The position numbers and the translations under genes were made by a program. From Natronoarchaeum mannanilyticum (GTDB taxonomy: Archaea; Halobacteriota; Halobacteria; Halobacteriales; Natronoarchaeaceae): a stretch of 64,000 bases of DNA. The notes beneath the pieces are model-generated. The model was not told the origin of the DNA. It did no database searches and saw nothing but the letters and a program-made list of their open reading frames with translations. Numbering within the stretch: the stretch's first letter is position 1; each line of letters opens with the position of its first letter. Where the stretch lies: positions 1 through 64,000 of the forward strand of contig NZ_BAAADV010000002.1 in assembly GCF_039522665.1 (NCBI RefSeq), read 5' to 3'. This document shows, one piece after another, positions 1 to 64,000 of the stretch.

Positions 1-142
1 GCGGGCGATTTCTGGCATGGACACCTAGAAATCACACCGCCTCCTTCTTCAGAGCTTATCTGAACACCGCCCTTCGCGGCGTATCGACGAGTGTCATTCC
101 CTCGGCAACCGCGCCGGGGACGCTGATCATTACGTCGACGTC

Positions 143-406
143 GTGCTCGACGTCGGAGCGGTGCGAGCGTCGGACGGCGTCCGGCGCGTCTCGATCGCGC
201 CACCACCGCGAGCGGCGTCGCCGTCGGTCGATCCGGCGTCGGCGGAGTTCCACTTGATGAACGAACAACACTGTTCCACCGCGACAAACGGCCGAACGCA
301 GTCGTATCACATCTTCCAAGCGCAGTACGTTCCCGCCGCCTCGGCGGCCGACGCGGTTCGGGCCATGCTGCAGATCGATCGGCGACGAGGGGGCGCCGAC
401 AGATGA
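143..406 (+). CDS. possible small protein upstream of the NRAMP-like gene
   Basis: This is an 87-codon frame with a GTG start. The frame is actually open upstream to about position 29. Its TGA overlaps the ATG of the transporter gene in an ATGA arrangement, and its third codon positions are mostly G or C, which is what a translationally coupled haloarchaeal gene would look like. I recognise no domain, and the composition (Ala/Arg/Ser rich) could also arise from non-coding GC-rich DNA. The left part of the window (1-142) shows nothing else convincing; a short frame ending at position 63 could be the tail of a gene outside the window. Confidence 0.3.
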   Translation: MLDVGAVRASDGVRRVSIAPPPRAASPSVDPASAEFHLMNEQHCSTATNGRTQSYHIFQAQYVPAASAADAVRAMLQIDRRRGGADR

Positions 407-1665
407 GCACGCAAAACGCGACGGTTCTCGACAGTCTCACCGACTTTGCCGACCAGTACGGCCTGGCGTTCGTGATGGTCGCCAGCTACTTCGGCTCGGG
501 GTCGGTGTACATCGCGAGCCAGGCGGGCGTGATGCACGGGTACACCCTGCTGTGGGCCGTCGTCGGCGCCGCGCTGCTGGGCTTTATGGCCCAGGACATG
601 AGCGCCCGGCTGGGCATCCACGGCGAGTCGCTGATGGTGTTCGTCCGCGAGAAGCTCGGGCGTCCCCTGGCCGTGACGATCGCGCTGTTCCTCTCGATCG
701 GCTGCGTCGCCTGGACCGTCGGGCTGGTCGCGGCCGTCGGCGCCGGCGTCTCGTTCCTGCTGGGCGGCGCCGTCGCCTGGCAGCCGATCGCCGTCGCGAC
801 GACGATCGCCGCGATCGCGGTCGGACTGTTGGCCTACGACACCGTCGAGAACATCATGATCGGGATGATGCTCTCGCTGCTGGTCGTGTACGTCATCGTC
901 GCGCTCCCGAGCAGCCCCGCCGCCGGGGAGCTCGCGATGGGGTTCGTCCCGACGATGGATTCGTTCGGCGCGCTGGCGGTGGCCGCCGGACTGCTCGGGA
1001 CGACGGCGCTGTGGCCCAACTTCTTCCTCGAGTCGATCCTCGTCGGCCAGAAGGGGTGGACCGAACGGAGCGACCTGCCGGCCGCACGCCGCGACCTCTC
1101 GGTCGCGTACGCCGTCGGCGGGATCACGACCGTCGCGATCCTGATCGCCTCGGCGGCGCTGCTGCGCCCGATGGGCTACACGTCCCTGGAGACGTTCCTC
1201 ACGCCCGGCAGGGCCCTCGTCGAGGTGCTCGGCACCTGGGCGATGGTGCTGTTCGTCGGCGGCGTGATCGCCGCCGCGTTCAACAGCATCGTCCCGATCA
1301 TGTGGACGCCGGCGTACATCATCCCGCAGGCCGCCGGCGTCGACGTCGAGAAGGGCGATCGGCTCTTCTCGCTCGTCTTCGCGGGCCTGACCGGGATCGG
1401 CGTCCTCTCGCCGGTCGTCAGCGCCGCGCTCGACCTGACGGTCGTCGACATGGTGATCCTGTTCCCGACGTACAACGGGATCTTCGCGCTGCCGGTCGCC
1501 GCTGTCCTGCTGTTCTGGGCGGTCAACGACCGCGAGACGATGGGCGAACACCGCAACGGCCGCCGGCTGAACCTGGTCAACGCCGCGCTGGTGGTGCTCG
1601 CGATCGTGCTCGCGGTGCTCTCGGTGCGCGACTTCGTCGGCCTCATCACCGGCGGAGGGTTCTAG
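403..1665 (+). CDS. NRAMP-family-like membrane transporter (divergent ion site)
   Basis: A 420-residue polytopic membrane protein with about 11 hydrophobic segments, the size and layout of the NRAMP (SLC11) divalent-metal transporter family. The first unwound helix, which in NRAMPs carries Asp-Pro-Gly-Asn, here reads Gly-Ser-Gly-Ser (residues 31-34). The sixth-helix Met-Pro-His motif reads Trp-Pro-Asn (about 204-206). The family fold is therefore supported, but the classical Mn/Fe coordination is not, and the substrate cannot be stated; magnesium or a non-metal substrate is possible. The ATG overlaps the stop of a possible small upstream frame. A TauE/SafE-type permease follows after only 6 bases, so the two are probably co-transcribed. 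Confidence 0.8.
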   Translation: MSTQNATVLDSLTDFADQYGLAFVMVASYFGSGSVYIASQAGVMHGYTLLWAVVGAALLGFMAQDMSARLGIHGESLMVFVREKLGRPLAVTIALFLSIGCVAWTVGLVAAVGAGVSFLLGGAVAWQPIAVATTIAAIAVGLLAYDTVENIMIGMMLSLLVVYVIVALPSSPAAGELAMGFVPTMDSFGALAVAAGLLGTTALWPNFFLESILVGQKGWTERSDLPAARRDLSVAYAVGGITTVAILIASAALLRPMGYTSLETFLTPGRALVEVLGTWAMVLFVGGVIAAAFNSIVPIMWTPAYIIPQAAGVDVEKGDRLFSLVFAGLTGIGVLSPVVSAALDLTVVDMVILFPTYNGIFALPVAAVLLFWAVNDRETMGEHRNGRRLNLVNAALVVLAIVLAVLSVRDFVGLITGGGF

Positions 1666-1671
1666 AGTCGC

Positions 1672-2442
1672 GTGGCGATTTCGCTTCTCCTGATCGCGGT
1701 TCTGGCCGCGATCGCGCTCGTCGCCGGCGTCGGCATCACGACGATCGGCCCCGGCGGCATCTTCGTGACCGTCGCGCTGTACGCCCTCACGCCGCTGTCC
1801 TCGACCGAGGTCGCCGGGACGGCCCACGCCACGTTCATCGTGACGGGCCTCGTCGGAACGGTCGCGTACGCGCGTTCCGGCGAACTGCTCGACGGTGACG
1901 GACGCGGGATGGCCGCGATCCTCAGCGCGGCGAGCGTGGTCGGCGCGCTGGCCGGCGCGGCGCTCAACAGCTACGTCTCGCGGCGCCTGTTCGGCGTCCT
2001 GCTCGGCGCCGTCGCGGGGCTGACGGGGGCCACTCTGCTGTACCGGGAGTGGCGCGAACTCGAACCGATCGTCTCGGTCGACGCGTCGAATCGCGACGGG
2101 CAAGCCGCGCTCGGCACGCTCGGGTTCGGCCTCGGCGTCGCCAGCGGGCTGGTCGGCGTCGGCGGGCCGGTGCTGGCGGTCCCCGCGCTGGTCGTGCTCG
2201 GCGTGCCGATCCTGCTGGCGCTCGGCGTCGCGCAGGTGCAGTCGATCTTCATCTCCGGGTTCGCGACCGCGGGCTACTTCGCGCAGGGGGCCGTGTCGGT
2301 GCCGTACGCCGTGCTCGTCGGCGTCCCGCAGGTCGCCGGCGTCGTCGTGGGATGGGCGATCGCCCACCGCGTCGACCCCGCCCGGCTGAAGGTCGTGCTG
2401 GGCGCTATCCTCGTCGGCGTCGGCGGCTATCTGATCGCGTAA
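1672..2442 (+). CDS. TauE/SafE family sulfite exporter-like permease
   Basis: A 256-residue membrane protein built of two similar hydrophobic halves, each with a glycine-rich G-GG-GP type signature: GITTIGPGG near residue 27 and LVGVGGPVLAVPAL near 160. This is the hallmark of the TauE/SafE (DUF81) family, whose characterised members export sulfite or sulfonates and related anions. It starts at GTG six bases after the stop of the NRAMP-like transporter, indicating one transcript and possibly a shared physiological role. The substrate is not predictable from sequence. The predicted site of action is the cytoplasmic membrane. Confidence 0.85.
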   Translation: MAISLLLIAVLAAIALVAGVGITTIGPGGIFVTVALYALTPLSSTEVAGTAHATFIVTGLVGTVAYARSGELLDGDGRGMAAILSAASVVGALAGAALNSYVSRRLFGVLLGAVAGLTGATLLYREWRELEPIVSVDASNRDGQAALGTLGFGLGVASGLVGVGGPVLAVPALVVLGVPILLALGVAQVQSIFISGFATAGYFAQGAVSVPYAVLVGVPQVAGVVVGWAIAHRVDPARLKVVLGAILVGVGGYLIA

Positions 2443-2473
2443 CGTTCCTCAGAAGCGAGTCGGGTGCGCCGAA

Positions 2474-3193
2474 CTACGACTCGTCGTCGCGGTGCTCTTC
2501 GCCGTCATCGTCGGTCGTCTCGTCGCCGGTCGTCTCGTCGCCCTCGTCGGGATCCCCGTCGCCGGTTTCCTCGGCGATCTCCTCCTCGGGCGTGTCGGCC
2601 TTCTCGCCCGGCGTCGTGCGCTCGTCTTTGTCCTCGAGGCTCGGCGCTTCCTCCGCGACCTCGGGATCGTCCTCGGGCGTCGCCTCGGGTTCGGTCGAGT
2701 CGGTCTGCTCGGGGACGGAGTCGGTCGACGCGGGGCCGGTGGCCTCCGACGGTTCGTTGGCGACCTTCGCCTCCGAGATGTCGTCGTCCTCGCGGGCCTC
2801 GTCGGGCGTCGAGCTGCTCAGTTCGTCGGTCGAGGTGCCCGTCGCCTCGCCCTCGTTCATCCCGCCGTCCTCCTGGTCGTCCATCTCGTCGTCCTCGGTC
2901 TCGAACGTGATCGTTTCCCCTTCGTCGAGTCCCGTCGCCGTCGACCCGTCGCCGCCCGAGCGTCGGCGCTGCGCGGCCCCGAGCGCGATCCCGGCCGCGC
3001 CGAGCGCGCCGTGGAACGCCGCGCGCCGCGAGTTCGTCCCCAGCGCCCGGAGCGCTCGCAGCAGCGACAGGCCGCCGACGGCGAAGGCCGCGGTGCCGCT
3101 GGCCACGTGCTTTCGAACGAACGATGCTTCCCCCTCGTTCGCTGTCGTCGCGTCCGCCGGCTCCTCGCCGGTCTGGATGTCGTGACTCGTCAT
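2474..3193 (-). CDS. acidic low-complexity protein with N-terminal membrane helices
   Basis: Taking the ATG at 3193 gives 239 residues; a longer frame back to 3280 lacks coding character. Residues about 20-75 contain two Ala/Gly-rich hydrophobic stretches separated by basic residues, which could be a membrane hairpin. The remaining ~150 residues are almost wholly Glu, Asp, Thr, Ser and Pro, a disordered acidic tail. No enzymatic motif is visible. Such anchored acidic tails are common in haloarchaeal proteins of unknown function. It is convergent with the TauE-like gene, about 30 bases away. Confidence 0.7.
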   Translation of the reverse strand: MTSHDIQTGEEPADATTANEGEASFVRKHVASGTAAFAVGGLSLLRALRALGTNSRRAAFHGALGAAGIALGAAQRRRSGGDGSTATGLDEGETITFETEDDEMDDQEDGGMNEGEATGTSTDELSSSTPDEAREDDDISEAKVANEPSEATGPASTDSVPEQTDSTEPEATPEDDPEVAEEAPSLEDKDERTTPGEKADTPEEEIAEETGDGDPDEGDETTGDETTDDDGEEHRDDES

Positions 3194-3286
3194 GGATAGG
3201 TAACCGCTGGTTCCGGGAAAAGCTACGACGTCGCGGCGGATAAAAACCGGGCTGCGGTGGACTCTCACGGCGACCCTCACAACAGC

Positions 3287-4174
3287 TCAGAGCCGGTAGA
3301 GACGGACCGAGAAGAACTCGCGGACGGCGTCGGCGAGCGCGTCCTCGGGATCGCCCGTCGCGCCGACGGCGTCGGTCGCGGCGGCGTCGACGTCGAGCCG
3401 GTCGATCGCCGCGGCGTCGCCCAGCAGGTACAGCCGGTCGGCCTCGCGTTCGGCGATCCGCTCGCGGCACTTCCCGAGGTGCTCGTCGATCTGCTCGTCG
3501 CGCAGGCGCTCGAACCGGCCCTGCGAGAACCCGCCCTTCGAGTGGTCGCCCTTGACGCCGCTGCGAAAGCCCGCGACCGAGCGACGCCCGCGCCCCTCGT
3601 ACTCGCCGAGGGCGAACAGGTCCGCGCGCACCAGCGCGACGGCGTACCGCCCGGTCGGCCGGAACCACTCTCGGTCGAGTTCGACGCCGTCGCTCCACGT
3701 CGCGAAGGGCTCGGGCGCGACCGGCACGTCCAGCGCGGCCGAGACGACGCCGGCGTCGTCGGTGATCGCGAGACACGGCGCCGCGCGGGCGACCAGCGGC
3801 GCCCGCTCGCCGAACGCCTCGCGGACGGCCTCTGCGGAGGCGTCCTCGACCATCGCGGTCATGATCTCCTCGGGCCCGGTCTCGACGCTTTCGAGCCGAT
3901 CGAGCACGGCGTCGACGCGCGATCCACGTAGCTCCTCGACGCCGCGGAACTCGATCCCGTCGTCGGCGTCGTCCTGGCGGTCCAGCGCGTCCTCGAGCTG
4001 TTCGATCTTGTCTTCGAGCCGGTTGACCCGCTCCTGGGCGTCCTGCCGGTCGCTGACCGCGTCGGCGCGGCGCTCCCGCTCGGCCTCCAGTTGTGCGCGG
4101 AGGCTGTCGCGCTCGTCTTCCAGCTCGGCGACGCGCTCCTTGAGCGACGCGCGACCGAGCAACCTGTCGAGCAT
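3287..4174 (-). CDS. Vms1/Ankzf1-type eRF1-like peptidyl-tRNA hydrolase
   Basis: A 295-residue protein. Residues 10-68 form a charged heptad-rich coiled coil. From about 85 onward it matches the eRF1/Pelota-related release-factor fold of Vms1/ANKZF1 (VLRF1 superfamily). The diagnostic segment KGGFSQGRFERLRDEQI (about 213-229) contains the Gly-x-Ser-Gln loop; Gln218 is in the position of the catalytic glutamine that eukaryotic Vms1 uses to cleave peptidyl-tRNA on stalled 60S subunits. By analogy the archaeal protein would rescue obstructed large ribosomal subunits. It stands divergent from nothing obvious and is followed by the acidic membrane protein gene. Family assignment is firm; the ribosome-rescue role in archaea is inference. 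Confidence 0.8.
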   Translation of the reverse strand: MLDRLLGRASLKERVAELEDERDSLRAQLEAERERRADAVSDRQDAQERVNRLEDKIEQLEDALDRQDDADDGIEFRGVEELRGSRVDAVLDRLESVETGPEEIMTAMVEDASAEAVREAFGERAPLVARAAPCLAITDDAGVVSAALDVPVAPEPFATWSDGVELDREWFRPTGRYAVALVRADLFALGEYEGRGRRSVAGFRSGVKGDHSKGGFSQGRFERLRDEQIDEHLGKCRERIAEREADRLYLLGDAAAIDRLDVDAAATDAVGATGDPEDALADAVREFFSVRLYRL

Positions 4175-4201
4175 GGTTCGACGACGTTCCGGGCCGCACT
4201 T

Positions 4202-4363
4202 TTAGGTTCCGGGCGAGCCGCCCGTCTCGGCGACGAGTTCGCAGTAGTTCGCGGCGGCCCGCGCCGCGGTCGCGCCCCGGCCCACCAGCTCGACGTCGGG
4301 CTGGGTCGCGCGCCAGGCGCCGTCCTCGACGCGCTCCAGACGAATCGTCGTCGCGCGATTCAT
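4202..4363 (-). CDS. small conserved-looking protein, HicB-like
   Basis: A 53-residue protein starting at an ATG that overlaps the stop of the upstream zinc-ribbon gene (ATGA), so it is translationally coupled to it. The pattern is a short beta segment with ED-G-W-A-QPDVELVGRG, then an alpha helix beginning AARAAANYCELVAE. This resembles the HicB antitoxin fold (a partial double-stranded-RNA-binding-like fold), but no HicA-type toxin is adjacent. Coding is supported by the operon-like overlap and G/C third positions. Function is unknown. Confidence 0.6.
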   Translation of the reverse strand: MNRATTIRLERVEDGAWRATQPDVELVGRGATAARAAANYCELVAETGGSPGT

Positions 4364-4623
4364 ACCGACTCCTCCCGGTGCTCGTAGGGACCGGCGGGCG
4401 TGACCAGCCGGATCTCGTCGCGGCGTTTCGTCTCGCCGGTGCGCTTGTTCCGCAGCTCGCGGAACTCGGGATCCATCTCGGCGTCCTGGGCCCACCGGCG
4501 CGCGCACTTGGCGCACCAGAAGTGGTTGTTCGTCGGTTCCCACGAACGGTGGCCCCGGGGACACACCCACCGCCAGCGATCCGTCTCGTCGTCGGTGTGG
4601 ATGGTCGTCTTGCGTCCGGTCAT
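4360..4623 (-). CDS. small zinc-ribbon-like protein
   Basis: An 87-residue protein from the ATG at 4623. It contains Cys-Pro-x-Gly-His near residue 22 and a Cys-x-x-Cys pair near 39-42, spaced as in a treble-clef or zinc-ribbon metal site. Trp/Arg-rich surroundings and a basic middle suggest nucleic-acid or protein binding. Haloarchaea carry many such small zinc-finger proteins with unassigned roles. It overlaps the following 53-residue gene by four bases. Confidence 0.65.
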   Translation of the reverse strand: MTGRKTTIHTDDETDRWRWVCPRGHRSWEPTNNHFWCAKCARRWAQDAEMDPEFRELRNKRTGETKRRDEIRLVTPAGPYEHREESV

Positions 4624-5266
4624 CGCGTGGACCTGACGGCCACACGACAAAAGGCGATAGCCTGGCGCGCGCGGCGAAAGTGAAACTAATCAGGGCGGCG
4701 CTTCATCCGCCGCGACTCGGCGTCCGACGGCGTCTAGCAGTATCTGACACGTTCGAGGTAGCGGTGAAAGTAAACCCGCCGCCGCGCCGAGACGTCGGAC
4801 GGGTCGATCGCGTCGAGCGGCGGCTCTCGGGCTGTCGCTGGGGCAGCACGAGGTTCTCGGAGCTGGATGCCCGCGCGGTGCCGAACGAAGCGGACTGGTC
4901 GGTGCGGGACGTCACTGTCGGCTTCCCTGCGCCCCTAGTCTTCTTAGATACGTAACAGATCTTGTCGACGCGGGCCTCGGCCGCCATCACTCGTCGGTTC
5001 TAAAACGATCCTCGCTCGCGAGCAACTACGCTTAGTAACAGGTTGCCTCAGCTTTAGTTACTGATTAATTTGTTCTCTTGCGGGACTGTCAAAGTTAGGG
5101 ATGGATTTATTACGGAGAGATTGCATAGGACTGGTAACGCCGGACCCACGACAGAAGGGCGAGAGGTTGGGGCTATGCACATCGCTCCCCCATTGCCTCG
5201 TGTCAGGCGACGGACGCCTGCATTAAATCCTTTACTGTCGTCAGCCGGCGGAATCAAACGAAAACA
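4624..5266. other. 643-base intergenic stretch before the pilin genes
   Basis: Two overlapping opposite-strand frames of about 90 codons (4680-4955 and 4703-4990) are present, but neither has convincing composition or a recognisable motif. From about 5020 the DNA becomes markedly AT-rich. A TATGCAC motif lies at 5174-5180, and a TATA-like CATTAAATCC sits 37 bases before the first pilin start. I see no RNA gene here. Confidence 0.5.
5221..5230 (+). promoter_or_regulatory. putative TATA box of the pilin operon
   Basis: CATTAAATCC about 37-46 bases upstream of the first pilin ATG is the best archaeal TATA-like element in this gap. A start site about 25 bases downstream would give a short leader. 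Confidence 0.4.
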
Positions 5267-5674
5267 ATGCAATTAAAACAGCTATTCACGGACGATGACG
5301 CCGTCTCCCCGGTTATCGGCGTCATCCTCATGGTCGCGATTACGGTCATTCTGGCCGCAGTGATCGGGGCGTTCGTCCTCGACATCGGCGGCAGTCAGGA
5401 AGCAGCACCGCAAGCAAGCTACAATTGGGATATTGACACCAGCGACGATAGTCTTGACCTCGGACACGACGGTGGAGATGACATCAGTTACAGTTCCATC
5501 GAAATAGAGACCTCCGGTACCTCTGAAACGCCCTTCTCTGGTAGTGGCACCTTCAGTGCTGGTAACAAGGTGGATGCTGCCACTGGCATTACGAGCGGTG
5601 AAACGGCTAGTTTGGTTTGGGAAGCTTCCAGCGGAGATTCCAGCCAAATCCTCAGTGATTACGAGAGATCATAA
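5267..5674 (+). CDS. type IV pilin N-terminal domain protein (first of a pair)
   Basis: A 135-residue archaeal type IV pilin. The N-terminus has a short charged leader ending DDDA, followed directly by [19 protein letters not shown], the conserved class III signal and hydrophobic H-domain of the haloarchaeal PilA family. Prepilin peptidase PibD would cleave just before VSPVIG. The remaining ~95 residues are a polar Ser/Thr/Gly/Asp-rich head without cysteines. Mature subunits polymerise into surface pili used in adhesion. Two bases separate it from a second pilin gene with an almost identical 5' end. No pilus ATPase or membrane-platform gene is in the window, so assembly factors must come from elsewhere. 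Confidence 0.9.
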
Positions 5675-5676
5675 AC

Positions 5677-6159
5677 ATGGATCTCAAGCAGCTATTCGCG
5701 GACGATGACGCCGTGTCACCGGTTATCGGCGTCATCCTCATGGTCGCGATTACGGTCATTCTGGCCGCCGTGATCGGAGCATTCGTCCTCGACATCGGCG
5801 GCAGTCAGGAAGCAACACCCCAAGCTAGCTGGTCGTATAGCTACGACGACGGTGGTAATGGTTGGGACGACAGCTCTGGAACTCCTGACGACTCATTCAC
5901 CGTCTCCCATGAGGGTGGCGACGATATCGATGCCAGTTCGCTAACCTTCCAGTATGATGGCAGCGCTATCGCTGATACAGATCTAGAATGGTCTTCTGGT
6001 AGCGCACCCTCTGGTACGATATCTTCGGGATGGTCTGCGACAGTCGAAGAGGACGGCACTAACGACGTGATTTCCTCCTCGGGTGGATCTGTATCAGTCG
6101 TCTGGGAGTCTTCCTCGGGCGACTCTAGTCAGGTCCTCACCGAAGGAGAGATCCCGTAA
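5677..6159 (+). CDS. type IV pilin N-terminal domain protein (second of a pair)
   Basis: A 160-residue pilin of the same family. The first ~48 codons are nearly identical to those of the gene upstream, even at synonymous positions, while the exposed C-terminal head is quite different (Trp-, Asp- and Ser-rich). It begins two bases after the preceding stop and is surely co-transcribed. The conserved H-domain lets distinct pilins use one assembly machine, while the variable head sets surface properties. No assembly genes are nearby. Confidence 0.9.
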
Positions 6160-6588
6160 GTAAGTCTCCTCTCAAACGATTACCTTTGTATTGATTTCAC
6201 ATACTATTTTTATTTGATTTTTTAGTGTGAAAACGCAATAAAGCCTATTGGTTAATACCCTTACAGCACGTTTGAGGCGAACCCGCTGGCGCGGTTGAGC
6301 TTGCGCTGTCGTGCGTCGGTGAGCTTCAGGCTGGTGCGCTTGGTTATACTAAGTAGGAGTGTATGCACTGGGGGTTGATTTGCATCGCTCGCGACCGAGC
6401 GACCGGCTGGTCTTTTAAGAAGGGGGGGCCGAGGAACCGGCGTGATCATGGCGCCGGCCGACCCGATCGGGGCCGAGTCTATGCACCCCAGCCTACGTCC
6501 ACGGCGCGGGAGGTGCATACCTCGCGGATCGGCGTTACTTTTGCATCCGAACCACGGGGTCGGATCTGAGGACCGCCTTCCAGGCGTC
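6160..6588. other. 429-base region downstream of the pilins
   Basis: It starts AT-rich (about 6170-6245), contains a probable gene remnant on the minus strand (6261-6347), and then holds repeated TATGCAC/GTGCATA motifs: 6362-6368 and an inverted pair at 6480-6487 and 6512-6519. I found no intact gene; longer frames here have poor composition. Confidence 0.45.
6261..6347 (-). pseudogene. remnant of a ribbon-helix-helix-type small protein
   Basis: The last ~28 codons of an open frame on this strand read TKRTSLKLTDARQRKLNRAS and then stop soon after. The opening matches the start of haloarchaeal ribbon-helix-helix DNA-binding proteins (a basic strand followed by a helix), but the protein ends before a second helix, and there is no good start codon close upstream. 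I interpret it as a truncated leftover, possibly of a mobile or toxin-antitoxin gene. Confidence 0.3.
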
Positions 6589-6792
6589 TCATGCTGAAAG
6601 TTCCTCGACCTCGGGCACGGTGTCGCCGTCGACTGCGCGCACGAGGTAGGCGCCGTCGTCGACGCGCTGGATATACCTCTCTTGGTCCTCGGGGATCTCG
6701 CCGTCACCGGTTACGATGCCGTCGAGACGCAACTCATCTTTATCGAGCGAAACCACCGGCGTTCCGTCGCGGTCGCAGAGTTTTCTGAACAT
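6589..6792 (-). CDS. small conserved-type haloarchaeal protein, AbrB-like
   Basis: A 67-residue protein starting MFRKLCDRDG, with a beta-rich pattern (TPVVSLDKDELRLDGI, then a second strand pair YLVRAVDG). It resembles short SpoVT/AbrB-type swapped-hairpin proteins that are numerous in haloarchaea and act as DNA-binding regulators or antitoxins. The match is by pattern only. It stands alone between the pilin region and tRNA-Ala. Confidence 0.55.
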   Translation of the reverse strand: MFRKLCDRDGTPVVSLDKDELRLDGIVTGDGEIPEDQERYIQRVDDGAYLVRAVDGDTVPEVEELSA

Positions 6793-6940
6793 CGCCAGAA
6801 CGGGCGGCTATCCGATCGCATTTAGTCGTTGCCCCTGTGGCCACGGCGTGGCTACGCGATGGCCAAAATCCAGAGTTTGACATTAGAGCGGATTGCCGCA
6901 CGGAGTTGTGCCTACCGGAGAACATGGTTCCCGCCGGTGT

Positions 6941-7037
6941 TGGACTCGCCGGGACTGAGCGAACCCGAAGGGTTCGCAAGGGTCGGCGAGTCCATTGACT
7001 GAACGGAGCGAAGCGGAGTGAAGGAAATGGACTCGCC
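6941..7037. repeat. tRNA-Ala 3'-end-derived repeats
   Basis: TGGACTCGCCGGGA at 6941-6954 repeats the 3' terminal bases of the adjacent tRNA-Ala (which start at 7028) in the same orientation. GGCGAGTCCATT at 6985-6996 is an inverted copy that pairs with AATGGACTCGCC at 7026-7037. Three copies of a tRNA 3' end within 100 bases suggest the scar of integrase action at the tRNA gene or a terminator-like hairpin. Confidence 0.55.
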
Positions 7038-7099
7038 GGGATTTGAACCCGGGGCCTACACCTTGCGAAGGTGTCGATCTGCCACTGATCTACGAGCCC
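7028..7099 (-). tRNA. tRNA-Ala(CGC)
   Basis: It folds into a complete cloverleaf of 72 bases: acceptor GGGCTCG with CGAGTCC, anticodon stem ACACC/GGTGT around loop TTCGCAA (anticodon CGC), and T arm CCGGG-TTCAAAT-CCCGG. The discriminator is A, and CCA is not encoded, as usual in haloarchaea. It decodes the GCG alanine codon, abundant in this GC-rich genome. Confidence 0.95.
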
Positions 7100-7175
7100 G
7101 CAGCAACAGAATGTAACTCGGGATGGCTATTTCAGGCTTGCGTTTCGGCGAACGAGCGCGACTCGTTCCCACGGC

Positions 7176-7808
7176 TCAGTACTCGGGCATCGGCGGGGCG
7201 TCCGGCTCAGGCTCGGCGGGCCGCAGCAGGTTTGCCTGGCCGGCCAGCAGGCCGAGCAGGAAGCCGAAGAAGTGCGCGGCCAGCGCGACGCCGGGCGCGG
7301 CCGTCGCGAGCGTCACGAGCGTCGCGGCGACGAGAAACAGCAGGAGCTGCCAGCGCGGGTCGAGGCCGATCCGATCGAGGAGGCCGCCGGTGAGGCGGTT
7401 GCCCGCGAGCACGTAGCCGAAGAGCGCGAACACGGCGCCGCTGGCGCCGAGCACCGGCAGCGCCTGTCCGACGAGCCCTACCTGCAACAGCAGCCGGTTG
7501 AACAGCACCTGAAAGGCGCCGGCGGCCGCGCCCGTCAGGACGAAGAAGGCGTGGAACCGCCAGCGCGTCGTGTGGCGCTCGAGCGCGAAGCCGACGATCG
7601 ACAGCGCGACCGCGTTCGAGAGGAGGTGGCCGAGCCCCGTGGGGTCGTGGGCGTAGACGCTCGTCACGAGCGTCCACGGACGGACTTCCAGCGGTAGCTG
7701 GAGGGCGAACAGCGCCGCCGCGAGCGTCGCGTCGACGACGCTGAGCGCCTGCTGGAGGGCGAACACCGCGGCGAACGCGAGCAGCGTTTCGATCGTCGGG
7801 GACCGCAT
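7176..7808 (-). CDS. rhomboid family intramembrane serine protease
   Basis: A 210-residue, six-helix membrane protein. The rhomboid active site is visible: GASGA with catalytic Ser123 in the fourth membrane segment, and His179 in AAHFFGFLLG of the last one, forming the Ser-His dyad. The HLLSNAVAL stretch (about 61-69) matches the family's conserved HxxxN oxyanion region. Rhomboids cleave membrane-spanning segments of other proteins. In haloarchaea they have been linked to surface glycoprotein processing. It is a single gene next to rpsJ, with its stop close to tRNA-Ala. Confidence 0.93.
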   Translation of the reverse strand: MRSPTIETLLAFAAVFALQQALSVVDATLAAALFALQLPLEVRPWTLVTSVYAHDPTGLGHLLSNAVALSIVGFALERHTTRWRFHAFFVLTGAAAGAFQVLFNRLLLQVGLVGQALPVLGASGAVFALFGYVLAGNRLTGGLLDRIGLDPRWQLLLFLVAATLVTLATAAPGVALAAHFFGFLLGLLAGQANLLRPAEPEPDAPPMPEY

Positions 7809-7929
7809 GGCCGGGGCTACGCCGTCAAGTCACAAAAAGAATAGGTGAAACGTGAGTCGAGCGAGTTCGGTTCCGCGCGCTGCAGTCGCTACGCGAGGTA
7901 GCGAAAACGACGACCGAAATCGACCTGAG

Positions 7930-8238
7930 TTAGTCCTCGAGGACGATCTCGATGCTGACGTCGTTGGGGACCTGGATCCGCATGAGCTGGCGCAGCGCGC
8001 GCTCGTCGGCGTCCAGATCGATCAGGCGCTTGTGGACGCGCATCTCCCAGTGCTCCCAGGTGGCCGTCCCCTCGCCGTCAGGGGACTTGCGCGCGGGAAC
8101 TTCCAGGGTCTTGGTTGGGAGCGGGATCGGGCCCGACAGCGCGACGCCGGTCTTGTCCGCGATCTCGCGGACGTCGTCGGTGATGTCGTCGAGATCCTCG
8201 GGGTTGGTGCCCGCGAGGCGGACGCGTGCCTGCTGCAT
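7930..8238 (-). CDS. rpsJ: 30S ribosomal protein uS10
   Basis: A 102-residue uS10 starting [19 protein letters not shown]. It contains the conserved SGPIPLPTK loop (about 35-43) and the [10 protein letters not shown] segment typical of archaeal S10. It belongs to the head of the small ribosomal subunit. It begins one base after the EF-1alpha stop, the tuf-rpsJ order being conserved in archaea. Length is normal. Confidence 0.97.
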
Positions 8239-8239
8239 C

Positions 8240-9505
8240 TTAGCTCTCGTTGACGCTCAGCACCTTGCCGGCCGCGATGGTCTGGCCCATGTCGCGGATG
8301 GCGAAGGAGCCGAGCTCCGGAATCTCGGAGGACGGCTCGATGCTGAGGGGTTTTTGCGGACGCACGGTGACGACCGCGGCGTCGCCCGACTGGATGAAGT
8401 CGGGGTTCTCCTCGGCGACCTCGCCGGAGGAGGGGTCCATCTTCTTGTCGATGGACTCGATCGTACAGGCGACCTGTGCGGTGTGGGCGTGGAAGACCGG
8501 CGTGTAACCGGACGTGATCACGCTGGGGTGCTGCATGACGACGATCTGGGCCTGGAACGTCTCGGCGACCGACGGCGGGTCGTCGGCGGGGCCACAGACG
8601 TCGCCGCGGCGGATGTCGTCCTTGCCGATGCCGCGGACGTTGAATCCGACGTTGTCACCGGGCTCGGCCTTGGGCACCTCTTCGTGGTGCATCTCGACCG
8701 TCTTGACCTCGCCGCCCACGTCGCTGGGCTGGAACGAGACGTTGTCGCCGGTGTTCAGGATGCCGGTCTCGACGCGGCCGACCGGGACCGTACCGATGCC
8801 GGAGATCGTGTAGACGTCCTGGATCGGGAGTCGGAGCGGCGCATCCGTCGGCGGCTCCGGGGGCTTGAGGCCGTTGAGGGCCTCGAGCAGGATCTCGCCG
8901 TCGTACCAGGGCGTGTTGTCGGACTCCTCGGCGATGTTGTCGCCCTCGAAGGCCGAGATCGGGATGAAGGACGCGTCGTCGGTGTTGAACTGAACCTGCT
9001 TGAACAGGTCCTCGACCTCGGAGACGACCTGCTTGTAGTCGGACTCGTTGTAGTCGACGAGGTCCATCTTGTTGACGCCGACGATCAGCTCGTCGATGCC
9101 GAGGGTGCGGGCCAGGAACACGTGCTCCTGGGTCTGGGGCGCGACACCGTCGTCTGCCGCGACGACGAGGACGGCGTTGTCGGCCTGGGACGCGCCCGTG
9201 ATCATGTTCTTCACGAAGTCGCGGTGGCCGGGACAGTCGACGATGGTGAAGTCGTACGTGTCCGTGCTGAACTCCTGGTGGGCGATGTCGATGGTGACAC
9301 CGCGCTCTCGCTCCTCGGCCAGGTTGTCCATGACGTAGGCGAACTCGAAGCCGCCCTTGCCCTTCTCCTCGGCTTCTTCCTTGTGCTGTTCGATGACGTG
9401 CTCGGGGACCGATCCTGTCTCGTACAGGAGTCGCCCGACCAGCGTGCTCTTACCGTGGTCCACGTGGCCGATAATGGCCAGATTCTGGTGTTGTTCGTCG
9501 CTCAT
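8240..9505 (-). CDS. tuf: translation elongation factor EF-1alpha
   Basis: 421 residues from the ATG at 9505 ([20 protein letters not shown]). G motifs are GHVDHGKS (P-loop), DCPGHRDF (G3) and NKMD (G4), followed by the two beta-barrel domains. It delivers aminoacyl-tRNA to the ribosome as a GTP complex. The frame can be extended upstream to 9862, but that part has no family similarity and lies in a hairpin-rich non-coding region. It is co-transcribed with rpsJ. A TTTTAA element at about 9553-9562 is a plausible TATA box. Confidence 0.97.
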
Positions 9506-10013
9506 TGGTATCTCACGCGCAGAGGCGCTATATCCGTCTCTTTGCCGCGAGGCGGTTAAAACCATTTCGATACGGCACTCACCCGATCTCCGCGCCTTCT
9601 TGCGGTTTGTGTGTCTTTCACACGACCGAGGGGAGTTCGGTGGTACCGCAACGATGTTGAGATCGGTAAACGGCCAACTGATTTCGCCGTCGCGGTTGCG
9701 GTGGCGCGCTGTCGAGTCCTCGTGACGAGACAGCGCCGCGCGAGGGATGAGTAGCGCAGGCGCACCGCGCCGAGCAACGCAATCGGCTGGGGAGGACGAG
9801 GCTGCTGTTCGGGCGGAATGAAAGGGGCCGTCGCGCTCGACCCGGTGAGGCGAATCAAGCACTGGACCGAGCGAAGCGAGGGAAGCGCGCAGCGAGCCGC
9901 AACCGGTCGAGCGCGACGGGGGCTTTCAGGAAGCCGTGAGCAGTTGAGGCTGTCGCTCCGGAGAACGCGATTACTCCCTTACCACCGAAAGAAATGACGA
10001 CCGAACGAGAACT
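9506..10013. other. 508-base gap upstream of EF-1alpha
   Basis: It contains the probable tuf promoter near 9553-9562 and a long inverted repeat at 9819-9928. I found no supported protein gene: the overlapping minus-strand frames start in the hairpin region and match nothing. Confidence 0.5.
9819..9928. repeat. long imperfect inverted repeat (hairpin element)
   Basis: The arm TGAAAGGGGCCGTCGCGCTC at 9819-9838 and beyond is mirrored by GAGCGCGACGGGGGCTTTCA, which ends at 9928. The pairing covers about 27 bases with a central GGG/CCC mismatch, and the 55-base loop contains GAGCGAAGCGAG, itself palindromic. Similar GC-rich hairpins recur in haloarchaeal intergenic DNA. It may be a dispersed repeat, a terminator or a structured RNA. 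Confidence 0.5.
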
Positions 10014-10970
10014 TTACTCTAGCGGCGGAAGCCGCCCCACGTCAGCCAGCACCGCCGACGCCGTTTCCGGCCCACCGGCGCCCCGCCCGCTGACGTTGAG
10101 CTGGCCAGCGTGTTCGGTCTCCAGTTGAACGATGTTGCGCGTCCCGGTGACCGACAGCGCGCCGTTCTGGGGCACCAGCCGCGGCCCCACGGTGACGCCG
10201 TCGGGCGTCGCCTCGCCGATCAGGCGCACCGTCCGGTTGTCCTCGCTGGCCAGATCCAGCGCGGTGCCGGGGATCTCCTCGATCCCTTCGACGTCGGCGT
10301 CCTCCAGGGAGTACACCCGCTCGCCCTGCGAGAGCACGTTCGAGAGGATCACGCACTTCAGCGCGGCGTCGGTGCCGTCGACGTCGAACGTCGGGTCGGC
10401 CTCCGCGACGCCCAGGTCCTGAGCCTCCGCGAGGACGTGCTCGTAGTCCAGCCCCTCGGCGGCCATCCGCGAGAGGATGAAGTTCGCCGTCCCGTTGAGA
10501 ACGCCGCGCGCGGCGGTGATCTGGCCGGCGCCGAAGTCCGAGATCGTCGAGAGCACCGGGATGGCGCCGCCGACGGTCGCCTCGAACAGCACCTCGCCCG
10601 CGCTATCGTCGGCGAGGTCCATCACGTCGCCGTAGCGCTCGGCGACGGGGCCCTTGTTCGCCAGCACGACGTGGCGGTCCCGCTCCAGCGCGGTCTCGAC
10701 GTGGCCGAAGCCGGGCTGGGCGTCGCCGAGCGTCGTCGGCGTCGCCTCGACGAGCGCGTCGTAGTCCGCGTCGAGCGCGTCGTCCGGATCGGCCGCCCCG
10801 ACCGCGCCCTCCGCGGACTTCCGGTCGAGCGCCGCGGCGACGTCGACGCCGCCGTCGTCGACGACCGCACTGCTCGAATCGGCCAGCGCGACGACCTCGT
10901 GGCCGTACTCGCCGGCCAGCTCGGCGACGGAACTCCCGACCGCGCCGGAGCCGAGGATCGCGAGCTTCAT
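10014..10970 (-). CDS. hom: homoserine dehydrogenase
   Basis: 318 residues. The N-terminal Rossmann fold has GSGAVGSS (residues 7-14). The catalytic half has the NKGPVA segment (about 110-115), GGAIPVLSTI and LNGTANFILSRM (about 158-169), all signatures of homoserine dehydrogenase. It reduces aspartate semialdehyde to homoserine with NAD(P)H, on the path to threonine and methionine. It lacks a C-terminal ACT domain; that function is supplied by the separate ACT gene, which overlaps it by four bases upstream. Confidence 0.92.
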   Translation of the reverse strand: MKLAILGSGAVGSSVAELAGEYGHEVVALADSSSAVVDDGGVDVAAALDRKSAEGAVGAADPDDALDADYDALVEATPTTLGDAQPGFGHVETALERDRHVVLANKGPVAERYGDVMDLADDSAGEVLFEATVGGAIPVLSTISDFGAGQITAARGVLNGTANFILSRMAAEGLDYEHVLAEAQDLGVAEADPTFDVDGTDAALKCVILSNVLSQGERVYSLEDADVEGIEEIPGTALDLASEDNRTVRLIGEATPDGVTVGPRLVPQNGALSVTGTRNIVQLETEHAGQLNVSGRGAGGPETASAVLADVGRLPPLE

Positions 10971-11533
10971 CGGGATCCCTCCGCGGGGAGCTGGGGTTCG
11001 ATCACGCGAATGTCCTTGTCCCCGGCGATCTCGCGGATCGTCCCGAGCACCTGGTCGGCCCGGTCGGCCTCGGTGGCCAGCCGCACGCGGGCGCTGGAGA
11101 CTTCCTCGGTCCCTTCGGGCGCCGACAGCGAGACGTCGACGACCGACGCCTGCGAGCAGCGCTGGAACCGCTGGAGGCTATCCGAGAGGTCCGTGTCGAT
11201 CAGGTGGCCCACCAGAATCACCGTCAGCTCCTCGCTGTAGCGCTCCGCGCCGGCCTGGATCACGTTGATCCCGGCGTCCCGCAGCGCCTCGACGATGTCG
11301 TCGAACCGATCCGGCGGCGACTCGATGTCGACCTCGACGGGGATGTGGCCTCGCGGCGTGAGGTTCCCGCGCTCGTGGAAGATCGACAGCAGGTTGCCGC
11401 CCCGATCCGCGATCGGCTGCAACGCGTTGAGCAGTTCGCCCGGCTCGTCGACGAGTTCGAGCCGGATCGTGTACGCTTGCAGGTCCTCGCCGCCGTCGGT
11501 CGTGGGCGCGTCCTGGTCTTCTTCGTCGCTCAT
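10967..11533 (-). CDS. ACT-domain amino-acid-binding regulatory protein
   Basis: 188 residues with an ACT domain at about 17-90 (RLELVDEPGELLNALQPIAD, then GGNLLSIFHERG) and a second, weaker ACT-like half at about 95-180. ACT domains bind amino acids and regulate biosynthetic enzymes. The gene overlaps hom by four bases, so it most likely forms a detached allosteric subunit giving feedback control of homoserine dehydrogenase. That pairing is inferred from the operon arrangement. Confidence 0.85.
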   Translation of the reverse strand: MSDEEDQDAPTTDGGEDLQAYTIRLELVDEPGELLNALQPIADRGGNLLSIFHERGNLTPRGHIPVEVDIESPPDRFDDIVEALRDAGINVIQAGAERYSEELTVILVGHLIDTDLSDSLQRFQRCSQASVVDVSLSAPEGTEEVSSARVRLATEADRADQVLGTIREIAGDKDIRVIEPQLPAEGSR

Positions 11534-11656
11534 GCGCGCCCGAACACCTCCGACGGCCGTACGGCGTCCGTGGTCATACCCATCCCTGACGGGCAGGAGG
11601 TATATGAATTCGGTTATCTGGTCGAAGGGAGTCGCGCCACCGTGCCGGCTGAATCC

Positions 11657-12778
11657 TCAGTCGTCGCTCTCGACAGCAGATTCCACGGCGTCCTCCTCCT
11701 CGACCGCGCCGCCGTCGCTCGCCACGCTGTCGACGCTGACGCCCTCCCAGTCCTGATCGGCGTGGAACCCCTCGCGCTCCTTGGCGCTGGCGGCGACCCG
11801 GACGAACTCGGCGTTCTCGCGAGCCGCGGGGATCGTGTGCCCGCCGCAGTAGGAAAGCCCCGACCGGATGCCCGCGCAGAACTCCTCGACGACGCCGGCG
11901 ACCGGCCCCTTGTACGGCGTCAGCGACTCGACGCCCTCGTCGGCGTCGACGTTCTCCTCCTTGTCGTCGCGCTCCTCGGCGGCGGCGGTCGTCGCCATCC
12001 CGCGGGCGCGCTTGTACCGATCCCCGTCGACCTCGACCGTCGCGCCGGGCGCCTCCGCGGTCCCGGCGAACAGGCTGCCCAGCATCACGGTGTCGGCGCC
12101 GGCCATCAGCGCCTTCACCGCGTCGCCCGATGTCCGAATCCCGCCGTCCGCGCAGATCGTCACGCCCGCCTCCTCGGCGGCGTCGGCGCAGTCGTCGACT
12201 GCCGTCAGCTGCGGGACGCCCGCGCCCGCGACCTTTCGGGTGGTGCAATGGGACCCCGGCCCGATGCCGACCTTCACGCAGTCTGCGCCGGCGGCCGCGA
12301 GATCCTCGACGCCCGCGGGCGTCGCGACGTTGCCCGCGACCAGATCGGTGTCCGGAAACTCCTCGGCGAGCGCCGCGACGGCGTCGATCGCCCGTTCCAT
12401 GTGCCCGTGCGCGACGTCGACGACCAGCGCGTCGACGCCGGCCTCGACGAGCCCGGCACCGCGGTCGACGTAGTCCTCGTCGATGCCGACCGCGGCGCCG
12501 ACCTGCTCGCCTTCTTCCACCACGCGCTCGACCTGCGCGGCCTGCTCGTCGGGGTCGAGAAAGCGGTGCAGGACGCCGATGCCGCCGGCGCGGGACAGTT
12601 CGATCGCCAGTTCGGCCTCCGTGACGGTGTCCATGGCCGCCGAGACGAGCGGATTCTCCAACCGGACGTTCGGCGTCAGCGTCGTCGAGAGATCGACGTC
12701 GTCGCGACTGTCGACCGCGGACCGCTTCGGCACGAGGAGGACGTCCCCGTAGCTCAGACCGGTGCGTACGTCGTTCAT
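11657..12778 (-). CDS. IMP dehydrogenase / GMP reductase family enzyme without CBS domains
   Basis: 373 residues forming a single (beta/alpha)8 barrel. The catalytic loop [12 protein letters not shown] has Cys178. A phosphate-binding [12 protein letters not shown] (about 221) and a flap with TPYKGPV then follow. There is no CBS pair, although canonical IMPDHs (~490 residues) have one inserted after the first ~100 residues. The Arg-Tyr dyad that activates water in IMPDH flaps is not evident, so IMP oxidation versus GMP reduction cannot be decided by reading. The C-terminus is a Glu/Asp/Ser-rich tail. It acts in guanine nucleotide interconversion. Confidence 0.85.
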
Positions 12779-12933
12779 AACCCCTCTCGGGTCAGGGACG
12801 CGCGGGGAAAAGACTCACGGTCGCTATCGTCCGGCGCGCGGCGACGCCGCGCGGCATCGAGCGACGACCGCGCCGCTCCGCGGCGGCGAGAAAGCGGAGA
12901 GAAAGAACCGCAAAAACGGGGAACGCCCCGTCG

Positions 12934-15123
12934 TTAGATGTAGTCGATCGCTTCGGGGAGTTCGAGCTTCATCCCCTTGCGCTCCCGGATCTCCATGATC
13001 TGGTCGCGCTGGAGGTTGTCGGCCATGACCTGGAAGCCGGCGTTCTCCGTGTTCCAGGAGGCTCGCCCCTCGGTGGCCGAGCGGATGTCGCTCGCGAACC
13101 CGATCATCTCCTCGACGGGCGCGACGCCCTCGACGACCATCAGGTCGCCTTCCTGGTACATGTCGTCGACGCGGCCGCGCCGCCCCTGAATCTCGCCGGA
13201 CGCCGAGCCCATGTAGTCGTTGGGCACGTCGATCCGGACGTCCTGGATCGGCTCGAGCAGCTTGATGTCGGCGTCGATCAGCGCGTTGTGGACCGCGTTG
13301 CGGACCGCGGGGATCACCTGCGCGGGACCGCGGTGGATGGTGTCCTCGTGGAGCTTGGCGTCGTGGAGGCGCAGCAGCGTCCCCTGGACCGGCTCGGCGG
13401 CCAGCGGGCCGTCGTCGAGCGCGTCCTCGAGGCCCTCGATGACCAGCTCCATCGTCTCGTTGAGGTGCTGGATACCCTTCGTGTCGTCGATCAGCACGTT
13501 CGTGCCGTGGATGTGCTCGACGTTCTGGGAGGTGTCCTTGTCCATGCCGGCGTCCTGGAGCACTTCGCGGCGCTCCTGCTCGGGCATGTCCATCGACGCC
13601 TCGCCCATCTTGATCGTCTCGACCAGCTCCTCGCTGAGCGGGTGGACCGTGATGTAGAAGCGGTTGTGGCGGTTCGGCGAGATGCCCTCGACCTCGCGCG
13701 ATTCGGTCTGGGGCGCCTCGCGGAACACGACGATCGGCTCGCCGGTGTTGATCGGGATGCCCTGGTTGCGCTCGATGCGCTGGCCGATCACTTCGAGGTG
13801 GAGCTCGCCCTGCCCGGAGATCAGGTGCTCGCCGGTGTCCTCGTTGATCTCGATCTGGATCGTCGGGTCCTCCTTGGAGACCTGTCGGAGCGTCTCGATG
13901 AGCTTCGGCAGGTCGTCCATGTTCTTGGCCTCGACGGCTTTCGTGATGACGGGCTCCGAGATGTGCTCGATCGACTCGAACGGCGTCATCTCGACGCTCG
14001 ATACGGTGGAGCCGGCGATGGCGTCCTTCAGCCCGGTGACGGCGGCGATGTTACCGGCCGGGACGCGATCCACTTCCTCGCGCTCCCCGCCCATGTAGAT
14101 ACCGACGCTCTGGACGCGGTTTTTGCCCGCGGTCCCCGAGACGTACAGCTCCTGGCCCTTCTCCAGCGTACCGGAGAAGACGCGACCCGCTGCGATCTCG
14201 CCGGCGTGGGGGTCGACGCCGATGTCGGTGACCATCAGGACGACCTCGCCGTCCTCGTCGACCAGCCGCATCGTGTCGGCCAGCTCGGAGTCCTCGTCGC
14301 CGCGCCAGATGCGCGGGATACGACGGGGCTGGGCGTCGACGGGGTTCGGGAAGTGCTCGCAGACCATGTCGAGCACGACGTCCGACAGCGGCGTGCGCTC
14401 GTGGAGCTCCTGGCGCTTGTCGGCGCGCTCGAGCTCCATGATCTCGCCGAAGTCCATCCCGGTGCGCTGCATCGACGGGAACGAGACGCCCCACTTGTAC
14501 AGGGCCGACCCGAAGCCGACGGTGCCGCCCTCGACGGAGACGGTCCAGTCGTCGTCGATGTCTTCCATCTCCTCGGTCATGCCGCGGATCAGCTCGTTGA
14601 CCTCGCGGATCACCGAGAGCAGGCGCTCCTGCATCTCCTCGGGGCCCTCCTGGAGCTCCGAGATGAGGCGGTCGACCTTGTTGATGAACAGGGTCGGCTT
14701 GACGCCCTCGCGGAGCGCCTGGCGCAGCACCGTCTCCGTCTGGGGCATGGCGCCCTCGACGGCGTCCACCACGACGAGCGCGCCGTCGACGGCGCGCATC
14801 GCTCGGGTGACGTCCCCGCCGAAGTCGACGTGGCCCGGCGTGTCGATGAGGTTGATGAGGTAGTCGGTGTCCTCGTACTCGTGGGTCATCGAGACGTTGG
14901 CCGCGTCGATCGTGATGCCACGCTCCTGCTCGTCCTCTTCCGTGTCCATCGCGAGCTGCTCGCCCGCGGTGTCGTCGGAGATCATCCCTGCACCGGCGAG
15001 CAGGTTGTCGGTCAGTGTCGTCTTGCCGTGGTCGACGTGTGCGGCGATGGCGATGTTCCGGATCTGCTCCGGCTCGTCCATCAGTCGCTCGCACTGTTCG
15101 ACGATCTTCTTTCGTCTACCCAT
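12934..15123 (-). CDS. fusA: translation elongation factor EF-2
   Basis: 729 residues, the normal archaeal EF-2 length. G motifs are [10 protein letters not shown] (about 27-36), [10 protein letters not shown] (G3) and NKVDR (G4). Domain IV contains [20 protein letters not shown] (about residue 590), the loop whose histidine becomes diphthamide. EF-2 drives GTP-dependent translocation on the ribosome. Its usual partners rps7 and rps12 lie upstream, but a plus-strand gene (15378-16184) separates them, so it has its own promoter here. Confidence 0.98.
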
Positions 15124-15377
15124 TACCGTGTCCTATCGCAAGCGGGGTCAAAAGGGTGCTGTTTCGCGATTGCCGCGCGTGTGAAGGGCTGACGAAGCTA
15201 ATCGTACTGAAAGGAACGAACGGGGAGCCGCGATCCGCACTTCCGAGGACCGCGGCGAACGGAGCGAAACCCCCGCGTTTCGCGATCGCGTCGACGCCGC
15301 CGTTCGGCGAGCTGACCTCGTGACGCCGCGCCACGGACGCAAGAGTAATACTCCCCGAAACCTTGCTAGAAGTAGTC

Positions 15378-16184
15378 ATGGAACTGCACGTTCAGGGCCC
15401 CGGCCCGGCCGCACCGTTTCTCAGCGCCCGGGACCTGTTCGAGACCGAGCACGACCTGGAACTGCCGGTGACCGTCCGGATCAGGGAAAACCCCGACGAG
15501 CGCACCTGGACCGGGCACGACGACGACGGCCACGTGCTGAACATCTCGCGACAGGCCGCGACCAGCGCGATGGCCCGCGAGCTCGCGGTCCACGAGTTCG
15601 CCCACATGCTGCGCAACGAGGAGGAACACCCCTCGCACGTCCAGTCGACCGAGGAGGCGCTGTTCCTCGCGCTCGCCGGCGAGAGCGTCGAGCGCAGCAC
15701 GCTCACCCAGTGCTACCAGATCGCCAACCACATGAAAGACATTTACGCCGACGACATCACGCTCGCGCTGGGTCCGACCGACAAGCTGGTCGCCTTCTTC
15801 GAGTCGACGCTCGCGTCCGCGCTGTCGGACCGGCCGGACGACTCGGGCGACGGGGCGGCGTGGGGGTTGTTCGGCGGTCAGGCTCCGGACGCCGCTCCGG
15901 ATTCTGATTCCCGACGGCTCACGGCCGCGACGGATCCGGAGATCACGGCGGTCAACGCCGCCTTCGCGCTCGCGATGGTCGAGCGCCACGAGCTGGTCGA
16001 CGCCGACCATCGGCTCTACGACCTCGCGCACGCGGCCGCCCGGGACGCGCCCGCGATCGATTCCGAGGCGTTCAAGCGGCGGTTCAGGAACCTACAGCGC
16101 AATCCCGACCCCAGCGACTACCGGAAGGAACTGGTCGACGCCACGCGAGCGTTCGCCGCGGGGAGCGGTCGGGCGGCCGACTGA
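15378..16184 (+). CDS. DUF5781-like haloarchaeal protein with HExxH-type motif
   Basis: 268 residues from ATG 15378. VHEFAHML at about residue 73, with a downstream Glu pair in STEEALFLALAGE, fits a zincin-like metal site (HExxH plus a later Glu), in a soluble protein with a helical C-terminal half. I recall this architecture as a conserved haloarchaeal family annotated DUF5781. Peptidase activity is possible but unproven. It is inserted on the opposite strand between rps7 and fusA, interrupting the usual operon. Confidence 0.75.
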   Translation: MELHVQGPGPAAPFLSARDLFETEHDLELPVTVRIRENPDERTWTGHDDDGHVLNISRQAATSAMARELAVHEFAHMLRNEEEHPSHVQSTEEALFLALAGESVERSTLTQCYQIANHMKDIYADDITLALGPTDKLVAFFESTLASALSDRPDDSGDGAAWGLFGGQAPDAAPDSDSRRLTAATDPEITAVNAAFALAMVERHELVDADHRLYDLAHAAARDAPAIDSEAFKRRFRNLQRNPDPSDYRKELVDATRAFAAGSGRAAD

Positions 16185-16294
16185 TCGGGGACGTCGGTCC
16201 AGCTGACCGGCGGGGACGCCGTTGCGGCGACGCCGAAACAATCGCTACGGCCGCGGCTGGTTGGACTGGCGAAACCGAGAGAAGAACGAAGAGA

Positions 16295-16909
16295 TTACCG
16301 CGCGGCGGCCGCGACGCGCTCTTTCTCTTCCTTCTGGCTGACGGCGTACGTGTTGACGTCGTCGTTGGCGGCGCCGATCAGCTGGCTCGCGAGCGCCTCC
16401 TCGACGTCGGTCGACGTCTTGAACGAGGACCCCTGGACGCCCTCGGCGATGAACTTCAGGGCCTGGTCGACGCGGCGCTGGGGCGCGACGTCGACGGCCT
16501 TGGGGACCGAGATGCCGCCGTACTTCAGGCGGACGGTCTCCTCGCGGGGCGCGGCGTTCTCGACGGCCTGGACGAGCACCTGGATCGGGTTCTCGTCGGT
16601 GCGCTCGTGGATGATATCGAACGCGTCACGCGTGATGTTCAGCGTCTTCTGCTTCTTGCCCGTGTTCTCATCGGTCTGCATCAAGCGGTTGATGAGTCGC
16701 TCGACGATGGAGATCTCGGACTTCTGGAACTGCTTGGACGCGTGTCGGCCCATCGTGTGGGCGACCGGCGTGATCGTGATGTAGCGCTCCGTGCTCGGGT
16801 CGCTGAACTGGATGCCGGTGACTTCCCACTCGCCGAACAGCTTGGCGACCGCGTCGTCGTCGTCGGTGCCCGCCGGCTTCTCCGGCTCGGGCTGGTCTTC
16901 TGCCGCCAT
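16295..16909 (-). CDS. rps7: 30S ribosomal protein uS7
   Basis: 204 residues. Conserved archaeal S7 segments include GRHASKQFQKSEISIVERLI (about 54-73), ITRDAFDIIHERT and KYGGISVPKAVDVAPQRR (about 130-147), which bind the 3' major domain of 16S rRNA. An acidic N-terminal extension of ~20 residues is typical for halophiles. It starts two bases after the rps12 stop, in the universal rps12-rps7 order. Confidence 0.97.
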   Translation of the reverse strand: MAAEDQPEPEKPAGTDDDDAVAKLFGEWEVTGIQFSDPSTERYITITPVAHTMGRHASKQFQKSEISIVERLINRLMQTDENTGKKQKTLNITRDAFDIIHERTDENPIQVLVQAVENAAPREETVRLKYGGISVPKAVDVAPQRRVDQALKFIAEGVQGSSFKTSTDVEEALASQLIGAANDDVNTYAVSQKEEKERVAAAAR

Positions 16910-16911
16910 CG

Positions 16912-17340
16912 TTATCTGACGGGTTTCTCCGCGTTCCCGCGGACGAGCTCGATCAGGCTGACGCCGTTGACCTTCTCGACTTTGTAGTTGACGCCCGAGA
17001 GGTCGCCCATCGCGCGGCCCTTCGCGCCGCCGATACCGGCGATGGTGACCTCGTCGTGCTCGTCGATGAAGGAGATGGCGCCGTCACCGGGACAGAACGC
17101 GGTGACCTGCTTGCCGTTCTTGATCAGCTGGACCCGGACGCACTTCCGGATCGCGGAGTTGGGCTGCTTCGCCTCGATGCCCACCTTCTCCAGGACGATA
17201 CCTCGACCCTGCGGAGCGCCCTCCAGGGGGTCGGACTGCTCGCCGAGACCGCGCTCGCGTCGCGCGTACTCCGAGTCGGACCACCGGTGACTCTGGCGGT
17301 CCTTCTTGAGCTTCCGCGCGGCGTATTTGCCGTTCGCCAT
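16912..17340 (-). CDS. rps12: 30S ribosomal protein uS12
   Basis: 142 residues from the ATG at 17340 ([20 protein letters not shown]). [15 protein letters not shown] (about 64-78) is the decoding-centre loop, followed by [11 protein letters not shown]. The open frame continues upstream to 17601, but the extra residues are unlike S12 and the true start is clear by family. S12 controls decoding accuracy. It leads the rps12-rps7 pair. Confidence 0.97.
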
Positions 17341-17616
17341 AGTACCAGCGTCTATCCGACGGAGCCACTTAAGCGTCCCCTTTTGAGATGCGGAGTTACG
17401 GCCATAGCGACCGTGAGGGGGTGCGATAAAGCGATCTGAGCGCGTTTCGCCGTTTCCTCGCGACCGTCGTAGCGCGCCGATACGGTGCTGTTCGTCGCGC
17501 AGCGGCGGCCGTTCGACGCCGTCGCCACCGCGGCTCCGGCCGGTCGATGCCGTCGCCACCGCGGCTCCGGCCGGTCGACGCCGCAGTCGCCGCGGCGTCA
17601 CGACCGAGAGCCTCGT

Positions 17617-19410
17617 CTACTCCTCGGGGTCGTTCTCGCGCTCGGCTTTCCGCGCCAGCCAGCCCGCCGTCGCCCCGAGGCCGCCGAGCGCACCGAGGAT
17701 CCCCGGTCCCGGCGTGCCGTCGGCGGATTCGGCGTCGCTCTCGTTTAGGTCCCCGAACGCGTCGGCGAACGACTCGTTGTCGGCGGTCCCGTTCGCGTCG
17801 CCCGCGCTCGGTTCGTCGGTCGACTCGGTGTCGGCGTCGCCGCCCGTTTCGTCGTCTGCCGTCCCGTCTTCGGCGCCGCCGTCGGTCGTGTCGCCGCTCC
17901 CACCGCCGGTCGTCTCGTCGGTTCCCGACCCGTCGTTGGACGTCCCGTCTCCCGCGTCCCTGCTCGCGCCGTCACCGACTACGACTGTTCCCTCCATGCC
18001 GAGCGCGGCGTGGGGTTCGCAGACGTACTCGTAGACGCCTTCGGCGTCGAACGTGTGCTCGTACACGTATCCGTCTCCCTCGACCTGGGGGTTGCCCTGC
18101 CAGTCGCCCCCGGCGGGCTGAGTTTGGGGTGTGAGGGTGTGGTTGTCGGACTCCCAGGTCCACCTGACCGTCTCGCCAGGCTCGACCCGGAGCTCCGTGG
18201 GCTCGAAGACGAACTCGCCCTGCGGACCGACGGTGACCTCGTGGTCGATTTCGCCGCCACCGCCACCGATCGTGCCCCCGCTCGACGACAGCGCGTACAC
18301 GCCGCTCCTGTTGCTGACGTACAGCTGCTCGGATCCGGGAACGACGCGCCGGGCCGGCCGCTCCCGGTACTCCGCGAGTATCTCGCCAGTCGATCGATCC
18401 ACGGCGAACAGCCCCTCCTCGCCCATCGTGTACAGGGTGTCGCCGGCGCCGACGACCCCCGCCCCGGGCGTTTCGGTCTGCCACTCCGGATTGCCGCTGG
18501 CCGGATCGATCGCCACGAGCTGCCGGTCGACGGAGACGTACAGCGTCTCCGGTCCGAGGACCGGCTGGACGGGTCGCTGTCCCAGGGGTAGGCTCCAGGC
18601 CTCGTCGCCGGACTCCGCGTCCAGTGCCACGAGCGAGTCCGACGTCGAGACGTAACAGAGCCCGTGACCGATCGCGGGCGGCGTCAGCAACGCCGGCCCG
18701 CCGCGGTTGTACCAGGTCCAGTCCGTCTCCAGCGTCGCCGCGTCGAGCGCGCGGATCGCCGTCCGATCCTCGTCGTCGACGAACTGCGTGACGTACACCG
18801 TCTCCGCGGGCGCCGACGCCGCGCAGACGTACCACCCGAGGTTCGGGATCGACCTCGAACGCTCGATCGACCCCGTCTCCCGATCGAGCGCGTACACCGT
18901 CCCGTCGTGTCGCCCCGTCGGCGTCTCGTTGTCGGTCGCCGCGACGTACAGCGTCCCGTTCAGGGCGGCGAGGTAGACGCGGTTGCGGTCCAGCGACGTC
19001 GACCACTGTTCGTTCCCTCGCGTGTCGAACGCCCGCACCGTGCTTCCGAACGTCGCGTACAGCCGGTTACCGGCTGCCACCATGCCGCCCGGTTGGCCGC
19101 TGCTCACCTCCCACTTCGTCTCGCCGGATCGGGAGAGCGCGACGAGCCGATCGCCGCGAACGTACACGGTGTCGTGGGCCAACGCTACCAGCGGCACGTT
19201 GCTCTCGCCACGGTTCCACTCGGGCTCGAAGCTCTCCTCGATCGTCACGCCGTCGGGGGCGTATCCGCTGCGGTTCGACCCGTTCCGATACGACGGCCAG
19301 GCGTGGCCGCTCTGGGCTGCGACGGCGGTCGACCCCATTGTCGACGCCCCGAGCGCGGCAGCACACGCCGCCCCGAGGAACGCGCGACGCCCCTGGGAGA
19401 ACTCTGTCAT
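17617..19410 (-). CDS. secreted PQQ-type beta-propeller fused to a halocyanin-like copper domain
   Basis: 597 residues. Residues 1-33 form a Tat signal (QGRRAFLGAACAAALG). About 36-385 is an eight-bladed PQQ/WD-like beta-propeller with repeated LYVS-L-ALD-SG blades. About 391-478 is a cupredoxin domain with type 1 copper ligands: His in SDNHT, Cys and His in YVCEPH, and Met in LGMEG. An acidic Thr/Gly/Asp linker leads to a C-terminal helix preceded by PGPG and followed by Arg/Lys, resembling archaeosortase-type anchors. It is probably an extracellular electron-transfer protein. No PQQ-binding residues could be confirmed. Its place between nusA and rps12 is unusual. Confidence 0.85.
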   Translation of the reverse strand: MTEFSQGRRAFLGAACAAALGASTMGSTAVAAQSGHAWPSYRNGSNRSGYAPDGVTIEESFEPEWNRGESNVPLVALAHDTVYVRGDRLVALSRSGETKWEVSSGQPGGMVAAGNRLYATFGSTVRAFDTRGNEQWSTSLDRNRVYLAALNGTLYVAATDNETPTGRHDGTVYALDRETGSIERSRSIPNLGWYVCAASAPAETVYVTQFVDDEDRTAIRALDAATLETDWTWYNRGGPALLTPPAIGHGLCYVSTSDSLVALDAESGDEAWSLPLGQRPVQPVLGPETLYVSVDRQLVAIDPASGNPEWQTETPGAGVVGAGDTLYTMGEEGLFAVDRSTGEILAEYRERPARRVVPGSEQLYVSNRSGVYALSSSGGTIGGGGGEIDHEVTVGPQGEFVFEPTELRVEPGETVRWTWESDNHTLTPQTQPAGGDWQGNPQVEGDGYVYEHTFDAEGVYEYVCEPHAALGMEGTVVVGDGASRDAGDGTSNDGSGTDETTGGGSGDTTDGGAEDGTADDETGGDADTESTDEPSAGDANGTADNESFADAFGDLNESDAESADGTPGPGILGALGGLGATAGWLARKAERENDPEE

Positions 19411-19483
19411 GGCTCCCGGTTGGAACTGTTCGGATAAAATACTACGGAATATAGACAGGTGTCAACGCCGTCACGCAGGCCCG

Positions 19484-19909
19484 TCAGGTCAACTGCACGT
19501 CGGCGACGTCGAAGTGGCGCTCGGCCAGCGCGCGCGCGGCGTCGATGTTCTTGCCGTCCGAGCCGATGGCGACGCCGGCGTCCTCGTCGGCGACCTCCGC
19601 GTAGGCGACGGTGTCGTCGTTCTCGCTGATGGTAACGTTGTACACCGCCGCGGGCGCAAGCGCGTTGGCGACGAAGTCCTCGGCGGTGTCGGCGTCCTCG
19701 ACGAGTTTGATGGGCTTGCCGATCCGCTCCTCGGCGCGCTCGACGTTCTGTCCGCCCGGCCCGATCGCCTGGCCCATGTCGCCGGTCGCGACCAGCACGA
19801 TCACGCGTTCGTACTCCTCGTCGACGACGCAGTCCCGCGCCGCGGCGCCGGTCACGTCCTCGAAGGCGACGAGATACTGTCTGGCCTCGTCCGAGAGGGT
19901 GACCGTCAT
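19484..19909 (-). CDS. nusA: NusA-like transcription factor (KH domains)
   Basis: 141 residues with two KH-like domains: GPGGQNVERAEERIGKPIKLVE (about 50-71) and a second GSDGKNIDAARALAERHF near 118-135. This is the short archaeal NusA, which lacks the bacterial N-terminal polymerase-binding and S1 domains. It binds RNA and is thought to act in elongation or termination. It follows rpoA2 by 27 bases, in the conserved rpo operon order. Confidence 0.95.
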   Translation of the reverse strand: MTVTLSDEARQYLVAFEDVTGAAARDCVVDEEYERVIVLVATGDMGQAIGPGGQNVERAEERIGKPIKLVEDADTAEDFVANALAPAAVYNVTISENDDTVAYAEVADEDAGVAIGSDGKNIDAARALAERHFDVADVQLT

Positions 19910-19936
19910 GGTTCGGCGCTCGGGGAGGGGCTCATG

Positions 19937-21128
<1,192 letters not shown>

Positions 21129-21136
<8 letters not shown>

Positions 21137-24089
21137 CGTCCACCTCCGGGGCGGGGACGGCCTCCTGGACCGCCGGCGGCTCCTCGTCCATGCGCCGGGA
21201 GTCGGCGTGCTCCGAGAGGTTCGTCGCGGGCTCGGTTCGCTCCAGGAACTCGTCGCGCTCGGCCTCGCTCTCGAACTCGGCGTCGAGGACCTGGCCGGCG
21301 ATCTCCTCGACGTCGACCGGGTTGTCCTCGCTGGAGGATACCTGCACCGGGCTGGTGCCGTCCTCGCCGAACTCGAACTGGACGATCGTGTCGGAGGTGT
21401 CCCGCACCGTGCCGTCGTACTGGGTCTCCAGCTCCGACAGCGCGTTGATCAGCCGGCGCTGGAGGTAGCCGGACTTCGACGTCCGGACCGCCGTGTCGAC
21501 CAGCCCCTCGCGGCCGCCCATCGCGTGGAAGAAGAACTCCCGCGGTTCGAGCCCCTCCGTGTAGGAGTGCTCGACGAACCCGTGGGCGTCGGCGCTGAGG
21601 TCGTCGGGCTTGTAGTGGCTGAGCGTGCGATCCTCGTAGCCGCGGTTGATCCGCTCGCCTCGAACCGCCTGCTGGCCGACGCAGCCCGCCATCTGGGTCA
21701 GGTTCAGCATCGACCCGCGGGCGCCGGACTCGGCCATGACGACGGCGGGGTTGTCGTCGTCGAAGTGCTCCTCGGCGATGTCGCCCGCGTTGTCGCGGGC
21801 CTTGCCGAGCGTCTGCATGATCTTCATCTCGAGGGTCTCGTGGACCGTCCGACCGGGCAGCGACTCGAGCTCGCCGGCCTCGTAGGTGTCGATGAGCTCC
21901 TCGACCCGATCGTAGGCGTCGTCGATCGTCTCGCTGATCCGGTCGCGGGCCTCCTGGGAGACCGTCTCGTCGTCGATGGCGATCGAGAACCCGAAGTGCA
22001 TGATCGAGCGCATCGCCAGCGCGGCCACCTCGTTGATGAACTGGCGCGCGCGCGTCTCGCCGTACACCTTCGTGATCGTGTCGACGATCTCGCCGCCGAA
22101 CGCGCCGACGCCGTCCTCGTCGATGGTGCCGGATGTCAGCTGGCCGTCCTCGATGACGACCGTGTCGCCCGCGGATGACGTGAACTCGAGATCGAGGTCG
22201 TCGGGCAGGAGTTCGGAGAAGATCTGGCGACCCGTCCAGTACGGCGTCCCGTCGTCGTCGTCGCCGGTCGGGGCGGGCAGTTCGTCGACGTGGGTCGCGC
22301 GCAGCAGGTCGAGCGCCTGCGTCTCGTTGAACTGCGGGTTGTCGTTGGTCAGCAGGTAGGTGCCCGAGATGTGGTCCTGGATGGCGCCGATGATGTTCTC
22401 GCCGAACCGCGGCGAGAGAATCTGCTCCTGGACGCGCATCAGCACGCGGGCCTCCGCGCGGGCCTCCTCGTTCTGCAGGGCGTGCATGTTCATCTCGTCG
22501 CCGTCGAAGTCGGCGTTGTACGGCGGGCAGACCGTCGTGTTCAGCCGGAACGTCTTGTACGGCATCACGACGACCTCGTGGGCCATGATCGACATCCGGT
22601 GGAGCGACGGCTGCCGGTTGAAGATGATGATGTCGCCGTCGATCATGTGGCGGTTGACCTCCCAGCCGGGCTGGACCTTCTCGGCCAGCTCCTCGCAGTT
22701 CTTCTCGGTCACCTTCAGCCGGCGCCCGTCGGGGCGCTTGACGTAGTTGGCGCCCGGGTGAGCCTCGGGGCCGTTCGAGACGTAGCGTCGGGCGTCCCGG
22801 AGGTTCCGGTCGGTGACGTTCATCGTCTGGGTCATCTCCTTGGCGACCCGGTCGGGGACGCCGACCTCGTTGAGCGAGAGCGTCGGGTCCGGCGAGATGA
22901 CGGTACGCGCCGAGAAGTTGACGCGCTTCCCTGAGAGGCTACCGCGGAAGCGGCCCTCCTTGCCTTTGAGGCGCTGGGACAGCGTCTTCAGCGGCCGGCC
23001 GGAGCGGTGGCGCGCCGGCGGCGTCCCGCTGATCTCGTTGTCCATGAACGTGGTGACGTGGTACTGCAGTAGCTCCCAGAGGTCCTCGATGATCAGCTGG
23101 GGCGCGCCCGCCTCCCGGTTCTCCATGAACCGCTGGTTGATGCGGATGATGTCGACCAGCTTGTGCGTGAGGTCGTCCTCCGAGCGCTGGCCGTTGTCCA
23201 GCGTGATCGACGGTCGCGCGGTGACCGGCGGGACCGGCAGCACGGTGAGGATCATCCACTCGGGGCGCGAGCGGTCGGCGTTGATCCCCAGCACCTCGAT
23301 GTCCTCGTCCGGGATGTCCTCGAACCAGTCCCGGATGTCGCTGGGCATCAGCTTGTTCATGTCCTCCTCGGTCAGGTCGACGTCGAGGGCCTTCTCGATG
23401 GCCTTGCGGTCGTCCTCGCGCGGGCGGAACTCGCCGCTGAGGATCTCGTTGATCCGCGAGAGGTCGATCCCGGTCTCCTCGGCCAGCTCCGGGGGCGCGG
23501 TCGGCTCCCTCTCTTCTTCCTCGTCGCCCTGCATCGCCTCGCTGATCAGCTCGGCGTACTCGCTCGAGAGGACCTGCTGGACCTCGTAGTAGGTCGTGGG
23601 CTTCTCGTGGTTGATGTCGTACTGCTGGCCGCCGCAGAACGGACAGACGTCCTTCTTGCGGGCCTGCCGGATCGCGGCCTTGGTGACGTCGTTGACGTCC
23701 TCGCCGAGATCGACGGTCGTCTCGAGCTGCTCGGCGAACTCCTCGCGCTCCTGCTCGTCGAGGCAGAGCCGGGAGCAGTCCCGACAGGTGCCCCGCAGCA
23801 GGCGGCGGATGAGCTTCGTGAAGCCGACGTGGATGACGGGCGCGGCGAGTTCGATGTGGCCGAAGTGGCCGTTACACGAACCGGAGTGCTGGCCGCAGGT
23901 CTTGCACTCCAGGCCGGGGTCGATGACGCCCAGCCGGGGGTCCATCAGCCCCATGTCGATGGGGAACCCGTCGTCGTCGTACGTGTCCGCGGTGATGATC
24001 TTCGTCGCGCTCATCTCCCGGTACTCCTCCGGGTCCATCAGCCCGAAGCTGATCGTTCCGATCTCCTTGGGTGTGGTGTTTGCTGGCAT
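21129..24089 (-). CDS. rpoA1: DNA-directed RNA polymerase subunit A'
   Basis: 986 residues. The N-terminal zinc site [20 protein letters not shown] (about 61-80) and the catalytic [10 protein letters not shown] (Mg-binding triple Asp, about 525) are intact, and the funnel region ends at the A'/A'' break. A Glu-rich insertion near 190 (DEEEEREP) is haloarchaeal in character. It forms the active centre together with A'' and B'. It is part of rpoH-rpoB2-rpoB1-rpoA1-rpoA2. Confidence 0.98.
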
Positions 24090-24092
24090 GAT

Positions 24093-25925
24093 TTAGACGG
24101 CGTCCTTGAGTTCGAGTCGGGGGGCGATACCCAGGGCCTTCATCTCGTCGAGCAGGAGCTTGAACGCGTAGCTCATCTCGATCTCGTGGATGTCAGTCTC
24201 CTCGTCGCAGTTCGGGCAGTAGACGCGCTGTTGCTCGACGTTCTCGACGGCGCTCATCCCGCACTGGCCGCAGACGTGGATGAACTCGCGGTCGGACTCG
24301 TCGAGCAGGCGTTCCTTCAGCGCCATCGCGGCGCCGTGGCCGATCAGCACGTCGCGTTCCATCTCGCCGACGCGGAGTCCGCCCTCGCGGGCGCGCCCCT
24401 CGGTCGGCTGGCGGGTCAGCACCTGCACGGGACCGCGCGAGCGGGCGTGCAGCTTGTTCGAGACCATGTGGTAGAGCTTCTGGTAGAAAATCGTGCCGAC
24501 GAAGATCTCGGCCTCGATCTTCTCGCCGGTGACGCCCGAGTACATGATCTCCTTGCCCGAGGACTTGAACCCGTGTTCCTCGAGCGAACCGCGGAGTTCG
24601 TGCTCGTCCTCGCCGGTGAACGGCGTCCCGTCGACGCGGCGTCCCTCGAGCGAGCCGACCTTTCCGCCGATCATCTCGAGGATGTGGCCGACGGTCATCC
24701 GCGAGGGCAGCGCGTGCGGGTTGACGATCAGGTCGGGCACGACGCCCTCCTGGGTGAACGGCATGTCCTCCTGGGGCGCGATGTGGCCGACGACGCCCTT
24801 CTGGCCGTGTCGGCTGGCGAACTTGTCGCCGAGCTCGGGAATCCGCTCGTCGCGCACCGACACCTTCGAGAGCTTCGAGCCGTCCTCGCCCTCCATCAGG
24901 GTGACGGTGTCGACGATGCCGGATTCGCCGCTACGCATCGTGACGCTGGTCTCGCGGCGCTTCTGGGGCGAGAGGCCGCCCATGTCGTCCGGTTCTTCGA
25001 GGAACCGGGGCGGGCTCGTCTTGCCCAGCAGGACGGAGTTCTCGTCGACCCGCGTCTCGGGGTTGACGAGGCCGTCGTCGTCGAGGTGCGTGTAGGCGTC
25101 CTCGCCGCGGGCGCCGCGAACGTCCTGGTCGGGGATCTCGAAGCGGTCTTCCTGGCCGCCGGGGTAGCGGCGCTCCTCGCCCTCGTAGGTCCGGAAGAAA
25201 TGGGAGCGGGCGAGTGCGCGGTCGACCGAGCCGCCGTTCATGACCAGCGCGTCCTCGATGTTGAACCCCTCGTAGGACATGACCGCGACGACGAAGTTCT
25301 GTGCCGCCGGGCGGTCGTCGTAGCCGATCTGCTCGGTGGTCTGGGTCTTGACCATCGAGAGCTGGGGGTAGTGCAGCAGGTGCTGGCGCGTGTCCGGGCG
25401 GATGCGGTAGTTCGCGGCGGGCAGGCCCAGCGACTGCTTGATCATCCCCGCGCCCATCGTGATGCGCGGCGAGGCGTTGTGCTCGGGGTAGGGGATCATC
25501 CCCGCGCCGATCCCGAAGATCAGCTGCGGGTCGATCTCCATGTGGGTGTGGTCCTCTTCGAGGTCGTCCTCGTCGACGGCGACGTAGATGTCGCCCTCCT
25601 CCTCGGCGTCGATGAACTCGACGTACCCCATCTCGACGAGGTCGTCGAACTCCAGTTCGCCGGATTCGACGGCGTCGACCTCCTCGTCGCTGATGAGGGT
25701 GTCGCCGTCCTCGACCACGAGGAGGGGTCGGCGCGCGCGGCCGGCGTCGGCGTTGACGATGACCTCGCGGGTGCGCTCGTCGACCGAGACGTTGACCATG
25801 TCGCTGATCTCGCCGCGGCGTCGCGCCTCGCGGATCTGCTCTGCGAGCTGTTCGGGGTCGGGGTGCGTGCCGACCAGGCTACCGTTGACGTATACTTTGG
25901 CTTCTCGCTCTTTTTGCTGGCTCAT
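24093..25925 (-). CDS. rpoB1: DNA-directed RNA polymerase subunit B'
   Basis: 610 residues, the C-terminal half of the second-largest subunit. It contains the hybrid-binding [13 protein letters not shown] (about 365-377), GEMERD with the clamp region, and a C-terminal zinc site CGQCGMSAV with CPNCDE. Haloarchaea split the B subunit into B'' (N) and B' (C); this is B'. It begins one base after the rpoB2 stop. Confidence 0.98.
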
Positions 25926-25926
25926 G

Positions 25927-27495
25927 TTAGTCTCCCTCCGCCGTTCGCTCGACGCCCTCGATGCCGGGGATGCCCTCGACGCCCATCGACGCCAGCTCGC
26001 GCTTGAGCTCGCGTTCGTCCTCGACGTTCTGGGACAGCTCCATGGCCTGCGCGAAGTTCTTCACGAGGCCGCAGTTCGGTCCCTCCGGCGTCTCGGACGG
26101 ACAGATCCGTCCCCACTGCGTGGCGTGCAGGTCCCGCGCCTCGAAGTGGGGCTGGCTGCGCGAGAGCGGGCTGCGCAGGCGTCGCAGGTGCGACAGAACG
26201 CCCATGAAGTCGGTGCGGTCGACAAGCTGGGAGACGCCCGAGCGGCCGCCGACCCAGTTCCCCGTCGCGATGGGGTGTTCGAGCCGCTCGGTCAGGACGT
26301 CCGAGCGGACGACCGTGTTGACCGAGAGCTGTCGGTTCCGCATGTTGGCGCGTTCGAGCTGGTACTTCACGTCGCGGGCCAGCTTGTTCAGCGCCGTCCG
26401 GAACAGGTCCTTCATGAGGTCGCCGCTGACCTTCAGACGCTTGTTCGCGTAGTGGTCCTTGTCGTCGGACTCGCGCCGGCCGAGCGCGAGCTCGAAGCAG
26501 GCCTCGGCCATCCGGCAGAGGTAGTACGCCTTGTTGATCCGGACGTCCTCCTCGTCGACGCCGTCCTCGTGGAGGTGCGGGAGAAGGTACCGGTCGATGA
26601 CGTAGTTGGCGCGCTTGAGCTGGTAGTTTTTCCCCTGGCCGGAGGCGACGCGCTCGCCCAGCGACTCGATGGCCTCCTCGGTCGTCTGGACGTCGGCGGC
26701 CTCCAGGTTCTCCAGCATGAACTTCACGATCTCGGGGTCGTCCGAGACGCGGTGGACGATCTCCTCGTCGGATTCCAGGCCGAGCGCCCGGACGAGCGTG
26801 ACGAAGTTGACGCTCCCCGACACCGAGGGGAACGACACTTCGAGCAGGCCGTCGCGGGTGCGCTCGACGAGCACCAACGCACGATACCCTCGGCGCTGGC
26901 TGAACGTCTTGGCGACCTGGATCTCGTCGCCGTACTTGCTGTCGTATTCGGCGAGGATCTTGTTCGGCGCGAGGTCCTCGCTGGTCATCAGCACGCGCTC
27001 GGAGCCGTTGACGATGAAGTAGCCGCCGGGGTCGGCGGGGTCCTCGCCGATCTCGATGAGCTCCTCGTCGTCGAAGCCGGCGATGTTACACTTGTCCGAG
27101 CCGACCATGATCGGCATCCGGCCGACCTTCGTCTCGGTGCTGTCGACGACCCGGTCCTCGCCCTCCTCGGGATCGCCCTTCACGATCTCCATCTCCATGA
27201 AGACGGGCGCCGAGTAGGTGATGTTGCGCAGCCGCGCCTCCTGGGGGTAGAGCAGTTCTTCGCTCCCGTCGGCCTCTCGGACGCGGGGGGTCACGATCCG
27301 AACGTCGCCGAGCTCGACGTGGACGGGCTCCTCGCCCTCCTTGTCGCCGATGTCGGTGTCGATCGTCTCCTTCTCGTCGACGACCTCCTGCATCCCTCGG
27401 TCGAGGAACGCGTTGAACGAACGGTAGTGATGTTCTGCGAGTCGGTCCTTCCCGAAGTACTCCCGCGAGATCTCTCGTCTGTCTTCCGTGTTCAT
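25927..27495 (-). CDS. rpoB2: DNA-directed RNA polymerase subunit B''
   Basis: 522 residues, the N-terminal half of the split second-largest subunit. It has the lobe and fork segments, including [20 protein letters not shown] (about 152-171), and ends in [22 protein letters not shown]-type sequence (about 465), the rifampicin/fork region. Its start overlaps the rpoH stop. The typical haloarchaeal split of B between B'' and B' is seen directly here. Confidence 0.98.
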
Positions 27496-27722
27496 TATTC
27501 AACCACCAGTCGGTACGTGACGGCTCGGTCCGTCGTTCGCGAGTCCCGAACGATCTTGACGACGTCCCCGACCTCGGCGTCGTCGGGCAGGGCCGGGTCC
27601 GCGCGCTTGATCTTCGGCAGGTCTGTTCGGCCGATGTTGTACTCCTCGAGCACGTCGTCGAGTACGTCGTCGTCGACGACGGTGTGCTCCGGAACCAGTT
27701 CGTGTTGGCTTACGTCTACCAT
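27495..27722 (-). CDS. rpoH: DNA-directed RNA polymerase subunit H
   Basis: 75 residues, homologous to the eukaryotic Rpb5 C-terminal domain. It starts [19 protein letters not shown] and includes [23 protein letters not shown], a strongly conserved H-subunit segment. It is the first gene of the polymerase operon. A TATA-like CCTTAAATG on this strand at about 27795-27803 suggests a promoter some 75 bases upstream of the start. Confidence 0.97.
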
Positions 27723-28028
27723 GTGTTGGGGGTCTGACCGAAGGGAGAAGCGGCTATCACGAGATACTACAGGCTGCTAGCGCGGGCGGGCATTTAAGGC
27801 TTGCCAAGTAGGACGGGACTTATAACTAATGAGGCCCATAGGGCCCGGGGCGAACGGGGACGGAGTGACGGCGCGTAGCGTGTGTCAGTGAGCGGACGTA
27901 CGCGACGGTCGGTTAAAGGGTTTGGGGCGAACTGCCACGGACCCCGACGCCGCGGTGCCCTCTGTCACACGTCTTCCGTTTGGAAAGTCTTAATATGCGG
28001 ACCGGGAAACGATAGGATGCGTTCGACG
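27723..28028. promoter_or_regulatory. divergent promoter region of rpoH and tRNA-Asp
   Basis: No gene lies in these 306 bases. On the minus strand, CATTTAAGG (27795-27803 read as CCTTAAATG) is a likely TATA box for the rpo operon. On the plus strand, CTTAATATG at about 27988-27996 lies about 33 bases before the tRNA-Asp gene and suits its promoter. Confidence 0.5.
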
Positions 28029-28101
28029 GCCCGGGTGGTGTAGTGGCCCATCATACGACCCTGTCACGGTCGTGACGCGGGTTCAAATCCCGCCTCGGGC
28101 G
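28029..28101 (+). tRNA. tRNA-Asp(GTC), copy 1
   Basis: A 73-base cloverleaf: acceptor GCCCGGG with CTCGGGC, anticodon stem CGACC/GGTCG around loop CTGTCAC (anticodon GTC), and T arm GCGGG-TTCAAAT-CCCGC. The discriminator is G, as required for Asp, and no CCA is encoded. An identical second copy lies at 29616-29688. Confidence 0.96.
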
Positions 28102-28191
28102 TACTTTTGCGGCGAACAACTCCGACGAGCACCGCGTAGCGTGTGCTCGTCACCCGTGAGCCGCAAATACCCCTCAGAAGGGATTTGAACC
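28029..28191 (+). repeat. direct repeat copy 1 containing tRNA-Asp
   Basis: These 163 bases recur at 29616-29778 with a single difference (C at 28171, T at 29758). The identity begins exactly at the first base of the tRNA gene and continues 90 bases past its 3' end. Weaker similarity resumes near 28346 and 29848, where TTCTTCCGAACTCAC is shared. Confidence 0.9.
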
Positions 28192-28438
28192 ACGCAAGAC
28201 GAGCGAAGCGAGTCTTGCACCGGGTTCAAATCCCGCCGGACACGGTGTTCGGCGATGTTCGTCTCGCTTCGCTCGACTCACTCCCGGAGCGGCTTCGCCG
28301 CGCCGACCCTCGCGAATCCTTTGGATTCCCTCGGTCCCGTCTCGGGCGTTCTTCCGAACTCACATTCTCCAGCGAAGCGTCTCGGCACCGATCAAAATTC
28401 TGCAGACCGCGAGAAACTGAACTACGGTGTCCCGCCGA
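28102..28438. other. gap after tRNA-Asp copy 1 with tRNA-arm fragments
   Basis: No supported protein gene. GGGATTTGAACC (about 28180-28191) and GGTTCAAATCCCGCC (about 28220-28234) are inverted copies of the tRNA T arm, enclosing a GCAAGAC...GTCTTGC hairpin. Further GC-rich hairpins occur at 28260-28330. It looks like tRNA-derived repeat debris. Confidence 0.5.
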
Positions 28439-29056
28439 TCAGACGCCGCCGACGCCGCTGTCGGCATCGGGCAGTTCGTACTTCTCGGCGTCGATCCCGA
28501 GCTCTTCGAGCGCGGCTTCCAGATGCCGCTCCTCGGCGAACTCGGAGCCGTCCTCCACGCGGAGCTTCTGGGCCGTCGCCAGCACCTCGCCGCGCCGGTC
28601 GTCGGGCACGTCGAACTTGTCGGCCGAGAGCTCGATGGTCAGCCCGTTGTGGTCGCGGGTGTACAGCGAGTGGAAGATGCCGCGGTCGAACTCGTTGAAC
28701 CCGTGGCCCGCCTCCTCGAGGGACTCCTTGATGTCGACGAAGTCCTCGGCGTCGATCGAAAAGGAAAGGTGATGCACCGATCCGACGCGGTGGCGGTGGG
28801 GCTGGGGGTTCGACTGGCGATCCTCTTGGACGAAGAACGTCAGGATGCGACCGTCGCCGGTGTCGAAAAAGAGGTGCGTCGAGTTCGGATCGTCGAGGTT
28901 GGGCTGGCGGAGCACTAGCGGCATCCCGAGCATATCGCGGTAGAACTCGATCGTGTCCTCCTCGTTGCTGCCGATGAGCGTGATGTGGTCGGTGCCGGTG
29001 ACGCGGAACGCGCTGTCCGGTCGCTCGGCCGTAACTTCGGGAGTGTCGTCCGACAT
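28439..29056 (-). CDS. VOC (glyoxalase/bleomycin-resistance/dioxygenase) superfamily protein
   Basis: 205 residues. Two beta-alpha-beta-beta-beta modules of the vicinal-oxygen-chelate fold: TGTDHITLIGSNEEDTIEFY (about 20-39) with a metal-type His, then VHHLSFSIDAED (about 93) with a second His, and NGLTIELSA carrying a Glu ligand (about 141). This is the ring-cleaving dioxygenase/glyoxalase metal-site pattern. The substrate is unknown. It lies between the two tRNA-Asp copies with a PPOX-type oxidoreductase, on the same strand. Confidence 0.85.
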   Translation of the reverse strand: MSDDTPEVTAERPDSAFRVTGTDHITLIGSNEEDTIEFYRDMLGMPLVLRQPNLDDPNSTHLFFDTGDGRILTFFVQEDRQSNPQPHRHRVGSVHHLSFSIDAEDFVDIKESLEEAGHGFNEFDRGIFHSLYTRDHNGLTIELSADKFDVPDDRRGEVLATAQKLRVEDGSEFAEERHLEAALEELGIDAEKYELPDADSGVGGV

Positions 29057-29110
29057 GCCCCCTCGTACGGACTCCGGCAGGAAAGCCCTGTGCGTCCCGG
29101 CAGGGGAGGG

Positions 29111-29497
29111 TTAGAACACGCGATCCGGACGGATCTTCAGCAGCACGCGCTCGCTCTGGATTTCGGGGGCGTAGTCGTCGCCGGTGTACCGGCGGGCGAG
29201 CTCGTCGATGTGCTCGCGGGCGCCCTCGGTGGTGATCTCGTCGACCTCGCCGACGACGGAGAGCGCTCGGTACGGATCGTCGGGGTCGGTCATGCTGACG
29301 CCGACCCGCGGATCGTTCTCGACGTTCTTGGCCTTCCGCCGGTGGCGTTCGGTGTTGACCAGCAGTCGATTCTCGTCGGCGTCGTAGCCGATCCAGACCG
29401 GCGTGACGTGTGGCATGCCGTTCGGCAGCATCGTCGCGACGTGCGCGAACGTCTTCTTCTCGAACAGGTCGCGGTCGTCCTCGGGGATCGAAGCCAT
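29111..29497 (-). CDS. PPOX-class (pyridoxamine-phosphate-oxidase-like) F420/FMN-dependent oxidoreductase
   Basis: 128 residues from the ATG at 29497 (MASIPEDDRDLFEKKTFAHVATMLPNG). It has the split-barrel flavin/deazaflavin-binding pattern: FAHVATMLPNGMPHVTPVW, NTERHRRKAKN with the basic phosphate-binding cluster, and DPRVGVSM. A longer frame reaches 29641 but crosses the tRNA-Asp gene and is implausible. The cofactor may be F420, common in haloarchaea. The substrate is unknown. Confidence 0.85.
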   Translation of the reverse strand: MASIPEDDRDLFEKKTFAHVATMLPNGMPHVTPVWIGYDADENRLLVNTERHRRKAKNVENDPRVGVSMTDPDDPYRALSVVGEVDEITTEGAREHIDELARRYTGDDYAPEIQSERVLLKIRPDRVF

Positions 29498-29615
29498 ACG
29501 TTCGCCGACGAACGCGTCGAACTTGGGCCTTGGTCCGAATTCGCGGGATGCCTTGGCAGGGCCGTCCCAATGCGAGAGGTTTAAGAGTAAGCCCCCGGAA
29601 GCGTAGGTGTAGTCA

Positions 29616-29688
29616 GCCCGGGTGGTGTAGTGGCCCATCATACGACCCTGTCACGGTCGTGACGCGGGTTCAAATCCCGCCTCGGGCG
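29616..29688 (+). tRNA. tRNA-Asp(GTC), copy 2
   Basis: Base-for-base identical to the tRNA-Asp at 28029-28101, with anticodon GTC and discriminator G. Its 5' flank differs (GTAGTCA) whereas its 3' flank is the same for 90 bases. Whether both copies are expressed cannot be told; the upstream TTTAAGAGTAAG at 29580-29591 could serve as its promoter. Confidence 0.96.
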
Positions 29689-29778
29689 TACTTTTGCGGC
29701 GAACAACTCCGACGAGCACCGCGTAGCGTGTGCTCGTCACCCGTGAGCCGCAAATACTCCTCAGAAGGGATTTGAACC
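29616..29778 (+). repeat. direct repeat copy 2 containing tRNA-Asp
   Basis: Second copy of the 163-base repeat (see 28029-28191), with one mismatch. Together they bracket about 1.4 kb holding the VOC and PPOX genes. The arrangement resembles attL/attR of an element integrated at a tRNA gene, or a tandem segmental duplication. Confidence 0.9.
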
Positions 29779-29989
29779 CTGCCAGTCGCGCGCAGCGAAC
29801 GAACGGTGAGCGAGCACGTCTGGCTCTGGTTCAAATTCCGCCTCGGTCGTTCTTCCGAACTCACCTTCTCCAGCGAAGCGTCTCGTCACCGAGCGACGCG
29901 GTGTAGCCGCTCAACAAGCTACCAGCGCGTCGAGCCTTCTCGGTCCCTGATACCAGCCTTCTTGGCCTCTCGGCGCGGAGATACGGGTA
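29689..29989. other. gap after tRNA-Asp copy 2
   Basis: It holds the repeated 90-base tRNA flank, partial T-arm copies (GGATTTGAACC near 29768 and GGTTCAAATTCCGCC near 29828) and the shared TTCTTCCGAACTCAC block. No protein gene is supported in these 301 bases. Confidence 0.5.
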
Positions 29990-30283
29990 GTGCCAGAGGA
30001 CGATCCATTCGAAAATCTCGACGTTCCGGAGGACCCGACCGCCGACCTCGACCGCGCGTCCCAGCGGTTGACGGTCCGGACCGAAAGCCGTCGCTACGAC
30101 AAGCCGGTGACCATCATCGAGGGGTTCGAGGGCGGCACCGACGTCGGCGAGCTCGCCTCGAAGCTGAAATCGGCGATGGGGACCGGTGGGACGACGAAGG
30201 AGCGCGCGATCGAGCTCCAGGGCGATCACGTAGACCGCGTGCAGGATCTGCTCGAAGACGAGGGCTACCAGATCGACGGCTAA
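29990..30283 (+). CDS. eIF1/SUI1 family translation initiation factor
   Basis: 97 residues with a GTG start. The C-terminal two-thirds match the SUI1/YciH fold: DKPVTIIEGFEGG (about 37-49), VGELASKLKSAMGTGGTTKERAIELQGDH and a final VQDLLEDEGY. This is the archaeal aIF1 type that promotes scanning-independent start-codon fidelity on the 30S subunit. An acidic ~30-residue N-terminus precedes the fold. It is a single gene downstream of the tRNA-Asp repeat. Confidence 0.92.
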   Translation: MPEDDPFENLDVPEDPTADLDRASQRLTVRTESRRYDKPVTIIEGFEGGTDVGELASKLKSAMGTGGTTKERAIELQGDHVDRVQDLLEDEGYQIDG

Positions 30284-30358
30284 CGCCGGACCGGCTTCGA
30301 CCGGATAGCTGGCTCTATTTGTCCTACCCCTGACTCCGTCACCGACGGGGCTCTTCGA

Positions 30359-31087
30359 TTATGGCCGGTCGTCCGGATCGCCGGCGTACGTCCACGCCTC
30401 GGCGTCGTACTCGACGTCCGGAATCCGGTCGAGCCCGGGCCGGATCACCTCGTCCCACCACCCTTCGTCCGGGTCGGCGTACTCGCCGGGCGCTTCCGGG
30501 TGGACGTCCGCGACGAAATCGTCTTGGTCGGCCCGGCCGCGCTTGCGCAGGTAGAGGTACGCGGTGCGGACGGCCTCGCGGCGGCGTTCTTTCTCGGTCG
30601 CGTCGCCGGGCAGGTCGAGCGCGTCGATTGCGTCGGCCACGTCGGCGTCGATCGGCGCCGGCTCCTCGGGTCGACTCTCGGGGTCGGGCGGGGTTTCGAC
30701 GTGGTCGGGCGGCGCCTCGGTCAGGTCGTCGCCCCGCGCCTGACTTTCGACGTCGGTCTCGGTCTCGCCCTCGGTCGGCAGCGCCTCGGGATCGACGCTC
30801 TCGTCGAGGCGCCAGGTCCGCCCGCGGGTGTCCTCCTCGGCGAGTTCGAGCTCGCCGCGCTCGTAGAGGTCCTCCAGGCGATCCTGCACGGTTTCGACCG
30901 GCGCGGGGACCCGCTCGGCAACGTCGCGATCCAGCACGGCGTCGGCGTCGCTCCGCGCGATCACCGCGAGCAGCTCGTCGTCGCTGAGGGCCTGGTCGTC
31001 CGGCGTCACGCGTCGGACTTCCACGACCGACGTGAAGAAAGCCGGGCGTTGCCGCCCCCGCTCGCCGGCCTCGGCCCGCGGCGTCAC
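30359..31087 (-). CDS. haloarchaeal protein of unknown function, winged-helix-like ends
   Basis: 242 residues with a GTG start whose TGA-overlap (GTGA) couples it to the upstream coiled-coil gene. Residues 30-90 (LSDDELLAVIARSDADAVLDRDVAERV then DRLEDLYERGELE) look like a winged helix that might bind DNA. A Pro/Glu/Asp-rich disordered middle (about 95-150) follows, then a second helical module with YLYLRKRGRADQDDF and WWDEVIRPGLDRIP. The second module looks conserved in style, but I cannot name a family. Confidence 0.7.
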   Translation of the reverse strand: MTPRAEAGERGRQRPAFFTSVVEVRRVTPDDQALSDDELLAVIARSDADAVLDRDVAERVPAPVETVQDRLEDLYERGELELAEEDTRGRTWRLDESVDPEALPTEGETETDVESQARGDDLTEAPPDHVETPPDPESRPEEPAPIDADVADAIDALDLPGDATEKERRREAVRTAYLYLRKRGRADQDDFVADVHPEAPGEYADPDEGWWDEVIRPGLDRIPDVEYDAEAWTYAGDPDDRP

Positions 31088-31683
31088 TCGCCGATCGCTT
31101 CGGACCGCTCGCCGGCGTCCAGTACGGTCACTGTGTAGTAGTCGGCGCTGTCGGGCACGCGCGCCTCGACGTCGACCTGCCGCTGCTCGTCGGCGTCGAG
31201 GCGGATGTCGTCGCCGACGACTTCGTCGACCGTCTCGTCGTCGGCGTCGTAGAACGTCGCCGCGAGCATGATCTCGCGGGGGTCGCTCTCGTTGATCACC
31301 GTCGCCGAGACGACGCCGCGCTCGTCGGCGAGATCCGACAGGGTCGCCTCCGTCTCGCTCTCGACAGCCCGGAACGTCGTCTCCAGCACCGCGAGGTTCT
31401 CCGAGGCGCCGTCGAGCGAGTCCCGGTACGCGCGGATCCGGTTCCGTGCGGCCTCGATGCGGCGCGCCGCGTCGCCGGAACAGCGCTCCTGCAGTTCGAG
31501 CAACTCGTCGTCGACGTCGTCGAGCAGGCTCTCCTGGCTCGCCCGGTCGCGCTCGGTGAAGTCCTCGAGGCGGTCGTAGATCCCCGAAACCTCGTCGTCG
31601 ATCTCGGCCTCGGACTCGTCGAGTGCGGCGCGCAGGTCGTCGCGAATGTCGAGCACCGCCGGTAAGTCGTCCAGAGTTCCCAT
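31084..31683 (-). CDS. coiled-coil protein of unknown function
   Basis: 199 residues. The first ~115 residues are heptad-rich acidic helices (LDESEAEIDDEVSGIYDRLEDF). The last ~80 form a beta-rich domain (RGVVSATVINESDPREIMLAATFYDADDE) that resembles an FxLYD/immunoglobulin-like fold. No signal peptide. It is the first gene of a two-gene operon with the winged-helix-like protein. Function unknown. Confidence 0.75.
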   Translation of the reverse strand: MGTLDDLPAVLDIRDDLRAALDESEAEIDDEVSGIYDRLEDFTERDRASQESLLDDVDDELLELQERCSGDAARRIEAARNRIRAYRDSLDGASENLAVLETTFRAVESETEATLSDLADERGVVSATVINESDPREIMLAATFYDADDETVDEVVGDDIRLDADEQRQVDVEARVPDSADYYTVTVLDAGERSEAIGE

Positions 31684-31782
31684 CGTGTTCCCCGGGCGGC
31701 GATTCGACGGCGCGGGTGTTGACCGTAGGGGGTCGCCGCGGGTCGGCTGCCGTCCGATCGACGGAGTCGATCGTACAGCGAA

Positions 31783-31791
31783 AATATTTAT
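31783..31791 (+). promoter_or_regulatory. TATA box for the gene at 31816
   Basis: AATATTTAT lies 25-33 bases before the ATG at 31816, matching the haloarchaeal TATA consensus and implying a leaderless or nearly leaderless transcript. Confidence 0.6.
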
Positions 31792-31815
31792 TCTATCCGT
31801 GACGAAAAGTGGTGT

Positions 31816-32247
31816 ATGGCCAACGCAGGCGACTCGCCGCCGCTACCGATGATCGGCACCGCGATCGGCGCTGGCGAGGGACTCGCGATCGGCGCCGTGG
31901 CGTACGTGCTGTTCGGGAGCGCGGCGTTCGCAGCCGGGATCGGACTCGTCTCCGCCGCCGGCGGAGCGCTGTTCGTCCCCTACATTCTGTCGTTCGGCGC
32001 GATCCAGGAGGGCGACATCGATCCCGGCGCGCTACCTGCCGCCGGAACCGTTCATAGCGGCGCCCTGGGCGCCGCCCTGAGCAGCGCAGCGATCATCGGA
32101 CTCGCAGCTCGATTCGTCGTTGAGTCGTCGTCCGTCCCGCTCGCGATCGCGCTCGGCTACGCCGCGCTCGCGTTCCTCGTGCTTCGGTTCGTACTGCCGG
32201 ACGCCGACGGCATCCCGGACTCCAACGCCGAGCTGTCGGTGCAGTAA
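31816..32247 (+). CDS. small polytopic membrane protein of unknown function
   Basis: 143 residues with four Ala/Gly-rich hydrophobic segments (about 13-38, 40-60, 82-101 and 107-127) and polar ends. No family motif recognised. Strong TATA element 25-33 bases upstream. It is convergent with gpmI, whose stop is four bases away. Confidence 0.7.
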   Translation: MANAGDSPPLPMIGTAIGAGEGLAIGAVAYVLFGSAAFAAGIGLVSAAGGALFVPYILSFGAIQEGDIDPGALPAAGTVHSGALGAALSSAAIIGLAARFVVESSSVPLAIALGYAALAFLVLRFVLPDADGIPDSNAELSVQ

Positions 32248-32251
32248 CCGA

Positions 32252-33766
32252 CTACTCCAGCAGGTTCTCGCCGGTCATCACGTCGGGCCGGTCGACGCCC
32301 ATCAGATCGAGCATCGTCGGCGCGAGGTCGCAGAGCGAACCGCCCGAGCGGACGCTCTTGCCGGCGCCGGTCCCGTCGGGCGAGACGTAGATGAACGGAA
32401 CCTCGTTGTACGTGTGGGCGGTGTGAGGGTCGTCGGGCGTCCCCATGTCGTCGGCGTTGCCGTGATCGGCGGTGATCAGCACGTGTGCGCCGGCGGCCTG
32501 AAGCGCTTCGACGAGGAAGCCGAGCTGTTCGTCGACAGCTTCGACCGCGGCGACGGCGGCGTCGTAGTCGCCGGTGTGGCCCACCATGTCGGGGTTCGCG
32601 TAGTTGAGCACCATCGCGTCGGGGTCGTCCGACTCGATCACGTCGATCGCGGTGTCGGTCACCTCGGGGGCGCTCATCGCCGGCGTCTCCTCGTAGGTCG
32701 GCACGTCGGGGCTCTCGACGATTTTCCGGATCTCGCCGTCGAACTCCACCTCGCGGCCGCCGTTGAGGAAGTAGGTGACGTGGGCGTACTTCTCGGACTC
32801 GGCGAGCCGGAGCTGGGTCTTGCCGGCGTCGGCCAGCACCTCGCCGAGCACGTCGGCGGGCTGCTCGGGCGGGAACGCGACCGGCACGTCGAACGTCTTG
32901 TCGTACTGAGTCAGCGTCACCAGTTCGGTCTCCGGTGGCGTCGTCTCGACGTCCCACTCGGGTCGGATGTCCGCGAGCATCCGGGTGAGCTGGCGTGCTC
33001 GATCCGATCGGAAGTTGAAGAACACGATCCCGTCGCCGTCCTCCAGCGCGGCGCCCCCCTCCACGCAGGTCGGCTCGACGAACTCGTCGGTCGTGTCGCG
33101 CTCGTAGGATTCCTGTACCGCGTCGACGGCCGTCTCGGCGGTGTGGTCGCACTCGCGGTTCACGATGGCGTCGTACGCCCGCTTCGTGCGCTCCCAGTTT
33201 TGATCCCTATCCATCGCGTAGTAGCGGCCGGTCACCGTCGCGACGTCGCCGGTGCCCCGCTCCTCGACGACCGCTTCGAGATCCTCCAGGTACCCTTCGC
33301 CGCCGTGGGGCGCGGTGTCGCGTCCGTCGGTAAAGGCGTGGGTGACGGCGTCGACGCCGCGCTCGGCGGCCATCCCGATCAGCGCGTGGAGGTGCTCCTG
33401 GGAGGAGTGGACCCCACCGTCGCTGACCAGTCCCATGAAGTGGACTTTGCCGTCGTTCTCGTCCGCGTAGTCGAAGGCGTTCTGGATCGCCTCGTTGGTC
33501 TGGAACGAGCCATCCTCGATGGCGTCGTTGATCCGGGTGTACTCCTGGTAGACGACGCGCCCGGCGCCGATGTTGAGGTGGCCGACCTCGCTGTTGCCCA
33601 TCTGGCCGTCCGGCAGCCCGACGCGGCGGCCGGTGACGTTCAATTGTCCGTACGCGCCCGCCGCGGCCAGCCGATCGAAGTTCGGCGTCGCGGCGGCCTC
33701 GACCGCGTCGAGTCGGTCGTGCTCTGCGATGCCCCAGCCGTCGAGTACGATGATCGCGGCGTCCAT
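32252..33766 (-). CDS. gpmI: 2,3-bisphosphoglycerate-independent phosphoglycerate mutase
   Basis: 504 residues, the expected iPGM length. DGWG at 9-12 holds the first metal Asp and GQMGNSEVGHLN contains catalytic Ser59. Later come the HTHxxDGRD-type segment (VTHAFTDGRDTAP, about 138) and the C-terminal metal site ITADHGNADDM (about 432). It interconverts 3- and 2-phosphoglycerate in the lower Embden-Meyerhof path with Mn as cofactor. Stand-alone gene. Confidence 0.97.
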   Translation of the reverse strand: MDAAIIVLDGWGIAEHDRLDAVEAAATPNFDRLAAAGAYGQLNVTGRRVGLPDGQMGNSEVGHLNIGAGRVVYQEYTRINDAIEDGSFQTNEAIQNAFDYADENDGKVHFMGLVSDGGVHSSQEHLHALIGMAAERGVDAVTHAFTDGRDTAPHGGEGYLEDLEAVVEERGTGDVATVTGRYYAMDRDQNWERTKRAYDAIVNRECDHTAETAVDAVQESYERDTTDEFVEPTCVEGGAALEDGDGIVFFNFRSDRARQLTRMLADIRPEWDVETTPPETELVTLTQYDKTFDVPVAFPPEQPADVLGEVLADAGKTQLRLAESEKYAHVTYFLNGGREVEFDGEIRKIVESPDVPTYEETPAMSAPEVTDTAIDVIESDDPDAMVLNYANPDMVGHTGDYDAAVAAVEAVDEQLGFLVEALQAAGAHVLITADHGNADDMGTPDDPHTAHTYNEVPFIYVSPDGTGAGKSVRSGGSLCDLAPTMLDLMGVDRPDVMTGENLLE

Positions 33767-33860
33767 ACGTGACGGGTCGTACCGACGTTGTAACTACTCT
33801 TCGCCTCGGCGTCGCGACGGCGTCCCGGCGGATCGCGGCCCGATCGACCGGGGAGAACTC

Positions 33861-33874
33861 ATAACTATTTTATC
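33861..33874 (+). promoter_or_regulatory. TATA region of the PQQ-repeat lipoprotein gene
   Basis: ATAACTATTTTATC lies 24-37 bases upstream of the ATG at 33898, so initiation would fall near the start codon and give a leaderless mRNA. Confidence 0.55.
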
Positions 33875-33897
33875 AATTCGTCGGCCAACTACGTCGC

Positions 33898-35388
33898 ATG
33901 ACACCGCCGTCTCGCCGTCGACGCGAGGTGCTCGGGCTGCTCGGCTCCGGCGTCGTGGCCGGTCTGGCCGGTTGTAGCGGAACGACGAACGAGGATCCCG
34001 CAAACGGGAGCGAAGAAAACGGTACGGGCGATGACCCACCGGGAGAAAGCGAGGCCAGCGGCGGGGGCGACGAAGGGACCGCCACCGTCTGGCGATCGTT
34101 CCACGGCGACGCGGCCAACAGCGGCTACCAGCCCGCGGCGACCGGGCCGACGGGAAGCGTCACCGAGCGGTGGCAGTTCGACGCCGAGGCCGCGCTCGCG
34201 GGCTCCCCTGTCGTCGTCGACGGGACCGTCTACGCCGTCAGCCTCGACGGCACCGCGTACGCCGTGGACGCCGAGACGGGTGACGAACGCTGGCAGTATC
34301 CCACCGGCAGAACCTCGACGGCCACGCCGGCAGTCGCGGACGGAACGGTTTACGTTGCGGGGGGTCGAGTCCTCTGTGCGATTGATGCGTCGACCGGCGA
34401 GCGGGCTTGGGAAACTCATCCCGGCGGCGGTGTACTCAGTTCACCGACCGTCGCCGACGGGCGCGTCTACGTCGGCGACCGGTCCGGCGCCGTCCACGCG
34501 ATCGACGCCGCGGCGAGCGAGGTCGACTGGTCGTTCGAGGTCGAGGCGTCAGTCGACGCGGCGCCCGCGGTGATCGACGGAACGGTGTACATCGTCGACG
34601 GGGACCGGTCGGCGTACGCGCTTGACGCCGAGACGGGCGATCCCAACCGGACGTTCATCCCCGAGGACCGGCAGCGACTGCGATCGGGTGCGTCGGTCGG
34701 AGTTCCCTTCGACGCCGACGCGGCGGTCGGCACCGCGAGCGAGTTCGCGGCGAGCGGTCAGGCCCGGCAGGAAAGCGGCTCCGACTGGTCGGCGACGGTC
34801 GCCGACGGGCGCGTTTACCTCGCCAGCGCCGACGAAATATACGCCATCAACGCTGTTTCCGGTGGTCGCGAGTGGCACGCCCAGCTCGGCGATGCCCAAC
34901 CTCGGTTCCGATCGCTCTCGTTCGGGGGGCTCCAGCGATCGGTGTCCATCCCGCTCTCGGCGGCCGTCGCTGACGGCGTGGTCTACGCCGTCGGCGGAGC
35001 GGCGGTCTGCGCGTTCGACGCGGCGACGGGCGATCGGCTGTGGCGAACGCCGGTCGACGGCGCCGGGATCCGAATTGAGCCGGGCGCCGCCGGCTCCGCT
35101 CAGTTCGTCGCAGACGGCCGATCGATGGCGCTTAGCTCGGCGGGGAACCTTCAGGTCGGAGTCGCCGGCAGCAGTTCCCCCGTCGTCGCCGACGGGACGG
35201 TGTTCGTCGGCACGGGCGAAACCGTCGTCGCACTCGACGCCGAAACGGGGGACGCACGGTGGCGCCGCGGCGTCGGCGAACGCGTGACCACCACGCCAGC
35301 GGTCGTCCAGACGCCGGCGGGTGACGGCGCGGTCTACGTCGGGACCGGCGACGGGACGCTGTACGCGCTCGTCGACGACGGCGAGTGA
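33898..35388 (+). CDS. Tat-exported lipoprotein with PQQ-type beta-propeller repeats
   Basis: 496 residues. N-terminus SRRRREVLGLLGSGVVAGLAGC has the Tat double-Arg and a lipobox ending at Cys25, so the protein is lipid-anchored outside the cell. After a Gly/Asn/Glu spacer, blades repeat VVDGTVYAVSLDG-YAVDAETGDERWQ, the PQQ/quinoprotein-alcohol-dehydrogenase propeller signature. No dehydrogenase domain is attached, so it may act as a binding or assembly scaffold (BamB-like fold). It is related in domain type to the copper-fused propeller at 17617-19410. Confidence 0.87.
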   Translation: MTPPSRRRREVLGLLGSGVVAGLAGCSGTTNEDPANGSEENGTGDDPPGESEASGGGDEGTATVWRSFHGDAANSGYQPAATGPTGSVTERWQFDAEAALAGSPVVVDGTVYAVSLDGTAYAVDAETGDERWQYPTGRTSTATPAVADGTVYVAGGRVLCAIDASTGERAWETHPGGGVLSSPTVADGRVYVGDRSGAVHAIDAAASEVDWSFEVEASVDAAPAVIDGTVYIVDGDRSAYALDAETGDPNRTFIPEDRQRLRSGASVGVPFDADAAVGTASEFAASGQARQESGSDWSATVADGRVYLASADEIYAINAVSGGREWHAQLGDAQPRFRSLSFGGLQRSVSIPLSAAVADGVVYAVGGAAVCAFDAATGDRLWRTPVDGAGIRIEPGAAGSAQFVADGRSMALSSAGNLQVGVAGSSSPVVADGTVFVGTGETVVALDAETGDARWRRGVGERVTTTPAVVQTPAGDGAVYVGTGDGTLYALVDDGE

Positions 35389-35545
35389 CGGCGTCCAGCC
35401 GTGGCATCGGGTCCGGTCGACGCGGTGGCATTCGGTCGACGGCACCGGTCGTCCGGAGAGTTATGTACCGATACGTACGCGTTCCATTGTCGCACGTAGG
35501 TCGCGGAACCAAGGTTTAACTGCCGTTGCAGGGTACCCCCTCTCG

Positions 35546-35998
35546 ATGCCGAACAGCTCCCCGGTACGCGTCGCGTTCGTCTGCGTCCAGAACGCCGGTC
35601 GCTCCCAGATGGCGACCGCCTTCGCCGAGCGCGAGCGGGACAGGCGGGACGCACACGATCGGCTCGAAATCATCACCGGCGGCACCCAGCCCGCCGATCA
35701 CGTCCACGAAGAGGTCGTGACGGTGATGGAGGATGAAGAGTTCGACCTCGCCGACCGGACGCCGCGCGAGGTGACGCCCGAGGAGCTGCAGGCCGCCGAC
35801 TACGTGATCACGATGGGCTGTTCCGCCCAGGACGTCTGCCCGGCGACGTGGACCGGCGAGAACCGCGACTGGGGGCTGGAGGACCCCGACGGGCAGGGAC
35901 TCGACGCCGTTCGCGAGATCCGCGACGAGATCGGGCGGCGCGTCCGCGAGCTGTTCGACGAACTGCTCGACGAGCAAGTGCAAGGGACTTCCGAGTAA
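35546..35998 (+). CDS. low-molecular-weight phosphatase / ArsC-like arsenate reductase
   Basis: 150 residues from ATG 35546. The P-loop CVQNAGRSQ (Cys13) matches the LMW protein-tyrosine-phosphatase/thioredoxin-coupled arsenate-reductase fold. MGCSAQDVCP near residue 90 adds Cys92 and Cys98, the cysteine pair that shuttles disulfide in ArsC of this class. The longer frame upstream has no family similarity. No ars regulator or pump is adjacent, so arsenate reduction is likely but not certain. Confidence 0.85.
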   Translation: MPNSSPVRVAFVCVQNAGRSQMATAFAERERDRRDAHDRLEIITGGTQPADHVHEEVVTVMEDEEFDLADRTPREVTPEELQAADYVITMGCSAQDVCPATWTGENRDWGLEDPDGQGLDAVREIRDEIGRRVRELFDELLDEQVQGTSE

Positions 35999-36032
35999 CC
36001 CGCAACCATCGGATTTATCGCGCTCGGGTCGG

Positions 36033-37358
36033 ATGGGACGGGACGTGACGCTCGACCCGGTCCACTTCGAGGGAATCACCCAACTCGCCCGCCGCATCAC
36101 CCGGTCTGTCGACGAGACGGACCAGGTCGAGTTCGTCGAAACCGTCTGGGAGGAGTTTCTCGACCCGCTGGTCGACGACGACGGACGGACCGTGCTCTCC
36201 CCGCTCGGCGAGCAGCGCCGCTGCGAGGTCGACGCAGAGGACGTCGCGCTGCGCGAGGCGGAGTACCCCACCTGTCACGGGCTGGACTCGGGGACGATCA
36301 ACCCGACGTCGTTCAAGAACGGGCTCGTGTTGGACGTCGCGCAGGCCGCGATGGCGTCGGCGCCCTCCGATCTGGAACTCCACCGCGACCGGACGGTCGT
36401 GATCACGGCCCACACCAACGACGCTGCGGTCGATCTCGACGACGACTGGACGAAGTGGGACGAGGGACACACCGACCGCCGGATGCTGCAGGCCCCGCGC
36501 GTGTCGAGCTTCGAGGAGAGCGTCGTCCACGAACTCGCGCTGTACCTCGCCGAGAGCCACCACGCCATCGAGCACGCCGACGCCGTCTCTGACCTGTTCG
36601 TCCTCGACGGCCCGATCTACCCCAAGGGGATGCTCAACTGGGCCGACCGCGCGCCCGAACTCGCGAATCTGCTGTACGACGAGCAGGAGCCCCGCGACGT
36701 GATCGAAAACTACGTCGAACTGGTCGAGACGTTCGCCGAGCGGGAGATCCCGCTGGTCGGCTTCGTGAAAAACCCCTCGACGAAGGCCGTCACCCGGGCG
36801 CTCCGAGCGTCGGGCCGGGAGGCGCCCTGGGTCAACGACACCGCATTCTTCACCAAGCTGCTCGAACAGGTCGAGTTCTCCGACCGGGTCGACGCCGACG
36901 GCGAGCAGTACCGCGAGCGCGAGCGCCGGACCGATTCGCTCACCTTCACCAACTGGTTCCGCTCGCGCGGCGGCGCCGATCGGCTGCTGTCGGCGGACGG
37001 CGACGCGTTCGGCGTCGAGCGCTCGCTCCCCGCGGAGGACTACGAGGTCACCTTCTTTCCGATCTACGATCCCCGTGACGACCTGCTGTACCGCGTCGAG
37101 GCGCCCTACGCGTTCACCAAGAACGAGGAGTGTCGCCGGCGGCTGACGATGCAACTGCTCCGGGACGTCGCGGCCGAGCGCGGCCCGCCGCTGGCCGTCC
37201 AGAAGGCCGACGAGCTCGCCCGGATCAGCGCCGACGGCACCGAGTCGCTGCGCAAAGAACTGGAGGCGACGTTCACGACTGATCGGATGCGGAGCTACGA
37301 CGACCGCCGGTGGACCGGCGACGGCGGGTGGGACGGCGGACAGGGCGAGGGATTCTGA
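36033..37358 (+). CDS. nurA: NurA family 5'-3' nuclease
   Basis: 441 residues. GLDSGTINP (about 83-91) carries the first metal-binding Asp and FVLDGPIYPKG (about 190-200) the second, the RNase-H-like active site of NurA. The C-terminal Tyr/Phe-rich part matches haloarchaeal NurA. With HerA it resects DNA ends during double-strand-break repair. HerA lies 1.9 kb downstream on the same strand, separated by a small minus-strand gene and a disordered protein. Its start is the first ATG of the frame. Confidence 0.87.
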   Translation: MGRDVTLDPVHFEGITQLARRITRSVDETDQVEFVETVWEEFLDPLVDDDGRTVLSPLGEQRRCEVDAEDVALREAEYPTCHGLDSGTINPTSFKNGLVLDVAQAAMASAPSDLELHRDRTVVITAHTNDAAVDLDDDWTKWDEGHTDRRMLQAPRVSSFEESVVHELALYLAESHHAIEHADAVSDLFVLDGPIYPKGMLNWADRAPELANLLYDEQEPRDVIENYVELVETFAEREIPLVGFVKNPSTKAVTRALRASGREAPWVNDTAFFTKLLEQVEFSDRVDADGEQYRERERRTDSLTFTNWFRSRGGADRLLSADGDAFGVERSLPAEDYEVTFFPIYDPRDDLLYRVEAPYAFTKNEECRRRLTMQLLRDVAAERGPPLAVQKADELARISADGTESLRKELEATFTTDRMRSYDDRRWTGDGGWDGGQGEGF

Positions 37359-37429
37359 GAACAGTTCGCGAGGAGTTCTGGAAACAGTTCGAGGAATTGG
37401 CGTCCGCTCCGCCGCGATATCTGCCCCGA

Positions 37430-37798
37430 TCAGGCGCCGGCGTCCGGTCCGGTTCGGGCTTTTGCGTCGGGCTCGGTCTTGGTCACCTCGATCTCGACGG
37501 CGTCGGCGTCGACGCCGATCCGGGCGAACTGCGTCCGGACGTGGTCGCGGGCCGCCGCGGTGGCCTGCTCCCTGGTGTCGAACCCGCGGGGCATCGGCGA
37601 CTCGAAGGCGACGTTGACCTCCTCGCCGTCGATCTGCTGGGTTGTCCCGCCGCTCTCGACCTCGTAGAACTCGTCGCAGACCCAGACGTAGGCGGCGTCC
37701 TCGTCGGGCGCGCCCTTGAACTGCGGCGCGCGCTCCCCCCGCTCGTAGATCGTACCGGTCAACTCGGTTCCACCGGCACTGCCGCGGACTAGTAACAT
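37430..37798 (-). CDS. DUF5807-like haloarchaeal protein
   Basis: 122 residues from ATG 37798 (MLLVRGSAGGTELTG). A beta-rich core with YVWVCDEFYEVESGG and a helical end TREQATAAARDHVRTQFARIGVDAD. I recall this as a small haloarchaeal family labelled DUF5807; no function is known. It is on the opposite strand between nurA and the disordered-protein gene. Confidence 0.7.
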   Translation of the reverse strand: MLLVRGSAGGTELTGTIYERGERAPQFKGAPDEDAAYVWVCDEFYEVESGGTTQQIDGEEVNVAFESPMPRGFDTREQATAAARDHVRTQFARIGVDADAVEIEVTKTEPDAKARTGPDAGA

Positions 37799-38051
37799 GT
37801 GACAACTAACGTGGGCTGCGACCAAAAGGTCGTTGGCGACGGCGGGCGATTTCCGGCGGTCGAGATCCCGTAACGTTCGGTTACTCGCGGGCCGGTGAGA
37901 CCGCATCCCGCGGATCGCCGTCGTCGACCCCTCCGGGCGCGTAACTGCAGCCTTCCCGAACCTCTCGACTGGCCGAACGCTTCCGTTCGTCGCTGAACCG
38001 TTCTGAACGGTTCGGCCCGTTATCCCTCCGCGCGGACTCGGTACTACTGCT

Positions 38052-39116
38052 ATGCCACACTACGATCCCGGTTCGGAAGATCGCCCGCACGGCGGCGACG
38101 CGGAGAACGACGAGGACAACTGGGGCCGTAGGCGCGCCCAGCGCGAGCGCCAGCACGGCGGGCAGGAAGACGACCGCGAGCGAGACGTCGATCGCAACCG
38201 CGGCGTCGATCGCGGCCGCGAGCGATCGGGCGGCGACGAGCCGACGCAGATCGACGATCGCGGGCGCAACGAGGGCCGGTCGGACGAGACGCAGGTGTCG
38301 CGACAGCGGCGTCAGCGAGGTCAGGGGCGCGGCCAGCGCGAAAACACGGACGAGCGCCGCGAACAGGGCCGCCGAGCCGGTAGCGAACGCCGAACCGAAG
38401 CTAGCCAGCAGCAGCGCCACGTGAGCGGTCGGGAGGAGCGAACGGCGCCCGACGGCGACCGGAACGCTCAGTCGGGCGGGGGCGAGCGCCGCGGGAGGCA
38501 GGGCGGCGAGCAGTACGGCGGAACGCAGGACAACCGGCAGGAACGACAGCGGCGGGCGCGGAACAGCGAGAACTTCCCGAGCGGCGATTCGGACCGCGGA
38601 AGCGAGGGCGGCGGACAGCGCGAGCGGTCCGGAAGCGATCGCCGGTACGGTTCGGCCGGCCAGTCGCGCGGCGGACAGTCCGGCGATCGGCGATCGGACT
38701 CCGGTCGGAGCGGCGGCCAGCGATCCGGCGGAGAGCGGGGCGGCGACCAGTTCTCGGTCGACGAGTCCCGCCACCGGGGCGAGGACGCCCAGTACGGCGG
38801 CGAGGGACGCCGACGCAACCGCGGCGGACGAGATCAGGGACGCACTCACCAGACGCCAGGGCAGCAAAACCCCGGGCAGTGGACGCAGGACGAGGAGCCG
38901 CGAGGACGGGATCGCGGTCAGCGCGCTCAGGGGCAGGAGCGATCCCTGCAGCAGACGGACGACCGACAACACCGCGGTCAGCAGAGCCGAAATCAGCGGG
39001 ACCGACGGGGACGGCAGTCCGAGGAGCCGAACAACACGTACCGACAGACCCAGGGCCAGGTCTGGAGCCAGCAGGGCGACGACCGACACGACGACCGCGA
39101 CGACGAGCGGTACTGA
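38052..39116 (+). CDS. intrinsically disordered Arg/Gly/Gln/Ser-rich protein
   Basis: 354 residues composed almost only of R, G, Q, S, D, E and N, with many RGG/RGQ/GGQ-like clusters. No hydrophobic core, no signal and no coiled coil. Third codon positions remain G/C-biased in this frame across its whole length, which argues it is truly coding rather than the opposite-strand frame of 914 codons that overlaps it. RGG-type low complexity is typical of RNA/DNA-binding, condensate-forming proteins, and is unexpected in an acidic haloarchaeal proteome because of its Arg content. It lies between nurA and herA. Confidence 0.72.
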   Translation: MPHYDPGSEDRPHGGDAENDEDNWGRRRAQRERQHGGQEDDRERDVDRNRGVDRGRERSGGDEPTQIDDRGRNEGRSDETQVSRQRRQRGQGRGQRENTDERREQGRRAGSERRTEASQQQRHVSGREERTAPDGDRNAQSGGGERRGRQGGEQYGGTQDNRQERQRRARNSENFPSGDSDRGSEGGGQRERSGSDRRYGSAGQSRGGQSGDRRSDSGRSGGQRSGGERGGDQFSVDESRHRGEDAQYGGEGRRRNRGGRDQGRTHQTPGQQNPGQWTQDEEPRGRDRGQRAQGQERSLQQTDDRQHRGQQSRNQRDRRGRQSEEPNNTYRQTQGQVWSQQGDDRHDDRDDERY

Positions 39117-39242
39117 GCGCCGAGACCGGTGTTGACGGCCCGTTCCCGAGGGGCCACCTCGCCCGCCCGAGCCCGGTTCGCTCGTCGGTCCCGCGATCCG
39201 GCGAGGGAAACGCGTTTTAGGGACGGCCCTAATGACCGGGAC

Positions 39243-41090
39243 ATGGCAGATCTGGGCGACTTCGAGGAGTTCGACGACGGCGCGGACGCGGACGACGCCG
39301 GGAGCCCGGCCACTGAGGCCGACGGGGACCCCGGCGATCTCGACGAAGCGTCGTCGGCGTCCGATGGGACGGGCGCGGAGGACGGCGTCGACGAGTTCGA
39401 AACGGTCGACGCCGATCCAGCGGGATCGGATCGGGGCATCGGGACGGTCGCGGTCTCCCAGGGGCTTCGTATCGCCGAGGACGCGGAGGACTCCTGCGTT
39501 CGCGCCTACATCACCGCCGGAAACCGGTCGTCGATCCGGATCGGCAAGTACCTGCTCGTGCCCTACCCCGACGGGGAGCGGCTGTTCGCGCGCATCGCCG
39601 GCCTGGAGTACGCTCAGGAGTTCCACGCCGACGACGCGACCGAGATCCACGCCCGGCGCGCGATGCGCCAGGACGGCATCGACGAAGCCGACTACAAGTT
39701 CCTCGCGGATCTCGAAGCGCTCGCCGTGCTGTACGAGGACGACGGCGAGCTCAAGCGCCGGATGACCGATCGGGTCCCGAAGCCCCAGACCGTCGTGCGG
39801 GAGGCGACCGACACCGGCGAGATCAAGACCGGTCTGAAGATCCCCGACGACGGCGTCTTCCTCGGACACCTCTCGGTCGGCGGCGAGAAAGTCCGGACGA
39901 GCGCCGAGCCGCCGACGATCGACTACCGGCTCAAGGACGACTACGAGGACGGCGACCCGCTCGCGTTCCGGCACACGCTCGTCGCCGGCGGCACAGGGTC
40001 GGGCAAGACCCACACCGCGAAGAATCTCCTCCGGCAGTTCCTCGACGAGGAGCGGACCTACCGAATGGACGACGGCCGACAGGCTCGCCCCGCAGTCGTC
40101 CAGTTCGACCCGCAGGACGAGTACGCCCAGATGCACGACGACAACGACGACCTCTCGGACGCAGACGCCCGCCGCTACGAGCGTGAAGGAATCGCCCACG
40201 GCGGCCACGACGACACGATCGCCTTCGTCCCGAAGGTCGGCGACGCGACGTACGCGACCGACGACCACCGCGCCGAGCAGGTCGAGTTCACGATTCCCTT
40301 CTCGATGGTGCGGGCCAACGAGTGGCTCGTCGCCGGCGGCGGCCTCAACGACAACCAGTACAACGGGTTGCGGCTGCTGATCGACCGCTTTTTCGACCAG
40401 TACGGCTCCGGCGGTACCTACGAGCAGTTCATGACGTTCCTCGACGACCCCGCGCTCCGGGAGGAACTCGACGAGGGCGGGCAAGTCCACGAGGCGACGT
40501 TCGACGCCGTCCATCGCCGGGTGCGAGGCTTCGGCAACGTGTTCGACCAGGACGCCCGCCCGATCACCGAGCAGATCGAGCGGTTCGTCCGCCCCGGCGG
40601 GATGACGGTCGTCCCGACGTACCACATCAACGACACGCGGGCGACCGAGACGATCGTGCTCGCCGTCTCCAGCCTGCTGGTCGACCAGAAGCTATCGAAC
40701 GACCCCCTCTACGACCGGATCAAGGAGACGCCGGTCGTCCTCGGGATGGACGAGGCCCACAACTTCCTCACCGACGCCGAGAGCGCGCAAGCGCGCCGTG
40801 TGATCGGCAAGTTCACCGACGCCGCCAAGCAGGGCCGCAAGGAGCGCTTGGGTCTCTTTCTGATCACGCAGGACCCGCAGGACATCGCCGATTCCGTGTT
40901 CAAGCAGATCAACACGACGCTCGTTCTCAACCTCGGCGACGAGGACGCCATCAAGAGCGTCAACATCCCCGCGAACTTAGAGAGCAAGGTCCCCTACATG
41001 GAGAAGGGCCAGATGGTCGTGTACTCGCCGGACAACTCCGAGCCGGTCGAGCTGACCGGGCTGTCGAACTGCGTGACGCGGCACAACTGA
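39243..41090 (+). CDS. herA: HerA-type DNA-translocating ATPase
   Basis: 615 residues from ATG 39243 after an acidic ~60-residue start. The beta-barrel HAS domain is at about 65-215, then Walker A AGGTGSGKT (about 248-256) and Walker B VVLGMDEAHN (about 497-506), and the C-terminal arginine-finger region of FtsK/HerA ATPases. HerA forms a hexamer that loads NurA for end resection. The fixed gene neighbourhood with NurA upstream supports the assignment. A universal stress protein gene follows. Confidence 0.9.
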   Translation: MADLGDFEEFDDGADADDAGSPATEADGDPGDLDEASSASDGTGAEDGVDEFETVDADPAGSDRGIGTVAVSQGLRIAEDAEDSCVRAYITAGNRSSIRIGKYLLVPYPDGERLFARIAGLEYAQEFHADDATEIHARRAMRQDGIDEADYKFLADLEALAVLYEDDGELKRRMTDRVPKPQTVVREATDTGEIKTGLKIPDDGVFLGHLSVGGEKVRTSAEPPTIDYRLKDDYEDGDPLAFRHTLVAGGTGSGKTHTAKNLLRQFLDEERTYRMDDGRQARPAVVQFDPQDEYAQMHDDNDDLSDADARRYEREGIAHGGHDDTIAFVPKVGDATYATDDHRAEQVEFTIPFSMVRANEWLVAGGGLNDNQYNGLRLLIDRFFDQYGSGGTYEQFMTFLDDPALREELDEGGQVHEATFDAVHRRVRGFGNVFDQDARPITEQIERFVRPGGMTVVPTYHINDTRATETIVLAVSSLLVDQKLSNDPLYDRIKETPVVLGMDEAHNFLTDAESAQARRVIGKFTDAAKQGRKERLGLFLITQDPQDIADSVFKQINTTLVLNLGDEDAIKSVNIPANLESKVPYMEKGQMVVYSPDNSEPVELTGLSNCVTRHN

Positions 41091-41167
41091 CGCCCTGCCG
41101 GCGGACCGCGGGCGAGAGACCCGGCGCCGGAGGTGGATTTTTGTCAGTTCGGCTCTCACGTCACAGC

Positions 41168-41596
41168 ATGGCAAAGACCGTTCTCGTCGCGATCGACGGA
41201 TCGCCCCAGTCGAAGGAAGCGCTGGAACACGCGCTCGACGAACACCCCGAAGCCGAGATCGTCGCGCTGACGGTCGTCGACCCCGCGGAGGCCGGCTACT
41301 CCGTCGAGGGCGCGGCGCCTGATTTCCCCCAGGAGTGGTACGAAACCGCCGAGCAGGAGGCCGAGCACCTGCTAGAGGACGCCGAAGAGCGGGCCGTCGA
41401 GGCCGACCAGTCGATTACGACCGCCAGCGCCGTCGGCCGGCCGGCCAACGCCATCGTCGAGTACGCCGAGGATCAGGGGGTCGACCACATCGTGCTGGGT
41501 AGCCACGGCCGGACGGGGATGTCCCGGATTCTGCTCGGAAGCGTCGCGGAGACGGTGATGCGACGGTCGACGGTGCCGGTGACCGTGGTGCGGTAG
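41168..41596 (+). CDS. universal stress protein (UspA family)
   Basis: 142 residues from ATG 41168. The ATP-binding Usp pattern is complete: VLVAIDGSPQSKEALEHAL at the N-terminus and GSHGRTGMSRILLGSVAE (about 115-132) with the Gly-x2-Gly-x9-Gly-Ser nucleotide motif. Dozens of paralogues are usual in haloarchaea. The role is stress-related and not otherwise specified. Confidence 0.93.
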   Translation: MAKTVLVAIDGSPQSKEALEHALDEHPEAEIVALTVVDPAEAGYSVEGAAPDFPQEWYETAEQEAEHLLEDAEERAVEADQSITTASAVGRPANAIVEYAEDQGVDHIVLGSHGRTGMSRILLGSVAETVMRRSTVPVTVVR

Positions 41597-41607
41597 GCCT
41601 TCGCCGA

Positions 41608-41967
41608 TTATCGATCGGCCTCGCCCGCCCGCAAGCTGCGCTCGATCCGGGCGACGTTGACGCCGATCCACAGCAGCGCGACGACGCCGACGGCCGTCAG
41701 CAGGCTCGCAGCCGTGAACAGCGCGTACAGCAACACGAAGCCGCCCAGGCCGACGATCGCCGTGTCTTCGACGCGCCGGGTGTCCGTTCCGTTTCGCTGC
41801 CGCCAGTCCAGTACGACGTAGAGACCACACGCGCTCGCGAGACCGATCCCTAACAGGAGACTCGCACCGGTGATCAGCGTGTAGCTCAGCCCGGCGAGTC
41901 CTACGATGACTACGAGTGCGGTCACGGCGATCTGTAGGCGGTCGGACGATCGCGTAGTGGTGCTCAT
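41608..41967 (-). CDS. small membrane protein of unknown function
   Basis: 119 residues with four predicted membrane segments in two hairpins (about 12-30, 34-50, 68-84 and 86-102) and a charged C-terminus. No recognisable family. Convergent with the Usp gene. Confidence 0.65.
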   Translation of the reverse strand: MSTTTRSSDRLQIAVTALVVIVGLAGLSYTLITGASLLLGIGLASACGLYVVLDWRQRNGTDTRRVEDTAIVGLGGFVLLYALFTAASLLTAVGVVALLWIGVNVARIERSLRAGEADR

Positions 41968-42030
41968 CTGATCGAACGATCGGCGGCGAAATAAATAAGG
42001 GTTCGGGCGGATCGCGGCCCGCTACCGCCC

Positions 42031-43107
42031 TCAGAACGCCCGCAGGTCGTCGAGCACCGCGGCCGCGCTGCCGTCGTCGATCGCCTCGCGCGCGGCGTCG
42101 AGGCCGTCGTCGAGCGAGTCGACGTCGTCCCGCGCGTAGATCCGGAACGCGGCGTTGAGCGCGATCGCGTCGGCGAACTGGTCGTCGCGCTCGCCCGCGA
42201 GGACCGCCTCCGTGATCTCCGCGGAGTCGGCCTGCACGTCGTCGACGTAGAGGTCCTCCTCCTCGAAGTCCATCCCGTACTCGGGCGTCTCGATCTCGTA
42301 GTCCTCGAAGGCTTCCCCGCCGCCGTTCTCGGACCACTCGGCGACCTTGGTGTAGCCCGGGCGAATGTCGTCGTACCCCTCCATCCCCTGGAACATGATC
42401 ACTTTCGCGGGCGAGACGTGCTCGCTCTTCTGGAACGTCTCGACGACCTTCTTGGCGAACGCCAGGTGGTAGAAGCTGCCGAGGTGGACGTCGGCGTTCG
42501 CGGGATTGGCAAGCGTCTCGATCGTGTTGACGAACGTGCGCACGCCCATCTTCTCGCGGCGCTCTGAGAGCTCATCGATCCGCGGGTTGAAGGCGGGCTG
42601 GTAGTAGAAGCCGAAGCCGGTCTCGTCGACCATGTCGGCGCTCTCCTCGGGGTCGAGCTCCGTTCGGACGCCGAGCTCGTCCAGCACGTGCTTGTAGGCG
42701 TCTTGCTTCTGGGTCGGCACGCGGTCGCCGCTGTGGACGACGATCGGCGTCCCCGCCGCGGCGGCGACGACGCCGGCGCCGACGCCGAGGAGGGCGGAGC
42801 GCCCCTTGCCGTCGTAGTTGGCGCCGCAGTCGACCGGGTCGGCGTCGGGCTCGGCGACGACCGTCGACTCCTCGGCCATCACGTCGACGTAGGAGCCCAG
42901 CTCCTCGGGCGTGTTGCGCTTCCAGCGGTTCGCGAGCCAGAACGCGCCGAGCGTCGTCGGGTCGGGCTCGTCGTCGAGGATGCGCTGAAACGCTTCACGG
43001 GCTTGCGCGCGAGACATATCGTCGGCCGACTTCGAGCCGGAGCCGACGACCTCGGTCATCAGCCGATCGAGCGGCCACTCGCCGTACTCCTGGGACGTCT
43101 GGGCCAT
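42031..43107 (-). CDS. TrpD2-like (anthranilate phosphoribosyltransferase homologue) protein
   Basis: 358 residues with the TrpD/YbiB nucleoside-phosphorylase-like fold: N-terminal helical domain, then GKGRSALLGVGAGVVAAAAGTPIVVHSGD (about 97-125), the phosphate/PRPP loop region, and GVRTFVNTIETLANPA. The canonical TrpD GTGGD is altered to ANYDGKG, so it is more likely a TrpD2 than the tryptophan enzyme, and no trp genes are near. Members of the TrpD2 group bind nucleic acid. Confidence 0.75.
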   Translation of the reverse strand: MAQTSQEYGEWPLDRLMTEVVGSGSKSADDMSRAQAREAFQRILDDEPDPTTLGAFWLANRWKRNTPEELGSYVDVMAEESTVVAEPDADPVDCGANYDGKGRSALLGVGAGVVAAAAGTPIVVHSGDRVPTQKQDAYKHVLDELGVRTELDPEESADMVDETGFGFYYQPAFNPRIDELSERREKMGVRTFVNTIETLANPANADVHLGSFYHLAFAKKVVETFQKSEHVSPAKVIMFQGMEGYDDIRPGYTKVAEWSENGGGEAFEDYEIETPEYGMDFEEEDLYVDDVQADSAEITEAVLAGERDDQFADAIALNAAFRIYARDDVDSLDDGLDAAREAIDDGSAAAVLDDLRAF

Positions 43108-43430
43108 GGCGAGAAGTTAGGATAGAAGACGCAAAAGCGTCCCGTTTCCGGCCTCGTGTGCGCCGCTCGTCGGTGGAACTGACCGAACGTCGAGTGGCGA
43201 GCAGGCGACGCGTTCCGCGGGTGCTACAGGGGTCCGGATCGACGCGCCGCGCTCGTCTGCGGGGTGTCCGCGACGCGCCCGCGAGGGCGCTCGGAGCGAT
43301 CCGGAGCCGTCGTCAGGTCACGTCGCGGTGTCGCCGCGGCATCGTACTTGAACGTGTGGCAGAATGCGGCCCGCGCGTCCGACTGGCCGCACCCGAAAAA
43401 GGTACGTTCGTTCCGTCCAACGTAGTGGCA
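43108..43430. other. divergent intergenic region
   Basis: The 323 bases separate the TrpD2-like gene and the siroheme decarboxylase. I see no gene. Frames present lack motifs; an alternative longer N-terminus of the decarboxylase gene would run from 43158, but the family starts at 43431. Confidence 0.4.
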
Positions 43431-44513
43431 ATGAGTCTCCGGTCGGCCGACTGGCGCGAGCGCCTCGACGACGTGGACGCCGCGATCGTCGACGGGTTCC
43501 AGAGCGGCTTCCCGATCGAGGAGCGCCCGTTCCGGGCCCTGGGTGACGCGGTCGGCGTCGGCGAGGACGAGGCGCTGGCTCGCGTCGAGCGGCTGTACGA
43601 CGACGGCATCTTCCGGCGGTTCGGGCCGGTGTTGAACCCGCCGGTGATCGGCAGCTCGACGCTGGCGGCGGTCAGCGTGCCCGACGAACGGTTCGAGGAG
43701 GTCGCGGCCGTGATCAACGACTACCGCCAGGTCAACCACAACTACCGGCGGGACCACGAGTGGAACATGTGGTTCGTCGTGACCGCCGGCTCGCGCGAGC
43801 GCCGCGACGAGATCCTCGCCGAGATCGAGGCGCGGACGGGACTGTCGGTGCTGAACCTGCCGATGCTGACTGACTTCTACATCAATCTGGAGTTCCCCGT
43901 CGTCAACGCCGACCGGTTCGCGCGGGAGACCGACGCCGACGCGGTGCCGGGCGAGAGCGAGTCGGACGGCGAGTTCGGAAGCGCGGACGCCTCGGCGACC
44001 CGGATCAGCGAGGAGGCGACCGGCGACCTCTCGGCGTTCGAGGCCGATCTACTGTTGGAGATCCAGTCGGGGTTCCCGCTGACGGCGACGCCGTACGCCG
44101 ACGTCGCCGAACGGCTCGACGCGGAGGTGGCGGACGTCCTCGACGCCGTCGACCGGCTGCTCGTCGAGGGGTGTATCAAGCGGATCGGCTGCGTCGTCAA
44201 CCACGTTCTCACCGGGTTCGACAGCAACTGCATGGTCGTCTGGGACGTGCCGGACGACGAACTCGACGAGCGGGGCGTCGCCACCGGCTCCCTGCCGTAC
44301 GTGACGCTGTGTTACCACCGGCCGCGGCGGCCGGAGCTCGACTGGGAGTACAACCTGTTCACGATGATCCACGGACGGGATCCGGAGGCGGTCGACGAGA
44401 AGATCGACGAGTTGGCGGCCGAGTATCTGCCGTGCGATCACGAGCGGCTGTACTCGACGGAGACGCTGAAACAGACGGGCGCTCGCTACGAAGAGCTGGT
44501 GTCCGAACGTTAG
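43431..44513 (+). CDS. fused siroheme decarboxylase AhbA-AhbB
   Basis: 361 residues. Two AsnC/Lrp-like Ahb repeats in one chain: the first (about 8-165) with a winged helix and VNHNYRRDHEWNMWFVVTA, the second (about 190-361) with LPYVTLCYHRPRRPELDWEYNLFTMIHG. The H-N-Y-R and C-Y-H-R stretches are the siroheme-binding histidine/arginine signatures of AhbA/AhbB, which decarboxylate siroheme to 12,18-didecarboxysiroheme in the alternative heme pathway. Genome annotations often call these Lrp regulators. The fusion of both halves is seen directly. Confidence 0.8.
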   Translation: MSLRSADWRERLDDVDAAIVDGFQSGFPIEERPFRALGDAVGVGEDEALARVERLYDDGIFRRFGPVLNPPVIGSSTLAAVSVPDERFEEVAAVINDYRQVNHNYRRDHEWNMWFVVTAGSRERRDEILAEIEARTGLSVLNLPMLTDFYINLEFPVVNADRFARETDADAVPGESESDGEFGSADASATRISEEATGDLSAFEADLLLEIQSGFPLTATPYADVAERLDAEVADVLDAVDRLLVEGCIKRIGCVVNHVLTGFDSNCMVVWDVPDDELDERGVATGSLPYVTLCYHRPRRPELDWEYNLFTMIHGRDPEAVDEKIDELAAEYLPCDHERLYSTETLKQTGARYEELVSER

Positions 44514-44767
44514 TCGGCGGTGACGTACAGTATCGGGGACAGGACGACGAGCCCGAGCCCCGCGAGGCGGAACAGCGGCGTCTCGACCATCTGGAACGGC
44601 GTCACCATGAAGACGATCCCGAACAGGATCAGATTGAGCGCGAGCACCTTCCGGGACCGGAGCGGGAGCGACGCCAGCATCACCAGCGCGAACACCACGA
44701 GGAGCGCGTGCCCGATGTGGTAGTCCAGCAGGAAGTTATCTATCACCTGCAGCGGTAGCGCGGTCAT
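44510..44767 (-). CDS. small membrane protein of unknown function
   Basis: 85 residues with three predicted membrane helices (about 20-34, 42-57, 66-82). It overlaps the end of the AhbAB gene by four bases on the opposite strand. No recognised family. Confidence 0.6.
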   Translation of the reverse strand: MTALPLQVIDNFLLDYHIGHALLVVFALVMLASLPLRSRKVLALNLILFGIVFMVTPFQMVETPLFRLAGLGLVVLSPILYVTAD

Positions 44768-44830
44768 TCGTATGCTACAGTGCCCGCGAGCCAGCCTTTA
44801 AACTTCCGTTCGCGCGCCGTCGCGCGACCG

Positions 44831-45052
44831 TCATTCGATCGGGCCGGTGATATCGAGCGGTCGAAGCCACACGTACCAGACGACGACCAGCATGCCGAAA
44901 AAGCCCGTTGCGAACGCGAACGCGCCCAGCGTCGAGAGCCCGGCCTGGTGGAACGCGCGGCTTACCAGCCCCGGGACGACGATACCGGCGATCACGACCA
45001 GCAACGCGCGCACCATCTGGGACTTCGAGTCGTCGGTCGCGGCGTCACTCAT
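44831..45052 (-). CDS. small membrane protein, two helices
   Basis: 73 residues from ATG 45052 (MSDAATDDSKSQMVRALLVV). Two hydrophobic segments at about 13-32 and 42-62. It is probably transcribed with the small membrane gene at 44510-44767 on the same strand, 63 bases apart. Function unknown. Confidence 0.55.
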   Translation of the reverse strand: MSDAATDDSKSQMVRALLVVIAGIVVPGLVSRAFHQAGLSTLGAFAFATGFFGMLVVVWYVWLRPLDITGPIE

Positions 45053-45491
45053 CGGTCGATCCCTCCGCTCGACGCGGCCCTCGTTCCATGCCACCGACTA
45101 CGCGCTGGAGCCGCCTCAATGGCACGGTTCGCCCGTGAGGAGTGGGCACACGCGGAACGAACCATGGAGCGTGTGACAGCGTGTGCCCGTGTACACGTGG
45201 GATCGAACTGGCACATAAATGCACGCGCCGATCGGTCCTGACGAGCGTGGTAAGCGCTCGCTGGCGTTCCGCTCCGCGAGCTATCACACGAAACATACTT
45301 CTCCTGGAAATCGCCACTGTGGGTACTCAATGGGCGGCTGAGTGGTAACGCGCTAGCGCTGGAACCCGCCGTCGAGCGGCGTCTGATTCGTGAGACGAAA
45401 GTATCGGACTAATCCCTCATTTCCCAGCAATCTATCGTATAACTGGTATATACTAAACAGCGGTGGTGTCGAACCCCCAGTGGAGTCCACA
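45053..45491. other. 439-base gap upstream of the sequon-rich lipoprotein
   Basis: No supported gene. Several low-complexity hairpins occur. A TATA-like GGTATATACTAA lies at about 45447-45458, 34-45 bases before the lipoprotein ATG. Confidence 0.45.
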
Positions 45492-45866
45492 ATGAAACGA
45501 CCTGATCGACGACGATTTCTGGAAATCGCTGGAGGAATCGGCGCGCTCGCTCTCGCCGGGTGTACGGACACCGGTGGCGGTGACAACGAGACAGACGACG
45601 GTGACGGCACCGAGGACAACGAGACAGACGACGGCGCCGGTACCGAGGACAACGAGACGGACGACGGCATCGGTACCGAAGACAACGAGACCGACGACGG
45701 ACTCGGTAACGAGACTAACGAGACCGAGGGCGGACTCAACGAAACCGGTAACGAGACCGAAGGTATGGGTAACGAGACTAACGAGACCGAGGGCGGACTC
45801 AACGAAACCGGCAACGAGTCGACCGGCGTCGGCAACGAGTCCGATAACGAGTCCGACGGACTGTAG
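45492..45866 (+). CDS. Tat lipoprotein of tandem N-glycosylation sequons
   Basis: 124 residues. The Tat motif DRRRFLEIAGG is followed by a lipobox LALAGC at about residue 24, so it should be lipid-anchored on the cell surface. The rest is a repeat of DNETDDG-x-GTE and NETNETEGGLNETG units, containing 14 Asn-Glu-Thr/Ser sequons, each a potential N-glycosylation site. There is no other domain. It is likely a heavily glycosylated, highly acidic surface spacer. Its neighbour downstream is the iron transporter permease on the other strand. Confidence 0.75.
   Translation: MKRPDRRRFLEIAGGIGALALAGCTDTGGGDNETDDGDGTEDNETDDGAGTEDNETDDGIGTEDNETDDGLGNETNETEGGLNETGNETEGMGNETNETEGGLNETGNESTGVGNESDNESDGL
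45583..45840 (+). repeat. tandem coding repeats in the sequon-rich lipoprotein
   Basis: Units of about 36 bases (ACAACGAGACNGACGACGG with a variable end) occur about four times. Then a 69-base unit (TAACGAGACTAACGAGACCG and following) occurs twice. Such repeats can expand or contract by slippage. Confidence 0.7.
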
Positions 45867-45905
45867 AACGGTACTTCTCTCTGTTTTTGTGCCGCTGTTC
45901 GATTC

Positions 45906-47519
45906 CTACGGCCCCATCCGCTCCTGAGAGAGCATCACGACCATCGAGAGCCCCGAGATGACGATCAGCAACAGCGCCGGTATCGCGGCGTACTGGAAGT
46001 ACGCCGACGCCTGAGCGCGCCAGATGTGGGTGACGAGCGTGTCGAACCCGGTCGGCCGTAGCATCAGCGTCGCCGGCAGCTCCTTCATCGTCGTGAGGAA
46101 GACGAGCGCGGCGCCCGCGACGACGCCGGGCGCGATCAGCGGCAGCGTCACGCGTCGGAAGGCGCGGTTCGGGGCGTCGCCGAGCGTGCGCGCGGCTTCG
46201 ACGAGGCGCGGGTCGACCTGCAGCGTCGAGGTCCGGATCGAGCCGACCGCCTGGGGCATAAACCGGACGACGTACGCGAACACCAGCAGCGCGAGCGTCG
46301 GGTAGATCTCCGGGCCGATCACGGTGTTCGCCCGGGCGCCGAAGTACACCAGCGCGAGCCCGAGCACGATTCCGGGTACGGCGAAGCCGACGTACGTCGT
46401 GCGCTCGAACAGGTTCGACAGCGGCGTGTCGTGGCGCCCGGCGAGGTAGCCGACGGGCACCGCGGCGATCGCGGCGGCCAGCGCGGCGAGCGCGGCGACG
46501 GTCACGGAGTTGAGAGCGTAGGACCACTCGAAGGCGAAGGAGGGGCGGCGTCCGCTCTCGGCGTTGACCAGCCAGAGGCCGAGAATCCAGACCGGGACGA
46601 CGAGCGCGAGCGTCGACACCGCGGCCGGCAGCAGCGTCGCGGGCCAGCGCCAGCGTCCCAGCGACACCGGCTCGCCGCCGCCGGCTCCCTGCTGGTCGCT
46701 GGCGATGTCGTCGTCCGGTCGGACCCACCACTCCAGGGCGAGCACCAGCAGCACGACCGCGAGCAGCTGCAGCGACAGCAGCGCCGCGTAGTCCTGGCCG
46801 AACGCGTGGTACTCGACGTAGATCTGGCGGGTGAACACCGACAGCCGCATGATCGCGGGCGTCCCGAAGTCCGAGACGGCGTACAGCGCCACCAGCAGGC
46901 TCCCCGCGGCGACCGCCGGCCGGATGTGGGGAAGCGTCACCCGGCGGAACGCCGACAGCCGGTCCTGGTTGAGCGTGCGCGCGGCCTCGACGAGCGTCGT
47001 GTCGAACGAAAGCAAGGCGGCGCGGGTCGTCAGGTAGACGTAGGGGTAGGTGTACAGCGTGATCACCATGATCGCGCCGGGGAACCCGTAGATGTTCGGC
47101 AGGCGCTCGACGCCCAGCGGCGCAAGGAGGTCGTGGAACTCTCCCTGCGGCCCGAACGCCGAGACGAACGCGAACGCGCCGATGTAGCTCGGTACGACCA
47201 GCGGCAAGGAAACGGCGACCGACCAGAACCGGCTGAAGGGCAGGTCGGTTCGGACGGTGAGATACGCCAACGGCACCCCGATCAGGATCGACAGCGCGGT
47301 GACGGCGCCCATCAGCAGGAGGCTGTTGAGGATCACGTCCCGCGTCGTCTCCTGGGTCAGCAGATCGATCGCCCGGGCGCGCTCGACTTCCGTCGCCGTG
47401 ACGATGACCCAGCTCAGCGGGAACACGACGGCCGCGGCGATCGCGGCGACCAGCAGCGTCAGCCCGAGCGGCTGGTCCTCGTCCTCGCCGCCCCGGAGCC
47501 GATCGATCGTCGCCCTCAT
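45906..47519 (-). CDS. ABC transporter permease, fused double domain, iron/thiamine type
   Basis: 537 residues with about twelve hydrophobic segments in two homologous halves. Each half contains an EAA loop, EAARTLNQDRLSAFRRVTLP (about 182-201) and EAARTLGDAPNRAFRRVTLP (about 440-459), the contact to the ATPase. Fused permeases of this type serve FbpB/AfuB-like ferric iron or thiamine importers. The iron-binding lipoprotein at 54615-55751 is its likely partner. No ABC ATPase gene is in the window. It is divergent from the iron-box promoter at 47651. Confidence 0.87.
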   Translation of the reverse strand: MRATIDRLRGGEDEDQPLGLTLLVAAIAAAVVFPLSWVIVTATEVERARAIDLLTQETTRDVILNSLLLMGAVTALSILIGVPLAYLTVRTDLPFSRFWSVAVSLPLVVPSYIGAFAFVSAFGPQGEFHDLLAPLGVERLPNIYGFPGAIMVITLYTYPYVYLTTRAALLSFDTTLVEAARTLNQDRLSAFRRVTLPHIRPAVAAGSLLVALYAVSDFGTPAIMRLSVFTRQIYVEYHAFGQDYAALLSLQLLAVVLLVLALEWWVRPDDDIASDQQGAGGGEPVSLGRWRWPATLLPAAVSTLALVVPVWILGLWLVNAESGRRPSFAFEWSYALNSVTVAALAALAAAIAAVPVGYLAGRHDTPLSNLFERTTYVGFAVPGIVLGLALVYFGARANTVIGPEIYPTLALLVFAYVVRFMPQAVGSIRTSTLQVDPRLVEAARTLGDAPNRAFRRVTLPLIAPGVVAGAALVFLTTMKELPATLMLRPTGFDTLVTHIWRAQASAYFQYAAIPALLLIVISGLSMVVMLSQERMGP

Positions 47520-47648
47520 CGGCGTCCGACCTCCCCGAACGTCCGACCGCGTCGATCCGGCGATGCCATTCTCTGTCCGGCGATTCTCGGCGCCCCGCCT
47601 TCTGTGTGACGATCCGGCGCCGTACGGCGGGAATGCGACGCGTTTAAG

Positions 47649-47666
47649 TTTTAGGTTTGCCTAATC
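47649..47666 (+). promoter_or_regulatory. iron-box palindrome 1 and TATA upstream of the GMC operon
   Basis: TTTTAGGTTTGCCTAATC contains TTAGGTTTGCCTAA (47651-47664), halves TTAGG/CCTAA around four bases. A TTTAAG TATA-like element at 47643-47648 precedes it and the ATG at 47674 follows by 9 bases, so a bound regulator would sit between TATA and the likely leaderless start and block transcription. Confidence 0.72.
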
Positions 47667-47673
47667 CGTCGGC

Positions 47674-48231
47674 ATGGAACTGACGCGGCGCGACGCCGTT
47701 GCCGCGCTGGCCGCCGTCGGCGGGGGCGCGGCGATCGGTCTCTCCGGATTCGTCGAGCCGCCGTCCGCGGCGGACGACGGCGGCTCGGGGGTGGACGGTT
47801 CGGCCGGTCCCGGCGACGCCGAGATCGAGGAGACGCTCGTCGCGGCCGCCGAGGTCGTCTACCCCTCCGAGGTCACAGGCGTCGAGGAGTTCGTCGGCAC
47901 CTTTCTCTCGGGCCGGCTGGACCGCGAGGACCACGGCGCCGGGATGGCGCGCGCGGTCGCCGAACTCGACCAACTGGCGAACAGCTGGTACGGCGGCCGG
48001 TTCGCCGCGCTCGACCCGGGCGATCGGGACGATTTTCTCCGCGAGCTGGGGGCCGATTCGGCCGAAGAGAATCCCGATGGGACTACCGCAGAGCGCGTCC
48101 GCTACTACGTCGTCAACGAGGTGCTGCTTGCACTGTACTCCTCGCCGACCGGCGGCGAGCTGGTCGGCATCGAGAACCCGCAGGGACATCCCGGCGGGCA
48201 GGCGAGCTACCAGCGGGGGCCCCAGGCGTGA
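47674..48231 (+). CDS. gluconate 2-dehydrogenase subunit 3 family protein
   Basis: 185 residues. TRRDAVAALAAVGGGAAIG is a Tat-type signal. The body matches the small (gamma) subunit of membrane gluconate/other FAD-linked sugar dehydrogenases: LVAAAEVVYPSEV then FLSGRLDREDHG. The subunit escorts its GMC partner across the membrane through its Tat signal. Four-base GTGA overlap with the GMC gene makes the partnership clear. Controlled by iron box 1. Confidence 0.85.
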   Translation: MELTRRDAVAALAAVGGGAAIGLSGFVEPPSAADDGGSGVDGSAGPGDAEIEETLVAAAEVVYPSEVTGVEEFVGTFLSGRLDREDHGAGMARAVAELDQLANSWYGGRFAALDPGDRDDFLRELGADSAEENPDGTTAERVRYYVVNEVLLALYSSPTGGELVGIENPQGHPGGQASYQRGPQA

Positions 48232-49820
48232 GCGTCGACCGCAGTCCGGTCCCGGACGCCGACGTCTGCGTGATCGGCGCCGGGCCCGCGGGCGCGCTCG
48301 TCGCCGACCGGCTCGCGGCCGCCGGGCACGACGTCGTGATCCTCGACGCCGGTCCGCGATTCGAGGACGAAGCGCCGAACCGAATCGATCGCATGGAGCG
48401 TGCGATCCGCCCGTCGTACGGCCGCCCCGACGTCTGGGACGTCGGCGGCGAGCGGGACGCCTACTCGGCGACCGGCGAGTGGTTCTACCCGCTGAACCAC
48501 GCCCGGGTGAAGGGGATCGGCGGGTCGACGCTCCACTGGCAGGGGATGGTGATGCGGCTCCACGAGGACGACTTCGCGTCCGCGAGCGAGCGCGGCGTCG
48601 GCGTCGACTGGCCGATCGACTACGAGGAGCTCAGGCCGCACTACGCCGACGCCGAGACGGAGCTCGGCGTCTCCGGCGCCGACGACAACCCCTTCGGCCC
48701 GCCCCGCGAGGAGCCGTTCCCGAACCCGGCGTTCCCGCCGTCGTACAGCGACGGCCTGTTCGCAGAAGCCTGCGAGGAACTGGAGATATCGATGCACTCG
48801 GTGCCCAACGCGCGCAACTCCGAGCCCTACGACGGGCGGAGCGCTTGCGTGGGGTACGGCACCTGCCAGCCGGTCTGTCCCTCCGGCGCCAAGTACGACG
48901 CCGGCGTCCACGTCGACTCCGCGGAAGAGAAGGGCGCGACGGTGATCGACCGGGCGACCGTCGAGAAGCTGGAGCACGGCCCCGACCGGATCGAGGCCGC
49001 CCACTACGCGACGCCCGAGGGCGAGTACCGCCAGACGGCGGACGCGTTCGTACTGGCGGCCGGCGGCGTCGAGACGCCGCGGCTCCTCTTGCTGTCGGAC
49101 TCCGAACACTACCCCGACGGGCTGGCCAACTCCAGCGGCGCGGTCGGCAAGTACTTCATGGACCACCTGTTCGCCGGCGCCGGCGGCGTGCTCGACGAGC
49201 CGACTCGCCAGAACCACGTCGGCTTCCTCACCAGCGAGAGCCACCAGTTCTACGACGACGCCGACGAGGAGGTCGGCCCGTTCAAGCTGGAGTTTTTCAA
49301 CTACGCCGGCCCTTCGCCCGTCGAGCAGGCGCTGGGCGGCGACGAGTGGGGCGACGACCTGCTCGACTCGCTGCAGGAGTCGTACGGCAACCACGTCGCC
49401 GTCGGCGGGCTGGTCGAACAGCTCCCCCGCGAGGACAGCTACGTCGGTCTCGACCCCCACGAAACCGACCATCTCGGCAACCCGGTCCCGGACGTCCACT
49501 GGAACGTGGGCGATCGGGCGCTCCGGACGCTCGAACGCGCGAACGAGCTCCAGACGCGGATCCTGGAGGAGCTCGGCGCCGAGGTCCAGTGGACGGTGGG
49601 CCCCGACAACACCGGCCCCGCGTACCACCACATGGGGACGACCCGGATGGGGACCGATCCGTCGGAGAGCGTCGTGAATACTGACCTGCAGACTCACGAC
49701 CTCGAAAACTGCTGGATCGCCTCCAGTTCGACGTTCCCGACCGGCGGGGCGCTCAACCCGACGCTGACGATCGCGGCGCTGGCGCTGCGGGCTGCCGAGA
49801 ACGTCGACGCCGCGCTCTGA
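48228..49820 (+). CDS. GMC-family FAD oxidoreductase (sugar dehydrogenase catalytic subunit)
   Basis: 530 residues. Rossmann FAD site GAGPAGALVADRL (about 17-29), GIGGSTLHWQG (about 99-109), and the C-terminal GMC active-site region with HHMGTTRMG (His near 467) and GALNPTLTIAALALRAAE. Cys residues in CVGYGTCQPVCPSGAK (about 205-220) are unusual and could be structural disulfides or a cluster. The enzyme probably oxidises a sugar or alcohol and passes electrons to the respiratory chain. It has no signal of its own and presumably co-exports with the subunit-3 protein. Confidence 0.88.
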   Translation: MSVDRSPVPDADVCVIGAGPAGALVADRLAAAGHDVVILDAGPRFEDEAPNRIDRMERAIRPSYGRPDVWDVGGERDAYSATGEWFYPLNHARVKGIGGSTLHWQGMVMRLHEDDFASASERGVGVDWPIDYEELRPHYADAETELGVSGADDNPFGPPREEPFPNPAFPPSYSDGLFAEACEELEISMHSVPNARNSEPYDGRSACVGYGTCQPVCPSGAKYDAGVHVDSAEEKGATVIDRATVEKLEHGPDRIEAAHYATPEGEYRQTADAFVLAAGGVETPRLLLLSDSEHYPDGLANSSGAVGKYFMDHLFAGAGGVLDEPTRQNHVGFLTSESHQFYDDADEEVGPFKLEFFNYAGPSPVEQALGGDEWGDDLLDSLQESYGNHVAVGGLVEQLPREDSYVGLDPHETDHLGNPVPDVHWNVGDRALRTLERANELQTRILEELGAEVQWTVGPDNTGPAYHHMGTTRMGTDPSESVVNTDLQTHDLENCWIASSSTFPTGGALNPTLTIAALALRAAENVDAAL

Positions 49821-49846
49821 CGGGCGAGCGCGACGATCTCTCACAC

Positions 49847-49862
49847 TTTAGGCAAACCTAAA
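49847..49862 (+). promoter_or_regulatory. iron-box palindrome 2 upstream of the GT2 gene
   Basis: TTTAGGCAAACCTAAA is a perfect 6+6 palindrome around four bases. It lies 34 bases before the ATG at 49896, overlapping the expected TATA/BRE position. Confidence 0.75.
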
Positions 49863-49895
49863 AACTCAAGTACGTCCGATCGAAAAGGCACGTCG

Positions 49896-50639
49896 ATGAG
49901 CAATCTTCAGCACGGCGACGACGCCGGAGCGGCGGACGCCGACGCCGACGAATCGGACGACGAGTTCACGTTCGACGATCTCAGCGTCGTGATGGGCACG
50001 TACAACGAGGAGGAAGCGATCGAGAAAGTCATCTCGGACGTCGAGGAGGTCACCGACGGCAAGGCCGAGGTCGTCTGCGTCGACGGCTCCTCGGACCGGA
50101 CGCCCGAGATCGCCCGCGAAAACGGCGCTCGCGTGATCGAACAGGAACCCCAGGGGTACGGCGTCGCCGTGCGCGAGGCGATCCTCGCGCCCGACCGGCC
50201 GATCGTCGTCACCACGGACTGCGACGACACCTATCCGATGGAGCAGCTCCCCGAGTTCCTCGAGCTGATCAACGAGGGGTACGACGTCGTCAGCGGCGAC
50301 CGGCTCTACCACGGCGCCGAGGCGATGCCCGACTTCAACCGGTTCGGCAACGCGGCGTTCGCGGCCATCGCCAGCGTCCTGATGGGCGAGCGCGTCCACG
50401 ACACGACGACCGGGATGCGAGCGTACCGCCGCGACGTCGTCGAGTCGATCGAGTGGACCGAGAACACCGGCCTCTCGGCGGAACTGCTGATCCGGCCGCT
50501 GATGCGCGGCTACGACGTCCGCGAGCACCCGATCGCCTACCGCGAGCGGGCGGGCGAGACGAAGCTCGATCCGATCGAGGGCGGCGCCGCCATCGCGAAG
50601 TCGATCGTCAAGGTCTGTCTCGAAGAGCGGTTCGACTGA
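49896..50639 (+). CDS. family 2 glycosyltransferase, dolichol-phosphate hexose synthase type
   Basis: 247 residues. After an acidic ~25-residue start comes a GT-A fold: VMGTYNEEEAIEKVISDVE (about 31-49), CVDGSSDRTPEIARENGARVI, the TTDCDDTYPMEQLPEF stretch (about 107-122) with an aspartate cluster at the metal/sugar position, and TTGMRAYRRDV. This is the polyprenyl/dolichyl-phosphate mannosyl or glucosyl synthase pattern without C-terminal membrane helices. It would make the lipid-linked sugar donor used by the GT39-type enzyme nearby. Its promoter holds iron box 2. Confidence 0.87.
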   Translation: MSNLQHGDDAGAADADADESDDEFTFDDLSVVMGTYNEEEAIEKVISDVEEVTDGKAEVVCVDGSSDRTPEIARENGARVIEQEPQGYGVAVREAILAPDRPIVVTTDCDDTYPMEQLPEFLELINEGYDVVSGDRLYHGAEAMPDFNRFGNAAFAAIASVLMGERVHDTTTGMRAYRRDVVESIEWTENTGLSAELLIRPLMRGYDVREHPIAYRERAGETKLDPIEGGAAIAKSIVKVCLEERFD

Positions 50640-50695
50640 GCGACGGCGTCACGAAAAACAGGAAGTTCGACGCGTCTATTTGCCGTCAGTCGGCG

Positions 50696-51328
50696 TTAGT
50701 TTCCGGTCGTGTTGTCGCCGGTGGCGTTGTTTCCGCCGGAGCCGTTGCCGCCGCCGTTTCCGTTCGTCTCGAAGGCGTCCTGCTGGTCCTGCCACCAGTC
50801 GTCGGCGTCGAGGATCTGGTCCGACGTCTCCTGGTCCGCCGGGCTGAAGTTGACCGTGATCAGGTCCTGGTTGTCGCCGAACGGCGCCCACTCCGGGCGG
50901 ATCTCGAACACCTGCGGCTGGTTCTCGTCGCCCTCGCCCTGGTCCGGAACGAACCCGAGGTCCTCGTCGAACTCCCCGATGTTCGCGTCCTCGGCGACGA
51001 ACAGCTGGTCCTGCTCGCCGGTGTTGAGCCACCGGATCATCCGGGTGTTGTAGTCGGTGAACCAGCTGTCCTGGACGTCGCCGTAGTTCGGCGTCCACTC
51101 GACGACGCCGGAGACGAACGTGAACCGCGCCTCCGGGTAGAACGATTGCGGGAAGATGAGGCCCTTCCACTCCTGGCCGAAGTAATCGCCGTCGTCGCCG
51201 TCCTGCGCGCTCGCGGTCCCCGTCGCGGCGGCGCCGACGCCCGCGGTCGCGACGGCGCTCTTTTTGAGGAACGAGCGGCGCGACTCGTCGGCGATCCTGT
51301 CGAGCAGGGATGGGTCGTTGTCAGTCAT
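50696..51328 (-). CDS. Tat-exported protein of unknown function
   Basis: 210 residues from ATG 51328. SRRSFLKKSAVATAGVGAAATGTASAQ is a full Tat signal with an AxA cleavage site near residue 40. The mature part is Trp/Tyr/Asp-rich (FTFVSGVVEWTPNYGDVQDS, about 68-87) and ends in a Gly/Asn/Thr-rich tail with several N-glycosylation sequons. Exported and soluble or surface-associated; no family recognised. It sits between two glycosylation genes. Confidence 0.72.
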   Translation of the reverse strand: MTDNDPSLLDRIADESRRSFLKKSAVATAGVGAAATGTASAQDGDDGDYFGQEWKGLIFPQSFYPEARFTFVSGVVEWTPNYGDVQDSWFTDYNTRMIRWLNTGEQDQLFVAEDANIGEFDEDLGFVPDQGEGDENQPQVFEIRPEWAPFGDNQDLITVNFSPADQETSDQILDADDWWQDQQDAFETNGNGGGNGSGGNNATGDNTTGN

Positions 51329-51503
51329 TGGTATCTCCACTTGAGGCTACGCCGGTTGCTGCGCAAAAGGCGACCGTCCGTTTAGATCACCCGTCGTACC
51401 TAATCCGTTCGTTCCGTTGATGCGCCGCGAGTAGGCTAGCCTTCCGTCATCGACGTGGCCGGTTGTTCGGGGCAGCGGGCAGGCGACCGGCAACCCGCCG
51501 GCG

Positions 51504-52343
51504 TCAGGACGCGCCGACGCGGCGCCGCCGCAGCGCGAGGTACGCGACGACCGTCAGCCAGAGCGCGGCGACGAACCCGTACACGGCGTCGCCGGACGGG
51601 TTCGCCGACGACCGGAACGTCGACGCCAGGTAGACGACCGCGTACGCGCCCGGTGGGATGCCGAGGACCAGCCAGAGGTCCGGCCGTCGGACCGCTCCGG
51701 CGCGCCGGAGCGCGGTAACGTCCTCGAACAGCGCGTAGAAGGCGACGATCGCGAGCACAAACAGCGATAGCGCCGCCAGCGCGCCGCCGAACACCGCGGC
51801 GGCGCCGTCGGCCGCGACGCCGATACCGGTCCAGGTGGCCACGAGGGCGACCGCCAGGGGGGGCGCCACCAGCGCGTAGGCGGCGACGTATCGCCACCAT
51901 CTGGCGTCCCGCTCCGCGGTAGCTCGTCCGTCGGCGTCCAGCCGCTCGGCGACGCCGTTTCCGACGATCGCGCCGACGAGACCGATCAGGGCGGCCAGCC
52001 CGACGCCGACGGCGATCACGATCAGCGTGAGCAGACTGCCGACGACGAAGCCCGGTGGCTCGGTTCTCAGGAACGGGAGCCAATCGACGACCGACCAGAT
52101 CACTACCGGGGCGGCCCCGACGATCCCGGTCAGTTTTCCGGCCTGGCGGCTCTCGGTCTGCCGATCGTAGTAGAGATACCCGACGAGCAATCCGGCGACG
52201 AGGATCGGCGTCCCCGAGACCGTATGTGGATCGGAATCCCACGACAGCAGGACGGTAAACGGGATCGTCGCGAGGCCAGCGAGCACCGCGGTTCGCGACT
52301 GTTCGTCGGTCAGGTCGTCGCGGAGCTCGGCGAGCGAGACCAT
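51504..52343 (-). CDS. polytopic membrane protein of unknown function
   Basis: 279 residues with about seven hydrophobic helices. The N-terminal ~110 residues (PHTVSGTPILVAGLLVGYLYY then AGKLTGIVGAAPVVIW) resemble the haloarchaeal DUF5518-type membrane fold; the rest is not recognisable. Intracellular loops are short and basic. It lies downstream of the GT39 gene on the same strand. Confidence 0.65.
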   Translation of the reverse strand: MVSLAELRDDLTDEQSRTAVLAGLATIPFTVLLSWDSDPHTVSGTPILVAGLLVGYLYYDRQTESRQAGKLTGIVGAAPVVIWSVVDWLPFLRTEPPGFVVGSLLTLIVIAVGVGLAALIGLVGAIVGNGVAERLDADGRATAERDARWWRYVAAYALVAPPLAVALVATWTGIGVAADGAAAVFGGALAALSLFVLAIVAFYALFEDVTALRRAGAVRRPDLWLVLGIPPGAYAVVYLASTFRSSANPSGDAVYGFVAALWLTVVAYLALRRRRVGAS

Positions 52344-52414
52344 CGTTTGCCGTCTAGTATTCTCGGCCAGAAGTTGAAATTATCGGAGGGCCGGCGCCGT
52401 TCCGACCGCCGCAG

Positions 52415-54607
52415 CTACGCTCTCTCGGGGGCGTTCGCGGCCGCGATCGTCGTATCGAACTCGACGCCGCCGACGTGCTCGTCGGGGTGCTCGGGCAGGT
52501 ACGTCCCCTCGGACCCGCACCGCGGAACGAGCGGGCAGACCCGTCGCTCGGGCGGCCACACGACCTGCACGCCGTCGTCGACAGTGCGAACGGTCATCTC
52601 CTGCCGGTAGGTCAGCGTCGACCCGTCGGTCGCGGCCAGCGTCACCAGAACCTCCAGCTCGTCGGCGGGATCGATCCGGACCGACGAGCCGTTGCCGTCG
52701 GGGCCGACCAGCCGCGCCGCGTTGCGGTCCAGCGTCCACTCGGCGGTCACCGACTCGTTCGGATCTCGGATGGTGTACTCGGCCGCGCCGTACCCCGTCT
52801 CGAGTTCCACGCTGGCGGTCTCGACGCCCGGCGGGACGCCGACGGTCGTCTCGCCGTCGAACGCCCGGGCCTCGCGCACGTCGATCCGCTCTAACTTGGG
52901 AACGACGTGTCGGTCGGGGTTGGGCGTCCACTCGCCCTTGTACGCGTACCGGTAGTACGTTCGGTTCGGGTACGCCTCGTAGAGGGCGAAGTCCTCGCCC
53001 GGATCCCGGTCGAGCCCGTAGACGACCGGTCCGTCGAGACCCGGACCGTTGCGCAGGTACTGGAACGGGTGGTTCGCCCACTCGCCGTACGGCGTCGGCA
53101 GGACCACGAGGGCGTCGTCGAACTCCGTCTCCTCGATCGGCGCGTACGCTTGCTCGTACTTGTCGGCGGTGGCAGTGTGGTGTTGGAGCGGCCGATCCAC
53201 CAGCCCGGCGTTGCCCACAGCGCCGACCGGGAGCGCGACGAGGAGGACGATCGCGAGCGCGACGCGCGCGGCGGTCGGTGAGGCTCGCCGGCGGACGCCG
53301 CTCGCGAGCAAGCGCCACCCGGCGACGAGCGCGGCGGCCGCGAACACCGCGAGCGGCGCCAGCAGGTCGAAGTGGTAGAACGGCCCGAACGTGGAGATAA
53401 ATCCGTCCGTCGGGTCCGCCAGCGAGCCGAGCACGTTGAAGTTACCCCAGAACGGCACGTTACCGACCGGAACCGAGACGAACAGGCCGGCCAGCAGCGT
53501 GACCGCGAGCGGATCGACGTCTGGGAGTAGCCCCACCAGTCGGCCGTCGTCGCCGAAGACCCGCCGCGCCGCGAGCGCGAGGCCGCCGAGCGCGCACGCC
53601 GTTCCGACGAGCCCGCCGGTGAACCAGCGCGTCGCGAGCTGCCTGAGCACGCGGGCGTTGGCTTCCAGCGCCAGTTCGGGCGTGTAGACGACCGAGTGCG
53701 CGAGGATGCGCCGGCGACCGAACCCGGGCCCGTCCTGCGGAGCGAACTCCTGGTAGGGGAAGACGAGCGGATCGCCGGTGAGGACGGCGTTGTACGCCAG
53801 GGTGATCCCGACGAACGCCAGCCCGCCGGCCGCCGTCAGCGCGTTGCGGGCGATCGGATCGGGCAGCGGCCACAGGGCGGCTACCGCTCCTGCGCTCCGT
53901 TCGCGGAGTTCGGACAGCGAGAGCCGCTCGCGGACGCCGCCCGCGATCTGCCACAGCGCGTGCAGGATAAAGGGCGCCGCGAACAGCACCGCGGTGTACG
54001 GTCGCGCGAAAAAGGCGATTCCGGTCGCCAGCCCCGCCGCGGCGGCCCACCGGCGGCTTCCCGACCGGACTCCCTTCAGGTAGCAGACCGCGAACAGCAG
54101 GTTCCACGTCGTCGTCGGAGCGTACGGCAGGAACGTCGATCCAGTGACCAGCGCCATCGGCGCGGCGGCGAAGACGGCGGCCGCGACGACGCCGACGCGG
54201 CGATCGAACGCCATCGCACCCAGCGCGTACGCGAGCGCGGCGTTGGCGCCCGCGACGAGCGCCAGCGTCACCCGCGGCTCGCCGAACAGCGCCATCGAGA
54301 CGGCGAACATCGCGGCGGGCACCGGCGTGTACTTCGGGTACAGTCGGCCGCCGTCTTCGATGTAGAACCAGGGATGGACGGCGTCGGTCAGGTCGCCAGC
54401 AAAGTACTGTAGCTGGCCGTCGAGCAGCAGCGCCGCCTGACTCAGGTAGACGCCCTCGTCGTGGTTCGTGGAATGGTAGGCGAACGCGTCCGTCGCGATC
54501 CAGAACGTCGCGACCGCGGCGCAGATCGCGATAAGGGCGGCGACGGCGAGTTCCGGCGAGCGTCGCAGTCGGCGAACGCGATCGACCAGTTCGTCCGTCG
54601 CCGTCAT
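52415..54607 (-). CDS. ArnT/PMT-like (GT39-type) membrane glycosyltransferase
   Basis: 730 residues. N-terminal region with about twelve membrane helices, with the catalytic-type acidic loop STNHDEGVYLSQAALLLDG (about 47-65), then LYPKYTPVPAAMFAVSM (about 92-108). A soluble C-terminal half (about 480-725) is beta-rich and extracellular. This is the GT-C fold using a lipid-phosphate sugar donor, as in dolichol-phosphate-mannose or undecaprenyl-linked transferases. It starts seven bases after the iron-binding lipoprotein stop, so the two share one iron-controlled transcript. Confidence 0.82.
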   Translation of the reverse strand: MTATDELVDRVRRLRRSPELAVAALIAICAAVATFWIATDAFAYHSTNHDEGVYLSQAALLLDGQLQYFAGDLTDAVHPWFYIEDGGRLYPKYTPVPAAMFAVSMALFGEPRVTLALVAGANAALAYALGAMAFDRRVGVVAAAVFAAAPMALVTGSTFLPYAPTTTWNLLFAVCYLKGVRSGSRRWAAAAGLATGIAFFARPYTAVLFAAPFILHALWQIAGGVRERLSLSELRERSAGAVAALWPLPDPIARNALTAAGGLAFVGITLAYNAVLTGDPLVFPYQEFAPQDGPGFGRRRILAHSVVYTPELALEANARVLRQLATRWFTGGLVGTACALGGLALAARRVFGDDGRLVGLLPDVDPLAVTLLAGLFVSVPVGNVPFWGNFNVLGSLADPTDGFISTFGPFYHFDLLAPLAVFAAAALVAGWRLLASGVRRRASPTAARVALAIVLLVALPVGAVGNAGLVDRPLQHHTATADKYEQAYAPIEETEFDDALVVLPTPYGEWANHPFQYLRNGPGLDGPVVYGLDRDPGEDFALYEAYPNRTYYRYAYKGEWTPNPDRHVVPKLERIDVREARAFDGETTVGVPPGVETASVELETGYGAAEYTIRDPNESVTAEWTLDRNAARLVGPDGNGSSVRIDPADELEVLVTLAATDGSTLTYRQEMTVRTVDDGVQVVWPPERRVCPLVPRCGSEGTYLPEHPDEHVGGVEFDTTIAAANAPERA

Positions 54608-54614
54608 ACCGTCC

Positions 54615-55751
54615 TCAGAGGTCGATCCCGACGTCGCGCATCAGGTCGACGGTCGGCTGCAGGTTCGACAGCTGCGAGAGGTCGAGATCCGACGGCGGGT
54701 TGAGCTCGTCGATCGGCGGGAGGTTCCCGATCGGGTCGACCTCGGGGACCATCGGATACTCGAACGTCTGGCGCGCGAAGTAGTCCTGGGCCTGCGCCGA
54801 CAGCAGGTGGCGGACGAAGTTCTGCGCCAGGTCGGGCGAGTCGGTAGTGTCGACGACCGCCGCGCCGGCGACGTTGAACACCGAGCCTGCGTCGCCCTGC
54901 GTGAACGTCGTGGCGATCGGGGCGTTCGAGGAGCCGTCGAGCACGCGCTGGATGTAGTAGTGATTGGTGAACCCGGCGTCGAGCTCGCCGTCGGCGATCG
55001 CCTCGCAGACCGCGAGCTCGTTGGGGTACCGCTGGATGCCGTTCTCCTGGATCCCTTCGAGCCACTCGCGGGTCGCCTCCTCGCCTTCGAGCAGCCGCAT
55101 CGCAGTCACGAACGCCTGGCAGGAGCCGTATCCGGGCGCCCAGCCGAGCTGGCCCTCGAAGTCGGTGTAGGCGTCGATGCTCGTCGGCAGGTCGCTCGCG
55201 GAGTACGCGTTGGTGTTGTACGGGATCGATCGCGCGCGCCCGGAGGTGCCGATCCACTGGTCGGTCCGGAACTCCGGGGGCACCATCTCGGCGACGTCGC
55301 TCGCGAGCGAGCGGGTCCGCCCGGCGTCCGCGAGCGCGCCGAGCGCACCCGAGTTGACGGAGTAGAACACGTCCGCGGGGGAGCCGCTCCCCTCGTTTCG
55401 GATCTGGTTGACGAGATCGGTCGAGCCCTGATAGCGCGGCGTCGCCTCGAAGTCGTCGTAGAAGTCGTTGATCGCCTCGATGAGCGGGCCGACGAGGAAC
55501 TCGTTGCGCCCGGAGTAGATCGTCAGCTCGCCCTCGAGATCGGGCATCTCGCTCATCGGCATCCCGGAGAGCTCGCGCCCCGTGCGTCCGGAGCCGATCT
55601 GTTCGAGCTCGTAGGTGTACTCGTCGTCCTCTTCGTCGTCGCCGCCGAGCAGGTCCATACAGCCTGCTAGTCCGGCGGCGCCGAACGCGGCCGTTCCGGC
55701 CAGGAACGCTCGGCGGTGCCGTCGTCCGTTCGTGTTGTCGTCTTGGCTCAT
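54615..55751 (-). CDS. ferric-iron ABC transporter substrate-binding lipoprotein
   Basis: 378 residues from ATG 55751. RRHRRAFLAGTAAFGAAGLAGC is a Tat signal with lipobox. The mature domain is an FbpA/FutA class bilobal binding protein: LTIYSGRNEFLVGPLIEAIN (about 75-94), ADVFYSVNSGALGAL, and FTNHYYIQRVL, whose tandem tyrosines match the iron-coordinating pair. It is co-transcribed with the GT39 gene. Iron box 3 sits only four bases upstream of the start codon. The permease is probably that at 45906-47519. Confidence 0.9.
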   Translation of the reverse strand: MSQDDNTNGRRHRRAFLAGTAAFGAAGLAGCMDLLGGDDEEDDEYTYELEQIGSGRTGRELSGMPMSEMPDLEGELTIYSGRNEFLVGPLIEAINDFYDDFEATPRYQGSTDLVNQIRNEGSGSPADVFYSVNSGALGALADAGRTRSLASDVAEMVPPEFRTDQWIGTSGRARSIPYNTNAYSASDLPTSIDAYTDFEGQLGWAPGYGSCQAFVTAMRLLEGEEATREWLEGIQENGIQRYPNELAVCEAIADGELDAGFTNHYYIQRVLDGSSNAPIATTFTQGDAGSVFNVAGAAVVDTTDSPDLAQNFVRHLLSAQAQDYFARQTFEYPMVPEVDPIGNLPPIDELNPPSDLDLSQLSNLQPTVDLMRDVGIDL

Positions 55752-55754
55752 GGT

Positions 55755-55770
55755 TTTAGGTTCGCCTAAA
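55755..55770 (-). promoter_or_regulatory. iron-box palindrome 3 at the iron-binding lipoprotein start
   Basis: TTTAGGTTCGCCTAAA (6+6 palindrome) lies 4-19 bases upstream of the ATG at 55751. A GGATACAAG TATA-like element (on the minus strand at about 55776-55784) is about 25 bases from the start codon, so the box would overlap the transcription start. Confidence 0.78.
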
Positions 55771-55789
55771 TGCACTTGTATCCGTCGTT

Positions 55790-56944
55790 TCAATCGTCAG
55801 CGGGCGCGGGGGCGCGCCGCTCGATCGCGTCGAGACAGTCCAGCCAGTCGAGCATGTACTCGCCGCAGTACTCGAAGAACTCGCCGTTCTGGTACTCGTC
55901 GAACTCGCCGGACGCCAGCGCCTCGGCGATCGACTCGGCCACGTCCGCGTAGTTGTCGGCGTCCGCGCCGGCGTCGTCGACCACTTCCCAGAAGTGCTCG
56001 TTGAGCTCCAGTCCGGCGACCTCGTTGTGCAGGTCGTCGAACGTCGAGCGGGGCGCCTTGTTGTGCTCGCACAGCGGCCCGCCGTTGTAGATCTGCGTGC
56101 CCAGCACGTCGCAGGCCCGCTTGAGCACGACGCCGCTCCAGATGTCGTCGAACCGGCCGACGTCCCAGGGGTTGTCGTCCATCGGGAACTGGTAGAACGC
56201 GGGGATCACCTCGCGCTCGAACGCGAGATTCATCGAGCAGACCGTGAGGTAGTTGCCCTCGGCTGCGACGAAGTCCTCGCCGAAGTCGTCCCGCTCGGTG
56301 CGGGTCTGGGCTTGGCCCTGCAGGTCGCCGTCCATCAGGATCCGCACCGCGTCCAGGTCCGGCACGTTCGTCCACAGCCCCTGCGAGGCGACGACGTCGC
56401 CCGCCTCAGCGCGCTCGGTCTCGACTGTCTCGTCCATCGCCGAGTAGGGGTACCCGCGCGGGTACAGGCCGTGCTCGTCGACGTTGTCGTACAGCACGTT
56501 CACCCACTGCTCGTCCGAGGCGACGGTCTCGATCTCACCCTCGTGGGCGAGGTTCTCCATGTGGCCGCCGAAGAAGTCGTCTTCGGGATGGGGGAGCGTG
56601 TCGTCGTCGATGAAGAACCCGTACTCGAACTCGGGGTGCGCCCACATGTACAGCAGGCCGAAGCTCGTCTCGGCGTGACTGGCCGCGGGCACGACGTGCT
56701 CGTACTCCTTGACGCCGTGTTCCTCGTACCACTCCGCGCGACGGCTGCCGTCGAACACTTCGCCCGAGACGCCCTCTTCTTCTAACATCGCCTCCATCTC
56801 GTCGGTGTCACAGAAGTCCTCCGTGACCAGCACGACGTGGAGCCGCGACAGGTCGAACCCGTGCTCCCGGGCGTTCTCGAAGTACGATCGCATGCAGTCG
56901 TACTCCCGGATCGTCGGGACCACGACGCAGATGTCTGCTGTCAT
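55790..56944 (-). CDS. GT75-like (reversibly glycosylated polypeptide / alpha-1,4-glucan-protein synthase) protein
   Basis: 384 residues. N-terminus ADICVVVPTIREYDCMRSYF, then FFIDDDTLPHPEDDFFGGH (about 127-145) with the Asp-Asp-Asp metal/sugar site and NAFE/EREVIPAFYQF-type segments. This is the RGP/UDP-arabinopyranose-mutase-like family, members of which act on NDP-sugars or self-glycosylate. No membrane segment, so cytosolic. It carries iron box 4 upstream. Assignment by motif; the real sugar is unknown. Confidence 0.77.
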   Translation of the reverse strand: MTADICVVVPTIREYDCMRSYFENAREHGFDLSRLHVVLVTEDFCDTDEMEAMLEEEGVSGEVFDGSRRAEWYEEHGVKEYEHVVPAASHAETSFGLLYMWAHPEFEYGFFIDDDTLPHPEDDFFGGHMENLAHEGEIETVASDEQWVNVLYDNVDEHGLYPRGYPYSAMDETVETERAEAGDVVASQGLWTNVPDLDAVRILMDGDLQGQAQTRTERDDFGEDFVAAEGNYLTVCSMNLAFEREVIPAFYQFPMDDNPWDVGRFDDIWSGVVLKRACDVLGTQIYNGGPLCEHNKAPRSTFDDLHNEVAGLELNEHFWEVVDDAGADADNYADVAESIAEALASGEFDEYQNGEFFEYCGEYMLDWLDCLDAIERRAPAPADD

Positions 56945-56958
56945 CTCGTTCGACTAGT

Positions 56959-56974
56959 TTTAGGCCAACCTAAA
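56959..56974 (-). promoter_or_regulatory. iron-box palindrome 4 upstream of the GT75-like gene
   Basis: TTTAGGCCAACCTAAA, again with halves TTTAGG/CCTAAA around four bases, 15-30 bases upstream of the ATG at 56944. Confidence 0.77.
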
Positions 56975-56987
56975 AACACTGTCGGTG

Positions 56988-58115
56988 TCAGTCCGCCGAC
57001 TCCGCGTCCGGGTCGGGACCGGCGTCTCGAACGACGTCACCGGTCTCGCCGTTCGCGGCGGCCTCGGACAGCGAGACGTTCAGCGAGACGACGGCGAGCG
57101 CCCCGCCGGCCAGCGTGACGACGTTTTTCAGCGCGTGGTCGACGATCGCGGCCGCCAGCGCGAGGCTCGCCCCGACCGGCGTCAACCCGACGACCAGTCC
57201 CGTGAACGCGGCCTCGTACAGGCCGATCCCGCCCTGCGATAGCGGAAGCACTTTCGCGAGATTGCCGACGCTGACCGCCAGCGTGCCGACGACGATTAGC
57301 ACCGTGGCGTCGAGCTCGGCGCCCAGCGCGGCGAGCACGAGCACGGCCGTTACAACGTCGGCGCTCCAGACGAGCAGGCTGCCGAGTCCGATCGCGACGA
57401 TCGCCCGCGGGCTTCGCGCCACGACGGCGACGTCCGCGAGGAACTCCGCGGCGGCGTCGATCGCGCGCTCGACGAACGGATGGCTCGCTGCGCGCTCGCG
57501 GAGCCCCGGAGCGATCTCGGCGCCACTGCGCGAGAGCGCGAGCGCGGCGACCGCAGCCGAGACCGCCGCGGCGCCGACGCCGCCGGCGACCGTCAGCGCT
57601 CGCTCTCCGCCGGCCATCTCGCCGGCGATCGTCCACGGCGTCGCCTCGCCCAGCGCCGCCAGCGCGAGGATCGACCCGCCGGCGAGCGCCGCGACGGTCA
57701 CGAGGTCGAACGCGCGCTCGACCGCCAGCGAGGCGAAGCCCGCGGGGTAAGGTACGTCTTTGCGTGCGCGCATCAGATGGGCGCGGACGGCGTCGCCGGC
57801 CCGCGCGGGGATCGCGAGGTTTGCGGTCTGGCTGGCGAACACCGCCATCGTGAGAAATCCGGTGCCGGCGCGGTGGCCCATCGCATCGAGCACGTCGGCG
57901 TAGCGCCGCCCGCGCAGCGGCCACGACGCCGCGTAGACGCCGACCGCCAGCGCCAGCATCCGGGGATTCGCACCGGCGATCTCGGCGCCGATCCGATCCA
58001 CGTCGAACGCGCGCGCCGCCAGCACGAGGCCGACGACGACGATCGCGGTGCCCGCGATCGTCATCCGCCGCTGGGTGAGCAGGCCGGTCGACGCCGACGC
58101 GTCGCGGTCGTCCAT
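56988..58115 (-). CDS. YbhN-like lysylphosphatidylglycerol-synthase/flippase-type membrane protein
   Basis: 375 residues with about eight membrane helices. Motifs of the YbhN/UPF0104 (LPG_synthase_TM, flippase-like) family are visible: LRGRRYADVLDAMG (about 67-80), LAIPARAGDAVRAHLMR (about 99-115), and LPLSQGGIGLYEAAF (about 288-302). Family members move or modify polar lipid heads or lipid-linked sugars. Between two glycosyl-gene promoters, a role with lipid-linked glycans is likely. Promoter has a degenerate iron box (5). Confidence 0.82.
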   Translation of the reverse strand: MDDRDASASTGLLTQRRMTIAGTAIVVVGLVLAARAFDVDRIGAEIAGANPRMLALAVGVYAASWPLRGRRYADVLDAMGHRAGTGFLTMAVFASQTANLAIPARAGDAVRAHLMRARKDVPYPAGFASLAVERAFDLVTVAALAGGSILALAALGEATPWTIAGEMAGGERALTVAGGVGAAAVSAAVAALALSRSGAEIAPGLRERAASHPFVERAIDAAAEFLADVAVVARSPRAIVAIGLGSLLVWSADVVTAVLVLAALGAELDATVLIVVGTLAVSVGNLAKVLPLSQGGIGLYEAAFTGLVVGLTPVGASLALAAAIVDHALKNVVTLAGGALAVVSLNVSLSEAAANGETGDVVRDAGPDPDAESAD

Positions 58116-58139
58116 GCTCCCACGTGTCCGCTGCTAATA

Positions 58140-58155
58140 TTTAAGCCCACCTAAA
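58140..58155 (-). promoter_or_regulatory. iron-box-like palindrome 5, degenerate
   Basis: TTTAAGCCCACCTAAA differs from the other boxes in one half (AAG in place of AGG). It lies 25-40 bases upstream of the ATG at 58115 and overlaps a CTTAAATATTA TATA element on the minus strand. Confidence 0.6.
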
Positions 58156-58212
58156 ACTGGCACGGTCGGGTGGGAGGGGACGTATCTCTCCGGATCTTTC
58201 CTTCGAGATATT

Positions 58213-59145
58213 TCAGGTCAGCTCGGCGATCAGCTCCCGCGCGGAGCGCCGGACGGCCGCGTCGCTCGACAGTTCGGGCTCCCACCCCAGCGCGGCGAGC
58301 TTCTCGATCGACAGGCGCATCTTCGGCACGTCGCCGGTCCACCCGCGGTCGCCGCCGGTGTACTCGTAGTCGGGATCGAGGTCCATCTCGTCGGCGACGA
58401 TGGCGGCGATCCGGTCGACCGACGTCGTGGTTCTGGTGCCGAGGTTGTACGTGTTGACGGGCTGGTCGCCGTTCGCGACGACGTGGATCATCGCGTCGAC
58501 GCAGTCGGTGACGTGCATGTAGGATTTCTCCTGTCGGCCGTCGCCGAGGATCGTCAGCGTCTCGGGATCGTCCCGCAGCTTCTCGACGAAGTCGGGGATC
58601 ACGGCGCCGCGCAGTCCCGGCCCGACGATGTTGGCGAAGCGGAACGTCCACACGGTAAAATCGTGGCTGTGGGCCTGCACCGAGAGCAGCCCCTCGTCGG
58701 CGAGCTTGCTCGTCCCGTAGGCGCTGATCGGCTCGAGGGGCGCGTAGTCTTCCGGCGTCGGCCGGGGCGCCTCGCCGTACACCGTCGAGGAAGAGGTGTA
58801 GGCGATCCGGTCGACGCCCGCCTCGGCCATCGCTTCGAGCAGGTTCGTCGTCATCCGGGTGTTGTCGTGGAACTGCTGGTGCGGGTCGTCGACGTTGACC
58901 ACCTTCGACGCCGCGAGGTGGACGACGAGGTCGACGTCATCGGTGAGGACGCCGTCCAGTGCGTCGGGGTCGGTGAGGTCCGCCTCGACGAACTCGGCGT
59001 CGTCGGGGACTCGGTCTCGGGTGCTGTTCGAGAGGTTGTCGACGACGACGACGTCGTTGCCGTCGGCCAGCAGGCGATCGACCAGGTGCGTGCCGATGAA
59101 GCCGGCCCCGCCCGTCACGAGGACCCGCTCGTCCGTGATCGTCAT
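58213..59145 (-). CDS. NAD-dependent sugar epimerase/dehydratase (GalE-like)
   Basis: 310 residues of the extended SDR family. GGAGFIGTHLVDRLL (about 12-26) is the NAD site, with acid DNLS at 37-40. The active-site SSTVYGE and ISAYGTSKLADEG (Tyr-x3-Lys, about 142-150) follow. It would interconvert a UDP-sugar for the neighbouring glycosyltransferases. No iron box is seen upstream of it. Last GC-rich gene before the AT-rich segment. Confidence 0.87.
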   Translation of the reverse strand: MTITDERVLVTGGAGFIGTHLVDRLLADGNDVVVVDNLSNSTRDRVPDDAEFVEADLTDPDALDGVLTDDVDLVVHLAASKVVNVDDPHQQFHDNTRMTTNLLEAMAEAGVDRIAYTSSSTVYGEAPRPTPEDYAPLEPISAYGTSKLADEGLLSVQAHSHDFTVWTFRFANIVGPGLRGAVIPDFVEKLRDDPETLTILGDGRQEKSYMHVTDCVDAMIHVVANGDQPVNTYNLGTRTTTSVDRIAAIVADEMDLDPDYEYTGGDRGWTGDVPKMRLSIEKLAALGWEPELSSDAAVRRSARELIAELT

Positions 59146-59294
59146 ACCTCGGGAGTTTTCGGTCAGGGAAATAACGGTTCCGGAGCGGGGTCGTGGAGGT
59201 CTATTCCAATTTCAGTAGTGATCTGCAGTCAGAGAATCGGATACTACACCACGTCAAAATGTTCCACTTTCGATTATGTCTGTTGTCTATCCGA

Positions 59295-59498
59295 ATGAGT
59301 AATCGCGAGGATATACGAGAGGAACTCATCGAGATTGATGCTGACGACTTCGCTGCGGATCTATGGGATCGCCGGGGCTACGAAGTCGAGGAGACGGACG
59401 GCCAGCGTGCGGTGTTCAAAGCAACGAACGGTGGCGGATTCCTCCGGTCCTCAACGACCGAACTGGTCGAACCAATCTACCGGGGAGTGACAAGGTGA
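59295..59498 (+). CDS. N-terminal half of a split Mrr-like restriction-nuclease-fold pair
   Basis: 67 residues from ATG 59295. DADDFAADLWDRRGYEVEET matches the opening helix and first strand of Mrr-type nucleases (helix, then GYEVE), but the following Asp/Glu-x-Lys is not clear (AVFKATNG). The start of the next gene overlaps its stop (GTGA). Because the second gene continues the Mrr-like fold, they may assemble as two halves or be derived from a frameshifted ancestor. Confidence 0.5.
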   Translation: MSNREDIREELIEIDADDFAADLWDRRGYEVEETDGQRAVFKATNGGGFLRSSTTELVEPIYRGVTR

Positions 59499-59815
59499 AC
59501 AAGTCGGACGAGAACAGCGTCCTCGAATACCGCTTTGACGACGACGTCGACAAGATCGTGGTAATCACGACGACGGAGTACACCGAGGATGCGCGAAAAC
59601 AGGGGAAACGGGAGGAAGTCGAGGTGCTCAACGGAGAGGAACTGGTAGAGTTGATTGACGACGAGAATGCTCGGCGAGTCTTGAACAAGTACACATCATC
59701 GGGTTCGATTCTGAAAGGGCTTTTCTGGCTCACGGTGGTTCTTCCGCTGAAAATAGTCTGGTTCTTCATCGCACTCCCTTTTAAACTTCTTTGCGGGTCT
59801 AAGAACAGTGATTAA
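59495..59815 (+). CDS. C-terminal half of Mrr-like pair with membrane anchor
   Basis: 106 residues, GTG start. DKIVVITTTEYTEDARKQGK followed by EVEVLNGEELVELIDD is the C-terminal strand-helix of Mrr-like nucleases (VVTT-FT-A-A, then NGEELVELI). The last ~35 residues, GLFWLTVVLPLKIVWFFIALPF, form a membrane segment with a short basic-acidic tail. A membrane-bound nuclease fragment is unusual and points to a sensing or abortive-infection role. Overlaps the preceding gene by four bases. Confidence 0.5.
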   Translation: MNKSDENSVLEYRFDDDVDKIVVITTTEYTEDARKQGKREEVEVLNGEELVELIDDENARRVLNKYTSSGSILKGLFWLTVVLPLKIVWFFIALPFKLLCGSKNSD

Positions 59816-59906
59816 TCTAGCTCATAGCTCTCTCGACACTGACCCGCCTCACGATGCTGATGAACAATAGAGGAATGGATCCGTGTGCGTTCTTCTGTTG
59901 CTGACA

Positions 59907-59917
59907 ATTTTTATGTA
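59907..59917 (+). promoter_or_regulatory. TATA box for the alpha-toroid/PLD gene
   Basis: AATTTTTATGT about 22-32 bases upstream of ATG 59939. With it, the mRNA would be leaderless at that ATG, which is why that start is preferred to the GTG at 59885. Confidence 0.55.
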
Positions 59918-59938
59918 TTGAACCTACTATTCCATGCT

Positions 59939-61276
59939 ATGGATCAAAGAGCGATAGATTCTAGCTCTGAGCCTCTTCAAAAGCTCGTGAACTATATTTC
60001 TGAGCATTACTCAAGTGATGTCTACTCAGGGTTCAATACGCCTCCTGTAGCATACTTTTTAGATAAGTTTGGAAGTGAGAAGGCCATAGAATTTCTTAGT
60101 AATTGGCCCTCTGACGATGTACACCGTGGACCGATCGTATTTGAGGGTGCTCCTCAAGCAACGTTATATGCAAAATTAGTCGCCAAGCATCGTGATCTTC
60201 AGGCTGATTCAACCTTCGTAGATCTTAAGTCTAGAATTGAATCAGCACAAACCAAGCACGGAGGGTTGACGATCGCAGACACGGACATTGGGCCATTATG
60301 GATTCTAGTACAACAGGAAGATGTGGATGATAACGTGATCCGTGAGGGAATTGAATTCTTCCTCTCGGAAGTGGTCCCAGACAAGGATCGTCTTAGAACA
60401 AGGAGATTAGCTCTTGGTATTCTTGTACTTAGTAAATATGACTATTTCCGATACTCGGATGAAATAAATAAGTTATCTGAGGAACTATATGAGAGAGCCA
60501 AACAAGAGCTGGGTGAACCAGGGGAAGGACCCATATGGAGGTTCAGGGGAACCAAGCCATGGTTAATTCTATTAGCATTGAATCGTTCTGAGGTTTCGTA
60601 CGAGGATTTCATGCAGGACTTGGTAGACGATATTATCCAGGGCCAGAATGAAGATGGCTCCTTCTTTGACCAGGATAGTCTGATGTTCAATGCTACGGTA
60701 GGACTCACTCTTATCGCAGCTGGCCAGGGTCCTAAAATCCCAAAACAGGATCTCGCATGGGAACGAGATCTACATCGGCAAGAAATTGAGGCCAAACGAC
60801 CCGATTTCGTACGGACAGTTCCAATTGATCCTTCTGCATCTTATGCTGCAGAGATTCAGGATAGTGCAGAAGGTATAATCAGTGAAGTGAGCGACATTCT
60901 GAGGGTGAATTCATTATATATTGATATGCTCTTTGACGACATTATTGATCAAATTAAGACTACTCCTGAGTTAGAGGTACGTGTTCTAACCCGTGGTCGG
61001 AATGTCAAAGGAAATAGAAAGAGGATAAAGAAGGACGTTCTCAATGATCTCATTGAAGCCACTGAGGGTGGTGTAAGAGAACATCACCGCGTACATTCAA
61101 GATTAGTAATCGGTGACCAGGATGAAGTAGTAGTTTCATCGGCTGACTTAACAAGAGATCAACTCCGTGATCAGTTTAATGCAGGATTCTATACACGAGA
61201 TCCAGACTCAGTTCAGGAGGCAATAGATTATTTTGACCAGGTCTGGGAAGAGGCTGAAAACGTACAAATCGGCTGA
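59939..61276 (+). CDS. alpha-toroid plus PLD-like domain protein, putative defence effector
   Basis: 445 residues; the frame extends to GTG 59885. Residues about 100-290 are helical with a prenyltransferase/squalene-cyclase-like repeat IIQGQNEDGSFFDQDSLMF (about 231-249). Residues about 320-445 form a phospholipase-D-like unit: VRVLTRGRNVKG, then HSRLVIGDQDEVVVSSADLTRD (His near 385) with the His-x-Arg variant of HxK, and AIDYFDQVWEEA. Such domains act as nucleases or phosphodiesterases in defence. Codon use is AT-rich, unlike the 5' genes. No partner is identifiable. Confidence 0.6.
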   Translation: MDQRAIDSSSEPLQKLVNYISEHYSSDVYSGFNTPPVAYFLDKFGSEKAIEFLSNWPSDDVHRGPIVFEGAPQATLYAKLVAKHRDLQADSTFVDLKSRIESAQTKHGGLTIADTDIGPLWILVQQEDVDDNVIREGIEFFLSEVVPDKDRLRTRRLALGILVLSKYDYFRYSDEINKLSEELYERAKQELGEPGEGPIWRFRGTKPWLILLALNRSEVSYEDFMQDLVDDIIQGQNEDGSFFDQDSLMFNATVGLTLIAAGQGPKIPKQDLAWERDLHRQEIEAKRPDFVRTVPIDPSASYAAEIQDSAEGIISEVSDILRVNSLYIDMLFDDIIDQIKTTPELEVRVLTRGRNVKGNRKRIKKDVLNDLIEATEGGVREHHRVHSRLVIGDQDEVVVSSADLTRDQLRDQFNAGFYTRDPDSVQEAIDYFDQVWEEAENVQIG

Positions 61277-61335
61277 TTCTATTACCTGTTCTGCAATGGT
61301 TGAATCGACTTTTGTATATTATCTATTTCAGACCC

Positions 61336-61356
61336 ACTACTATAGGGTAGTAAAAA
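61336..61356. terminator. possible bidirectional terminator
   Basis: ACTAC-TATAGG-GTAGT (61336-61351) followed by AAAAA is a small hairpin between two convergent genes (stops at 61276 and 61386). Confidence 0.3.
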
Positions 61357-61385
61357 TAATTGACAGCCATGATCACAGTTAGATA

Positions 61386-62273
61386 TCAAATACCTGCAGC
61401 TTCTGATAGCTTTTCAAGCTCCTGATTGAGATCTGAAAAGTACTGACGGAAGGTACTTTCTGTGTCTCTATTAAAGTCCTCTACGCTATCACGGTATGGG
61501 TCATTAAATTCACCTCTAATTTCCCTTTTGTACCGGCGCTCATATAATTCAAGTTCTCCGATCGCATCAAACACTGACTGGATCTCTTCATCCAGATCCT
61601 GCGCATAGAGATGGGTATTCTCTCGGAGTGCGTCTTTGAGCCCCTCAATATTGAACGCGTGAAATGGGTGTGGCGCCTCGTCTCGTTTCCGGTCCTCGAT
61701 CTGCTTTTCGAAGACGCTATTAAACCGGTCGATCTCCAACTCCAGTTTCCTGATCGCCTGCTGTCTCCTGTCCCGTTCTACATACAACGACTCCAGTAAT
61801 TGCCGAGTCATTGTATGCTTCCCCTCATTGCTTCGAACGTAATAGGCCGCATCAGCTGTTGCAACGGGCTTCCGTGTCGCCTCAAATACCCTCACCGGGA
61901 GAATGATTCGTTTACCACCCTCACCGTATTCAATCTCTGCTCCGACTTCTGTTTTGACTGGGGGAGTCGTTTTGTGCACCAGTTGACTAACTATCCGCCC
62001 AGTCTCCATATTTGGCCTTTCAAACGGGGCTGGCTGAACGTCGTCGTTTATTCCAAAGACAATGACCCCTCCACCCGCGTTGGCAAACGCTGTAAATTCC
62101 CGTTCTAAGTTCGATCTCCACTCCGATTTCGATTTTTCGTTCCCGTTGTCTGGATACTGGAGATGATGTTTGTACTCTATATGTTGATTCTCCTCGTGAT
62201 TCGATTGTTCGAGGGCTTCGATGGTCTCCTTCGACCACTCGGAAACAGATTCGGGGTACGGGGAGTCAGGCAT
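61386..62273 (-). CDS. AlbA_2/Schlafen-type putative DNA-binding or nuclease protein
   Basis: 295 residues from ATG 62273. Residues about 25-145 match the AlbA_2 (Schlafen-type) domain: EYKHHLQYP, EFTAFANAGGGVIVFGINDDV (about 60-80) and a closing YYVRSNEGKHTMTR. The rest (about 150-290) is a charged coiled coil of heptads. AlbA_2 proteins bind nucleic acid and some are tRNA/rRNA nucleases of immune function. AT-rich codon use is mild. Divergent from the gene at 62368, 95 bases away. Confidence 0.7.
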   Translation of the reverse strand: MPDSPYPESVSEWSKETIEALEQSNHEENQHIEYKHHLQYPDNGNEKSKSEWRSNLEREFTAFANAGGGVIVFGINDDVQPAPFERPNMETGRIVSQLVHKTTPPVKTEVGAEIEYGEGGKRIILPVRVFEATRKPVATADAAYYVRSNEGKHTMTRQLLESLYVERDRRQQAIRKLELEIDRFNSVFEKQIEDRKRDEAPHPFHAFNIEGLKDALRENTHLYAQDLDEEIQSVFDAIGELELYERRYKREIRGEFNDPYRDSVEDFNRDTESTFRQYFSDLNQELEKLSEAAGI

Positions 62274-62367
62274 AACTAATTCCTCTAATACAGAGAACAA
62301 AAACCCTGTGTCACACCTATTGGTGACGTGGGAAAAGTTGATACTTCGTTAGAATATTCTGGTTGTC

Positions 62368-62940
62368 ATGGGACTACTAGATTCACTGCTTGGATCGCCA
62401 AAAGTAGTAGACGAAGACGCCGAAGACGAAGAGCCGACTATTGATATTTCTCGTGAAGATTATGATATTGCGTACCCGGTAGCAGTTCGCCGATCTCGAC
62501 TGCAGGAATTTCGACGACTCATCCAAACGGAACGGGACACTCCCCTAATTGAAGGCCCAATGGCTGACACGATGAAAGAGGCGCTCAATGACGCTTGGCA
62601 AAACACGATGCCCAACGATCAGACGTGGGAGGAAGGTATCGAAGAAACTCGGGATAACGCTGAGGATCTTATTGAAGAGTGGCTTGAGCATACATCAGGA
62701 GACTTAAATGTTATCTTCGTTCCTGTCGGTGCAACTCGACGTCTTCGGGCATTTCTTGTCTCATGTGAAGCACGAGATGACAATGAGAAGGATTCATTCA
62801 CGCTCCCAGAGGAATCCGCTGAAGCGGTTTCCCTTCTGAAGAAGCTTCAGAATGCTACTGACGAGAAGGATCCTGTCTTTGTTCACAGAGATCAGTACCC
62901 CTCATCGCTATGGAGAGATTACAACAATCAACCTTGGTAA
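62368..62940 (+). CDS. orphan protein of unknown function
   Basis: 190 residues, ATG 62368. N-terminal GLLDSLLGSPKVVDEDAEDEEP is hydrophobic then acidic; the rest is alpha/beta with FVPVGATRRLRAFLVSC (about 117-133) and a helical C-terminus. No recognised domain. A TTGATACTT TATA-like element lies 23-31 bases before the start. It may share regulation with the AlbA_2 gene, which diverges from it. Confidence 0.65.
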   Translation: MGLLDSLLGSPKVVDEDAEDEEPTIDISREDYDIAYPVAVRRSRLQEFRRLIQTERDTPLIEGPMADTMKEALNDAWQNTMPNDQTWEEGIEETRDNAEDLIEEWLEHTSGDLNVIFVPVGATRRLRAFLVSCEARDDNEKDSFTLPEESAEAVSLLKKLQNATDEKDPVFVHRDQYPSSLWRDYNNQPW

Positions 62941-63152
62941 GAAGGGGTCTCTCTTAGTGCACTTATTAGCCGTTATCAATATGACCGATGTTATTCAGAG
63001 ATCCTCAGAGCTTTGATTTTTGCCTGATCTGAGAAGCTCAGTATCGATCAAGCGGCTCCATTCTAACCCGCTGTCTCAAAAGAGGATCCAGACACAGTGA
63101 CCCCGCACAAGAAGATTCAATACTGGGACCACAGCCAGAGACTGGAGAAGTA

Positions 63153-63161
63153 ATATGTTTG
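63153..63161 (+). promoter_or_regulatory. TATA box for the dual nuclease gene
   Basis: TAATATGTT about 20-28 bases before ATG 63181, predicting a leaderless transcript. Confidence 0.5.
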
Positions 63162-63180
63162 TTCACCAGAATGGTTTGAT

Positions 63181-64000
63181 ATGCCAGGAACTCCCACCGA
63201 GAGAACTCTCAAACGATTGGAGAATGGAAGTCGACTTGAACGACTTGCAGAAGATTTACTCTATCGAGAAGGATACCATGTTGATCCTACTGGTACAAGA
63301 GGCACTGACGGTGGACGGGACTCAATTTTAACAAGGGACGATGATACTGGTATTCTCCATTGTAGTATCTCTCAAAGCTGGGAACAGAAAGTGAAGAATG
63401 ATGCAGAGAGTGCCGCAGATCGCCCCGAATCGTTCGAGTTTTTCATCTTTGGAACTACTCAAAATCCCGCAGCAACCAAGCGTGACCGAGTAGAAGAAGA
63501 GCTTCGAGAAGAGTACGGTTGGAAGGCGACAATCCTTGACTTTGAGCGGCTTAGAAACCGATTAGTAGGAAACCCCCGAAATCACGACTTAGCCAAAGAA
63601 CATCTCGACACTGACCCTGGGCGTGCTCACGTTGACATCTCCGAATCAGTTCTCCAAGACCTGAGGGAGCAGTATGAAGCGATACAGGATGCCGAGGAGA
63701 GGGAAGCAAACAGATTAGTTGAATCCCTGGTCGCAGATATATTTGAAAAGACCATACCAGATGTTAATGTCAGGAAGAGCCAGTTTTTTGGCTCAACTGG
63801 CGTTTACGAGTTCATCTTAACGAATAACTCCTCTAGGTACCCTTGGCGGGGGATGGGAGAATTCGTGTTCGCCGATTGCAAATGGCGTCACCAGTCAGTT
63901 GGCGTTGATAGTTTGCGCTCAATGATTCGAAAAGCAGAATCAATTCACCCAGAATGCTCCGGGTGTGTGATCTTCTCCAAAGAGGGGGTCACTGACCGGG
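63181..64000 (+). CDS. partial protein with two restriction-endonuclease-like domains
   Basis: At least 273 residues; the frame is open to the end of the window. First domain (about 17-110): LERLAEDLLYREGYHVDPTG and GTDGGRDS (Asp43/Asp47), followed by ILHCSISQSWEQKV, the variant of Mrr-like nucleases in which the E-x-K is replaced by Ser, known from N-terminal domains of STAND-type defence proteins. Second domain (about 200-270): VRKSQFFGSTGVYEFILT, then FADCKWRHQ, an Asp-x-Lys site. Linker is a charged helix (about 150-195). AT-rich codon use. Truncated only by the window edge. Confidence 0.72.
   Translation, partial: MPGTPTERTLKRLENGSRLERLAEDLLYREGYHVDPTGTRGTDGGRDSILTRDDDTGILHCSISQSWEQKVKNDAESAADRPESFEFFIFGTTQNPAATKRDRVEEELREEYGWKATILDFERLRNRLVGNPRNHDLAKEHLDTDPGRAHVDISESVLQDLREQYEAIQDAEEREANRLVESLVADIFEKTIPDVNVRKSQFFGSTGVYEFILTNNSSRYPWRGMGEFVFADCKWRHQSVGVDSLRSMIRKAESIHPECSGCVIFSKEGVTDR

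Follow-up and report, generated by a model that had tools for sequence, protein, structure and literature searches.

An open reading frame (ORF) of 354 codons upstream of herA in Natronoarchaeum mannanilyticum probably constitutes a real gene, encoding a fully unstructured R/G/Q-rich protein that has so far been found in a single archaeon. The ORF lies in a stretch of 64,000 nucleotides (contig NZ_BAAADV010000002.1, positions 1 to 64,000; here termed the window). With a probability of roughly one half, we interpret it as a lineage-restricted orphan gene encoding a stand-alone disordered chain with a hydrophilin-like shielding or crowding role, outside HerA-NurA. The hydrophilin-like role is deduced from composition and could easily be wrong. 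The locus comprises the following features (positions of the window; G001 is a genome of the same genus).

36033..37358, plus strand: nurA (Pfam PF09376, E = 3.9 × 10−24)
37430..37798, minus strand: DUF7113 gene (Pfam PF23425, E = 6.1 × 10−57)
37813..37835, minus strand: stretch preceding DUF7113, conserved relative to G001, G003, and G005
37843..39196, no strand: DNA gained relative to G001 (edges approximate; about 55 nt in G001)
37995..38013, no strand: perfect dyad GAACCGTT-ctg-AACGGTTC, located 38 nt upstream of the start codon of the ORF
38052..39116, plus strand: ORF for a disordered R/G/Q/D/E/S-rich polyampholyte (354 aa, ATG to TGA)
39205..39222, plus strand: conserved GGGAAACGCGTTTTAGGG upstream of herA, identical in G001 and similar in other family members
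39243..41090, plus strand: herA (Pfam DUF87, E = 2 × 10−11; HerA_C, E = 1.9 × 10−7), 93% identical to G001

The frame was present exactly where a sequence-only reading of this DNA had placed it, and the R/G/Q/S/D/E make-up described there matched the residue counts (R75, G61, Q46, D38, E33, and S27, followed by N14 and T12). Leucine, isoleucine, and methionine occur once each, lysine and cysteine do not occur, and 11 aromatic residues are scattered along the chain. Arginine accounts for 21% of the protein, glycine for 17% (17.2%), glutamine for 13%, and acidic residues for 20%. With 75 R against 71 D+E, the product is a near-neutral polyampholyte, whose charge segregation did not exceed that of shuffled sequences (i.e. 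the charges are mixed). The richness in RGG and GGQ clusters claimed by the same reading proved to be overstated and mostly a matter of composition: three RGG were seen (2.2 in shuffles), 15 RG (13.0 expected by composition), and four GGQ (1.3 in shuffles, z = 2.4). The RGG sites lie at residues 206, 229, and 257, and no RGG pair with the spacing of di- or tri-RGG motifs (0–4 residues) was detected; close RG pairs of the di-RG type occur at 50/54, 89/93, and 284/288. Codons mostly end in G or C, as had been claimed (CAG 44, CAA 2; AAC 13, AAT 1), but GC3 was 0.81, compared with 0.83–0.96 in five clear neighboring genes.

Arginine-rich disorder had also been called odd for a salt-in archaeon, and the physical character of the predicted protein bears this out. 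Its pI is 9.8, vs 4.4–4.5 for HerA and NurA, and its GRAVY is −2.38. The charge-hydropathy value (0.235, with the boundary at 0.417) places it deep in the disordered region. A single-sequence AlphaFold model, a type of model that constitutes weak evidence, had a mean pLDDT of 49 and a pTM of 0.21. Low-complexity sequence is frequent in halobacterial proteins, and such low-complexity regions (LCRs) average 34% acidic residues (PMC6821194), compared with 20% acidic residues alongside 21% Arg in the ORF protein. If expressed, the protein would provide a natural test of an Arg-rich, nearly neutral disordered chain in molar salt, set against the rule of acidic halophile proteins and LCRs. A literature search on haloarchaeal proteins that are disordered and Arg-rich, of RGG type, or hydrophilins returned nothing directly relevant.

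Very probably, 38052–39116 codes for protein on the plus strand. An unsupervised segmentation for 3-periodicity was run on the DUF7113-herA interval with neither start nor stop supplied. It returned 38075–39112 as the best periodic segment, 112 nats above homogeneous DNA, which comes to roughly one codon from the stop of the ORF and about 23 nt from its start. In-frame composition shifted sharply at the ATG and at the stop. Length on its own is a weak argument, since 31 of 1000 first-order random sequences of 1.35 kb (3.1%) held an ATG-initiated ORF of at least 354 codons.

A strand control was needed because antisense frames of haloarchaeal membrane-protein genes resemble R/G/Q/D/E-rich ORFs. 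Raw codon usage was about equal on the two strands of the ORF DNA (0.482 vs 0.479), after which we considered that the true gene might lie on the minus strand and encode a hydrophobic membrane protein, with the ORF as its reverse complement. The minus frame is indeed open for 914 codons and its translation hydrophobic (GRAVY +1.3); moreover, hydrophilic R/G/Q/D/E-rich frames are common in the N. mannanilyticum genome, where frames antisense to membrane-like ORFs have a high content of R, D, E, and G. A composition-corrected codon test, for which sets of soluble and membrane genes were chosen by composition filters rather than by annotation, nevertheless preferred the plus strand. The corrected z-score of the plus reading was −3.5 (5th percentile of real soluble genes, −9.2; antisense of membrane genes, −18.8 to −8.1), while the minus reading scored −7.9 (5th percentile of real membrane genes, −3.7). 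The codon difference D was +4.5, compared with −19.8 to −5.4 for antisense of membrane genes and 5.4 to 21.7 for real soluble genes. The plus-strand codon signal is thus clear and slightly weaker than that of typical genes.

Composition, segmentation, and homology spoke against a minus-strand gene as well. Relative to shadows of membrane genes, the plus-strand protein contains more S, N, T, G, and Q and less A, V, L, and P. The minus-strand protein is unlike membrane proteins, with 4.5% Gly (10.7% in membrane proteins), neither Met nor Tyr, and high Pro and Ser. The periodic segment stops at the plus-strand stop, whereas the minus frame continues to 37881. A homologue search with the minus frame found nothing convincing, the best other hit being a short, weak match (E = 0.0027). 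The corrected codon statistics, the segmentation, and this search led us to reject the minus-strand membrane gene, which we regard as extremely unlikely. For annotation of GC-rich archaea the case calls for caution: R/G/Q/D/E-rich ORFs often turn out to be shadows of membrane genes on the opposite strand, so that a strand test is needed, which this ORF passed.

The ORF does lie in the interval between nurA and herA, as the sequence-only reading held, although that reading omitted the minus-strand DUF7113 gene between nurA and the ORF. The likely start of DUF7113 is 37798; its open frame reaches 37906, and alignments to relatives start at about residue 37 of this longer frame. On its other side, the ORF ends 126 nt upstream of herA on the same strand. 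The order nurA, DUF7113, herA is also found in G001, with DUF7113 and herA as divergent neighbors. Their starts are 1444 nt apart here vs 84 or 126 nt in G001 (depending on the start codon), and the remaining family members have spacings of 90–133 nt (six genomes) and 368 nt (G004). The DUF7113-herA site is empty, i.e. without the ORF, in every one of the eight relatives within the family (G001 plus seven). Homology to G001 restarts at 39197, upstream of the conserved GGGAAACGCGTTTTAGGG, which probably represents the BRE/TATA promoter of herA; likewise, 37813–37835 is probably the promoter region of DUF7113. Both putative promoters were kept beside the gained DNA, and the conserved flanks together with the long spacing imply that this lineage acquired about 1.3 kb between them. 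The locus offers a clear example of gene gain, with one genome carrying the gene and a congener keeping the compact empty site.

Among the other haloarchaeal loci screened, none had a comparable ORF in the DUF7113-herA gap. In some haloarchaea that are less closely related, this gap is occupied by other, unrelated genes. In G030 (L035:2130-3791) and Natrinema altunense G014 (L039:3336-5255), the gap contains two other genes, one resembling a DNA-binding regulator and one encoding a secreted, membrane-anchored protein; in many Natrinema-type loci the gap has a similar size of about 1.9 kb.

Scanning the region for further elements was largely negative. No strong promoter was identified upstream of the ORF, no terminal inverted repeats of an insertion sequence were present at the edges of the insert, and a sigma-70 and terminator scan, which is not suited to archaea, returned nothing. 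No RNA family was detected in the region; one sub-threshold chance match fell inside herA. Tandem-repeat expansion was rejected, as repeats were only weak and short. The dyad GAACCGTT-ctg-AACGGTTC is one of three short, statistically marginal dyads within 37870–38013, together with GTAAC-gttcg-GTTAC and CGAACG-cttc-CGTTCG. The genome contains a single copy of it (P about 0.07 for 8-bp arms), which may be a product of chance; an operator regulon was accordingly discarded.

Homologue searches, whose sensitivity is lowered by low-complexity filters and bias corrections, consistently returned the ORF as a single sequence. Apart from the ORF itself, the protein searches recovered nothing but compositional noise, at E-values of 0.028 or worse. 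A search of its own genome at E up to 10 gave no homologue, and none of the family genomes contained one. Neither did 196 genomes of the order, in which the best other match had an E-value of 0.028 and the ORFs behind weak matches were unlike in composition. A pattern scan of 84,980 species across GTDB, which needs near-exact peptides, was negative, as were searches of viral contigs, plasmids, and phages. Pfam yielded no family at E up to 0.1, LEA families included, and no match was found in NCBIfam, PHROGs, or PDB. A DNA-level search with the insert gave short, low-scoring matches only. As judged from these comparisons, the ORF is an orphan (taxonomically restricted) gene, with no detected homologue and an empty orthologous site in relatives. 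The sequence-only reading had suggested checking conservation in haloarchaeal nurA-herA loci; the frame is not conserved in relatives, yet its codon statistics are still those of coding DNA.

Since selection is not measurable on one sequence, it is quite possible, if rather unlikely, that the ORF is young or decaying and has no function: stop-poor, GC- and purine-rich DNA might be open by chance and perhaps be translated into a harmless disordered peptide. Its restriction to a single genome, the 3.1% of random sequences of like composition that hold an equally long ORF, and a codon signal weaker than in most genes would all be in keeping with such an origin. The same low codon difference (4.5, below the 5.4 to 21.7 of real soluble genes), the low GC3, the failure to identify a strong promoter upstream, and the single known sequence count against a functional orphan gene. 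On the other hand, 3-periodicity confined to the ORF and host-like codon choice are unexpected in a recent random ORF, which would have had to be translated for some time or to descend from coding DNA.

The sequence-only reading had further proposed that the protein may bind DNA/RNA and form condensates with HerA-NurA at breaks, which would make it a repair factor. The position of the ORF next to herA, 126 nt upstream on the same strand, is compatible with such a tie. The gene is, however, absent from the DUF7113-herA gap of every other family member and of the other haloarchaeal loci screened, and no relative shows a conserved linkage with herA or nurA. Furthermore, DUF7113 separates the ORF from nurA, and the conserved promoter-like element of herA itself separates it from herA. 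Because gene linkage is not conserved, the condensate model has lost its main support, and we consider it very unlikely. The alternative granted by the same reading, that the protein may be independent, was its better half.

According to the preferred interpretation as a lineage-restricted orphan, the gene would have been gained in the lineage of this species between the divergent DUF7113 and herA promoters. Its product would be a free, highly hydrated, fully disordered chain of R, G, Q, D, E, and S, strongly charged yet nearly neutral, and would not form a fixed part of HerA-NurA. High polarity might keep the chain soluble in molar salt, where it could act by shielding or crowding and contact RNA, DNA, or proteins weakly and without specificity. 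Hydrophilins are defined by a Gly content above 6% and a hydrophilicity index above 1. By composition only, the ORF protein resembles them (17.2% Gly, hydrophilicity index 2.38, predicted to be fully disordered), but it differs from them in being Arg-rich and Lys-free, and it matches no LEA or other Pfam family.

After hydrated shielding or crowding, nucleic-acid binding is the next candidate for a role. The protein might be an RNA chaperone-like or nucleoid-associated factor, independent of HerA-NurA, an explanation that we regard as unlikely. As in RGG/RG-motif nucleic-acid-binding proteins, the chain is disordered and rich in Arg and Gly; its 21% Arg is interspersed with Gly, Gln, and Ser spacers, three pairs among its 15 RG are closely spaced, and the scattered aromatics fit as well. 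In contrast to those proteins, it has three widely spaced RGG, is as acidic as it is basic, and lacks a folded RNA-binding domain. Its net charge is about zero, D+E balance R in a mixed pattern, neither RG nor RGG counts exceed those of shuffles, and molar salt weakens Arg-phosphate contacts. That a charge-balanced, Arg-rich, stand-alone disordered protein undergoes phase separation or serves as a nucleic-acid scaffold in molar KCl is quite improbable; if true, arginine-based condensates would be workable in a salt-in cytoplasm of otherwise acidic proteins.

About 1.26 Mb of the N. mannanilyticum genome was read as stretches; when paralogues were sought by simple composition, non-coding frames overwhelmed the results. 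Other R/Q/G-rich disordered segments sit on proteins with folded or helical parts. These include (i) C2:104384-105262 (L174:381-1262, minus strand), which combines a core that is probably helical with long Q/G/R-rich tails terminating in GGQQTGGGRR repeats and has no Pfam match; (ii) C3:222201-223424 (L238:2201-3424, plus strand) and C4:170646-171668, a two-CBS-domain protein whose N terminus is a disordered, Q/P/R/G-rich tail of ~260 aa; and (iii) C1:561503-562612 (L221:1503-2612, plus strand), with an N-terminal half that looks helical and phasin-like, a disordered C-terminal half rich in Q, G, R, and S, and no Pfam match. The first of these has sister-genus relatives that are 52–58% identical and matches in 17 of 40 relatives. 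For the two-CBS protein, the CBS part is kept in the sister genus, while the Q/G/R tails, which start with a similar MRDRDTPDRRP-type motif, have strongly diverged. Descent of the ORF from such proteins was rejected, as it did not align with those at C2:104384-105262 or C3:222201-223424. The tails of proteins (i) to (iii) share long R/Q/G-rich low-complexity stretches with the ORF but differ in being joined to folded or helical parts and in containing more Q and P and less D/E. Such sequence is therefore not unique to the ORF: R/Q/G-rich disorder is a recurring style in this genome, of which the ORF is a stand-alone, more acidic example.

HerA and NurA are said to be absent from Haloferax volcanii (review PMC7776575), yet close Haloferax species (L149-L156) encode homologues of the HerA (71–74% identical) and NurA (56–58%) of the window beside DUF7113. 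The HerA of the window scores far below the NCBIfam HerA cut-offs, which might explain the lack of a name for such homologues. Some relatives, namely G001 (C2:197889-199751), G013, G018, and G033, encode a second HerA-like ATPase, which is distant (33–36% identical); in G001 and G013 it adjoins a distant NurA (26–29% identical).
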